Below are positions 1 through 64,000 of a stretch of DNA of 64,000 nt, in pieces; within the stretch, counting starts at the first letter, position 1; every line of letters starts with the position of its first letter. Both the position numbers and the translations under genes were made by a program. The stretch spans positions 2,294,001-2,358,000 of the forward strand of contig JAWNGF010000007.1 in the NCBI GenBank assembly GCA_037039685.1. Direction: 5' to 3'. This stretch comes from Ceratobasidium sp. AG-K. Lineage: Eukaryota; Basidiomycota; Agaricomycetes; Cantharellales; Ceratobasidiaceae. The notes under the pieces were generated by a model. The model worked only from the letters and a program-made list of their open reading frames with translations, was not told the DNA's origin and searched no databases.

Positions 1-94
1 GTAGCAAAGATAAATATAGATAATACAACGATATTTAGTGGGCAACCAACGCGGAAAGTACGTGAATGGGGGGCAGCAAACCAAAGGCTATGGA

Positions 95-1211
95 AGTACA
101 GTACCCAACAAATTTGGACAGCAAAAATGCGACCACCAAACGGTTGACCCAGATCCCACGGAAATGAAACTATATAAAAGTGGAATGAATACCTTAAGAT
201 AGAGCATTACATTCGCTACAAAATGAATATATAAGAATGGCTATCGTGTGAAAATTGACTGGTCTAAAATCAAGTTGAACCTGGGGGTAAGTCTGTACTT
301 TTCTGTGGCGCAAAATCAAATGCGGACACACCTTGTCAGTGCTCCTCGACCTGAGTGATATAAGAGCTCGTATCATGCCCGTATGGTAGATCTGAGGTGC
401 CGGTACTATAGGCCGACTTGTTAGACTGGCAGGAGAGGCTGGACTGCTAAATAAGTGTGAAAAAAAGCGCTTAGGGGTGGATTTGACCCTCAACCAATGC
501 CATGTATTTCTGCGAGGTGTTAGTTCCACCCAAACACATTCTTAGGGTCAAATAATCCGATTGAATTCGTTTGAGAGAGCATTTGGAGCATTTGGAGCTC
601 GTATTAGAAGTAAAAACGCGTTTCATTAGCGCATACAAAAACAGAGGTTTATTCCGCCCGGGGGCTTATGTATGCGCTAATGAAACGCGTTTTTACTTCT
701 AATACGAGCTCCAAATGCTCCAAATGCTCTCTCAAACGAATTCAATCGGATTATTTGACCCTAAGAATGTGTTTGGGTGGAACTAACACCTCGCAGAAAT
801 ACATGGCATTGGTTGAGGGTCAAATCCACCCCTAAGCGCTTTTTTTCACACTTATTTAGCAGTCCAGCCTCTCCTGCCAGTCTAACAAGTCGGCCTATAG
901 TACCGGCACCTCAGATCTACCATACGGGCATGATACGAGCTCTTATATCACTCAGGTCGAGGAGCACTGACAAGGTGTGTCCGCATTTGATTTTGCGCCA
1001 CAGAAAAGTACAGACTTACCCCCAGGTTCAACTCGATTTTAGACCAGTCAATTTTCACACGATAGCCATTCTTATATATTCATTTTGTAGCGAATGTAAT
1101 GCTCTATCTTAAGGTATTCATTCCACTTTTATATAGTTTCATTTCCGTGGGATCTGGGTCAACCGTTTGGTGGTCGCATTTTTGCTGTCCAAATTTGTTG
1201 GGTACTGTACT
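95..1211. repeat. 543-bp inverted repeat (fold-back palindrome)
   Basis: The arms 95-637 and 669-1211 are reverse complements about a centre at 653, and every stretch compared by eye matched. They are separated by a 31-bp spacer with no similarity. Both arms carry the same 111-codon open frame (194-529 minus, 777-1112 plus), which matches no family I recognise and is probably incidental. I see no convincing target-site duplication at the outer ends. It could be a fold-back element, a real palindromic duplication or a chimeric long-read artefact. It ends about 290 bp before the start codon of the micro-exon kinase, so it would lie in that gene's upstream region. Confidence 0.9.
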
Positions 1212-1501
1212 GGTATCCAGCCGGCGATTTGTGTGTTATGTATCTGGGTTTCGTCGGCAAGATACCAGACTTAACTAGCAACGAATTAAAGCTTCTTCAT
1301 CTGCGATTGGGCGAAACCCCAAGCGAGATACTCTAATGGTCAAGCTGGCTGAATGCTGTCTCGGTCAAATTCAAGTTCCGAATTTGGGGCAGATTACGCA
1401 ATAAGCGCCCAGTAATGATACGCATACAAAAGCGGCCATTCGGTCCCCTGTAACAACGACCACCGAGCGACGATTGACAGAGGGTCTTGAGACCGCTCAC
1501 C

Positions 1502-4500
1502 ATGGAAATCAAAATAGTTGTATGTGCATGTCTGATCGGTCATTTCCCTGTGCTAAACCACATCATTTTAGTGGGTAGGCCCAGAGATGCAATTGAGACG
1601 AACGTGGATACCTCACTTACCCATGTTCGCTCAGGTCGAAAAAACAGATTACGTGAGTGAGCATCTAAAGTGCTATAACTTCTCTCAGCTAACAAATACT
1701 GCGCAATGCGACGATGCGACCTTAGAAGGTGGGCGTCTACTACTCAATCATGATTATTCGATGGCATTGACCGTTTGAATCGTGGCCCAACGTCCTGGCG
1801 ACTGGCTTGACTACTGGCGCCTTTAATCGTGAATACTATCCCAGGTGGGTTACCTTACACTTTGTTCGAGTGTACAGCTGAGAAAACTCCAATCGTGCGG
1901 CTCAACGGTAATTCAATGACTGGACGGAACGGCGGGGCAAGCACAGGGGGTGCGCATTATCTATGCATTGACATTAGGATCATACTGACGGGCAAACTGG
2001 CTCGGGCAACCCAGAATGTGGGTGCAATACCTTACTGAGTGACCTGCGATTGACTGGAAATCTGATCGTTCAATATTATCATGCCGGCTATCAGCCAGTA
2101 AGTACTAAATAATTTATCCTGTAGGATGGCACTGACTGATGGATGAATGTGTGTTGCCTATCGGCTGGTTGTTCTACCGTTTCCCGGTGTAATGGAACAT
2201 TAGGAAGTGAGTAACAGTGGCTGTGAGCTCGTCGGGGTGTGTAACTGGAGATTCGATTATTGCATCCCGGATGCGGTTATTTCGGATATGTTTTATGCTG
2301 GATCTGCCTTCACTGTCCGCAACAAAGTGGGTGGGTACTCAATGTTTCTATTATCCTAACCGTGTTGAGCCTTACAATCACGCGTTGTTGTGCGTGTAGA
2401 CCGTACGTCGCTCTGATAATTGATGCCACGTGGCGCTGATGTCGAGAGGCTTGAAAAACACTAGTGGGTACGTTCATGTGTGATATGAGACGTGGGTCTC
2501 GACTGACTGGCGGTCGGTTTACTCAAATATTAATGAATGCTCAGCACGTAGGTTGACATTCTCGTTTGAGGCTGCGTCAGCCTGACCAGGATAATGCACC
2601 CTCGGCACATGCCTGCCGTATATAGGGTGTAAGTATGATGAGACATTGCGGCCGATTGTGAACATTACTGAGGCGGATTATTGGCCTCGTCTTATCGTTG
2701 CATCGCGCGACTGCAGTATGTGAGTTAGAATGCGCGAGTGGCGACTGAAACGATGTAGAACCGCTAACCTGCCACGATGAGAAAATGTAGACGGTGAGTA
2801 CGCAGTTGTCAGTGCGAATGAAATTTGAGGACGACCTCAATGTGTGCAACGATAGGTTGTGAGTGACCTACATTAGATTGCAGAGCTGAAAGGGGATTTC
2901 TGTCATTTACGCTGTGGGGATTGAAATAGAGGGTCAGTTGTTCTAGAAACCAAAAAGTATTAGATTGACTTCTGATGTATTAACCAATCGATTGGCGGTG
3001 TATCTGATTGACAATAATGTTGCAAGTGCAGAAGGTGCGTAAGAGAGGCAATGAAGAATGTGAAAAGCACCGACTGATGTGACGGATTGTCAAACACCCC
3101 AACCGGTGCGCTCTTTCTGGATGCCGCTTCACGGATCTAGTATGTGCGTATGAGCTGTATGTCGAGCGAGGAGGAGTATGCTGACTGATGCAACCCGCTA
3201 CATCACTCGTTGGCCGTCGCCGTTCTTTCTGGATGCTGCTTCACGACTCTAGGGCGTGCGTATGAGCTGTATGTCGAGCGAGGAGTATGCTGACTGATGC
3301 GACTCGCTATCTCACTCACTGGCCGCCTTCGCTCTTTCCGGACGCTGCTTCACGACTCTAGTGGGTGCGTATGAGCCGTATGTCGAGCGAGGAGTATGCT
3401 GACTGATGCGACTCGCTATCTCACTCACTGGCCGCCTTCGCTCTTTCCGGACGCTGCTTCACGACTCTAGAGCGTGCGTATGAGCCGTATGTCGAGCGAG
3501 GAGTATGCTGACTGATGCGACTCGCTATCTCACTCACTTGGCCGTCGCCGTTCTTTCCGGACGTTGCTTCACGACTCTAGAGCGTGCGTATGAGCCGTAT
3601 GTCGAGCGAGGAGTATGCTGACTGATGCGACTCGCTATCTCACTCACTGGCCGTCGCCGCCCTTTCTGGACGCTGCTTCACGACTCTAGTATGTGCGTAT
3701 GAGCCGTATGTCGAGCGAGGAGCACGCTGGCTGATGCGACTCACTACCTCACTTCTTGGCCGTCGCCGTTCTTTCTGGACGCTGCTTCACGATTCTAGAA
3801 AGTGCGTATGAGCCGTACATCGAGCGAGGAGCATGCTGGCTGATGCGACTCACTACCTCACTTCTTGGCCGTCGCCGTTCATTCTGGCCGTTGCTTCACG
3901 ACTCTAGTGGGTGCGTACGAGCCATACGTCAAGCGAGGAGTATGCTGACTGATGCGACTCACTATCTCACTCCTTGGCCGTCGCCTTCGCTCTTTCCGGA
4001 CGCTGCTTCACGACTCTAGGAGGTGCGTATGAGCCGTATGTCGAGCGAGAGTATGCTGACTGATGCGACTCGCTATCTCACTCACTGGCCGCCTTCGCTC
4101 TTTCCGGACGCTGCTTCACGACTCTAGGCCGTGCGTATGAGCCGTATGTCGAGCGAGGAGTATGCTGACTGATGCGACTCACTATCTCACTCCTTGGCCG
4201 TCGCCGTGCTTTCTGGACGCTGCTTCACGACTCTAGTATGTGCGTATGAGCCGTATGTCGAGCGAGGAGTATGCTGACTGATGCGACCCGCTATCTCACT
4301 CTTTGGCCGTCATCGCTCTTTCTGGATGCTGCTTCACGACTCTAGGCCGTGCGTATGAGCCGTATGTCGAGCGAGGGGTATGCTGACTGATGTGACCCCC
4401 TATCTCACTCCTTGGCCATCGCCATTCTTTCTGGACGCTGCTTCACGATTCTAGAAAGTGCGTATGAACTGTATGTAGAGAGAGGAGTATGCTGACTGAT

Positions 4501-7500
4501 GCGACTCACTATCTCACTCCTTGGCCGTCGCCATTCTTTCTGGGCGTTCCTTCACGACTCTAGACCGTGCGTTTGAGCCGTACATCAAGCGAGGAGTATG
4601 CTGACTGATGCGACTCGCTATCTCAATTTTTTGCCGTCGCCGTTCTTTCTGGACGCTGCTTCACGACTCCAGAGTGTGCGTATATGACTCCACCGCGAGT
4701 AGGTGCTAAGCTGAATCGCACTGTACTCCTCTTCGCTTCGCGCTTCTCACCGCCTTCTGCAACTTTGCACTCTCCGTTAGTTTGTCAGTTCTTCTGTGCT
4801 GTCTCCCAGCGATCACTCTCTGATTGTTACTGGATATCTTGCATGCCTTCACATCTAGCCTGTTTGTTCCTTTTCGCTTCCCCTCTTATCCTACCTTCGA
4901 CGCTAATAACTCCATTATCTCATCTCACAATAGACTGTTCGTTCTCTTCCTTGAGCCGTATATCGAGCGAGGAGTATGCTGACTGATGCGACCCGCTATC
5001 TCACTCCTTGGCCGCCTTCGCTCTTTCCGGACGCTGCTTCACGACTCTAGGCCGTGCGTATGAGCCGTATGTCGAGCGAGGAGTATGCTGACTGATGCGA
5101 CTCGCTATCTCACTCACTGGCCGTCGCCGTTCTTTCTGGACGCTGCTTCACGACTCTAGAGCGTGCGTATGAGCCGTATGTCGAGCGAGGAGTATGCTGA
5201 CTGATGCGACTCGCTATCTCACTCCTTGGCCGTCGCCATTCTTTCTGGACGTTCCTTCACGACTCTAGGACGTGCGTATGAGCCGTATGTCGAGCGAGGA
5301 GTATGCTGACTGATGCGACTCGCTATCTCACTCACTGGCCGCCTTCGCTCTTTCCGGACGCTGCTTCACGACTCTAGGATGTGCGTATGAGCCGTATGTC
5401 GAGCGAGGAGTATGCTGACTGATGCGACTCGCTATCTCACTTTTTCGCCGTCGCCGTTCTCTCTGGACGCTGCTTCACGACTCCAGAGTGTGCGTATATG
5501 ACTCCACCGCGAGTAGGTGCTAAGCTGAATCGCACTGTACTCCTCCTCTTCGATTCGCGCTTCTCACCGCCTTCTGAAACTTTGCACTCTCCGCTAGTTT
5601 GTCAGTTCTTCTGTCCTGTCTCTCAACAGTCTCTGTCTGATTAATACTGCATATCTTGCATGCCTTCACATCTAGCTGGTTCGTTCTCTTTATCCCCCCC
5701 ACCCCCTTTTTTTTCCTACCCCCGACGTTAATAGTTCCATTATCTCATCTTGCAACAGACTGTTCGTTGTCCTCCTTGCTTCGTCCTTCCCTTTTTTGAC
5801 TGAGCTACAATCCACCCGTACACAGCCTGTAAGTATCCCACCATTTTCTCTTTGTGTTATCTCTTCCTCGCGAATTTAACTCAACTCGTCCACAGGACGT
5901 AAGCCTCCTCCAAGCTCCCTTCGTACGACGTTGTACACGCTGACATGGGCCCGACTGTTATCTTAGGAAGTAAGTTCATCATACTCCGCTCCCCCAGCCA
6001 ACTCTCACATAATTTTCAGGCTGTGTGTCATCTTCTCTTCAGTTCACGCTCTTCTTCTCACCGCGGTTCGCGAAATTCCCTATAGAAGGTTCGTTCCTTC
6101 ATTTGGCTCCCGCGGTCAACTAGACTAGCTGCTTTATCGCTAACCTGCCTCGTCATAGAATGTATGCTCGTCTTTTCCACTTATCATTTACTTTATACCT
6201 CCATTCACCTACGTAATTCCAGGATGTACGTGCTCTCTTCACGCGCACGCCTCTATGTCTAACTCGCTTAATCTGTCTTACGCGGTCACAGGCCGTAAGC
6301 TTTGCTTCTTCCTTACAGGTGGAGATATTTTAACCTGGGATGTGCGCCCTCACTGCCAGGTGGTATGTTGTACCGCCTCTACTCATCACTTTACCGACTG
6401 AATGGACTTGAACTATTACGGATAGCAAGTTCGTACCGTCATCCACTGTTCCTATAAAATACCAATTTCTTACACCTTCCTAGGACGTAGGTCGACCAGC
6501 CCGTGTTCATCTACACTAATCTTACTCTGATCCTACGATCCCAGTTTCTGAGGAACAATCCGGAGGAAATGCTAAGCGAGGTTCGTACAAGCTCCCGCTG
6601 TTCAACCTGGTACATCTTCAAAGACATTTTTGATCCATCGAACTTGCTGCCATCCCTATGCTATTCTTACACTTACTGCCTGTACTGCGGCCCTTGTTGT
6701 TTTCCCTGCTTTCTGATTCCTCAGGACAAGTCCAAAATTATCACCCGAACAAACCTCAAGCTGCCCACCAAGCCCGAACCCATCTCACCTGCAGTACCTC
6801 AATCGCAGGAGAAGACGAGCCTAGGCCTGAGAACTACCACTAATCAACCTAACGTCAAACCTAACAATCCGGTACACACATCGGTCACCGAGCTTTCACT
6901 TGAGAATGCTCCCAGTGGGGGTGGTCCTAGTGGCACAAGCGCTGCACTGATGGATATTCACCCCGTGCGTGTGTTTTACCGAAGCGACCCGTATCAAGCC
7001 TACATACTCATGAGTAACCCCCCTGGTGTATGCGCTAAACCACTAGTCTGAGAATGTGCCCGCGGGCCCCCCACGGGTTGATTTAAACGTTGCTGAGAAT
7101 GAACCAAATGATATCAGTCAGGACACGATCACTCGTGAAATGGTAACCTAACTCCCAAATATCTCTGCCGTTACTCATCACTTACGATCGTTTTCTTCGC
7201 GCCAGTCTATCGCTGAAGTACTTGAGCGCCTCAGCCGTCACGGGTGCAGGGACGTCACACAGGAGCTTGACCTGTCGAAGTTCAGTGAGTACCCCATTTC
7301 ATCTGGTGGCTATGGCGACGTGTATCGCGGTGCTTTCCACAACGGACAATTGGTCGCAGTCAAGTGTCTCCGATTGCATATGGACTCGAACGAGATCGCG
7401 GTGAAGCAACTCAAGGTGTGGTATCATAATGCATGCGCCGAGAACACACATCTCTAACCTGACATTCAGCGTGCAGCCCGAGAGCTCTATGTGTGGTCGA

Positions 7501-8560
7501 AATGTGATCACCCAAACGTGCTGGTGCTGATGGGAGTGGGCCAATATCGGAACCAGGTTGCAATGGTATCGCCGTGGATGGAGTATGGGAACGTCCGGCG
7601 TTTGCTCTCTTTGAAGCCCCAAGTCGATCGATTCGCCCTGGTATGGTTATCACGATAATTCACCATAACTATGTCTAAGCTCATTTCCCAGTGCCTCCAA
7701 GTCGCCAACGGCATTGCTTATTTGCACGACGTGGATGTTGTGAGTGGCATTCTTTGATGAATACTGTGTAAAGTTGCTGCTTAAGCCATCGCCGCTCACA
7801 GATACATGGAGACCTCAAAGGCGTATGGCCCGAGTGCTATCCTTGAATCCATCTAGCCGATACTCACTTTATGTTTCCTAGGACAATGTTCTGGTTTCAG
7901 GTGATATCGTCTCCAAGGTGACCGATTTCGGGAATGCCGCGCTGCGAGAGTATACTCTGCTGTTTTCGAAGACCACTAGTAGGGCCGGCATGTCGCTCAA
8001 CTGGGTGGTGCGTATCACAACCCTTGAAGTTTAAGTGATGATATTATGACGAAGACTAGGCTCCTGAGGTACTTAACGAAGAAACCGGCCTGACTGCAGA
8101 AGCAGATGTGTACTCGCTTGGAATGGTACGGTTCAAATATGTTGCTTTATCAAGGTCTACCAGCTAAAGTAATTTCCTAGACGATATTTGTATGTTATCG
8201 AATGATCGCTGAGATCTGCGCGATACTCAAGAAGTCTGATAGGAAATTATCACTGGCTCTCCCCCATACGTTGGTCTGCGAGACTTCATCATCATGAAGA
8301 ATATCATGACTGGTGTGCACCCTATCCGACCTGAGGGCGATATTCCCACAGGGACAATGTATGCCGATCTGTTGTGGTCGCTGCTCAAAAGCTGCTGGGC
8401 ATTTAGTCCCAAGGACCGCCCAACCTCCACCGAGGTGTGGGACAAGGTCAGTAAATCAGGTCATAGCCAGTTCGACATCTAAACGATGCTTGTGCAGATG
8501 AAGGAGGTTATCTCTGAAAGGGAGAAGCATACGGTTTCTGGAGGGGAGAAGGAGAACTAA
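1502..8560 (+). CDS. TKL-type protein kinase with a chain of single-codon micro-exons
   Basis: Protein kinase of about 504 aa read as 69 exons. The catalytic part is clear. The exons 6725-6964, 7047-7142, 7206-7415, 7470-7640, 7692-7739, 7802-7822, 7882-8007, 8060-8125, 8181-8189, 8243-8446 and 8498-8560 join in one frame. They give a glycine loop (SSGGYGDVYRG), the VAVK lysine, HGDLKGDN in place of HRDLKxxN, DFG, an APE motif and a conserved C-lobe ending in GGEKEN-stop. Upstream, exon 6545-6580 (FLRNNPEEMLSE) is preceded by 53 candidate 3-nt exons. Two longer exons (1635-1652, 1878-1907) and a start exon lie further up: ATG at 1502 in the context caccATGG, exon 1502-1519. Every exon length is a multiple of three, so all 68 introns are phase 0. 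The 3' half is near certain; the 5' half is an inference from splice signals and frame. A shorter product starting near 6503 or 6568 is the main alternative. The kinase substrate is unknown. Confidence 0.75.
3035..4675 (+). repeat. 109-bp tandem satellite, block 1 (intron plus one-codon exon units)
   Basis: Fifteen near-identical units repeat at about 109 bp; measured steps are 108-112, mostly 109. A more divergent founder-like unit at 3035-3140 precedes them, already 106 nt long with the same ends. Each unit starts gtgcgtatgagc, has gctgactgatgcgac in the middle and ends gcttcacgactctag. A triplet then follows before the next gtgcgt. The triplet is the most variable part (TAT, GGC, TGG, AGC, AAA, GAG, GCC, ACC, AGT) while its AG and GT borders do not change. 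The unit is therefore an intron of 106 nt plus a 3-nt exon. 109 is not a multiple of three, so unspliced readthrough would not keep frame. Confidence 0.9.
4937..5489 (+). repeat. 109-bp tandem satellite, block 2
   Basis: Five further units of the same 109-bp repeat lie here, with variable triplets GCC, AGC, GAC, GAT and AGT at 5051, 5160, 5269, 5378 and 5487. The first intron (4937-5050) is a hybrid: it begins with the gttcgttctcttcc end of the preceding non-satellite intron and joins the repeat at about 4951. This looks like an unequal-exchange junction. The block leads into a second copy of the flank that follows block 1. Confidence 0.9.
5490..5761 (+). repeat. Second copy of the array flank (segmental duplicate of 4676-4936)
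   Basis: Both flanks start gtgcgtatatgactccaccg and share most of their sequence, including catctag and tagttccat-like parts. Each carries three candidate one-codon exons at matching places: TTT 4781, CCT 4859, ACT 4934 in the first copy; TTT 5598, CTG 5676, ACT 5759 in the second. The second exon has changed codon (CCT to CTG) while the surrounding AG and GT are kept. The second copy also has an expanded C/T run near 5695-5715. Confidence 0.8.
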
Positions 8561-9360
8561 ACGCGGTATGGAAAATAAGAAACGAAGGTGGCCAAAGTTC
8601 TGCATGTCTGCTGAAGGTCTTGTAAATGTGTGCGAATGAAGGAATTAGGTTCTGGGTAAAATCAGCTACTTGCGCTAAACAGGATTGTTTGCAAAGCCCC
8701 GACAGCAAGGTGTCGCTCGGCCTTGCAATGCGATTGAGTTATGATACGTACAGTAGGTTGACATCTCATGTAGATAGCTAGGATTCTCGACGTATGAGCT
8801 CAATCGTCGACTCGTCCCGGTACCTTGCAGCTAGCGGTAGTGCCCATTTCGGGGCCGTATGATGGTTCAACATTGAAATACTACCAACTATCGAGCCTGC
8901 CGGGCCGGAAGTGGACGGGTTCTGGTTCTCCCTTGCAAAGGTACCGTCATGTGGGCGTTGATGGAAGCTTCTCTTTGGCGCGGCGCGGCGGGACCTGGAC
9001 AGAGTTCCGGACGCTATACCTGGGACATAGAATGGCATAGAATGTTGTGGAATGCATGCGCATACAATCTATATATCAAATTTACCACGGGTCACCCAGT
9101 GGTGAAGGAAATTCAACCAGATGGCCGACGCGAGCCTCGTTTCAGTGACAAATTCTGGGGAGCATTTGATGAAACTTGACACCAGGTCAAATGCGCACGA
9201 GGACGAAAAAAAGCCTCGTGGGAGATTCGTGCTGTCAGCCCATCGGCGATCAAACGCGACCCAGGGCCAAGCAAGAGCAAACTAATAAACGCCAAAAAAA
9301 ATCGCAGAATTAGAATACATTGTCTTGTGACTTTTGGTTGTATCGGGCGACGTGTCAATA
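8561..9360. other. Intergenic region, no supported gene
   Basis: This is the stretch after the kinase stop. Short open frames at 8825-9040 and 8949-9179 contain phrases such as VDGSFSLARRGG and FTTGHPVVKEIQPDG but match no family I recognise and have no clear splice structure. It could hold a decayed small gene. Confidence 0.4.
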
Positions 9361-9562
9361 TATGGCATGACAACGTCGACACCGACGTGGCTCAGTACTA
9401 GCTTCTTCTCGAACGGCCAGCTCATTGGAGCGGAAATTAATCAAGCGAGGTGGTATGTGCCACGTCGCGCTACGTGGCCGTGAGATCAGGTCACGTGCCT
9501 GACACGTAGCACAAGTGGATATAAAACTCGCTCCCATCGGTGCCAGACTCCTCACCGCCGCC
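9361..9562 (+). promoter_or_regulatory. BiP promoter with ACGT-core boxes and TATA-like box
   Basis: Several ACGT-core sites cluster ahead of the BiP start: acgtgg at 9385, cacgtc at 9461, acgtgg at 9472, tcacgtg at 9491 and gacacgt at 9501. A tataaaa sits at 9520-9526, about 37 bp before the ATG. Such cores are what bZIP factors of the unfolded-protein response (Hac1/Xbp1 type) bind, which fits the downstream gene. I did not find a spaced CCAAT-N9-CCACG element. The functional reading is inferred. Confidence 0.4.
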
Positions 9563-11751
<2,189 letters not shown>

Positions 11752-11953
11752 ATGTAGATTCTTGTAATTATTGTGTGCTTTGTGGGTACGCTAGCGTAGT
11801 GTGCTCTTTAAAAATGGAAATGTCCGTGACACTTATTACTTGCGTGCGAGTGAGGCGTGTGAACTCGAAGCAGACTTGAGCGATTAGGTAATTTGCGGGG
11901 GATCAGAGGTCGTGAGCTTGTTTTCGACCACGATCGGCCTTGGTTAGGTTTTG

Positions 11954-13667
11954 ATGGATACTACTGGGGATGCGGCTCTTGTGGGTTTGGTTGAACCAAA
12001 CAATACTAGCGACACTTTAGCCCTGTCTTCTGGTGAATCGACCACTCCTCTCGTCCCAACTTCAACCACGGACACTACCATTGTCGCCGACGCTCCTGCC
12101 ATTGCTCCAGACGCGCCAAGTCCAACCTTTCGACCTCACTCGACTCTCACACTCCCAAGTTGCTCGGATCCAACCGACTTTTGTCGTAATGTCCAATGGT
12201 GTGCGGACGGATCGAGCGCATTGGCCGTGATGGAAGGCGCCTCGCTCGAATTGCTAGACATGTAAGTCGTACTCCAGTCACCCCAACCCGGAATTAATAA
12301 TATTCATCTAGGGACGATGCAGGTCTTAAACGTGCGCCGTCCCGCAAATGAGCGCCACTCCACTGACAAACATGGAAAAAAGACCGCCGCTCCCTCAAGC
12401 AACCTGCGCCTGTACTCTCCACCGCGTGGTACCCAACCGCTTCGTCGTCAAACCCGGCTTCGTATTGCTTCGTCGGCGCTGTCCGAGATCAGCCAGTCAC
12501 GTTGCTAGACGCGTCGGATGGTAGAGTACGTCTTGGTTTGCTTTAGTCGGTGTGGTCGTTGACGGGAGTAGGTCCGGGCGTCGTATACGATTATAGATCA
12601 TCGGGAAAGATTTATTGCGCCGAGTTCTATGGCGTTTAACGGATGGGGTAATAAGTGAGTATCTTTTTTCTCGCTTCTTACATGTCGTTTCGCTGCTTCT
12701 TTTTGGCTCGTGGTAACGACTAATGGGTGCATAGGTTATATTGTGGGTTTGAAGACGCGATCGAAGTATTCGACGTTCATCAACCAGGAGAGGGAGAAAG
12801 GCTTCATACCGTGCCGACAAAGAAGAGCCGGGATGGGTTACGAGGTACTTTGTGCTCGAGCACGCTTCCTGACCGTCCAGCCGCCCTGATTACCATGCGC
12901 CCCAGGAATCATATCAAGCTTGGCATTTGCAACCGACTGGTCTGGTTTATACGCCGCGGGTTCCTTTTCAGGTGCAATCGCACTTTACACAGAGGACACG
13001 GGGGCACAAGTCCAAGGATGGCTAGACGATGTCGAGGGCGGTGTAACTCAGGTACGGGCTGTCTGTTAAAACCCTGCCGACTTACTCCTTGGCACATAGA
13101 TCCGGTTCAACCCAACTCAACCACATATACTCTATGCCTCATTTCGACGCTCGCCGACAATCGCCCGGTGGGATTTGAGAAATCCTTCCCATTTTGCAGT
13201 CTTGTACGATCGAGGGACTGTTGGGACGAACCAGAGGTTACATTTTGATGTGAGCTTGGATGGGCGGTGGCTTGTTGCTGGGGACGAGGTGAGTTGTAGA
13301 ATCCCTTACGCTGGGGACCATTGAGATCGTTCTGGGTAGAGGGGTAAAGTATCGATATTCGACGCGCTCGGAGAGGAAGGGTGCATATCCTCACTGGACG
13401 GTACGCATAAAGGTCGGTTTAGGGGTTCAATTTACGAGCCTGATGCTGACGGCGCCTACAGACGCAATCGGAACTGCGACCTTTCACCCGGCCAGACCGC
13501 TCCTGTTAACCGCGTCGGGATCTCGGCACTTCGAAGAGGCGGATTCGGATACATCCGAGTCCGAGGTCGAGGAGGTCGAGGTTCTGGTCTCGGGTGTGCA
13601 GACCGTACGGCGTGGACCGGTCGCGATGGATAATTCGGTCAGGCTTTGGTCGTATGGTGAGGTGTAG
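11954..13667 (+). CDS. WRAP53/TCAB1-like WD40 protein
   Basis: WD40 protein resembling WRAP53 (TCAB1), which in animals binds box H/ACA and telomerase RNAs; fungal relatives include Swt21. Recognisable parts are FCRNVQWCADGSSALAV (12178), WYPTASSSNP and SYCFVGAVRDQPVTLLD (12430-12530), SSMAFNGWGNKLYCGFED, TNQRLHFDVSLDGRWLVAGDE (13230) and GTATFHPARPLLLTASGSRHF near the end. Visible exons are 11954-12261, 12312 to about 12530, 12572-12654, 12735 to about 13051, 13100-13289, about 13343-13400 and 13462-13667. Two frame breaks, at about 12345-12385 and 12835-12940, prevent one continuous translation. They could be indel errors or decay. The acidic stretch SDTSESEVEEVEV near the C-terminus is a loop between blades. 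The family call rests on order and wording of the WD motifs. Confidence 0.7.
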
Positions 13668-16600
13668 GCGCTGTTCGTATCTTGATTTAGGAGTATGAGT
13701 GCATAAAGCCAAGTTAAAATGCTTACTGGGTTTCTTGGACCCGCTTTCCTGGGACTATAGGGCCGTTAACGTCGAACACCGTGTCTCATAGACGCTCGAC
13801 ATGACGGTATTGCCTAGGATATTAAACTTAATGCTAACAGAATCAAGACTAAAGATAAGAGCATCATTTGTAGTATAGTAGGTTACCTATTCGAGAACTA
13901 GGTCATCTCTCTGGTAAGATTCAATGCGACGAACGTCATGGAAAGCGCGACGCGACCGCGATTGGTGGAGCCGGATGTATAACTTTCACCGGGACAAGCA
14001 ATTCTTACCGCGGGCGGCAGAATTCTCGCCACCACGCGGGTCCCCTGACGTAGGAGGTTCCCGATACACCAACCGTATCGGGCCTTCCGTGTCAAAATTG
14101 TGATCAAATTGTGCTCTAACTCAAAATCAGCCTGAGCTACCCGCCCCTCACGCTAATCCGCGCGCCTCGCACTGGCGTCGTCAAGCATGCTGATTGTTCT
14201 CATAAATTTCGAAGAAAGAAGGTTATTTACATGCCCGAGACTATCGGTTATCTGGAGAGTTCCATTCATGAACCGGCCGTCTAGCCACTTTGTCGGCTTC
14301 AATCCGTGATGTACGAAGGACGCCGTCACGGGGAATTCCCTACGCATAGAACTAAGGTCCCCTGGAAGCGGCGGATGGTGCGGAATTGCCCAGATCTGAC
14401 GAACATTTGAGAAACGTGGAAATAGGATTGATGCGCATACTGAAATATGGTTGAGCTAAAATAAAGAGTTATATTATCTGTTCAGCTATATCATACTCAA
14501 GTCGTCCTGCAACGCCGTCTTGGGTCGATTGCACCTGAAACCACGGGGTGAACCCGATGGCTGGGATGCCAAAGAATGAGCCCGAAGTGCCAACGCATTC
14601 CGGGAATTAGACGTTGGCAAGTCAAGAGGGTTGTGCTGGAACATGTGATCTTGGGTACCCTCGGACCCGGACCTTTACGCACACCGCCCACGTCCATCTC
14701 GTCCTGAAGCTTATCTTGGTCACGTTGACAGAATTTCTTCCTACGACGAACTCCGACCTTGTCCCTCCCGACGTAACTTGAACGAAAGGCTAGTTGTCGA
14801 CTTGGTTCAATTGATCAACTTGACCTGGCCGTTGTCGTTTCTACGACTTGACTGGGATCCTAGCTTAGTTGGACATTCTTCTGAAGAAAATTGGACGGGC
14901 CTTCGCCGTTCGGCCGGTGATGATTGGCGTAGTCTCTCGGTAAGCATGCTTGGGGTTTGGTCCCAGAGGTCGTCGGGTAATCGCTTGCTGATACGATTGT
15001 TTGAACCTGGCCAATCCAAAAAGCCTCTGCACGACGGAAACCGGAAGTGTGAGCGAGTGCAACCGTTAATCAGGAGGAATGCTGACGATCGACAATAAAA
15101 GTACGGCCTCAACATCTATCCTTCTAAATTACTGTTTCCATGAGCGGGTCGAATATCGTATCGGGTCCGCCAGAAGGAGACGCAAAATCGGATCGGCGAC
15201 ACTCTGGACGATGCGGGATATCCATCTTGACGAGCAGCGAGCGATTCTACGCTAGTGACACAATATCGCCAACTGCGTCTCCAAAAAATGGATGTAAATA
15301 TTATTTGTCGGTTGGGGTTTCAATGAGGTCAGTGTTGTTACACAGATACCTTATATGGAAATACTGACGGTATCCGGCCATAACTGAATACATACTTTAT
15401 TTACCCTCAGTTAACAGCGTCAGAGTGACGCGGGATAGTTGGTAGCCTCTTGGAGATCAAGAACTAATAATGAGTGTCCACACCTGGGGTGAGTGGTATC
15501 AATACGCCTATTCTCGATGTTGGGTGAACTCACCTTGACTATAGAATATCCACCTTGACAAGCAAAAGGCCTCAATTCGACTTGGCAGATCATTTTTTGC
15601 TTCTCGTTCGAGCTCGCCATAACCCTAATGCTTCGGGATTGGCGGCGAAGGCTTTGCGGTCGCATGTGAAGAAAGGCGATGCCCATCGTGTGTCGTAGTT
15701 TAGTTGGCAGGTGACGAGAGCCGGTGAGCCTAACAACTCCGATGTCACGTTTGCGCAACAACCAAGGTGAGAAAAACGTGTTGCATTAAGCGTTTCGAGA
15801 TTGGGTGTGACCCTAAGATCACAGAGCCTGGGCGTTTTCCATGTTTGTGTGGGCAACCAAACTCGGTGGCCATGCCTCCCCTTGTAGGTTAGCAATATCG
15901 ATGTCAACTCTGCGGTAATACCCGCGCCGAGAACTTACGGTCCATTCTCAGCAGTTATGAACATGCAACGAAGAAAAGGTGCTCACCAGCAAACGGGTTC
16001 TGCCATCGATAGCAGGTATAGGTAAGTTCACGTTGGGGTCGAGGCTTATCTGCCATCCTCCACGTTGGCGAGAATACTGCTACAAAATGCCCAAACCCAA
16101 CAGGTCGAGGGAGTGCGTATAGTTGATAGGGTGGCCGTATGGGGGTGTGACGGTTCAGTATTCGTTTGTACCGCCTGAATCGGGTCACGCGCTGCCCGAT
16201 CCCGGTCCACAACTGGTTCAACGTCGCCACATCACCATTAATCTTCTCGGTTATCGAACAAACAAGCACCGATGCCACGGACGATACCGGGCATACCACA
16301 TTACGTTTCTGAGCGTCATCTTGTCCCCCCAGTAAGCACACATGTGGTGTTTGACCAACAGGTACCATTTTACATACGGTATTCACCTGACATGCCCGTT
16401 CTCGACCCAAATATCCTTGTACTCGTCTATTCCGACTTCCGCCGTCAGCAATGGTCTAGGCAGATATTCTCGAGAATTCTATCACGCCCTAACACAGTTA
16501 CCTCACGCTCCGTGGTAATCCCCATTCCACTATTCCAATTCAACTGGCCATTACCGACTAATACAACCACGCGCTCGGAGCCTATGCGCAGACTATACGC

Positions 16601-17268
16601 CTCCTTCTATAATACCTCGTTGTCTAGATCGACCGTTCTACAGCGTCATCTCTCCGAATAAACTTTGGGGTGCGGCCGAATTGTTTATCAGGAATGGGGT
16701 TGCGTAAGGGAATGTGATTTACCACGTCGGAGTCACCTTCCTGATGGGCTGCATTTACCTAAATATTGTGTTGTTCTGGTACGCTCAATACGCCAGGCCA
16801 GCGGGTATGGATCACCGGGTTGACACAAAAAAATCACGCTCGTGGGGTAGGATGTAACCCTCGACGTTGACCGGCCGTTCTTGGGTTGTCACGAGCTGTG
16901 GTGTATGGCTTGCCTTATCCTGAGCAAGCAAGTACGACACGATGCTCCAGATCAGTCTTGACTTGGTCGGACAGCCTCCTGGCAGTCACTCGGGAAGTCG
17001 GTACGACCCGAGGGAATTCATTGTATCAGATTGTATCCCAAGAGACAAATAACATCTATGTAATTTGTAATTTGCGAAATTAGCGAAACTGTGGCATATG
17101 ATCCCATCTGATGATCTTCTGAATTGGATCCGGATTCAAGGACTATAAGAGCTCCAGGCATTGCACTGTGATTGTTCCAATCCACCTTTCTTGTGAGTGG
17201 GTATCGTCGTGTGTCGTCACTGTCTAATTCATCGCTGGCAGACTACTTCTCACCACTAACTAAACGCC
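13668..17268. other. 3.6-kb intergenic region, nothing supported
   Basis: Open frames here (for example 15955-16410 minus and 16272-16661 plus) are short, lack splice continuity and match no family I know. I looked for a second chain of AG-NNN-GT sites on both strands and did not find one. No tandem repeat or tRNA is visible. It may hold decayed transposon sequence. Confidence 0.4.
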
Positions 17269-18038
17269 ATGTCGTAAGCAGGCTTCAGCGTTAGTTTATT
17301 ATATCCCTTTGACCTCGAATTACGATGCGCCAACAGGAATTGCTATGTAGGTTTATTATTCAATTGAAAACGTAGATCCACTTAACTATCTATCGCCAGT
17401 TTGATATCAGTATCGGGGGTCAGCCGGCGGGTAGGGTTGTATTCAAGCTGTACGACGACGTTGTCCCGAAGACCGCCAAGAACTTCCGCGACCTCTGCGT
17501 GGGACACCAGGCAGGGAAGTACGCGGGTAGTAAATTCCACCGCATTATTCCTAGTGTGCGTTCAAGGCTCTTCGCTCATAGGATTAGTGCTAAGCGTGTG
17601 CTAGTTCATGTGCCAAGGCGGAGACTTTACGAAAGGAAACGGTACGGGTGGGAGGTCCATCTATGGTGAAAAGTTTGCCGGTACGTACTCGTTTGTGTTT
17701 TTGGTGTGCATATAGCCATATTTGCGTGGTATTGCAGATGAGAACTTTAAATTAACCCACACCAAGGCCGGCCTCTTGTCTATGGCTAACGCTGGCCCCA
17801 ACACAAACGGCTCCCAGTTTTTCATTACGACTGTAGTGACCTCGTGGCTTGACGGCAAGCACGTGGTTTTTGGTGAGCTCTTTTGGTATTTCTCCTGGCG
17901 ACGTTGCTCACGTCATAATCTATAGGTGAGGTCCTTGGTGAGGATAGCATGGCCGTCGTGAAGAAAATGGAGGCACAAGGAACGTCATCCGGAACCCCCA
18001 AGACCACAGTTGAGATCACTGCCGCTGGTACTTGTTAA
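17269..18038 (+). CDS. Cyclophilin A-type peptidyl-prolyl isomerase (copy 1)
   Basis: Cytosolic-type cyclophilin of 164 aa that isomerises X-Pro bonds and is the usual cyclosporin target. Six exons: 17269-17273 (ATGTC only), 17337-17346 (10 nt), 17400-17555, 17605-17680, 17738-17872 and 17926-18038. The catalytic residues are present: FHRIIP arginine, [22 protein letters not shown], the tryptophan in [12 protein letters not shown] and its histidine. No signal or targeting sequence is seen. The tiny second exon is required to give MSNCYFDISIGG, and the fourth cyclophilin in this window (41963-42709) shares this exon layout. Confidence 0.95.
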
Positions 18039-18703
18039 TAGTGTAGTTGGCTTTCTATATGTTTGGTGCACAATCGCCAACTTGATCCTGCAAATGACGC
18101 GAATTTACGTTCGTGATTGATGTGTTACATTATGTAACCCAGGGAGTGAAAGTATATGTTTTGGTGTTGTTTCCTGACGTCGACGCCGCTCTACGGAATT
18201 TAACACGCTACCGCCTGATTTCTGACTCGGAAAGTACGATATAGTAGGATGTCATTGAATGATTCGACTGAGGTGCTTTGAATCTGTATTATTTTTGGTT
18301 AGTTTTGTTTGCTCTGGCCATTAACCGTTTTATACAATTATCGAGGTAAACCCAACTACTAGCCTCATTATGGCACACAGCGCGATCCGTCTGTGCATTG
18401 TACAATTGAGAAAATCCTCGGCCGTTACAAGCAGCGGCGCAACTCCGGCATCCCAATCGGGCAAATTCTCGTGACGCAACTCGAGTTGGAAATAGAAACT
18501 CAGGAGGCTGGGCCCAGAGTCCCAGACAGGGGCTTGGTCGCACAGTCATTTCTGTACTGGGCGACCACAGTATCTTTTCCCTGCACATTTCAAGTAGTAC
18601 GTATCCCTTCTCTCTGGATGATGACAGTACTCAAGCGAGGGCTATAAGACACCGGGGTATTCCTTAGAGCTCTCGCTGATACCCACTTCCTGTGCCTACA
18701 TTC
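18039..18703. other. Intergenic gap, nothing supported
   Basis: This is the gap between the cyclophilin stop and the next kinase start. A 99-codon frame at 18289-18588 on the minus strand has no recognisable features. The promoter of the downstream kinase should lie here, but no clear TATA box is seen. Confidence 0.4.
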
Positions 18704-21164
18704 ATGGATTTTGACGTTATTCCGTTCGAGGTGCGATTCTTGGATACACGTCTGAACGGGTCTGATAGTTGGTGCTGTACAGGATATTCAAGGAGATTGG
18801 AGGAGGTTGGGGTCTGGGTCCTTTGGGAATGTCTACAAGGGTCAGTTCATCGGCTAGAGTGTGAGATACAAGTCAAGCTAACCCCTATCCAGGCGTCTAT
18901 TTAGGAATTGACGTGGCGATCAAGGAAGTGCTGCCGTCCAAGGACTATGATGTCGCCAAGTACTTTGAGCGAGAATGGCGGCTAATGAAGTGCGTCATCC
19001 TATACTGCGAAGTGCTCATTGCTGACTGTGTTCTATTCTAGGGAGGCTCGGCACCCAAACGTCGTCCTCTTCCTGGGTCTATCTCGGGCTCCAGCCCCCG
19101 ACAATCGGATCTTCATCGTGTCGGAGTTCATCGACAATGGAAACCTGCGCCAACTCGTCCATGATACCCGTCAACCACTTGACTGGCCTCTACGCCTCTC
19201 CATCTTGACGGACATTGCCCGAGCTATGGCATACCTCCACGCACGCCGGTGCATCCACCGCGATCTCAAGGGCGAAAACCTGCTCATGACAGCCAACGGT
19301 AGAGTCAAGGTTACCGACTTTGGGTTTGCCCGTATCGCCGCTAGAAACGATGATGAAGTCCGGCGGTTGACCTTTTGTGGGACGGATAGCTATATGAGTC
19401 CGGAGATCTTGCTGGGAGAGGAATTTGATCTTCCCACGGATGTGTTTTCAATGGGCGTAATATTCTGCGAAGTGATTGCGAGAAGGTTGGCGGACGATAA
19501 TGTTTTCAAGGTATGTCTATCTCGTTGATCGCCTCGGACCCTAATTAATTGATCTCGGTAGCGTTCGGCCCCTAATTGGGCTTTAGATGCCGGTGAAGTC
19601 CGAGCCCGTGCGTCCCTGGTTGTCCGCCAGATTTGGTCGACCTGGCACTCGATATGTGTGCCACGAATCCACAAGCGCGGCCCGTTATGCGTGATGTCCT
19701 CACTCGACTTCGAGCTATTGAGCTCGGGGTCCTCGAACAAGCCGGTGACGCACATGTCGGGAGTGTCAAATTCTTCACAGCTGGTGGTCGAAAGAGGCCC
19801 GGTCCTGCACTACGGATACCAAGCTTCGGTATGGGGGTCGGGAGCGAAATACGCCACAACGGGGATGGCAAGAAGGATATCCAGCCAGATGAAGGCTCAG
19901 ACAAGGAGCTAGATGACGCGGTGCGCACATTGGACAAGATTCGCGTTAGTAAAGGACCTCCCAATATCTTGCCTCCCGAGCATGGTCGAACTCCCGCGTC
20001 GGAGAAGAGTCGATGGGAGTCTCCCAGGTGGGACGGTGACTCAATGTACTACACTCAGCGTTCAGGGGATTTTGGTGAGTCTATTATATGGTCCAATATT
20101 ATTTATTACTAATAGTGATCCTTTTAGGCTACATCCCTAGTGAACCTGGCTCAGACTCGGCTTCGCCGTTGCTCCAAGATACCCCCACCGTGGTAGCACA
20201 AGGTCCCCCAACTGCCAATCCTCCATCCTTCCATAACCCCGGGACTCAATCCCAATTCTCCACCTACAGCGAAACAGTAGTACAGATGCATGGGGGGGAT
20301 GTTCGTACATCGACACCGTCAGTGATGAGCACGGCTCCACCCTCGGGTATATCAACTGCCAAGCCTTCAGTCTTTCAGGATACAACTTCGGCCATGACTG
20401 TTCGTGCATCGCCAGCGACAGGCGCCGGTCCATTACCCCCACCAGCTCACGAGTCCGAGGCGTCTGCTATGTCGATCGATGATGCTTCACAGGTGTCCAA
20501 AATTCTTCAAGTCGATGCCTCACAGAACCCAAGCTCGAAGATGTCGGTAGATAGTTACCATACCGCTTCGTCCGCGATCTCCGCCCCACCCACAGATTCA
20601 GTTGCAATGGGCTCGATTGCGGGGGCAACCGAAGGCTCAACCCCCACCGTTCTTGTCGAGCCTTCTTACATTCATCGATGGACAATTATCAAGCCTGGTT
20701 CCGCGCGGAAGGGCTCGTTTTCTGGGCCAGCGCCTGCCTCGGCCGGGCGAGGAGCTGCTACTTCACCGCCTCCTCCAGTAGCGCGACCCTCTGCGTCCTC
20801 GCCCCGTGGGACCAGCCCACCCCCACCCGATCAGGCACCTGCATGGAGCCCATTTGAGTTCTTTTTCGGGAGTAGCTATGGGACCAAGTGCGACCTTTGT
20901 GCCAAGCGCCTTGGGTGGGGATGGAAGCCTGTTATGGAGTGCGACGATTGCGGAACGCGGTAAGTCGAAACAATTGGATGAAATGGTTATATATGACTGA
21001 TACGCTTTTGGTCAACCAGGGCTCACTTGAAATGTGCAGAGTATGCGCCTATGAATTGCGGGCTCCACGGGCCTTCGACCGCCGGTCGTGGTGCAGTTTC
21101 CCCACCCACGTCGCCCAAGTTCAAGAACCCGAGGCGTAGATCTGGAGAAGGCGCGGTTGCTTGA
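18704..21164 (+). CDS. TKL/LISK-like Ser/Thr kinase with C-terminal C1 zinc finger
   Basis: Protein kinase of about 713 aa. Exons are 18704-18730, 18783-18840, 18893-18989, 19042-19510, 19562-20074, 20128-20959 and 21020-21164. The N-terminal kinase domain shows GSGSFGNVYKG, VAIKEV, IHRDLKGENLL, DFGFARI and a T-loop leading to SPEILLGEEFDLPTDVFSMGV. A long Ser/Pro/Thr-rich linker follows. It ends in a C1-type zinc finger with CDLC, CDDC and HLKC spaced as in phorbol/diacylglycerol-type or atypical C1 domains. This layout suits a signalling kinase recruited to membranes, but C1 lipid binding is not proven. Near 19619, tccctggttgtccg lacks one G needed to join RASL to GCPPDLVDLALDMC. Adding that base restores a whole number of codons, so this is probably a homopolymer error. 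Confidence 0.85.
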
Positions 21165-22695
21165 GTTTGATTGCAAGATTGTACATTCTAGTACGGCGTA
21201 GCGGGAACTGAACGCTCGTGTTGGGTCTTTGGCATGCCATTATCACTGTTTTTGTATGCGTATCCTCTCCTTTCGTCCATTACACCTAATTCTTCATTCG
21301 TAATAATAACATTTGTTTGATGTGTATGCTCTCGTCATTATTTGCTCGTATATGTATGCCATCGTCTCCGATTCGATTGACACGCATACGTCTGATGATC
21401 AAAAACGGAAGGCGCCGGTTTCCGGGACTGTTGTGAGGATATACGGGCCATTATCCAGACCGCTTCTTAATATGTAAGGATTCATGGTTTCCAAGGTTCT
21501 TGTAAAGGCTCCACATATCTGACTAGTCTAGCACAAGTTAAGCACAGCGAGATCGAATAATAGCGTACTATAACGGGGAAGTGAAGAACCGTGGTCAGCC
21601 GGGGTTGGACCATAGTTCTGTGCACTAGCTGATCTCCAAGTAGGTTCAGCTAGCTCCGTATGATTAACTTGTAAATGAATCAGCCCCATGTAAACGTTTT
21701 GCATTAGTGGCATCGTACAATTACACGTGGATTTGACGTAGCAGAAAATAGGCGCCCCACGAAGGGGAAGAAGTTGAAAAATTATGCATCATCTCGAGCG
21801 CAGTTTGCATTTAGAAACAAGAGTTTCAGGTAGCTGTCATACCCATACTACGCACCCGCATCCCACCGACCGCCTCGACGTTCCAAACTTCCGACATGCA
21901 AGGATACTCGTCAGAAGACACCCCTACATCGTCCTATCCAGGCCACCACCCATCCCACATCCGGCCTGCCAAAGGGCTGTCCAAGTAGATCCACATGGTG
22001 CGCACAAACCTCCCGGTCAAGAAATCTACAAGAACAGCGCAATGCCAAATCGAATGAGGAGTTGCAGCGGGCTAGGTAGGCCGATGAGCTGAATGAAGTT
22101 CCACCCGAGCAGAGCTTTCAGGCCGGCGTCTCTGCAACCAATGGCCCGAGTATTCAGGTCTTCGGCGCGCATCACTAATGTCCAAGAAGGACAATTGCGT
22201 AGCTGAGGGTCTACACAGGGAACACAAAAGCGGTAAGTTCGGCAAGATATAGACGCAGTCATGTACGGAACTTCAGTCCACCAGGACCCCTAGCAGCGCT
22301 CATCAGAGGTGTGTCCCTCGCTTTTCAGGTCTTCGGGAGATTGCAACCTCTGAGAGCTTTGCCCTGTGCCACTCAAGGCCGTCTTCCCGCGGTAGAAGAT
22401 AGGAATCCGCAAACTGTATGCTTGGTCGAATTAGACGCGTGTTGCGTCGCGTTTGTTCCCAAGCTGTCTTTAGGGGACTGTTTCCAGTCAGAACCAACGG
22501 AGAACATGGTCAATCACTTGCCTGTGGTCGCTGATATTCCACGAGGCTTAATCACGTGATCCTGATTTGTGCTAACCGCCTCGGCGCAATGCTTATTTAG
22601 GGAGTGATCTAGACCACACCCGACTTTGAAAGTCGACGCATAAATTTACCTCGCGTTCAATTTTGAGCATATCAATCCAGTAGCTGATGATTTAA
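21165..22695. other. Intergenic region, nothing supported
   Basis: This 1.5-kb stretch holds only short unrelated open frames on both strands (for example 21784-22092 and 22026-22262). I see no repeat, tRNA or conserved motif. It should contain the kinase terminator on the left. Confidence 0.4.
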
Positions 22696-23514
22696 TTACT
22701 CGACTGTTCCGCTAGAGATGATGGTGACCTTAGCCCGAGGGTTGCCATTCCCCGTTCCCTGAGTCTCGATTTCCTTAACAAGTTCTTGACCCTCAACAAC
22801 CTCCCCAAAAACCACATGTTTACCATCGAGCCAGGATGTTACGACGGTCGTAATAAAGAACTACATTTCGTATCAGTTGCTCCAAATCGCTGCATTGAGA
22901 AGAAATCCCTACCTGAGAGCCATTCGTGTTCGGGCCAGCATTAGCCATCGACAAGAGCCCGGGTTTGTTGTGCTTTAGTGTAAAGTTTTCGTCTAACCAG
23001 AGACTTTCAGAAAAGCAAATCGATAAATAGGGCATGGTCTCTACGCACCCGAGAATCTCTCCCCGTAAATTGATTTGCCCCCGGTTCCATTGTGCCGAGT
23101 AAAGTCGCCGCCTTGGAGCATAAACTTTGGGGGAGAATTAATTCATAAATTAGGATATTAGTAGGTCTTCTCCAGGGAGATGGCCTCACGTTGGGAATGA
23201 TTCGATGGAACGATGAGCCAGCGTAGCCGAACCCATGTTGACCAGTTGCAAGTTCTCGGAAGTTACGGGCAGTTTTGGGAACCACATCATCATAGAGCTT
23301 AAAAACAATCTGGCCGCGTTCTTTTCCATTTATCCCTATTCTGAACTGGCATGAGATGAATTATTGAGCCGTTTACCATGATCACGCAAAACTTACAAAG
23401 ACGTTTTTACTGAAAGGATCGTCAGAATTCTAGTAGAGAGACGATAATATAGCTGTATTCCTCTTACCCTGCTCCTGCAGCTGTACTCTGAAGACGTTTG
23501 AATATCATAGACAT
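22696..23514 (-). CDS. Cyclophilin peptidyl-prolyl isomerase (copy 2)
   Basis: Cyclophilin of 178 aa on the minus strand. Exons 23468-23514, 23397-23409 (13 nt), 23190-23345, 23049-23124, 22913-22992 and 22696-22860 join to a whole number of codons. The core motifs are intact: [39 protein letters not shown] and [12 protein letters not shown]. Compared with copy 1 it has an N-terminal extension ([16 protein letters not shown]) with basic and small residues and no acids. This could be a weak mitochondrial presequence. The 13-nt second exon encodes KNVF and is shared in position with copy 3. It lies about 360 bp from copy 3 in the same orientation, so the two are tandem duplicates. Confidence 0.93.
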
Positions 23515-23873
23515 AATGGTACAAGATGGAGGGAGCTTGAATCCGGCTTTGTAAATTGTGATGATCCAAAGCTCAGGGTATTCTCACGTGATTAATAAGC
23601 TCTAATGAACAGTCCATATGTATCTGTCGGGACTTTACAGCATACATGCGCACAACTTTGAGCCATCACTACTCTTTTTTACGATGTTGTAGTAACAGAT
23701 TTGCAATTTTCGCGTCGCTGGAAGTACATTCATAATAACGACTGAGTAATAAACCTCGGCCAGTACTTTGTGTTCTTAGCTAATCCAAAGGGGCGTAGGT
23801 AGACTCGCATCGTACACTAGTACTAGTGCCAGTGATGTAATTATACAACGTTGTCCGAGTTACGGGCTCTATT

Positions 23874-24639
<766 letters not shown>

Positions 24640-26512
24640 AGTAGATATGCTAATGAATCGCCACGATTCGTTAATGCCGTAGTCAAAGGTTGAAGTCAAG
24701 TGAAATAAGCAAAATGGAGTGTGCAGAGACGTCGAGCAAGGAAGCCATTAATTACGAATTGAGTCAAGTCTGGCACGTAGACGGAACCGCACGGTACGTA
24801 CAAGTCAGCACACAAAAAGTAACGTGAGACAGAGACGGACAGACGTGAGATCTCAAATTTAATCAAATATTGTCTCACTACATGGGGGTTTTATAGCTAC
24901 TCGAATAACTGCGCCGAGGGCTTCCACGATTAACATGGGCTTTTTACATCCCCGTGGTCAATCTACCGGACGTGATTCCATCAAAATCCCGCCAGGGCTT
25001 GTAGCGAATGGTGCGAAATCAGTTTAGAAAGGGCATAATAACTAGTGCAAGTAGCGCGCATGTAGTCATGTATTTACCGCCAAAAACTAGGAGTAACCAC
25101 TCAGTGACTCTACCTCAGATATTGTTAAACTCTAGCTCTTTTTGATCTAAGTGGCACATATTGTCAAGTCCACTAGGAGTGGGATTTTTGCGGCGGCACA
25201 TTGCAGCTCCAGCAACGAGGAATGGATTATTTTGGCTTTCCGCAAAAGCGTAAGGTGCGGCTAGAATCGATACGCGAGTGCACCTTGGCACCCGATCTAT
25301 TCCTTTCAGCGTGCAAGGGCCCATCCCATCCAATTGGCCAACTCCGTGAGTGAATTTCGAATCAAAGATTGTATGCGAGCAAAAACCTGAAGCACATTCG
25401 TGGGCGGGTGCCAAAATACCTTTTTTCGCCGTACCCATCAATCAAGATGCCCCTAAATGCCGCGGGCTTCGGAGTGGATTTCCCTAAAGGGTATAGCTGC
25501 CGCGGGATACCCCACAACGAAGATCAACTCGGCCGAGTCGAGACGCTGCCTTTGCAGGCACTCAGCTTCCAACGCTTTTGGGCGCGGATTTTATTCAGTA
25601 TATGCGTGTGATCTCTTCCATAAAACACCGGGGAGACCAGTAGACACTAAACGTGTGTGGGGTAGAAGCATAAGAATTTGCTGGTAAGCGGCGTGGGCCT
25701 AGAACCAAATTGATCGGGGGCACGTCGAAGAGGGCAAAGTTTATTAGTTGGATTATAGCCAACGTGGTTGAGATATGGTCGCATATGCTGGCTATGAACT
25801 CGATCGTTGTAGCTCGGTGTCCCAGCCATGTCTCTATCTATCTACTTGACTATTGCTGATCGGATTGGAGATGTTTGCTCCAGTCTTCAACTATTGTCCT
25901 ACTGTAAGAGAGCCTCAAAAATTACTCGGTGTGAGGGTTATCGGTAGTCGATACGTTACTGGGTATGTATGAGCCAAGGGTTTGACCTTGTCTGTAGCTG
26001 GTGACGACTGCGTTAGCAAAATCGTTAAATTCTCCTAGGCGCTCCAGGACGCCCCCAGGCTCCGGAGGGCTATGTAACCTCCGAGAGGACTCCGGATCAT
26101 TGGGCTCCCGGACTCCTGGGAGACTCGAGGAGGATACATAGTCCTTCGGAGCCACGGGAGCCTCCAGGAGTCCTCCGGAGCGCTAAAGGAGGATCTGCAA
26201 TTCCGGCTGAGTGCAAGAACAACGGGGACGTGATGACCCCAATTGATGAGTCAGCCTCGTGTGGGATCACGTGGTCACGTCGATCTTGAAGATGATGACG
26301 ACCGTCACACAGTCTCACTCGCCTGGCACATCACCATCGCGCCTGTGCCGATTGCATGCAAAACGAACGTCATAATATCGAGCTACTTTTGATACCTTTG
26401 ATTCTGCTCAAAGTATGAGGGTTGTGCATGTTCATACTTCTGCTGGTTTACGATTTCGGTTTACAGCTTCCTAAACACTAGCTGCCAAATCTAGACCGAG
26501 GCCGTTGACAAA
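24640..26512. other. Intergenic region with a GC-rich hairpin-prone patch
   Basis: I find no supported gene in this 1.9 kb. Frames at 25115-25441 (minus) and 25457-25687 (plus) are unrecognised. At about 26035-26190 short complementary blocks (ctccggag, cctccaggagtcc, cctccgag, ggaggatac) recur in both orientations, so the DNA or RNA could fold into nested hairpins. Confidence 0.4.
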
Positions 26513-27196
26513 ATGTCGAGCGCAGTCGCAATACCTCACAGATATCGTATGCAAGAAACATACGTGCAGCGTGGATGGAGAAAATGTAAAGAGCAGCCAC
26601 TCGTGCCCATCGGTAAGTATTCCTGGTCATCTATGCCTTAGCGCGAGTTCGGTCATGCTTGGCTTTCAGTATTACACAATGCTGACCGGGAAACGATTAT
26701 CAGGAATATTTGCAACTTGTGCAGCGCTCATTGGAGCTACTAAACACCTTCGCTCGGGGGATCGAACCAACTTCAATAGGTTTTTGAGATTTCGAGTTGT
26801 GGCCCAGGGTATTACTGTGGCTGCATGCATGGCTGGGACGTTGATTTACGGGCATTATGTGGGTACGATGAATTCTTTGAGCGAATCGTCTTGATTGACT
26901 CGTTTTTCCAGGACCGACAAGAGAAGCAAGCGGAACAAGCCCGCGAGCAAGCGGAAATGGTGGCATATAAGGCCGCGGGAAACTCTACGGCCCCTCTACC
27001 GCTAACCGCTGATCAACGTAGAGCGGAAGAGAGTGTTGAAGAACTGGTCGCCCGTGCAGAAGCAATGGAGAAAGCTCAAGCCCGACGACCAAGCGCACGA
27101 GATGCATTGATGGCAGCACTGATGAAGCAAAAGGCCGAGAAAGCAGAGTGGACTAAGCAGAAAGAGCAGGCAGCGCAGCCAAGCACCAAACTGTAG
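26513..27196 (+). CDS. RCF1: Respiratory supercomplex factor 1 (HIG1 domain)
   Basis: Small inner-mitochondrial-membrane protein of 179 aa that helps assemble complex III-IV supercomplexes and cytochrome oxidase. Exons 26513-26612, 26704-26858 and 26912-27196 join in frame. The HIG1 signature is clear: KCKEQPLVPIG, then GIFATCAALIGATKHLRSGDR, then FRFRVVAQGITVAACMAGTLIYG, giving two membrane segments. The C-terminal third is a charged helix rich in Glu, Lys and Ala (REQAEMVAYKAAG and EELVARAEAMEKAQ) likely to be coiled coil. The first intron is 91 nt; it contains an internal cag near 26668 that would break the conserved join, so the later acceptor at 26703 was chosen. Confidence 0.92.
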
Positions 27197-27507
27197 GGGA
27201 TTGGGGCCGGCGGTGTGCGAGTGGGCCGGGCCATACGACGGTGGTCCCACATCTTGGAGATATGTACACTCGGAGGTAGTCTGGACTTGATTGTCGTAGG
27301 CTAAATGCGCAGGATGACACGCTCACATCTCGACGAGGCTTGGACTACATGGGGTTGATGAGTTTAGTGCGAAATATTATCCCCCTTCCATCTGTCCGCT
27401 AAGGTGGCTCTCTTTCTTGTTAGTTCCCTCGTAACACAAATTCAATTGAGAACCAATCCTGAGACCGAGATTGGATGGTCACGTGAAGTGTCCTCGTTCT
27501 CACAACC

Positions 27508-29709
27508 ATGAGCCTTAATTTAGCACCTACTTATCCGTATCCTCCTTGGGATTTCCAGGAGAAGCAAAGGTAAAAACCATATCATAGTTGTAAATTAGAC
27601 TTAAGCTAATCAACACGCTTTTATTAGCTTTGCGTGAGTTCAAACGTTCATGTCTCCCCTCGCCAATCCGTTCACACTCGTCAAGATACAATACTGTGGT
27701 CAAACGATGGCCCGTAATCATAACAAACATAATCGATACTGTTTACCGTGCGGTAGCTGCGGAAGGAGCCAACAACCAGGACAAGGTTGCTGAGGGCAAG
27801 GCCGTCATCTCGAAATTATCTAAACTCAAATACGACATGAGCCATGATCGTCCTCTCGAGTACGTGGTCTAACTTCCAGCTATTGCGTTTTTCATTCTGA
27901 GCCTTTTGTCTAGACGAATTCCCGAAGACGGGGGTTTGAACTCGAAGGTATACAACGACCGGTTGCAGGATCTTGAGAATCAAGGGAATCACACCTGGAT
28001 GAGGATTCCCTGGCTCTACGGCGAGTAAGGAGAAACATAATATAACCTTACCCTAGTCCTAACAATTCCGCCTCGTTACTCTTGGCATCGCAGATGCTAT
28101 CTTTACCGATTGTTTGACAGCGTATTCCGGGCAACAAAGTTTTGGTCGGCCTTCGATCCTTTCTTTCAGCAAAAGCAAGATACATTCAAGGAGAGTGGGG
28201 CGGCAGTGCACCGTGAGTCAATATAATGGTATTAAATAATGATTTTTGTCTCTAACATTGTGTGACAATGGTTCTTGCGCGCACGCGTGGTATGATCCCG
28301 GGATTCTCCTTTCGCCTCGATCTTACTCAAATGTGATCATAAAGAGCTTGCGAAAGTAATGGCGGATCTTGAAAAACGACGTGCAAGCGACGAGTTCAAC
28401 ACAAGTACGGAAGGATGGGAAGATACAGTGGCGATCGTATTTGCGGAAATGGTTCAGATGTGTCTTTGGTGCGTATCTACATGGACTACTGCCATTCTTA
28501 CCTAATGCTCGATAGGGGCAACGCAACGGATTTATCTATGTTACCCTCGATGGATCCAGCGGACGTTGCTCTCCTTCAAGCTGTTGACGAGGATAAGGCG
28601 CATTTGATCCTGCGCAACGATGCAGGGAAGGTATGGGAACATGTGCGGGAGCTGAGGAATGCTAGGATAGACTTCATACTGGATAATGGTAAGTGTGTGT
28701 ATAATCAGCCTGAGAGCGCGCTTGACCTTGCTCCTGAAGCTGGATTCGAGGTTAGTTGCGTGCATATATAAACTGAACTCTCTGGATAATAACACCAAGA
28801 GCCACAGTTATTTACGGATCTAGTGTTCGCGGACTTTCTAGTGACGTATACACCCTTTGCGAACAAGGCCGTCTTTCAGTAAGCCCAACATGATATTCTA
28901 TTTTACGGGTTTGCCTGGGTATTAATAATCTGCCTCCCAGTCCCAAGCCTATTCCATGGTTTGTCTCGGACGTCACTCCTCGCGACTGGACTGCCATCTT
29001 CGAAGCCCTCAAAGATCAAGACTTTTTCACAACGCTAGAAGAATCCAAGGCACAGCCTGGTGCTCTTCGTCAAATGGTTTCTAGATGGGAAGCGTATGTT
29101 GAGCAAGGCGTGTTCAGTCTGAGCCCAGAGAATACATATGCCTTCTGGGTTCACCCTGGCGGATATTGGGAAATTGCACCAGGAAGGGACGGCCAAACTG
29201 TTGGAGAAGAACTTGATGGCAGCGGGTTAGTCATATTCAAGGTATGGAGAGGGTGGTCAGGTGGAACAGCATTCTAAACCATTATGTTTGTCCGGGATAG
29301 GGGGATTTAAAGTCAGCGCCACTACCAAAGATAACTATGCATAAGCTGGGACTAACTAAATGTGCCGGTTACAGCTATCGAAAGCTTACGGGCGATATCA
29401 AGTGGCCTAATGATACACCATGGGAGGATGCTATTGGTATGTTTCCCCTGCCGCATCACTTTGACTCGTTCAATCAACTTGTCAATAGGTGCTGTCGCAA
29501 GGCGTTTCCCTCTCATGTCGCTGCGAACGTGCAAAGCGGACGTGGTAGTTGGACTTGAGTCTCATGTAATTGCCAAACTTGACGCAGATCCCAAGGAGAA
29601 GGGCTGGAGAGCAAGTGGGAAGTGAGTACTGATTTGCTTGTGTATTATCATCCGCTGAAAATACTTGACCTATCTGTTTAGGTATGGGTTGATATCGTTT
29701 TGTAAGTGA
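27508..29709 (+). CDS. DUF89/ARMT1-like damage-control phosphatase
   Basis: Metal-dependent phosphatase of the DUF89 family, subfamily III (yeast YMR027W, human ARMT1), thought to act on damaged or excess sugar phosphates. The protein is 461 aa from 14 exons: 27508-27569, 27628-27633, 27686-27859, 27914-28024, 28094-28212, 28345-28468, 28516-28688, 28740-28750, 28808-28878, 28941-29241, 29301-29311, 29375-29436, 29489-29621 and 29682-29709. Family motifs are RRWP-like VVKRWPVIITNIID, RIDFILDNAGFELFTDL (metal-binding Asp and Asn) and GDLNYRKLTGD. Three exons are tiny: 6 nt (CTTTGC), 11 nt (AGFE) and 11 nt (GDLN). The two 11-nt exons encode the core catalytic motifs, so their use is well supported. 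It ends about 240 bp from the convergent DIS3 gene. Confidence 0.93.
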
Positions 29710-29946
29710 TATGTAAGTTTCGGGACACAGTTGCCGGGCCAAGTTGGAGTGCGCGGGTGTGACCAAGTATCAATCGCGTGCCATCGACTGAAATGAATTA
29801 TACGTGAAATTGGTGCTTGAAGAGTAGCTACGCCTAAGGGAACGAGCTCTCGAAGGAATACGGGCCCGAGCCTAAGCAGCATTCACTCATATTACACTCA
29901 ATGGCGGTTTGCGTTCAGTTTAGCTATATTTTAACCGCCTCCGTAA

Positions 29947-32900
29947 TTACAAACCAGCGCTGTTAACTGGAGATACTAAGGACATCCTGACCTTGCCCCG
30001 CAGTGTATTCTTATCTTGCTCTACCCATATCTTGACCTTAACGTGATTGAAAACGGCGATTTTAGTGTCGCCTTGAGGGCCGGGAAGTGAGAGAGAGTAT
30101 GACTCGGGGTCGAATTCTTGTTCATTTTTGAAGGTTACCAGCCCTTCAATGCCAAGCCTAGGGGAATTTAAGTGCTTCTGTTTTTATTCGGAGAGTAAGA
30201 ATGCACATACTTGGAAACAAACACTGCCAAACCATTTCGGAAGGCTTTGATAACAAAGGCGTCTTCCACTACGCCTTGATCGTCTTGTGTGGCCAAGTTC
30301 CTGGCTTTGAGCGCTAGTCCAACATAAAACTCAACACTGGCACGACCGGCCATCTGGGCCATCCGATGTCGGCGGTTAATGACGGTCATTACCCGCTCTA
30401 CGTGCGATTTGGTGTGGAGCGTGGCATGGAGGGGAGTGTATCCAATAGAAGCGGCGAGCTGTCGATGAGCCAGAACGTCTAGTAGAACGTAATAAATACC
30501 GACGCATATTGAAAGGAATGGGTAAGATAACTTACCAGCATATCGCCTAATCGGGCTAGTAAAGTGCGTATAGATTGGGCTAGCCAAACCATAGTGGGCA
30601 AAGGTATCCCGAGATACGCTCCCCGCGCAGAAATACTCGGCTGATAGCATGCACCGTGTTGCCATAATTCGAACAAGAGTGTTGAATGCAGGTTCGTCGG
30701 GGTCCTTGTGGTAATCCGAGATTAAAACTACACAGCCATGCGCAGGGGTCTGAACTTACGACGCATTTATCCAGTGACGCTGCCAAGGCACCAGAACTCG
30801 ACACATCAAGAGTCATCCCTTTAAGTTTTAGCAAAAGATCTTGTAGCTTCTCAAAGTTGCTCTGTGGAGGCGGCATATGGCGTCTGCATTGAGCGAGGTT
30901 TAGTACAGTTTGGAGAAATAAGAAAAGGTTATCCGCTTACCGAAGTACAGCCGTTGCTGGGAACGATTCCTGTATCTGTCGAGCGACGCTTACATTGGCA
31001 AGCAACATGAACTCCTCCACGAGTGAATTTGTTTCTCTCAACTCTTTTTGCTCGACATCAATTGGATCAGACGACTCGGCACTATCCAAATGAATTTTGA
31101 CTTCGGGCGAGGCGAGGTTCAGCGCCCCAGCAGCCATGCGCCTCGCCTTGAGTTGTATTGCCAAAGAGTTCAATAGTCGGATGGATTGTGTAAGTTCGTC
31201 CTTCAGGGTGCTATGGAATGCGTTAAACAATACCAGCTAACTTCGTCTGCAAATATCAACGTACGGGTCATCTTTCCGTATTTGGGCCTCTTCGTACGTG
31301 AAGGCTGCTTTAGAGGCGATAACTGATTTGGTAAACCTGACGTTCACGATATCCGCATCCGGCGTTAATTCCTGGCCGACAGTATTAGTCAAGAATCGAA
31401 CGATGAGGCGATTCTATATTTACCCAAATGGCAGAAAAGGCCAATCGCTCCACATAAGGTCGAAGTGAACACAAATTGGTTCCCAAGAGGCTCGGCAACA
31501 TATCAATCCGCTTGTCGACAAGATAGACTGTTGTCCCACGGGACGCAGCCTCGTTGTCCATCGGTGTGTCTGGGTGTACAAAGTGAGATACGTCGGCGAT
31601 ATCTGCACCAAGGTTAGTATCGAGGGTAGGGGTTTCTGGTGGGGCCACTGATACTTACGAACTCCGGCTTCAATATTGCCATTAGGGAGTAACCTTGCAT
31701 GGAGGGCATCATCGATATCTTGGCAGTCTGCAAGCCATGCCGATCAGGTACCGCTGAAGAGACGCATAATCGCGTGACTCACTAGGTGGATCAATACTAC
31801 AAATTATCAACTCTCTCAAGTCTTCCCTATCCCTCCACTCAGGGCTCGATTCCGCCTTTGGAGGTACAACCCAACCATCGCCCTCTTTCGGCAAGCAGTC
31901 CAAAATTGCCCGCCCGAAAGGACGGTATGGTACATCAAACTCGAGTAGAAGACTTTCCCTTTCGGCTTCCTTGCTTTCAGCCTTGCCCAGGGCACGAACG
32001 AAATGTCCATCGGGGTAACGCGAATGCGAGTCCCACCTATCAAGCGAGACAAGAATTTTTTGTCCGAGGAGTGTGGGTGCCTGTCGTGTCCGCAATCGGA
32101 TTCGCGGGAGAGCCCTGTCGACTGGAGTTGCGAATACAGTTTGGGCGGATAGGGTGGTTGAGGAAGTTGAGGATAGTGACGAACGGTCGATATGGCAGAC
32201 ATAGCTTTTATGCATGTCAACGAGTGTAACAAAGGCCGTCTCCAATAACAACTTACGCTCTCCAGTTACGTTTGATAACTCCCACAACGCGACCCGTTGG
32301 TTGCTTCTCTTTCGGATTGCGTGCGGCAGTATCCCGGGCGGCGAGTTTCTCCTTTGCGCTGACCGTCTCCTCGCTATCGGACTCTTCCTGTTCGCTCCCT
32401 GAATCATCAGGGTTGTCGTTTCGTTGGGTAGCTGTTTGGAAACTCAGTGCCCTTTGAATAAATATGGCTGCCTCAGGGGGATCACTCACTATCTGCGTCA
32501 ATGACTGCATCGGCTGGAGCTTTCCATTCCGATTCGGGGAACAACTCTACGACAACAAAGTCACCTTGCACAGACCGATTCATGGCTTCTCTTCCCAATA
32601 GCAAAACGGGTTTTGTGAAGCCTGGGACATTGACGGTACCCTGTCGTGGATTGGTAAGAAATATAGGACGCACATCTAGTTCGTCAACTAACCTCGAGGT
32701 AGTTGTATGAATTGGCGCTAAAGTAGCCCTGGTGTAGATCACCACTTTTTACACCAGCAATCAAAGTGGCTTGAGAGAGGTACTATAAACGAGGGGGATG
32801 TTGAGATATAAGCAGTGATGAGCGGCAAATACAAACCTCCTCGTATAACACCCTTCGTTTAGCCGGTTTCATTTGCATGTCTTCCTCGCCTTCCGTACTC

Positions 32901-33862
32901 TCCGCAGCTAACAAGTCGAGGAGGGCTGCCGAGTTCTTGGTCCCAGTCACATAATCTCGAACTGAGGCCAGGAGTAAGTAGTGAACACATGCGAAAAATT
33001 GTGCATACCAGACAGATTGACCAGCCCTTCCTTCGCAGCACGCCGTCGGTTTTCCGCGTCATCAGTCAACAGGACGATTTGGGCTTTGGGCGATCCTTTC
33101 GGGAAAGACCTTGAGTTGGCGTAATGCTTTGCGTACCACGAGGTAGATAACCTTATCCCTATCCAGCCGTATATTGTGAGTACACAAATAAAGTCATGAG
33201 GGACTATAGATTCCACGCACCGCGATCGTTACGATCGTTTGGGGTTTCTTCTGTCTGGCGGACCACGGCTGTCTGACTGAGCTATATGAGTGGGAGACAA
33301 TGGCAGCCACGACAAACATACTCGTGAAACTCGTTGTAAAACACATATATTTGCTTATCCTCTGCTGAGATGAGCCCCTTGAGGCGAGAATGGAGCGGGA
33401 GGGACCGGTGTCGTACTTCGTCTATCACCGTTTGTAGAAGAATGATAGGGGGTGCGAAGTGAGGGGACTCCATGAGGTCCATCTGTGAATGGCAGTTGTG
33501 AGATGGAAGAATGAATGAATAGTATATACGAACCTGATGTAGGAATACGTTTGTATCAGGAACAATAAAGTGACCAGCGGGAAATTGGGAGTGGGTCAAG
33601 TCTCCGGTTGCAGGTAGCTTGGCTTCACCCGCGTGAGCGAAGCCCGAACAGGTCTGGCAGCCCTCGATTCCACATTGGATGTCGTCTCGAACATATCGTT
33701 CTCGCAAAACTAAGCAGTCCCGATAAGGTTTAATTATTGAGTTACGGTGGCAAGCGGCTTGCCTTTAATGACCTTCCCTCTTGCTGTCTTTTTATAAAAC
33801 TTTCGCTGAGAAGACTGCCCGTCTGCCGCTAGAGGACGCTTGCGAATAATAATATCGGCCAT
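29947..33862 (-). CDS. DIS3: Exosome catalytic subunit DIS3/RRP44
   Basis: Catalytic 3'-5' exoribonuclease and endonuclease of the RNA exosome. Eighteen exons, running from 33763-33862 down to 29947-30157, total 3003 nt and give 1000 aa, close to the yeast length. In order are a CR3 cysteine motif (CGIEGCQTC), a PIN domain ([10 protein letters not shown]), cold-shock domains, the RNB domain with the acidic active site [13 protein letters not shown], the conserved [16 protein letters not shown] segment and a C-terminal S1 domain. The first intron (33710-33762) is GC-AG: the exon ends AAAG before gcaagc. No frame break was found, unlike several neighbours. Confidence 0.96.
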
Positions 33863-36066
33863 CTAACGGGGAGTCTGCGGCGTCTTTCAAGGACAGAGAT
33901 CTAGCTCTAGGCCCTTCTTCGGCGATCAGTGGTATTCCTATGAGCCACAAAGAAATAGAGCGGCGGCAGGTGGTCGACGCAGATAAGTTTAGGTAAGCTC
34001 ACGTGCTTGCTCCCATCACGTTCCGAGGTGGCTACAATTCGGATGTGACTCGTCAGTACCAAGCCCGCGTTTCTGATTGCGAGAAATATCAATTGCCTCC
34101 GTTGATTTATGTACGATTATCTATTATGTTGAGTTTGGGAGGCTTAAAACCGTGAGGGTGAATAGGGTAACCTCATACTGGGAGTAGTTCGATGCAAGGT
34201 TTTCCCATTCTCTAGACCTTTCCATCATCCCGCAAGTGCGGCACGCATAAAAAAAACCTCACCATCCTTAATATTACGACAAAATGCTGATAACTGTCAT
34301 AAGTAGCTGGAAAGGCGTCACACGGATCAGGGAGACCGTAGAGACACCCGACAGACTTGGGAACTTCACATTTACCGTGCTCGGGCATTCATATATCAGC
34401 GTACTCACATCAACAAGCAATTGTGGGTATTTATTATAGAAGACTACCCAAAACGAGCCTCAGGATCGAGGTCATAATATTTATTCCGATGTGATCTGTG
34501 GTGCCTGGCTTCTGAAAACAGCTACGTCGTCCCAGTACGGATATCCTCTACCTTTAGGCTAATCATACTAAAGTATGGCTTCCCGAGAACCCTCGACAAG
34601 TATTATATAGATTCGAAGAGAAACATACACTCGGGTGGGTGGGTAGTTGAGCATCACCAAACCCGCATTCAGCCCGCGCCCGACAAGCGTGTCTCCCTAT
34701 CAGGCCAGCAACAATCCTCCGAAGGGTGGTAACCCCTCCTCCACAAAGTCTTGAAAACCGGGACGATGCTCAGGAGAGGTGATCCGGGCTTGTAGTCCAA
34801 TCGCTCTCGTTTGACGAGCCGAATTGAATCCCAGTAAGCACATATATCGTAATATTCATTTTTGGCCCCTTGACACGGGTTTAGCCTAACATGCACAACT
34901 GTGTAACAAGCTCGAGGAGCGGGCGACTTGCCGGGACGCGTTCAATAAGCCTGTAAGTGTGGAGAGACTGGGGGCCGAGCGGGCTCTCCCTACACTCGCC
35001 TGGCCTGCTGTTGCTCAAGTCAAATAGTAACCTATTACGATAGCTTGTATAAATTTATTCGACAACTAAATAATGCTAGGGGAACGGAGAAGTCAAGGGC
35101 CAGGAGGGACATTGTATCCCCGAAAGAGGAGCTCGGGGCGGCTATAAACAAAGTCTAGGCCACAAACCAAGAACGAGGATCAAAGCTTAAATCCAGGAAG
35201 CATGTAGCATTCTACGAGCACGAACCGACCTCGATCCCTTAGCACAGCGCATACGATCGATTCTACTCTCGTAGAACTCGTGATCGGGCACAGGAGCCGA
35301 ATTGTCTAGCTAAATTGTGTAAATGGATGCGCCTTGATAGAATTGAGCGGTGCCTGATCGCCAAACGCGAGGCAAGTGCCAGCAAAACTTGTGTGTTTAG
35401 GAGGCTTCTACCCGTTGAGCAAGCTCCGGCCATGTGCTGAAATAGAGTTGAATATAACTTGCCCATGCGACTACCCACATCTTTCCGACTCTAGAACCTA
35501 ATTGAACAGTGGCGAAACGCGTAACTCTTAGTCTTGATCTAATCCAAGGACATGTTGGAATGCTGGTCGATGCGCGAGCATTTGCCCTAGAATCGCCTCT
35601 ACCACTGGAGCGCAATTGCAATGACCCAGATTTAGGTTTCAGACAGGTTCACAAGCGGATCGGCAAACTTAAGAACTGACATTCAGAGAAATGTCCCAAC
35701 GGTATTTTGAGTGTTCTTGCGCTCCTGGTACTGGAGCATGCACGTTGGACGAGACACCATATTCATGCCATATAGAGTAATTGAATGACTACAACAAGTG
35801 TCGAGCGCCGACTACCACCGCCGCCCCCAAACCAAAGCCCCAACACCCCAGGCCAATACGAACGCACCATTCCTTCCCACAGCACCGTCCACGCAGGAAC
35901 GCAACCCACGATAAGCCAGGCATCAGTCGAATTAGTCAAACCAAAAGGTCATTTCAATACTCACGTGACAAGTCAGTCGCCAGGCACTCTTTCTTGCTCC
36001 TGTCCATCTCTACACTCGACCAAAACCCCTTCGTAACACAAGAAAAAAAGTACTAGGATTGCAGTA
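33863..36066. other. Intergenic region, nothing supported
   Basis: This 2.2 kb lies upstream of both DIS3 and the KRE9-like gene. Open frames are short and unrelated. The segment 35780-36060 is C/A-rich with many proline-like codons and then an A-rich run just before 36067; it looks like the promoter and leader of the next gene. Confidence 0.4.
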
Positions 36067-36874
36067 ATGGCTCTGGGAGCATCGTGGCTATGGATGGCGT
36101 CGGTCGTGCTCGCGGTCGTTCCGAGCGTACTGGGTGGAATTCCTTGTGAGTCTCTGGTTTTCGAGCACTCGCGACGGAGCTAATCGTTTTTTCGATCTTC
36201 GCACCCGCATTGTTCATCCATGTGGACTCGTATCTCGCACCAACGCGCAAAACGATCATGGCAACCCTGTAAAAAGCCTATTTCAAGATCAAGTCTCCGT
36301 CGCCAACAAGTCCCTGGCTGGTGGGACAGAGCAACCCAATCAGCTGGGTCTCGGCCAACGAGGGCGTCACTCAATTCGACATTGAGCTCGCACGACTCAA
36401 GACGGACGGGTTGATTTACGTTGCGCGGAACGGTCAGTCCCCCATTCCTATTCATCTTAGTCACCTGTTGGTCGAATCCACGCTAAATTTAACTCGGCAG
36501 TCTCAACCTCGTGGAGCGCGCTCAACGTAATGCTCGACTCGGTGCCAACCGGCGACGACTATTACATGCTCTTTATCGACTCGATTCACGGAAACATGTA
36601 CTCCATGTCTGAGCGTTTCTCGATTCTTTCGGCTGGGAGCACGCCTACTGCCGGAGCAGTCGGAGCGGCCAATCCCACGGCCTCGACAGTCACGCTTAAA
36701 GGCGGCCCACACCCCACTGCACATTTCGCGTATACGTTTGCAGGCACGAGCGGGGCGGGGTCTAGGTGGGGTGTGAATGGGTTTGGGTGGCAGGCCGTAT
36801 GGGGAGGACAGGCGATGGCTGTGGGGTTGGTTGCGTTGGGTGTGTCGGTGGGGTCGGTGCTAGCCGTGTGGTAA
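36067..36874 (+). CDS. KRE9/KNH-type Ser/Thr-rich GPI-anchored protein
   Basis: Secreted cell-surface protein of 202 aa. Exons 36067-36145, 36277-36432 and 36501-36874. An N-terminal signal peptide (WLWMASVVLAVVPSVLGG) is followed by the KRE9/KNH-like beta domain: SPSPTSPWLVGQSNPISW, VTQFDIELAR and DYYMLFIDSIHGNMYSMSERFSI. A Ser/Thr/Ala/Gly-rich stalk and a C-terminal hydrophobic tail (AMAVGLVALGVSVGSVLAVW) are consistent with a GPI anchor signal. The acceptor at 36276 was chosen because it alone keeps the frame into the domain. Proteins of this family are linked to beta-glucan assembly or the outer wall; the exact role is unknown. Confidence 0.85.
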
Positions 36875-36978
36875 TGAGGTGTGCTGTGTGGAAATGGACT
36901 GGTTTTGATTAGAGTTTTGGACTATATTTTTACGTTCGCTTCAATGCTATCTCTCATTCCTCGCAATAGTATGGTACA

Positions 36979-37534
36979 TTAGCGGAGTTTGCTGAATAGT
37001 TTTGGGGCGACGCAGTTCTAGGGGAGGGTTAGATCGGTTGGGGGATAGATTAGGGGACGTACGTCTACGCAATGCATAAGGCTACGCGGGTCAGCACAGT
37101 TCGAGATTAGAATTAACGAACTTACTGGACTGGAGGACGGGGCGAGGAAAAGATCGAATGTCAGTCCCTGAAATTGGCTCTAGATGATGTGCTTACATCT
37201 ACAAAAAGGTTAGAATGGTCAAACAGGGCAAATTTAGACTTACAGTTCCTCGACGCAATCTTCGCCCTTGAATCCATTTCCGCTGGTGACCTTTTCAGTG
37301 CAATGCACGAAATGCTTGTCAAATCCAGAGCACGCAGGGGTCGCCTTGCACTCGTCGCGCAGGCCGGGAAGGATCTGCACCAAGTCAGACACCAGCAAAC
37401 AAGGGTTAAATAAAACACACATCTTCAGGCTCTTCCTCCTCTTCGGCCTGAGCCTCCTCCTCTGCAGGCTTCTCCTCTTCCGCGTGCGCAGTGGGGAATA
37501 TCGACTCGAAGAACGAAGCGAGCGTCGAGGACAT
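36979..37534 (-). CDS. QCR6: Cytochrome bc1 complex hinge protein QCR6 (with 2-nt and 4-nt exons)
   Basis: Acidic hinge subunit of respiratory complex III, 102 aa. Exons on the minus strand: 37421-37534, 37244-37374, 37197-37198 (2 nt, AT), 37126-37129 (4 nt, TCCA), 37063-37081 (19 nt) and 36979-37017. The N-terminus is the usual Glu-rich tail (EEEAQAEEEEEPED). The core has the paired cysteines CKATPACSGF, HFVHCTEKV, then FHLMHCVDNC and the end VAPKLFSKLR. The two smallest exons together supply the bases that give Leu-Phe-His across the joint, exactly the conserved EELFHLMHCVD. Each has ag before it and gtaag after it. Without them the motif cannot be read, so this is strong internal support for 2-4 nt exons in this genome. 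Confidence 0.93.
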
Positions 37535-37630
37535 GGTGGGCAAATGCAGGTGAGAGAGTGGCGTGATTGGTCGTGTTTGCGGGACGAGTCGGGAGCGAAT
37601 CGGGTCTCGCCGATACCGACACGCACCGGG

Positions 37631-38166
37631 ATGAGTTCAAACCACAAGGTTTCGGAGCGAACTAGGCCCTATGTCGCGGCGTTGAAGGCCTTGTCGGTCC
37701 GAACGGGCACACCGCTCTCGTCGCTGGCGGTTAGTTTTGGGATTTTACACGAGATGACGGCACTTGTTCCGCTTGTTGGGGTATTTTTCGGGGCGAGGGC
37801 ATTGGGTGCGGGTGACAAGGTCGTTGCGAGTCTGCGAGCCAACGAGGCCGCGTGGGTTACGCGGTGGCTCGACGAGGGCGAGGCTTGGGCTGGACGAGTC
37901 GGGAAGCGCTACGGGGTGTTTGGCTATACCAAGGGCGACACATCCACGCATTTGGCGGGGGATGTCGCCAATGCTGTTGTCGCATACGGAGTCGTCAAAG
38001 TAAGCGTCCATACACTTGGACTATCGTGTCTGACGTACCACAGGCCATCTTGCCTGTTCGGATCGGACTTTCGCTCTGGCTCTCGCCGGCATTCTCGCGG
38101 CGATGCGTGGAGCCTGTCCGCTCTCGAATCGTCCAACTCTGGAAGCGTCATGACACGCGGTCGTAA
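37631..38166 (+). CDS. Conserved fungal membrane protein of unknown function
   Basis: Protein of 163 aa from exons 37631-37999 and 38044-38166. It contains a hydrophobic block SLAVSFGILHEMTALVPLVGVFFGARALG and a second one around DVANAVVAYGVVKAILPVRIGLSLWLSPAF, so it probably spans a membrane twice. Similar short proteins with the HE-TALVPLVG phrase are widespread in fungi and often predicted mitochondrial (Fmp10-like), but I do not know a function. It is divergent from QCR6 with about 97 bp between the starts, so the two may share a promoter. An in-frame ATG at about 37544 would lengthen it by 29 residues into the QCR6 leader. Confidence 0.7.
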
Positions 38167-38693
38167 ATCCGCATTATCTCCGTCGATGGCCAGACCGGGA
38201 GGTGTACGATTACTCACGTGTTGAACAAATCTATCAGATTAATGATGCCACTCCTTTCGATTATATTTTACCTTCTGCTGCACCTAGACGTCGTTTTCCG
38301 CTGTCTCCGTTATTCTCCCTGCCAGCCGTGCACGGTCGGTCGGCCCAGCGGCACACTCCGGTGGCCCAACCTCGTCTCGAACCATAAGAGGTATTTAATC
38401 CCACCTTGCTTGGGCATCCGAGCGTCTATAACCACCTGCTATATCTCTCCATTTGGTCCGCAGCTTGATAACTCCGAGTAACATCTGTGCCTGATCGACC
38501 TATACCAGACACATCCGACTGACATCCCTGTCCTCGTTTTTGCAGCCTCGGCGAGTATATCTTCCCCCGAACCGTCACCTCCCCCCGCCACCAGGTTCTT
38601 ACATAATGCGATCGCCACCCTCGCGTCTCCACCCCCACTCGTACCTCCAACATCTCTCGCCTTCGGTTTGCAACTCATTGCCCACGCCCTTGA
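38167..38693. other. Intergenic gap / unresolved 5' end of next gene
   Basis: C-rich sequence with no clean start codon for the gene that follows. The open phrase LHNAIATLASPPPLVPPTSLAFGLQL (about 38598-38680) could be its first exon, but it does not join in frame. Confidence 0.3.
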
Positions 38694-39796
38694 CCCGCCT
38701 CTACTCAAACATACCTTTCGACCACCTGGACACCGGGCCGCCCGACGCTCATTGCTGGCAGCCGCCTCGACTGCCACGCACTCCGCGACGCATGCTTTCC
38801 TCTCGTCCTGCGCATATTTCGGTCTCCGGAACTTCAACCGCTATTCAAAGCCGACCTGGGCGAAAGCGCGCGGGAGCTCGAATATAAAATCGACTTTTTG
38901 CTCGCTCGGAAAGATTGGTGGGCGCTTGTTCGGTACGCCGTCCCTCATTCGCTATTCCCATCTAACATGCCGCAGGAAACTTGATATCGAGATTTACGCC
39001 AAGGGGTCATCCGCGCTCGCGTCCAAACTCGCCCAACTGTTCACTCTATTGCCACACTTGGAGTGCATATCGCTCAAACTCCCTACGTATCGGTTGTTCC
39101 GTGAGGGATTTGTAGCTGATTTCAGGGCTTCGATACAAACGCAGACGTTGGTACGGACGTTGTGCGTGGATGCGTGTTCCGTGTGGATGTTGCCGTATTT
39201 TCCCGGGGTACGAGAGGTGGTCGTGTGGAGTTGGCCGAGCGAGGTGGATAGAGCGGGTGGTTTGGATCGGTGCGAGACGACGAATGGCTGGCAGACATTC
39301 TTATCCGGTAAGTCCGTCATTCCCGACTCGACTTGAACTCATGGTTCGTAGCCTTGTCCAACCAAGCTCCGTGTGTGACAGAAGTCGAAGTAGGCGGTCT
39401 ATCAATATACGACGTCAACGAAATCTTTCCGGTAAGCGTTTTCCGGTGTATGCGCCCCGCTCATCCCAGTAGTCCCTAGCCAACTATCTCCGAGACGTAC
39501 GAACCCTCCGAATCCTACACCGTAAGGAATCGCATGGGTCTGTACCCCTCGTTCCCGAGCTCCCGTTTTCAGACGAGGTCATCCAAGCTACACGCGCGCT
39601 ATGGCTCGACGCCCAGTCGGATACGGATTACGAGGGCCAGTTGATTTGTGGCAAACCGGGAGTGGTGCAGAAGATTGTATATTTTGATTTGCAAGAAGAG
39701 TGTGGTTCGTGTTATGCCCCGCGGGAAGAGGGGGTTTGGAAGGATGTGGGGCCAGCGTTGGTGTTGAGCGTAGGTGATGTGAGGGATCAGTCTTAG
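38694..39796 (+). CDS. Unclassified protein, possibly F-box/LRR-like (5' end unresolved)
   Basis: The exons up to 38932, then 38976-39308, 39352-39433 and 39474-39796, join in frame by AG/GT rules and end DVRDQS-stop. The protein shows DACFPLVLRIFRSPELQPLFK, then ELEYKIDFLLARKDWWALVRKLDIEIYAKG, QLFTLLPHLECISLKLP, and later IYFDLQEECG. The spacing of leucine-rich phrases recalls the large F-box/LRR-like families of agaricomycetes, but I cannot see a clear F-box. The frame cannot be followed upstream of 38694 (TGA at 38691), so the start lies in an unseen exon or beyond a base error. Confidence 0.5.
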
Positions 39797-41962
39797 TTTG
39801 TATTGCTAGTGTATTATTTATTACTGTTTTATGGTATTTGCTCGATGGGCGAGTTGGTTGTGATTCTCATTTTGTGACGGCCGAGCTCATTACAGGATAT
39901 AATCTATGCGCTTTCGGCAGTGTATGTGTCGGTTAGAGAGACTTTGCTCAACCCTCAGTTGGTGCCATTATTGGGCGTGGGGAAACGTCTGTTCTGAATA
40001 ACAGGATGCTCGGGCTACTAGTTGATCTTCGGCGCTGTTGAAGCACAGTGTCTGACGATGTGTGTCCCCGTGCGGCCGTGAGTTACGTACCCCAGAGCCT
40101 CGGAGTAGACATGACGCTTATACTGGACCAGGACCGAATCACAGACGTCAGACTAGATGGTTTCACGAATCAAACCACGAGGTACTCGACTCCCATTAAG
40201 GCCATTATGCACCGGTAACGCACATTGAATCTGTCATCCTTACGAATCCTGATCATATCCTTGAGTATACTCTCGGCATCTAACGTGCTACTCCTCGATA
40301 ACGGTTGTCCTACACTCCGTTTTCTGTTGATGGATTGTACCATGTAGGCTATGATTACAGGCATTCAGCTTAATTTGGTGACGATTTTGGTCGCGTTATC
40401 CTTGTGCTTTGACAATATCAGTCACGATATAGCCAATGGGCCTAGTGGCGTACCACTCGGATATGGTTAAATGCAAAGCAAGGGGAACTTGCTACTGGAT
40501 TCGTGAACCGGCGTCCGGTGAAAAACCTGATTATCCGCGTTCGACATAGTTTATTATCACCCATCAACTGTCGATATCTTTGACCTATCCAAACGTCAGG
40601 AAGTGACCGCGGCACAGGCAGGAGCTTGGATAGATCAGACGGGAACGTTGCGGGAGCGTGTCTACGTTGATTGATTGAGTATTGCTGGTATCATCTACGC
40701 ATGTAATTGCCTTTGGAAGTCAATGAAAGCGCTAAAGTCCTGGTGGCCATTTGATGGTAGGTTGTGCTTAAAGTAGAGACACGTACAAGGGCCAGGATTG
40801 GAATGATATGACCAGCTATTCCTTGCAATGAAGTCTACAGAATCAGACGGACGCGAAAGCCTGTGTAGGCCGCATTTAGTCATATTGGTGCATGGCAAGC
40901 AAGTATCCGACATCGGACAGTTGGGTTATTTCGTTTGGCCTGGTGGGCAGTGTTACTACTCAGCGATGTGAAATCGAATCGAGTATCTCGATTGAATAGG
41001 GGGTTGCAGTAGGCTGGGCAGAGATCACTCTTATCGTGAAGCGTCAATGACCGTAGCCGAACATCGCACAGTCAGTGTGCGCTCCCCCCTAGGGCCGCAT
41101 ATGGCCGCATAGCTTTAGGCTGCATCTCCTTGATGATATCGACAGCATGGTACGGTTCGAGTCGCAGACACTTAGCAAAAGCAAGTCGCGATGGATGCAA
41201 AAGCATTTGATGTCATTTATCCACAGTCATCACGACTGGCACCCCAGCTCGGTGTTTCCCACAAAGCCTCAATCTGGCATGTACGCTAGGTGTATGCGCT
41301 CATCACACCCAGCACTTTGTGCATCTTAAAGTGTGGTCACGACATCTATAGACCATGTTCCATAAGGAAACAATTTAGAGTAACCACTGTGTGGGCTAGG
41401 CGGGCTGAATCCTTGTGATCTAAACATTGAAAACTCATAGTCCAAAGCACTGACCGTGACCACTTTCAGCTATATGTTCACTGAACCTTATCTCCAAGGC
41501 TGGCTGGGGGCAAATTAGCTCCACAATCATTTCAAATATACTGTTTTTGGTAAGTATCAACACAAACCACGCGCATGATGCCTAAAGCCTACGGCAATAC
41601 GTCACTGAAAGCGGCCATTTTCGGTGCAGGTCACTAATATTCGGTCCCCCGGCCCCAACAGTGTAACCATGGCGCATAAGTCGCCTGATGGGATATTTTT
41701 TGCGCTCGTAATAACGGAATCCTTGAACCGAGGGTGCGCACATCAACCATTGCACGAATCACAGCCACTTGATTTCGTCTTGGAAGATGGTTCGCGGCCG
41801 AGAACACGTGGACGGGGTTGCATGCAGGAGAGTACCAAACGTACTATCGTCTGGACTCTACCCGAGAAGCAGACATTTCAACGAAAATCCCGGACAGGCG
41901 CAGAAGTATAATTGATTTCAACAACGATGCATTCAACTACAGGCACATTACAGCGAAGGTGT
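39797..41962. other. Intergenic region, nothing supported
   Basis: This 2.2-kb stretch has only short open frames. The longest, 41624-41911, begins MQVTNIRSPGPNSVTM and has no recognisable domain. No repeats or RNA genes are seen. Confidence 0.4.
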
Positions 41963-42709
41963 TTAGATAGTGCCGCTTTGGGCAATAGTGATCTTCTTCT
42001 TAGTAGTTCCGGACGCGCTACCAAGCGACTCGATCTGCTGGACAAGCTCCTGGCCCTCGACAACTTCGCCAAAGACCACGTGTGCGCCGTCGAGCCAGGA
42101 TGTCTTGACGGTAGTAATGAAGAACTACGACCCATATCAGATACCAAACACACTTGTTGAATAGAAAGTTTCTACCTGGGAGCCGTTGGTGTTCTTTCCG
42201 GCATTGGCCATCGACAGGAGGAACGGCTTGTCATGTTTCCTGCTAAAGTTCTCGTCTGGCCAGAATGTTTGTAGCGGATATACTTGGAGGATATCACTGT
42301 TACTCACCCTCAAACTTCTCCCCGTAAATCGATTTCCCGCCTGTTCCATTATGGCGAGTGAAATCGCCACCCTGGAGCATAAACTACAAACAGAGTTGAA
42401 GGTGACGTTGGGGGCCCAATATGGGTGAGCTTACTTGTGGGATTACTCTATGAAAGCCGGAGCCAGCATAGCCGAACCCATTTTGACCGGTGCAAAGTTC
42501 ACGGAAGTTGCGAGTGGTTTTGGGAACGACATCGTCGTAGAGCTTGAATACGATACGGCCCGCCGGTTGGTCGTTGATCGTGATATCGAACTAGCAAGCA
42601 TTCTATACTTGAATGTACCAATCCCCTTGAACTATAACTTACAAAGCAGTTACTGAAGATGCTGTTAGATGCGACACAGAAAGAACAGAGGCCTCAAAAC
42701 TTACGACAT
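41963..42709 (-). CDS. Cyclophilin A-type peptidyl-prolyl isomerase (copy 4)
   Basis: Cyclophilin of 162 aa. Exons 42705-42709 (ATGTC), 42643-42652 (10 nt), 42435-42590, 42308-42383, 42176-42255 and 41963-42124. The start [19 protein letters not shown] and the first two exons match copy 1 in size and split, so these two are the closest pair in structure although they lie 24 kb apart on opposite strands. Active-site parts are intact: [26 protein letters not shown] and [18 protein letters not shown] and AGKNTNG are unusual substitutions at normally conserved places (G and P). The C-terminus ends AQSGTI. Confidence 0.94.
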
Positions 42710-42917
42710 GATGGTTGTGGATGATGGTTGTAGGGGATGAGACTGGGATGAGAGATCGCGTCCGAGATTATAAACGTGAGGGACTCGGGGTAACGTGATG
42801 CGCAACGGACCGTGGGTGGAGATGGCGATGGCGATTAGATATGTATCGCTTATGGTCCTTATCGGGATACACATGAATGTAAACCAACCAACGACCTAAA
42901 CCGGTTGCATTAAGATA

Positions 42918-43420
42918 GTGACGTTGTCCGGCAAGTTATATGCACCGGGTCGAATAACTACACACTTCACACTATGGATCACTTTGATTGATCAATCTCA
43001 CAATGATTTGTCCGCCCCCGGGTGGAGTTGTGCACATCTTTGGGCTCGCTCCACGAGCGGCGAAGTGGTCACACGTGCGTGGTGGGAGCTGATTGCAGTA
43101 GATGAGGCGGTTGGGTTGGATACTGGCTTCCACAAATGGGAATTATATAGTTCACACCTAGCAATGGCTCCACATTGGGTTGATCAATGCACGGTTATAC
43201 AAATCTGTTTGTGATTCCATGCTTCGATCGGAATTATGATTTGCGCATGCGAACACTCTACGAAGGCGTGATTCGACCCACCTTTATCGATAGTCCGTTT
43301 GGTTGTATGCGAGCGGGTGTAGTTGGTGATGGCCAAGTATGGGCTGTAAACCCAGCAACGGAGCGAATGGAGAAGATCAGTGGCTTACTCCTCCGTAGCT
43401 GGGATATCGCGGATGGCTGA
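42918..43420 (+). CDS. Hypothetical open frame(s)
   Basis: Two overlapping frames (42918-43214 and 43187-43420) contain phrases such as PGWSCAHLWARSTSGEVV, AWWELIAVDEAVGLDTG, RTLYEGVIRPTFIDSPFG and VVGDGQVWAVNPATERM. The two together may be one gene with a small intron or a base error near 43190. No family is recognised. Composition is balanced and tryptophans recur, so it may be a real protein. Confidence 0.3.
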
Positions 43421-43676
43421 GTCGACGACAAATTCGCGTTTAGATGGTCTGTGCCGGGACAGGATATCGATGTGCGAAGATCTCGGCTAGCTGATTGACG
43501 TTCAGAAGCTTGTTGTACCTGGTACACGGACAGCCTTGGGCAGTGTTGACCTCATTTGACATCACAGAGTGTCAATAAAATCCAGAATGTCGTGATTTAT
43601 GACAATATAAAGATGGGATTGAGTTTGCCATTCAGCCCTAGGGTAAATAGGCTATGTAAAAAGGGGCAAAAAAGAA

Positions 43677-43775
43677 TGCCACGAACCTGGATTGAACAGG
43701 TGACCTGTAGATAGGCGCCCGGCGCTTATTGCGCTTAGCTTCAGTCTAACGCTCTCCCAGCTGAGCTACCGCGGC
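43677..43775 (-). tRNA. tRNA-Phe (GAA) with intron
   Basis: Read on the minus strand: acceptor GCCGCGG, D-arm TAGCTCAGCTGGGAGAGC, anticodon arm TTAGACTGAAG with anticodon GAA, then a 26-nt intron after position 37, then the arm's 3' half, the T-arm loop TTCAATC and the acceptor end CGTGGCA. It is 99 nt long including the intron. Introns at this position are standard for eukaryotic tRNA genes. CCA is not encoded. It lies 5' of NUP192. Confidence 0.9.
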
Positions 43776-44036
43776 TTGTTTTCAAGGCAACCAAGTACAT
43801 CAATGTTCGGCAAAGGCCAAATAGTCACATTTCCCTCGTTTTCATCACGTGCCACTGACGCGCTCGCTTTCACTTTACCACATCCCCGTCGCGGCCCAGT
43901 ATCGTTATTCGAGGCTGACGACTGCCTCTTGACTGTTTATTCAGTCATTTGTAAAATAAACCAGTATCTGGACCGGGATTTCTGTGAGTGTCGGTGTTAT
44001 GGTGCCCCACAATTCCACTAACAACGTTGTAGCAAA

Positions 44037-47000
44037 ATGGATGTCGAGTACTGGGAAAACCTTAATATCTTCCTCACCAAGGCTTTTCGCGAACCAACTC
44101 CACAACTCGAACAAGAGCTTTATTATCGATTAGAGGATGCCAAGTCTCGCTTCCTTGCACTTCTAGATGTGCCTCCACGCAGCTCAGCAGAAGAGGCGGA
44201 ACTAAAGACCGGTAAGTAGCAAATCATTGTTTGTGAATACTGCTAACAGTGTGTTAGGCAAAGCGACGATAGGCGGTCAACAAAAGACATACAACAATGA
44301 CTTTGTCCAGGAGGCGTTGTTCCTCGCATCGCAATTCGACTGCTCCGAGCGGCATGCCGCTGGCATTCTCGAGCAAGTATTATCTGGATTTCCGAACGAT
44401 GATCCCGTCGAGAGCGCCCAAAAAGCCGTACAGCAGTTCTATCGTAGTCGACAATATACCCTCGAAACATTGGAACTCGTTTTGAACAGCGCTATGGGTG
44501 TAAATCCGATCGAACCCAGCATACGCACCCGGCTTGCCGATTATGTACTTGCGCTTGCTGGGACTACCACCGACCTTGGCAAGGGAAAACGGGGGACGCT
44601 TTCCGAAAAAATCCTTCAACAAATCGACACTAGCGCGGCACTGATGCAAAAACAGCAAGCGAATCAACGCAATGCAGATTCAACAACGGTCATTGGTATG
44701 TCATTAGCACATTCCCGACTTTGTGCTAACTATTTTCCAGGGACTAATAACACCTACAAATTCTCGTCCGAACTTTACGGTTCCGTCGTCGTTGCCATTC
44801 AAGATGAACGACAACTTCTTGGGCATTTGTTATTTATTCTTGGAGGGTCTGGCGAGCTACGGACTGGCGAAGTCATTTGCATGGTCTCATGGCTGGCGGC
44901 CGTCCCCCCCGACGAACCTTTAATGGTTTATGTCCTTGCTTCCTGCCTCGCCGCTCTCGACGCTTCCACACCTCTTAGCTCTGACGACGCCCTGGTTGGT
45001 CTCATGAAATCCGAGCTCGCCAAGCCTACATGGAGGATACCAGAAGTCAAGGGCGTACTCATGATTAAGTGGTGTTTATTCATCATTGACGCATCCAACG
45101 GCGATCGGTCTTTCGAGAGCGCGCACGGTTATACCGAGGCTGAGATTGAGCGACTGGTGACCGACGGTGTACGCTCCGACGCCCTGCGCTATCTCGCCGT
45201 TTTGTTGCATTCAGCTCGGCCATTGGACCAAGTCTCGTTGGACACCCTCGGTCTTGACGAGGTCGCGGATGGGCTTTCGGCCGCTCGTCCAGAGTCCCAG
45301 TCGATGGACTCGGTTTTCTACAGGTATCTCCTCCGCCAAGTCGAACTTTTCGTCATTTCCTTTGTCACCAGCCTCTCCCCCGTTCTCCGGCGCATGCGCC
45401 ATGCCGACGAAGATACTGGCCTCGCCCTTTCCACTTCCCGCGCCCGACAACCCGATTCCCGATCCGTGTCCCACGCCAATCCTCAACAACCCTCGAGAAG
45501 TGGTCTCGCCGACTTTTTCAACCTCATTGCGGTTATTTACGCCGACCAGCCACCCGACGAGGCGCTCAAATGGTGGACCGACTCGGATGCCCGATTATAC
45601 GCCTTTTTGCGCTGGGCGGCCGAGGCTCGTGTCACTTCCCTCCTCAAACCCCTCTACAATATGTTGGGTTCCCTTGCTCGTGGACCGGGTTGTGCGACCT
45701 ATGCCTATAACTTCTTTTCCACCAACGGCGGGCAGTTTCGCGGAGGCACAGTGTCGGCTGGTGCGGGCTGGTGCTCATGGGCGAGCCTCTTTGGGTCGCT
45801 TGATTGGCTTTTAAATAGCGTACCCGACCAGCGTGCTCAGGCTCGACAGCCGGGAGCGGGTGGGGCACTTATGGACATTGGGCTAGGCAACCGACAGCCC
45901 CTCCCCGTCGACCCCGAGGAAATCAGGAGCATAATGGCATTCCTGCGTGTCCTTCGCGTCGTCGCTCGTTATTCCACGGCAGCCCGCGCAGCCCTCCTCG
46001 AAAATAACCAATACCGCGCGGTGGCCGTGATGCTCGACCTCGTTCGTGCGCATGTCGCGCTCGAGTTGAAGGGGAAAACTGTTCGACACTCTAGCGGCAT
46101 TTTGCGAGATCGGAGACGAGGGAGGCGTTGGGAATGAGATTGTCAAGCTCATGTGGGTCAACCTGGAGCGATACGAGGTCCTGCCGGTCCGCAGTTCGGG
46201 TGATGGCGTTGCAGGATGGAAGAAGAGCCGAGGTGTCCCAGCCGAGTTGGAGGAAGTCGAGGCCCCCGCTAGACAATATCCCGCTACACTCGCATTCCTT
46301 CATCTCCTCAACAGCCTCGTTCAAGTTCCCGAAACGGTGCCAGATAACCTCGGCAACGGGCATCGCGTGCCCGGGACTGGTCCATACGTTCGCTTCGTCC
46401 TTGACGATGTACTCCTCAAGATTGACCAGCGCGAATATGCCGACCCGGCCGATCGATGGCGCCTTACCGAGGCATGCTTGGAGTTTGTCGAGCGCTCGTT
46501 GGAAGGCTACGACCTAGGCTCAATCGTTGGCCAGGAATGGACGAGCACGAATCCTGCTGCGCGATCGGAGCAGGCGGCGACAGCCCAGCGAATGGTCCAA
46601 CATCCAGGATTCGGCGTCTTGCTCCGTGTGTTGGCGGATGAGCGGATGCGAGACGTATTATTGGGGATTATCGGAGTTACCAGCGTCGATGCTGGGCCGC
46701 AACTCCCTCTCGGCGATTCGTCCTTTGTCAAATGCTTGCTGCGGACCCTTCGAATTATTACCCGTGCACTCGCCATTCAAGATGCATTCATTGAGCTCCT
46801 CGTTCCCGCCGCTCGGCAACTCCCCCTCGATGTCGAACTCCCCGCCGTCGTCCCCACTTGTGACCAAATGCTCCTCTGGCGTCCAGATGCTGTTGTTCAA
46901 ATCGCGGCCCTCATCAACTACGACTACAGCCAAGAAGTCGTCTTGCTCTCCGTGCGCCTCATGACTACTCTCAGCCAGTCCTCGTGCTTCAACACTATGG

Positions 47001-50000
47001 AGACCACAACGTACTTTAGCCGCCGAGTCAGCCGCTTGCTTGGGATGCTCGGCCGGGACCAACCTGAAGTCATCGTCGCTGGGTACGCACGCCGGCTGAA
47101 GATCGATATTGAGGAGGAGCTGAGCTCGGACGATGAAGTTACGGCGGGCGAGGATGAGCAACTCGTGCTCACACGACAGGTCCGCGGCGCGATCATTGAA
47201 TTCCTCCTGACCAACACCACCACCGGCGCGCCCTCGCCCAACTTTGCGCATCTACTCCTCGGATTCGATGTCGCCAACGCCCGATCGGGTCCAATACTGC
47301 CATGGCTATCCAAGATCCTCGTGCGGCGGGCGGTATGGAGTCGTGCCTACATGTTGTCCTTGACATGCTCAGCGAGGGTGTCCCCAAGCTCGACCGCAAG
47401 TCTCGCCGCAAGTCGTACCAAGACCAAAATCGGCCGCTCTTCGAACGCCATCCCGTCCTAGCCGAGCAATGTTACCGCCTCGTGCACCAGCTATGTACAC
47501 ACGCACTCACCTTTGGAACAACGATTCGATACCTGCGCACCCATGAAGACTTTTTCGCACGACAGCTCTCGGCGATCCCAATCCGCCCCCCAGCCCACCA
47601 TGCGCCCGAAGGAGCTGTTCGGTTGAGCGACAATAGCATAGTCCCCACAACATGCACCGCGTTAACCGCGTTCTTGCGGCTCCGCTCCTGGGTCCTCGAC
47701 CTGGTCTCGCTCGAGCTCCATATCATGGCTGGCGTCGAGCAAGACCCTCGCGCGGCTCGCATCCTCGGGCTCCTATTCCAAAAGCCCACGGAAACAACGG
47801 CAATGAGCGTATTCGAAGAGGCATTGAACATGCCCGCGCCTGGCCAGACTCTCATGCGGGTCCTCGAGTTGCTCGAGTCCCTTGCCTTCCAATGGGCAGA
47901 CGCAACGCCCATCGAGCCCATCGAACTTCGACTATTTGCGGACCTCAACTTTGATTCCTGCTTACGACCCGATGCGACCGGTTGTTACGTTGTCGATGCG
48001 GGTGCGCTTCTCTCGCTGCTTACTCAACAACGCCGACACCTCCAGCGACAGGGATTCCTCTCCACGCCCGAGCATCACACGCAGCTCAAGACCGAGACCC
48101 GCTACCTGCTTGAATGTTGCGCGCTCGAGAACAACCGGCGACAAATCGCTCACGCACGAGGGGCAGCGTACGAGTCCTGGACGCGCCTATGCAACGTCGC
48201 GCTCACCAAATGCTTCGACACTCTGCCCGACGACAGCCGCGAGATGATCCTATTCGATGTCCTTCAAGCTTTGCCTTCCGTCGTGTTTGGGGCTGAACCC
48301 GAGACGGCGATTTTGTTGTGCGAGACGCTCCTTTCGCTCATCGCCAAACTGCGCGACGACCGGCATCATCAAGTTGTTCTGCAGTCGATTGTGGATGACC
48401 CAGTGGCAGCGACTCTCCCCGCCGAGCGCCTCAATAGTCTCCTGAGCAGCATTATGGACTGCACCCTTCAGCCGGGGACGAGCGAACGCCAGCGCGGAAA
48501 TCTTTACTCGACAATGGTCCACTATATTCAACTCGCGTTTTCCTCAGAGGAACATGCCGCGGAGAAGTCCGCCCTCGGACAAAGCACCAGCGGAGCCCTC
48601 TCAAACTCGCTCGCCATGTCTACCAACGGTGGCTCGGGCACCGAGGTCGTTCTCTTTGGCTCGGCGCCCAAACGGCCCACGGCAAAGACCTCAGGACTCG
48701 AAACCAGTACCCTGAGCGTATTGAACAAGTACGTGGACCGCCTCGTGCCGCTGGTTTGCCGCGACGCCGTCGATGGAAGCGACGTCTGGAAAACCATCGC
48801 GTTCACGTTCCTCGAGTCGCTTGTTAGGGTTTCAAGGATGGAAAAGGCGCACCGAGTCTTGAATATCATGTCTCGACAAGGATTTTTGCAACACTTTGTT
48901 CAGTCGGTGGGAGAGTCTGAAGATCAGCTTTTGGCGGTGTTGAAACCGGACCCTGGTAAGCTACTTGAAGCGTCGTCAGAACCCCACTGACGTGTTGAGA
49001 AGAGAGTCTCAACGCCCTCTACGTATACGAGGCCAAGATGTCTTTGCTCATCAAGATAGCGCAAACGAGACAAGGCGCGGATAGGTTGCAGATGCTCGGG
49101 CACTTTTAGTTCTGTCCCAATGCGACTTTTTGAACGCCCGACCCGAGAAAGATATTGATTTCCGAAGTAAGTACCCGGACCTAATCCTTGGAGGCAGACT
49201 CTGACCAGCACAGACCTTGAATCATTCTTGCCGTCCGCTTTGGAGAGGTACCACCAAATCCTCGTGCCAGCGCTCGAAGTGGCTACCAGTATCGTTTCGA
49301 CCATCGGTTCGGATTCGCCCAGCGTTGCTAAACAGGTATGCCGGTTCCCTATTCTCGTGGCACATTGATTCAAATCTCGCATACAGGCGCTCAACTTTAT
49401 CCTTACGCACCGTGAAACGTGCCTGATGCTATTCACTACCGAGGAAACATACCTACCCTTGGCCAACGTGCGAGAGCTCCACCTGTTCGTCGCGTTGTGC
49501 GCCCTAGTCGCGCCGCATGCGGACAAGCAAGACTTGGTACGCTATTATCTTTTCCTCTGTAACAATATTCATCCATTACGACAGAGCGACGCTCGATCCT
49601 TTGGCCAAGTGCATGCTACCGTACTCGAACTTGCCTCGCGTATTTTAAGTCAAGGCGGCTGGAGGATGAATGTGGTCCCCGTTACCGAGTCAGAAATGTT
49701 GGAGGCCAAGCGTCCAGCCAAAGGTACTCCCCCCACTAACTCCAATGATTGAAATACTCACTTTTTTTCAGGCATTGCTGATAGCAAAATGACCGTTTTC
49801 GACCAACGAGCGCGTGATGCGACTGCTTACCTCCAAAAATGGACACTAGTCTACTTGTCAGCAATCAGCGAGCGCTCCATGGGTTTGTACCTCACACTTA
49901 TCTCCCACAAATATTTAGCTAACTCGTGCTATAGGTACAAACGAGCCTTTCCACCCCGTCCTAACAGCCGTCGCATCTTCCGCTCGGGAACCCGCAGCGA

Positions 50001-50692
50001 TTGCGACGGGACGACCATACTTGTCGGATGCAATCGCAGCGTTGCGAGCAAGCGTGAACAGGCTCTCTGGTTTACTGATCGAGCTAAAGGAGATGCAAAC
50101 TCAAACCGGCCGGCTGGGTATGGAGGAAGTTGACGAGGTTTGTCCTCACCTATTTTTTTTAACCATAGGCTGACGGGTTTGATAGATCGTACAAGCTGCT
50201 CAAGTTTCGTTCTTGAGCGAATTGGATATCCCCCAACGTCGCGCTCTCGCCTCAAGAGAACTCACACGGGCGGCAGAAGGGTACAAGGCCGAAGTTCGGT
50301 CCGTGTTACGTACGTGTCTCCCAGTACGACCACCCTTCACAGTACCTCACGAATACTCATCCTCAGACACCATCGAGATCCTGCTACTTTTGTTATGGCG
50401 GCACTTGCAGCACTTCCTTTCTCCTGATAATCCAACTAGCGTCGATGACGCAGGCTCCTTTATGCGCAGCGTAAGCGCGCCCCTGCGCCGCCCAGCAGTG
50501 CTAGAACATCTCCGCGTGGATGCGGAGGTTGCTGTACGGGAAATCACGCTCCAGCTGGACGAGATTGAAGTGGTTAGTCTCTCCTTCTCAATCATTGGGC
50601 TTGCAGGTGTTAACTCGGCCGATGTTAGCCCCGAGATGTACTAGGTGCTACTGCTGATGCCCGCGCGCGAGAGAGCTACATACGCGTATTGA
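44037..50692 (+). CDS. NUP192: Nucleoporin NUP192 (Nup205 family)
   Basis: Inner-ring scaffold nucleoporin, very large and alpha-helical. The N-terminus (MDVEYWENLNIFLTKAF, then ELYYRLEDAKSRFLALLD) is typical, with the QEALFLASQFDCSE segment after. Exons are 44037-44211, 44258-44695, a very long third exon 44741-48955, then small ones: from about 49005 to 49166, 49214-49335, 49387-49536, 49585-49723, 49772-49882, 49935-50137, 50186-50309, 50367-50572 and 50645-50692. Three single-base frame breaks are visible: an extra A near 46077 (ggggaaaactg) and others near 47290 and 49087 (gttgcag where gttggcag is expected). Conserved protein continues on both sides of each, so assembly error is likely. 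An additional 5' exon cannot be ruled out. Confidence 0.9.
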
Positions 50693-50995
50693 CAAGAATG
50701 CTCAGAAGCGTTACGACTCTCGGAGGTCAAGATATGGATGAAGATGATGAGTGGTCAGTTGGAGAAGCAATCTCCGCAAAACGGGTTGGGATGTAACGAT
50801 TATTACTTGTTTTCTGTTATGTTTTAATGATGTCGAACACTCAAAACGTAATCCACGGCGCTAAGCTTTTACTTTATGGACTCGATTGCTGGTCGCATAG
50901 TCAAATTACGAGTCGTCTCCGCCAGATTGAGGCCCGATTAGCTTTCCAGGGTCCCTACACGATGAGGCTAGGGTCAAAAAATAGCCCAAAAAGAT

Positions 50996-51094
50996 TGCCA
51001 CGAACCTGGATTGAACAGGTGACCTGTAGATAGGCGCCCAGCGCTTATCGCGCTTAGCTTCAGTCTAACGCTCTCCCAGCTGAGCTACCGCGGC
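50996..51094 (-). tRNA. tRNA-Phe (GAA) with intron, second copy
   Basis: Also 99 nt. It differs from the copy at 43677 by only two substitutions, both in the intron (gcgcccggcgcttattg versus gcgcccagcgcttatcg). The mature tRNA is identical. Short similarity continues 3' of both copies (tagggt, runs of A, and a motif like agcccaaaaag), so this is a recent duplicate. The two flank NUP192 in the same orientation. Confidence 0.9.
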
Positions 51095-51883
51095 TTGAGA
51101 AATCATTTCACAACACAAACAGGTCAGCACAGGGATTTACCCTTCAAGGAACCTATCGCCATTCCCCCGCTCTCAGTCAGACAACCGGGTAATCACCTAA
51201 TTAATGTACTTGATTCTATCCCACTGTCAAAATCAAATTACTACATGAAACCCCACCATTGCATATACTGAGTGAGGCAACGAGATAGACACAATAAGTA
51301 GCATGACGGCATGTCAGCGAACGATTGAAACCCCTCTGGCAAGCTGGCGAGGTCTCAAAGTGACCAAGGGATACCACAAGGCCTCTTGGAGCGTTTTGGG
51401 GATCGAGGGTCCTGAGGGGTCCCAGACCCATGCATGCTCAAGGGCCGACAGATGCACTGGGTCAGCATCTTGCCGGGCCTTTTGATATCTCATTGGCGGG
51501 TATATGTCACAGGCAGGAGTCAAACTGGTACCAGGAGCAATACATAAGCAAACTAAACACTCGCGCCCAAGCTTCATCATTTAGGACTGATACACACATT
51601 TGCGATGTTCACACTGCGCTAGGGGCCTTTGTGAATACCCGCCAGTCTCCCGTTTCCGGCGTTTAAAGTGCGCTGCCGCGGTTGGACGAGGGAAGCAAAA
51701 GTAGATCAATAGTTATAGAAGCTACTCGTTCTGAACTGAAAAGCGATTTTGTAATTGAGGTTGTAACAAATATTCGGGAAAGCGGAAACCGGGTGACAAG
51801 CAACACCTAGGCAAGGCTTAATTTGATAGAGTCAGCTGGCCGCACTTAGACAAAGCCGGATCACGTACGTGGGGGAAGTATAC
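51095..51883. other. Intergenic gap, nothing supported
   Basis: This is the stretch between the second tRNA and the NLR stop codon. Short frames on both strands overlap around 51300-51670 but have no recognisable content. Confidence 0.4.
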
Positions 51884-54800
51884 CTACACACTATAGCATC
51901 GATTCCAGTCTTTGCCAAGTGCCACGTCGCTGTAATCAACCCGCAAAGCTCCGAAGGGTGTAATAACAAGCCGGTTGTAAGTGGTGGGCAGGTGCTCTGC
52001 AATTTCAGATGGTACCCAAAATAGCAACGCATCATTATTGATGACCCATCCATCGTGTCGAATGGTCCAAATATCCAATAAAGGATTCATTTTATGCAGA
52101 GAGCATGATTGTGTGGAACGAGACAGCAAGAGCGAACGACTAGTGTGCAGGTCAGACGTCTCATCACCGTTGGATGACGAGGCCGGCCTTGTTGGATCGT
52201 CATGGGTGATAATTGGAGCAGTACGCGGCATAATGCGACAAATATCCGCGACATGAAGGCTCCCAACTGAGGAGCCCAAAACAACGGACGTGCCATCAGG
52301 AGAGAGTGCTGCAGAGGTGGAAGCACCGAGTTCACGACTTGGGAAGTGGTCTGTAATGCGGGTACCGCCCGATGCTTCCCATACCCGAACGGCATAATCT
52401 ACGCAGCAAGTGATAATGTACGCGCCATCGGGCGAGTACGAGACAGACACAACCTCGGAACTATTCCCGTGCGGAAGTTCTGCGACAATTTGGCCACTAT
52501 ATGCGTTGCGGACTATCGCCGTAGACCCCAGGGTACCACAGGCAATATTGAAACCGTCAGGCGAGTAGGTTAGGCACTGCACTGAGGAGTTGTACCCATC
52601 AAACGGGCCGGCGATGAGCGCTCCATCGTAAGAGCTCCAGACCCGGACCGTTTCATCGGAAGATCCAGAAGCAATGTTTGCGCCGTCGGGGGAATATGCC
52701 AGCGACAAGACCGGGCCTGTATGTCCCTGCAGCGGGCCAAGGGTAAGTTTTCCGCATTGAGCATTCCAGACAAAAATCGTTGAGTCATTCGATCCAGCCG
52801 CAATGCCGGCGCCGTCAGGAGAATAAGCTAATGAAACAAGCCCCTGGACATGGCCTTCAAATGGGCCAGCAATACGCATACCGTCTTGAGAGTCCCAGAC
52901 TCGAACTGTGCCATCCCTCGAAGCAGAGGCGATGCGTACACCATCGGGTGAGTATACCACTGCTGAAACTCCTGCAGTGTGCCCTTGCAATGGGCCGGCA
53001 ATAAGGTCACCACTGCTCGCGTTCCACACTATAAGGGTATTATCATAGGAACCAGAGACGATACATGTACCATCGGGCGAGTATGCGACGGAGGCGATGC
53101 CAGTCAAATGACCCTTGCGCGGAACTGTGAGGTTCTCGAGCATGAGGTTGCGTGTATCCCAGAGTCGAATGCGCCCATCAAACGATCCAGAGATGATACG
53201 GGCGCCATCAGGTGAGTATGCTACCGATACGGTTCGCCCAGTATCACCATGCGGCGGACCAGCAATTATTTCCCAACTATTTGTGTCCCATATTCGTATT
53301 GAATCACGAGCCCCTGAGACGACATTTACCCCGTCGGGCGAGTACGCAAGTGACACGACGCCATCCTCATGACCCTCTAGTGGGCCAGCGACGAGTGCAC
53401 CACTGTGCGAGTCCCACACTCGGATCTTTGTGTCTTGAGAACCGGAGACAATGTGTTTACCATCGGGCGAGTACGTCACCGAGTAGACGCATTCGTCATG
53501 CCCTTGAAATGGACCAGCTACTAGTGTGCCAACCTGCGCATCCCAGACTCGAACGTTTCTATCCCAGGACCCAGAGGCTATACGAGTACCGTCAGGAGAG
53601 TATGCGATTGAGGTTACCGGGGCAGTGTGTCCGCTAATGGGGCTGAGAACAAGCCGACCGCTGCGCGCGTTCCAGATTCGAATGGTTGCATCGTGCGAAC
53701 CAGAAGCAATGCAAGCGCCATCTGGCGAGTATATCGTGGATACAATCGTGTCTGTATGTCCCTCGAACGGGCCAGCAACTAGCGAACTTTCCTGTACTTC
53801 CCACACGCGAATAGTTTGATCGTCGGACCCGGAGACTATGTTGGTACCATCTGGTGAATATGCCACCGACTGAACCGAGTTGGTGTGGCCTATGAATGGG
53901 CCAGCGATAAGCCTTCCGTCATCTATACTTCGTACGCTGCTGGTGCCGTCGGAGCATCCGAACGCAAATGTCATGCCATCAGGCGAGTAAGCAACTGAGG
54001 CCACCATTGACGGGGTTTTCCAAGACGCTAAGGCTGCGGTATCTCTTTGCTGGATTGCAGTTCCCGTCGGTCTTATCAAGCCATGTAGCTTGTTCCAATA
54101 ATTTTTGTACACAGAGCTTGACCGGGAGCAAAACGGCAAGAGAGATAGATAGATGTGAGGTGTTGACTGCGATACGGGGCCAATAGCAAAGCCTGTGACG
54201 AAGTTACGAGCATCCTCGACCGATCTAATAAGATCCGGTGAGCCAGCGGCAGTCTAAAAATATAACGATACATTATATTTCTATTAAGAGTTGCCCTACA
54301 TAACTCACCAGAAGCCATTGCTTAGCCTTCAGCAGAATGCTTCCACCTAGCCTCTTTTCTCCCTTGAGGTTCAGCACCTCCATCCAGAACAGCAGGCGAG
54401 TGCATATAAATTCGCCTAAGAGGGCGCTCAGCAAATCGAAATCGACAGTGAGTCGCAGATGATCGCCCCAGTAGCGGCAGGCGTAAGACAGCGGCTCTGA
54501 TACGCATTTTTCGACGCGCTTATCGAGATCTACTACCCCAATGTCAGGTATGAACGACGACTCCAGGTTGCAGATGTTGAATCGCAACTGGTCTTCCATC
54601 ACCATGAAGCATCTCCGTGTGAGTACGGAGTTTTGATCGGTTGGATTGCAGTAGAATGGCTTGGACCGGGTTGGATCGAACATAAAGTCGGAAAACGATA
54701 CGTGAAAAATGGATACCAGCTGGGTGTTCTCGGAAAAGTGGATTACAGCCCGCAGCGGCTGCAGGGCATCCACTACGCAACCCTCGTCGTCTAGTTCCGC

Positions 54801-56811
54801 AAGCACCGCAAGCACTTCAACGCTGATCGGCTCTTGGATGCAAATCACAGTGCGTAATACCCGACGCACGTTCTCGATTTCTTCAATTTCCACATACTCC
54901 AAATTAACACTGAGCGCTGTGTCTAGGACGGCCGCATATAGTCCATCAATCTGTGCATTTTGCCTCGCGGGATCGGTAGGAGCCGCGAGTAGGGACCTTA
55001 GTCGTCGATGGGGGTCGACCCTTGACTTGCAAGAGATAATCGACCGGACCAAAGTGGCAGCATATATAAACAGGCTTCCCGAGCGTTGTGCAAGCTGTTT
55101 GATCTGGGTCGGCGTGGGCGCCATGAAGTCGAGCTCCTCTGTCAAGTATAATTCGATATCGGCCTGAACAAGCGACTTTTCTACTTCGTGAAGGTGTAAG
55201 GCATTATTAGCGTCAAGGCGCCGAGCCCGCATTCGACTGTAGATCTCTGGTTCGGGACGACTTGTGACAAAGAACCTGAGTGGAATATCTGCGGCCGCCT
55301 TGAGTAGGATTGACAGCAGTAACTCGACCTCGCGCATGTCGTCGCACTCGTCCAGAGCATCAATAACTACCACAAGATCGTTCGGTATTGCCTTTTGTAC
55401 CTTGAGGAGAGGGCTCTTCAGCAGCCGCTCGAACTGCCTTGTTATGTTCTTCGAGCTTACGTCTGGATCGTCGGCTAGTACCTCGCAGAGAGTGGACTGA
55501 AACGGAATAGAGTATCGTGCGAGCTGGTATGCAATAGTAGGAATGATACGACTGACGGCCCGACACTCGGGGACGGTGCGGGTACAGAAGAAACTGGCGG
55601 CCAACTGCTTGCGTTCCTCTAGCGACTCGGAGAAGCTGCATGCGATGGTCGTCTTGCCTGTGCCAGCCATACCGTTCATCCAGTATACGTCTGCTCCGTC
55701 GGGGAGATACGACCAGTCGTCTAATCCGGATAAAATTGCTGTACGGGTATTGGCAGTGCAAGTTCGTCGGCTAATGCCAGTGGAAAGTTTCGAGTCGTAT
55801 GTCGCGAGTTTGACCGCCTCTAATTCCTTCAGTCGGGCGTTCTACCAGAGACGGGTAAGAAACTGGTAAAGTCTATATATAATCACCTCACCGCCATCTG
55901 TTCGTTAACGATGCTCCAGATACTTAGATGGGCATCTGCCTAGCCAGGTATTAGGTACTTTACTAACCAAAGTCTAGATCTCGCGGCACTTACCTGAAGT
56001 TGCCTGAATAAAGACCCAATCTTACGGTAGCATTTATCGAGCAGTTCTCTGTCTGTTACCGATTCCGCTACGCGATAACCCGCTCCGCGTTTTCGTTTGT
56101 TTCCAATTAGATTTCCTTGCTCCTCGATTGCCCTTCAATAAAATTTCGTTTGGCATGCTTGTGTAATCCTGCGCCGCACTCACCGTGCAATACTGGCGAT
56201 CGATCCAGACATCCGCCCAGAGGCTGACTGATTCATGTGTTGTGCCAAAAGTTCGCTCAGTGAAGCAATTTCCGCTGCGAGCTCCTCATACTCTTTCCGA
56301 TTCACAGCGGCGTCCTTGAAGCAAGGTTAGAATCCCACTAAAGGTTCAAGCTGCCAACCACCAACCTGAAGTACATCCAGACAGGAAACGAAGGAACCAA
56401 TCGCCGATTGTAGGGGTGGTAGAGATCCCGAATTTTTCTGCAAAACTCGCAAGGCCATCCCGAGGTTCACCCATACCCCTTTCGCTTCCCGATCTGTTTG
56501 TCCCTCGGTCGGGGCGTGCGAGTCAGCAGCCGCGGGCGAAACTACAATCGTCGGAGGTTCATCCCTCAAACCGGCAGGGGTTGGGCCACTAGTGACCGGT
56601 GTCGGCGTGGAGTTGGCCTCTTCGGCACGCGCGACGACGGATCTGTTTGTGCGGTCTGGGGCACAGGAGAGGGTAAACGTGAGTTGGCACTCGCCGCCTG
56701 TGATGGATCCTGATGCGCCGCAGGGGAAGGCGAATGCCGGAAGACGTTGCCTACAGCATTTCGCAGTGTTTTGCGAACGCTGAGCTTTGGTTTCGGCGGC
56801 GGAGGGTCCAT
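51884..56811 (-). CDS. NACHT-WD40 NLR-like STAND protein (14 WD40 repeats)
   Basis: Signal-transduction ATPase of the fungal NLR type, a candidate nonself-recognition or heterokaryon-incompatibility protein. From the start ATG at 56811: a proline-rich head, a helical domain (LPPLQSAIGSFVSCLDVLQ, then RKEYEELAAEIASLSELL), a NACHT domain with Walker A MAGTGKTTIACSF and Walker B VVVIDALDECDD, a helical arm, and a WD40 region from about 54060 to 51884. The WD region has 14 repeats, 13 with YSPDG (the last is LSPDG), fitting two seven-blade propellers. The large exons 55825-54286 and 54255-51884 join in frame across the intron. The frame is broken near 56630 and probably near 55930, where conserved protein continues in another frame; base errors are likely. 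The repeats are strikingly alike, as in repeat families under concerted evolution. Confidence 0.88.
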
Positions 56812-57351
56812 CCTGGCACAAGTTAATGGTTGTAAACCGCAGATTATCACACGGGCATGTGTGTACACGTGACTGATATAAACGGATTGAGATATCGTAC
56901 CGCAGGGCCACTAGGCTGTAGGTTGTAAACCCAATCAGAGTGTGGACGTGAGATTGTGTTACTATCGTCGCTGCTGGGGGCAGTTGAACTGTCCACTAGG
57001 AGTAAACGTCCCCAGCTCTGATCATCACTTGTTTAGCAGCCTAAACGCCATTGTCGGTCGGATGTCCAGCCGCTCACAACACAACGCACATGGGCCAGTT
57101 GATTCGTAATATTGTCGACTTGCACATTTTGTTGACTCTGGTATCCTCTCTTAGTATCGAGTGTATTGTGGCTCGACCAAGTTTCACAGGATGCGCCGAC
57201 CTCGGACGGATCCCTTTTCATTCCGGACCTATTCGGGGTGCTGCGTAAACCCCAACGATCGATACACACATAAGAGGCGGAAAAGGCAGGAAAACGGATG
57301 GATTAATTCATTATACTCAAAAAAACAATTACACACTGTCGCCTACAGCCT
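56812..57351. other. Intergenic gap, nothing supported
   Basis: Region upstream of the NLR and downstream of MsrA. A frame at 57051-57248 has no recognisable content. Confidence 0.4.
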
Positions 57352-58119
57352 CTACCAATGGAGTCGATGCGTCTCGCACTGGTACCCGCTCGGATTCTTG
57401 AACAAGTACATTTGGTGGCTCTCGTCCGCGGCCCACCACTCACCAGCAGGTAGTATCGCGGTCACGATTCGTAGCCCCTTGGGCTCAAAGTGCTTCGCTT
57501 GGACCTCGGCGGTGACTTGTTTTGCGATGCGGTCCTGTTCCGGAGAGTGCGTGAAGATTGCCGAGCGGTACTCTACAAGGTGACAAGTTAGCCAAGAGCA
57601 ACGGGGACACATAAAAGACGTACGCGTTCCGACATCGTTTCCTTGTCGGTTGAGGGTAGTAGGGTTATGTGTGCGATAGAAGAACTCTAGCCATATCTAT
57701 AAGCAAGATTCCCACAGCAGGGAAACGAAGGTGGCTCACCGACCAGCTCCGCATAGCCAACTTGCGCTGGATCGAACTCTATCCTCACTGCCTCGGCGTG
57801 TCCAGTGTTCCCAGTACATACTTGACGGTAACTCGGATCAGTCGCATCACCACCCGTGAACCCAACGGCAGTCTTCAAGACTCCTTTTTGTCCGTAATGC
57901 TTGACGAAGATGTGCTCAGTACCCCAGAAGCACCCCGAGGCAAAGGTGGCAACTTCGACTGCAGCGCATTCCGTGAGCCCCACTTCTCTCCAAACTAGTT
58001 ATGAACGCACCATTCTCAGAAGATGCCATTGAGAGTTTCGGAGGAGTGTACGCAGAACGGGAAAAGAGGCCGGCGAGGGGTAGGGTAGTGGAGAATGCGC
58101 GATGGAGGCGGTTGAGCAT
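57352..58119 (-). CDS. Peptide methionine sulfoxide reductase MsrA
   Basis: Repairs oxidised methionine (the S-sulfoxide form). Exons 58011-58119, 57740-57958, 57624-57686 and 57352-57572 give 203 aa. The N-terminus MLNRLHRAFSTTLPLAGLFSR is basic and Ser-rich, typical of a mitochondrial presequence. A second in-frame ATG (MASSEN) could give a cytosolic form. The catalytic motif GCFWGTEHIF and the conserved TGGDATDPSYRQVCTGNTGHAEAV are intact. [28 protein letters not shown] follows and the end is WWAADESHQMYLFKNPSGYQ. The first intron removes the sequence between ASSEN and VEVATFASGCFWG, giving a clean join. The MXR1 family is widespread in fungi. Confidence 0.95.
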
Positions 58120-58875
58120 AGGATCGGACTGGCGATGGTCGATGACTGAGCACTTTGTATCGTTTGGCGTAATTCAGGGTCCGGCGATCGCTACCCGATC
58201 GCGTCATTTGCTTTGAGTATCGGTGGCTGTGTAGCCGAAGGTACGGCCGGAGATAATGTGAAAACGAAAGGAGGATAGAATAACGCTAGGAGCCGGGTGG
58301 AAGAATTCGATAAATTGTGTGGTGGGAATCATACAGAAACCAAAGAGGTGCCTCACCGATCAAATATGCCCGATATCGTCAACGAGATCGAAACGAAGGG
58401 ATAGCTCAATGGGAGGTGATATCCCTCTACGAGGCGCGGGCAGTGGCCTTCATTTTGGTTGCGTAAGCGCAACGGACTCGGGGTTAAGTACTACAGTAGT
58501 AAATCCAAGCCCGTGGTGGTTCGACTTGTTTATGCCCGGCGAAATCCAGGGTGTTGGAAGTGCCAACCACACTCTGATTACGTGATATGTGTTAACACAG
58601 CTTGTGTGTCCTAATCGCGCGCAACCGCCTTGACGTTAACCACAATGACATCAACGAGGTGGAGGCGAACTCATCCTCCCGGCCGCAATTCCGCGCCTTG
58701 CGTAGCCAACACGGGGATGTGCTCCCGTTGACCGTTGACGATGGGCATAAATGCAACATCCGGCTAACCCGTTCAGCACCAATTCACGCTCTCCTTCACT
58801 CGAAGTCGAACTCGAATCGCATTCGCACTTCGCTTCAACCCGACACATTCTACAACAACACATTCAACAGCTACC
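58120..58875. other. Intergenic gap, nothing supported
   Basis: Upstream of both MsrA and the short-chain dehydrogenase. Short frames such as 58319-58585 have no recognisable content. No clear TATA box. Confidence 0.4.
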
Positions 58876-60291
58876 ATGGGCAACATCCTCTCTCAGGCCT
58901 TCCCTCCCAAGCCCCTCTTCGCCGTCGAGCAGATCCCTGATCTCACCGGCCAGGTTATCATCGTCACTGGGTCAGTTACGAAGTCTCTCGTTTAGTACGT
59001 GAAACTCACACCTTGACAGCGGAAATGCCGGTATTGGAAAAGACATAATAAAGGCAAGCACGAATCGTCCACAGCTCGACTTGAGTCTAATTTGGTCTCC
59101 AGGCGCTATTGAATAAGCACGCCAGGGTTTACCTAGCTGCGAGGAGCAAACCGAAAGCGGATGATGCCGTAGAATGGCTCAAGCAAGAGACCGGCGGCAA
59201 GGCGCCGATATTCCTCGAGCTGGACCTCGGCAACCTTGCGTCGTTCGCAAGACCGCAGAATAATTCAAAAGGTAGCATACTCTAGTAAATCCGGAGCACT
59301 TGACTAACAGCTCCGTCTTTTTCAGCAAAGAGCAAGAACTGCACGTACTATTCAACAACGCGTGAGTGATATTTGCTAGCTTCGCTCATCCGGTATTGAA
59401 TTGATCTTCGCAGAGTGATGTGTCCTCCGGTTGATCAGACAACCTCGGACGGCTACGATTTGCAGTTTGGTACTAATGTCCTGGGTCGCTACTTCTTCGC
59501 TACGCTTCTCCTACCAACATTGATCCATACCGCAAAGAACTCGCCCACCGCTCGTAAGTCCCACACTTGGTCACTCCACTCTATCTTCTAACATTACCAC
59601 CAGACAGTCACACCCGTGTCATCAACACATCAAGCAGTACTCTCTACCGGGCTCCCAAGGGAGGTATCGTGTGGGAGACTCTGTAGACGGACCAACAAGG
59701 CGCCGAGGCACGTGTGAAGCAAGGCGCATGGAGTTTATATGCTCAGAGTAAATTCGTGAGTCCGTTCCCGCCCGAGTTGTGGTTTTTATTTAGCCGTGTG
59801 TCAGGGCAATTTTTGCTCTCCAACGCTCTCGGCAGGAAATATGCCGACCAAGGCATTATATCGGTCTCACGGAACCCGGGTACGTATTCTGCGCCATGCA
59901 CCCTTTATAGCTGGGACTAACTAGACTCGTAGGCAACCTAAAAACAGACCTGCAGCGCCATGTGCCTGGTATAGCTACTTACCTGCTGGTAAGTCCCGCT
60001 CATGTCTGTCGTCCCGGAGTAGTGAGCTAACACAACCAGGATTTGATACTGTATCCGGCAAGTTTCAGCGCTCTGACGCAGCTCTATGCTGGGACGTGCC
60101 GAAGGAGTTTAATACAGTGGCAAGGTCAGTCGTACTTTCTCCCTTTACTTCATGCGCTCATTAGCTATGTCTGTAGTTCTTGATCCCCTGGGCAAGGGTG
60201 CGAGACCCGGGTACCGGGTACTTTGGGCCGCGATGAGGCTCTGACAGAGAAATTCTGGACATGGCTCGAGGGGCAGGCCAAGGGACACTAA
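58876..60291 (+). pseudogene. Short-chain dehydrogenase/reductase, damaged
   Basis: Recognisable as an SDR of the retinol dehydrogenase/WW-oxidoreductase type: start MGNILSQAFPPKPLF, Rossmann motif VTGGNAGIGKD, then VYLAARSKPKADDAVEWLK, LFNNAV, VINTSSSTLYRAPKGG and the catalytic SLYAQSKF. However, the frame has TAA after KTAE (about 59265), TAG after WETL (about 59684), and frame jumps near 59815 and 60225, after which ALTEKFWTWLEGQAKGH-stop is read. The stops are not at homopolymers, so decay fits better than sequencing error. The first intron is GT-AG; the second (59054-59102) appears to be GC-AG (AAG then gcaagc). Confidence 0.6.
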
Positions 60292-61495
60292 TGATTACTT
60301 CTTCTGTATCTCGCACGTTGTTCTGTTATTTTTTGTCTGTTGGACTAAAGGTGTAAATTCCCGAAATGTTTAATTCAATTTTGGTCTTCCAATTCTAAGT
60401 GATTAATCTAAACGTGGTTTACTTGGGTGGGTACAATTGACACGCCTGGGGGGTTCGGAAGCCACCAAGGTATCTCTGCCCAATTCGAGTAGAATTGGTT
60501 AAGCCGGGTTGCAAGAGAACCCCGAGATCCCGCTCGTAAATGTATCCGATGTGAAAGAGACTTTACAGTAATAGATCGTTTCTTGAAATTATTAGTCAGC
60601 CCCTCGTGGAGTAGGACGATAGCGCACGGCTTGCCAAAGAATGAAGCGCGAACCAAGCGCAAACAGATTACGGGGGAATTTTCGATGTGCCAATCATGCA
60701 GCATATACACATTATATCCTTGATTGACCCATTGACTTACGAGGCTGGCGACTGCCACTCAACTAACTGGGGTCGCTTATGGGCCAATGTTGGGACAGCG
60801 AGCGGTGAGAAAGGTAGATTCAACGTTCGTACTTAGTCCATTATGAGTCTGATGCGACGATATACGACCGACAAGTATCGTTGTGAATCAGCGAGCAACT
60901 TTTCATATCAACTGCTGACTCAGCATATTACATGTACCCGAGCTCTCAATCTCGACCACCGCTGGAATTGCTTTCGCCATGAAGGAGGAAGAACTTCTGA
61001 AAATTTAAAGAAACTGCTGATCTCTCCAGAATAACTACAGTACCTCCAACCAGTTTATTATTTGGGACATGAAGTTATGCCAGTCGCTACACGATTGTCA
61101 TGATCACCAGGTTCCTTAACCGCATCTCGGTCGTTTTTTATTTGTCCACTTAGGTATAAAAGTGCAACCTACTTTCTCATCCTTCTATTCATACCTTGCG
61201 CACTTCTTAGTCTCACACTTAGCTCTTCAGGGCCACCTTCCCGTTTGGCATTATCTCCGGATCGACAGCGGTTTCCCCGCCATTTCAAGCTGGGGAAATG
61301 ACCTTCGCCCATCGTGTGGGCACCTTCGAAATGAAGAAATACTTCTATATGTACGGAACCGTGTTCTACCCCTGGTCGTAGGCCCCGAATTCACGCCGCG
61401 AACTTCGCTACGTGTCTGGAATCTTCACCCCATAGATCTTAAAGGCCTGTTCTCCTGCGGGCTTCGCAACCTAGCTTCCAGCCTACGCTCCCACG
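60292..61495. other. Intergenic region, nothing supported
   Basis: Spacer before the deacetylase. It is A/T-rich with short frames; 61162-61500 is pyrimidine-rich and may be the promoter and leader of the next gene. A tataaa lies at about 61155. Confidence 0.4.
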
Positions 61496-62778
61496 ATGCG
61501 ATCTACAGCTGCAGCTCTCTTCCTTGCCAGTGCCCTATTAGTTTCGTGCCAGTGCACGTATGCTTTTCCATCCCCCGTAAACGGACTGCGCAGCCCGTAG
61601 CTGCACGCGTATATACAGCTTGCGTCAAACCTAAAACTATTGCAGTCACGTATGTGGGACTCGTGCTTCATCTCGGCGGCATTAGACTCACCAGTCGGCT
61701 TAGGTTTGATGACGGCCCAAATATATATACGAAAACCATTGTCGACACGCTCGACAAGGCAGGCGGAAAAACGTACGATGTTTTTTTTTGTCATTGTCCA
61801 TACCCACCTAACCCAGCAGTTTCCTAGCACCTTCTTTTTTAACGGCGACCTCTGTGAGTGACTCGCTGTTCTCTCGTTCCCACTCTTCTAACTAACTACG
61901 AACCCTTCATAGACGGTTGCATCTATAATACCACTAACGCCGCTCGGGTTAAATATGCGTTCGACCGCGGTCATCAGGTTGCTTCGCATACCTGGGCTCA
62001 TTTGCACCTTCCAACATTGACTGACACGGAAATCACATCCGAATTCCAACGGTTGGTTCACTAGAATAGGATTTATATACAAGGGGTACTGAACAATAAA
62101 TCAGGACAAACGATGCGCTAAAAAAATCACTGGAGCAGTTCCCGCGCTCGTGAGGCCTCCATTTGGAGAATACAATACGAACGTGCAAAACGTCGCGGGG
62201 TCATTGAAACAGTCCCGTGAGTTCCTGACCCCCCCCCCTCTTTCTACGACATAACTCATTGCTCGAGTAGTGGTAACATGGGACTTTGACTCAAAGGACT
62301 GGAATGGCGTATCTGCAAGTTATCATTCGTCCCATACTGCGACTCTGTGGCTGAATTTGCAAGTATACAGGTTACACAAATTGAAGCAGATTACAAATCT
62401 CGATTCGATGCGAACCCGAGCAACATTCTAGCTCTCAACCATGAAACCTATGGTACGTATAATTAAGTAGACCGAACACTATAAGTACCATTGGCAATTT
62501 TAATCCACTTACAGAGACTTCTGCGTGAGTTACTGCGCTTCCCGTAACGAGGAGTGTAACATCTGACATCACATCGCCTGTTAGCAAACAGGTGCTTCCT
62601 TGGGTGATCGGTTACGCTAAAAGCAAAGGCTACAAACTTGTTACCGTCGCTGAATGCCTTGGTGTGAAGCCTTACCTATCCAAGGGCTCTCCTTCCCGCC
62701 GTGATGTAAGCTTGACTGCCCTCAATTTACAGGCTTACAGCTAACATCTAATCATTTAGCCAAGCTGGGTATGCTAAT
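61496..62778 (+). CDS. CE4 polysaccharide (chitin) deacetylase, secreted
   Basis: Removes acetyl groups from chitin or related glycans at the cell wall. Signal peptide MRSTAAALFLASALLVSCQC is followed by a Kex2-like Lys-Arg site (RKR) and the CE4 core. Motifs: FDDGPNIYTKTIVDTLDKAGG, TTFFFNGDL, then GHQVASHTWAH (metal-binding His), RPPFGEYNTN, WDFDSKDWNG and LALNHET. The C-terminus ends RRDPSWVC. Visible introns include 61650-61703, 61773-61827, 61854-61912 and 62052-62104. Frame problems: a change near 61580-61600 after PSPVNG, and a run of seven A at 62120 where eight would give LKKITGAVPALVRPPFGEY. The second looks like a homopolymer error; the first is unresolved. Confidence 0.85.
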
Positions 62779-64000
62779 CATTTGAAACAGCGTAGCATAC
62801 TCGGGCACGAAACGTCGTAGCTTTCAACGTCCTGTTTTTGTATATCGTTCTCAGAATCAAACCCTTTGGTCTGCTCTGATGTATCCAATTTGAGCATCTT
62901 CAACAACTGGTAGTCTTGGCTTCAGCTCCACAGGCCAACACTATTCGATCCACCTTTAGTGCTAGTTCAAGTATACCTAAATTCTTCATACATTAGAGAC
63001 TGTGCGTAACCAGGGCTATTTGACTATATCATGTGTGATTTTCAGGCTGTTTCTAAAGGGGCGATACCTCGGACTCTTGATGTTTTGCTCCCAGCACAAT
63101 GCAAGGATGGCAACAACACATTATTTGATTATTAGAATCGTATAGTACTGGCTTGGGGCGGAAATACTGGGATAGCAACACAAGGTGAAGGGGGATATCC
63201 CGCACTTCCTCCTTCGTCATGTTTTGTAGCAATGAGGTGCCTGTCAAAGCGCATTTTATATGTACCCAGAGCACGCCAGGAGTCAGAGATGATGCTTCTG
63301 CGTCGTCGTAGCGGCCGTAGAGAGATGGGCGCTGGGGTGGAGATTTGGAATAGCCACAGAATCGCACGCGAAATAGTCAAATAGACCTGGTTTTGCAAAG
63401 TCTCTAATTGTATCTCGACTTGAGTTCGAGCCTGGGTTTCCTTGGTAGTTGAATTTATTCGTTGTTTGCGTTATTGGCGGCGGTCTACTGGTGTAGGTTT
63501 GATTTCTCAGACATATACTCCTGGCGGTTTGTCCAGTAATTAATTCGTATGCAAGTGCGGTTGTTGTTCCTGCTGGCAGCAAAACATTTGTCACAACGCA
63601 CATCAGCCGCCTGTATGCGCGGCTGTGCCATGGTCACTGCCACGTAGACATAGTCGCCCAGCGTTAACACGTCACGTTCTTCAGATGACAACGACCAGCT
63701 CAAAAGAGAAACGGCCGGCTGATGACCTTGCAAAAGGCTCCGTAACCTCTGCATATTCATTGATTGGTCTTCAGGTTCTATCCCGCCTCGCTACCTTCAC
63801 GCTCAATCAACTTCTGCTTAGACTTGCCTCTCCCAAAGTTTTTGGCACGGCTGCAATCCAACTCGACCTTCTACTATCCACAGTCCTATTTCTTTCGCGT
63901 GAAGGCGTTCGAAATGCACTGTTACGTGTACCCAGGGAGCGCTCTGACTCTATCGGCATAACCAATGTATCAACTCTACCGGTTATTCTTGGTGCGCCAC
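62779..64000. other. Downstream region with unrecognised open frames
   Basis: After the deacetylase stop there are overlapping minus-strand frames at 63053-63367, 63283-63603 and 63485-63760, with phrases such as VRCDKCFAASRNNNRTC and MQRLRSLLQGHQPAVSLLSWSLSSEERDVL. They may be parts of one gene running leftward that enters from the right edge. I cannot assign a family. Confidence 0.3.

Follow-up and report, generated by a model that had tools for sequence, protein, structure and literature searches.

In the window, the 64,000-nucleotide stretch of Ceratobasidium sp. AG-K DNA analysed here, lies a gene for a protein kinase. Its N-terminal region, as predicted from the sequence, is very probably assembled from 53 single-codon exons, all in one phase, and would be varied via satellite repeats. 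Three things can be read directly in the DNA: the 53 units, the frame that they share and that runs on into an intact kinase, and paralogue residues kept in order despite introns of background-level similarity. From these we infer that the units are spliced as exons. The gene model leads from ATG 1502 to the intact kinase in 67 exons, each of a length divisible by three, and encodes 490 aa. All 53 AG-NNN-GT triplets that a first-pass annotation had placed at 1572-6486 were found, in a single shared, stop-free reading frame, and its counts of no stops and of 24 RNY-type triplets among the 53 were reproduced. The start codon that it took to enter the chain opens an 18-nt exon with donor GTATGT, and the last triplets are in frame with the kinase as claimed, the chain reading into FLRNNPEEMLSE (6545-6580) and then a PF07714 domain. 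The same annotation had the N-terminal region spelled by 53 one-codon exons; the 53 units stand, but an 18-nt exon breaks the chain and the stretch 1729-1946 is codon-free, holding just an AG|GT junction. The unit spacing that it gave as 39-149 nt is 53-221 nt when measured start to start. The layout of the gene is as follows.

1502..1519, + strand: exon 1, 18 nt, ATG GAA ATC AAA ATA GTT (MEIKIV), donor GTATGT; read from the sequence and like the first exons in paralogues
1572..3034, + strand: 16 single-codon exons and one 18-nt exon, introns non-repetitive (pattern match and model); single-codon starts at 1572 (TGG), 1726, 1947, 2015, 2095, 2204, 2328, 2400, 2465, 2545, 2626, 2717, 2791, 2856, 2930, and 3032
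1635..1652, + strand: 18-nt exon VEKTDY inside the single-codon chain (chain models)
1844..1845, + strand: AG|GT junction with zero codon, a candidate recursive splice site, placed identically in the 4 genes compared
3112..4683, + strand: first block of a 109-bp satellite, unit of a 106-nt intron plus one variable codon; 15 codons, YGWSSYKWEAYAKTS
4781..4936, + strand: 3 single-codon exons, TTT CCT ACT; the block recurs at 5598-5761 as TTT CTG ACT
4952..5497, + strand: second block of the 109-bp satellite; 5 codons, ASDDS
5598..6486, + strand: 14 single-codon exons, FLTPDEAKNDAVQD; the final 12 largely kept as amino acids among paralogues
6545..6580, + strand: 36-nt exon FLRNNPEEMLSE, bridging the single-codon chain and the kinase part
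6725..7142, + strand: linker exons 6725-7027 and 7122-7142
7206..8560, + strand: kinase-domain exons 7206-7415, 7470-7640, 7692-7739, 7802-7822, 7882-8007, 8060-8125, 8181-8189, 8243-8446, and 8498-8560 (stop TAA), from motifs and Pfam PF07714 and PF00069

The product is predicted to belong to the PK_Tyr_Ser-Thr (TKL/Tyr-like) protein kinase family, with PF07714 scoring 143.7 bits (cut-off 23.1; E 8.6e-42) over residues 216-469 of the 490 aa. By eye, the predicted protein contains AVK, HGDLKGDN, DFG, and APE, which we take to be the catalytic motifs (VAIK-type Lys, HxD, DFG, and APE). A Pfam scan of the whole product returned kinase-type families alone, with no match to NACHT, ankyrin (ANK), WD, or TPR.

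That such sites are denser than chance allows, as the first-pass annotation had held, is borne out by both the chain model and the exon-length spectrum, which lie far over their controls. In seven arrays, picked for holding sites of this kind, the AG-to-GT spacing (k) is 3 nt 148 times and any other value from 0 to 30 occurs 0-9 times, the expected k=3 count being 2.3 (from window positions 9001-64000, both strands). The chain model, our own construction with splice weights partly derived from these very sites, recovers 16 exons of a single codon within 1502-3034 and a further 14-15 within 5491-6580 (14 being listed units), versus none on the reverse complement of either part and at most two in 30 first-order resamplings per part; because its weights are partly tuned on these sites, the spectrum of exon lengths serves as the stronger control. 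Over 18 arrays, stops make up 1 of 546 AG-NNN-GT triplets versus 25.6 expected, a count that includes duplicated and hence non-independent sites and that was taken from plain pattern matches because phase-0-only models exclude stops by construction. A branch-point-like motif is found in 102 of 166 non-satellite introns versus at most 73 in 50 shuffles, the introns having been picked by a model that itself rewards such a motif. Some results count against our interpretation: genome-wide, YAG-NNN-GTRAGT occurs 1782 times, a modest excess over spacings of k=4 (1557) and k=2 (1623), AGNNNGTAAGT occurs 1666 times, under its reversed control (1847), and the array K189 holds one TAG codon. Compared within single genes, non-satellite introns are no more similar than shuffled introns, a result that speaks neither for nor against their origin by duplication.

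The paralogues bear on whether the triplets are translated. They encode a matching residue order (TPDEAKNDAVQD / TLDEAKNNAVKD), partly via synonymous codons, while most of their introns are no closer to each other than unmatched introns, and residue order kept where introns have diverged is evidence that the triplets are translated codons. When 12 homologous exons are compared among 8 genes, the encoded amino acids have an identity of 0.66 versus 0.06 for unmatched exons, with 94, 51, and 116 differences at codon positions 1, 2, and 3; between the window gene and C7_1075, 9 of 12 residues are identical and intron identity (0.55) is at the unmatched-intron level. The start exon MEI(E/K)I(V/I) is common to the five genes with a 5' end in hand, the first 18-nt exon being MEIEI[VI] in C7_830, C3_2622, C7_1075, and C3_5603. 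ATG-started chains in four genes have MEI.I.W, WTW, Y, and T.D.AKN.A..FLR..P in common, C3_5603 being a fifth, for which the unconstrained model opened at an internal ATG and the shared start exon was included only with the start set. Between the window gene and its 90% paralogue, the 30 non-satellite codons carry 8 changes, every one at positions 1-2 and none at position 3, so this pair is without a purifying pattern. Any-phase models gave frame-shifted chains in several paralogues, and afterwards phase-0 introns only were used, phase 0 being fixed for all introns in the final chain models and the phase of the kinase part read by hand. The models of C7_2383 and C7_2279 are partial (5' end unsure), odd longer exons occur in those of B232, C3_2622, and C7_2279, and that of C7_1075 skipped the 36-nt exon, which was read separately from the sequence. 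Together, the paralogue order, the start exon, the rarity of stops, and the branch-point-like motifs support the proposal that single-codon exons spell the N-terminus of the kinase.

Among 12 proteins looked at of 120 listed, P0013, a protein of 421 aa whose contig has 1707 nt and the source 'lgn', starts M-N-H-FLDGHPEV, where the window gene has the single-codon exons V, Q, and D followed by FLRNNPEE. It shares about 49-70% identity with its nearest loci in this genome and so comes from another species or gene; if its source is of transcript type, which is our guess, its start is suggestive of single-codon exons.

Far from being the one isolated oddity that it first appeared, the feature recurs in the kinase family, with arrays ≤1.5 kb upstream in 13 of 21 kinase loci examined and none in the other 8, and further kinase groups likewise carry single-codon arrays. 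In C1, each of seven arrays stops 191-919 bp ahead of a kinase match, and no array was seen in four 10-kb stretches around scattered hits (L014, L016-L018). For A225 and C238 of a second kinase group, a comparison from which B232 was excluded, the first 25 exon lengths are equal (3,9,3,6,3,3...), 15 of 29 residues are identical, and intron identity is 0.57 versus 0.53 when unmatched; this pair has no third-position excess (14, 7, and 10 differences by codon position), which counts against our interpretation. In a third group (K209), an E/R/L/A-rich peptide is spelled over 45 units.

Within arrays, the satellite unit consists of an intron and one codon, the introns being 82-97% identical and the codons 31-44%, and in three of four arrays entropy over the 103 columns peaks at the three of the codon. 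The C3_2622 and C3_5603 copies, about 97% identical, hold 15 and 23 regular units, and three satellites used as probes (some C5 pieces left out) matched few loci, nearly all array-bearing. We propose that the short introns would be recognised as units and excised one after another, each codon joining the growing exon, and that the repeated part probably serves to vary the protein sequence. Since the satellite unit is an intron plus one codon, unequal exchange within the nearly identical introns would insert, delete, or replace individual residues with the frame kept. The outcome would be a variable N-terminal segment ahead of the kinase, by our guess of the fold a loop in the window gene and, for another group of kinases, a helix rich in E/R/L/A. 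The most likely use of such a segment, by analogy with fungal receptors that diversify repeat domains, is recognition, and this is a guess. We give an even chance to a more general scheme, a codon-cassette system in which one intron plus one codon is the heritable unit of diversification: satellites private to a few kinase genes would let recombination write the N-terminal sensor of the kinase residue by residue, in frame, the introns staying alike while the codons diversify and older units becoming fixed as ordinary conserved protein (TPDEAKNDAVQD, or a helix). We know of no parallel to such a route to new protein sequence.

Schistosome micro-exon genes also have many tiny symmetric exons in one phase, as in our gene model, and encode secreted products; unlike here, their exons are mostly longer than one codon, and the phylum and proteins differ. 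The first-pass annotation knew of no gene with so many single-codon exons, but the nank (NACHT-ankyrin) genes of Tuber melanosporum are reported to be an expanded, alternatively spliced NLR family in which 3-bp exons number dozens per gene and are presumed to diversify a recognition domain (Iotti et al. 2012, via PMC9815663, PMC4986451, PMC3689799, PMC10197012). The described likeness lies in the dozens of 3-bp exons per gene (53 units here, splicing predicted); nank genes are ascomycete NLRs with C-terminal ankyrin repeats, whereas ours are basidiomycete kinases with the array at the N-terminus, codon units inside intron satellites, and variation already in the DNA. The HNWD-type NLR repeats of Podospora, which have high internal conservation, are near-identical tandem units with few hypervariable positions that are shuffled among copies (PMC4986451). 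Our arrays resemble them at the DNA level (six arrays, with introns 84-97% and codons 31-42% identical). In those receptors, however, each unit is a fold of the protein (WD, ANK, TPR) that spans many residues, whereas our unit comprises one codon and its intron, and the protein gains the variable residue alone. Fungal exons of 1-3 nt are on record, namely a read-supported 1-nt exon in Fusarium CYP621A (PMC12940212) and 3-nt exons in lipS of Dactylellina (PMC5639578), but at one or two per gene rather than tens in a row.

Among other explanations, one compatible with ours has the single-codon units alternatively spliced in or out, so that one gene would give many N-termini, and we regard it as a possibility of lesser weight. 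All 53 units share one phase, and with a length of 3 nt in phase 0 any unit can be skipped at no cost to the frame; the reports on truffle NLR genes offer a precedent (PMC9815663, PMC4986451, PMC3689799, PMC10197012). However, the conserved TPDEAKNDAVQD and, in another group, the helix-like composition give the impression of fixed segments, which argues for constant inclusion there, and DNA-level variation already supplies diversity. It is very unlikely that transcription of the kinase starts near 6500 and that the upstream chain is a decaying pseudogene part, as the 8 array-free loci and an insertion of about 7 kb within the satellite of the paralogue C7_830 might suggest, because all 53 window units retain splice dinucleotides and sense codons and because, in window 5151-8600 compared with the paralogue, donor hexamers have only 6 differing bases out of 180, with 2 others gapped, whereas introns have 207 out of 1848. 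Very unlikely too, in our judgement, is that the array is one long non-coding intron region whose triplets arise as a side effect of a satellite rich in splice sites and are untranslated. Splice signals are copied along with a satellite, so that regular AG-NNN-GT sites could arise by this means alone, and the spliced N-terminus had nothing at E<=10 among proteins of 0.55-1.75x query length with shared short words (38 and 12 candidates scored); against this stand the 33 of 53 window units outside both satellite blocks, the residue order conserved between genes whose introns cannot be aligned, the near absence of stops, and the start exon common to five genes. Searches of the N-terminus gave no convincing Pfam family and no solved-structure (PDB) match, and a double-stranded-RNA-binding domain making an RNA-sensing kinase, prompted by the end ...DEAKNAAV..FL, which we took to resemble the last helix of that domain, was dropped as hardly credible after neither Pfam scans of four members, carried to E<=10, nor PDB scans returned such a match.

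Tens of successive 3-nt exons probe the lower limit of exon recognition and, as acceptor and donor overlap at each unit, make the splicing order and the reading of such exons by the spliceosome measurable. If the prediction is true, the N-termini of many kinases would be missing from the gene catalogues of such fungi, since no database protein with this N-terminus was among the candidates scored. If the codon satellites work as proposed, recombination between introns would diversify a protein residue by residue, free of frame risk, and would be a counterpart of repeat shuffling in fungal receptors.

The window (C7:2294001-2358000, where C7 is the contig) belongs to a 53.6-Mb genome in 17 contigs, and in its kinase gene a chain of putative single-codon exons, here called units, runs from the ATG at 1502 to 6580. 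The chain holds 53 units of the form YAG/AAG-NNN-GT, 33 of them outside the satellite blocks, together with three longer exons:

1502-1519, + strand, 18-nt exon with the start codon
1635-1652, + strand, 18-nt exon
6545-6580, + strand, 36-nt exon closing the chain

Eleven more exons follow up to the stop at 8560, giving a model of 67 exons, each a multiple of three in length, that encodes 490 aa. The first-pass annotation had claimed a 53-unit chain leading from 1502 into a kinase, and this is borne out, the kinase part matching the Pfam profile PF07714 with an E value of 8.6e-42. The predicted protein has 629 relatives and, among the 120 listed, nearly all legible organism names are Rhizoctonia or Ceratobasidium, which makes a fungus of that group the probable source. 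A tblastn search with one 421-aa relative (P0013) also marked another kinase-like coding stretch at ~19028-19489. Upstream of the gene, two arms of 546 nt each (95-640 and 666-1211), 100% complementary and separated by a 25-nt spacer, form a perfect inverted repeat that ends 290 bp 5' of the start codon; it is either a foldback element of recent origin or an artefact of assembly, and it could give rise to a hairpin RNA.

In seven arrays (rows of units; 15.6 kb), picked for holding 3-nt units, an acceptor-donor distance of 3 nt occurs 148 times, and each of the other distances between 0 and 30 nt turns up 0-9 times, near the level in the rest of the window. In the two non-satellite parts of the window array, our own splice-chain finder, whose splice weights were taken in part from these same sites, places 16 (5' part) and 14-15 (3' part) exons of one codon, with none on the opposite strand of either part and at most two on resampled sequence. 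A branch-point-like YTRAY lies 10-45 nt before the end of 102 of 166 non-satellite introns, against a mean of 59 and a maximum of 73 in 50 shuffles, an excess weaker than it appears because the model that picked the introns rewards such motifs.

Twelve consecutive single-codon exons are common to eight genes of the window gene's group (2 of the 96 exons were not located). They read TPDEAKNDAVQD in the window gene and TLDEAKNNAVKD, TLDEAKNAAVQD, TLDEAKNAALQH and TLDEAKSAAVEH in others, the remainder being alike. Amino-acid identity is 0.66 between matched exons (322 comparisons, not independent) and 0.06 between unmatched ones, and differences at codon positions 1, 2 and 3 number 94, 51 and 116. 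Between the window gene and its paralogue C7_1075, 9 of the 12 residues are the same, while matched introns are no more identical than unmatched ones (0.55 in both cases). The window gene and the paralogues C7_830, C3_2622 and C7_1075 have in common the start exon MEI.I, the lone W that comes next and the WTW exons, all of which are found in C3_5603 once its start is set. From this conserved order and these conserved residues amid diverged introns, we infer that the triplets are codons. Across 18 arrays, 546 plain pattern sites contain one stop against 25.6 expected, although duplicated genes and satellite copies make these sites non-independent, and no cysteine codon is found among the 546 units. 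The sole stop is a TAG in the gene K189 on contig C1, within TAGTAGGTGAGT (array position 2587, reverse complement), where the second TAG could serve as acceptor, leaving no codon there.

The kinase stretch has 196 genome matches, often in near-identical pairs on one contig, several oppositely oriented, which are either large duplications or merged haplotypes:

C3, 2.62 and 5.60 Mb
C6, 0.29 and 0.66 Mb
C12, 0.67 and 0.94 Mb
C8, 0.44 and 0.79 Mb

Of 21 distinct kinase loci examined, 13 are preceded by at least nine units in the 1.5 kb upstream and the other 8 by at most two; the 13 include four near-duplicate pairs (C3_2622/C3_5603, C6_660/C6_289, C12_665/C12_936 and C5_2274/C5_2117). Seven C1 arrays, identified in two lots (5 + 2) apart from that set, each end 191-919 bp before a same-strand kinase match; the count of genes with arrays is a minimum. 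The C1 genes form further groups with N-termini unlike those of the window group: MP.P..R..LR.GLR..NL.LD in A225 and C238, and, in K189 and K209, MQLG.HS.G with a codon satellite of 68 bp after it. Four other 10-kb stretches, taken around scattered hits (L014, L016, L017, L018), lack an array and have 0-6 sites on each strand. Genome-wide, for one donor class, 3-nt spacing shows only a modest excess (1782, against 1557 for 4 nt and 1623 for 2 nt), so the arrays are concentrated rather than general. Single-codon arrays, as predicted here, are thus a trait of this kinase family.

In six arrays the repeat comprises one codon plus an intron of 106-109 nt, with mean identities of 0.845-0.973 for introns and 0.31-0.42 for codons. 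In C7_1075, different codons precede 164 of 211 intron pairs that are at least 99% identical. Ranked by variability among 103 columns, those of the codon take the first three places in three of four arrays, and places 1, 3 and 4 in the window array. The three satellites probed matched only at a few loci, all counts being lower bounds: 109 bp in the window gene and C7_830 (at least 31 matches), 112 bp in C7_1075, C7_2383, C3_2622, C3_5603 and C5 loci (at least 128), and 68 bp in K189 and K209 (at least 63). Further 112-bp pieces lie at C5:2126082, 2155131-2155672 and 2291794-2292197. C3_2622 and C3_5603, copies that are ~97% identical where they align, differ in their codon strings and in their number of regular units (15 and 23, respectively). 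The window block AGT-TTT-CCT-ACT (4673-4936) recurs as AGT-TTT-CTG-ACT (5487-5761), hence larger blocks duplicate too. Codon identity is linked in part to intron variants, as expected for units copied and then recombining. In C7_830, which is 90% identical to the window gene, a ~7 kb insert in a satellite intron (C7:832.6-839.5 kb) splits the codon array.

The earlier remark that no gene with so many single-codon exons was known needs changing: according to PMC9815663, NACHT-ankyrin genes of the truffle Tuber melanosporum carry 3 bp mini-exons by the dozen, so long rows of one-codon exons, predicted here in kinases, have a precedent in another family of fungal genes. Their occurrence in kinases, the N-terminal location and the codon satellites with constant introns appear to be new; no report of kinases of such build was found in the open-access literature searched.

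We propose that each 50-110 nt intron would be recognised as one unit, and that removal must be stepwise because a 3-nt exon has overlapping acceptor and donor sites. An AG|GT junction without a codon at 1844/1845, in the same place in four genes compared, divides an intron of ~200 nt, which makes it a candidate for recursive splicing or for an exon of zero length. All units share one phase, so their loss, gain or skipping keeps the frame, and the product would carry a variable N-terminal stretch, predicted as GYYYRLTRYVYRDYGGYYYYGVVGYRGDRVVDYGVVD in C7_1075 and, in K209, as 45 residues, 82% of them A, E, L, R, K, Q or M. One comparison counts against the reading of the triplets as codons: the 8 base differences that separate the window gene from its nearest paralogue in 30 non-satellite codons all fall at positions 1 and 2. 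In this pair residues change about as fast as intron bases, a pattern expected under relaxed or diversifying selection rather than under constraint. By likeness to fungal NLR repeats, our guess is that the N-terminal stretch may have a role in recognition.
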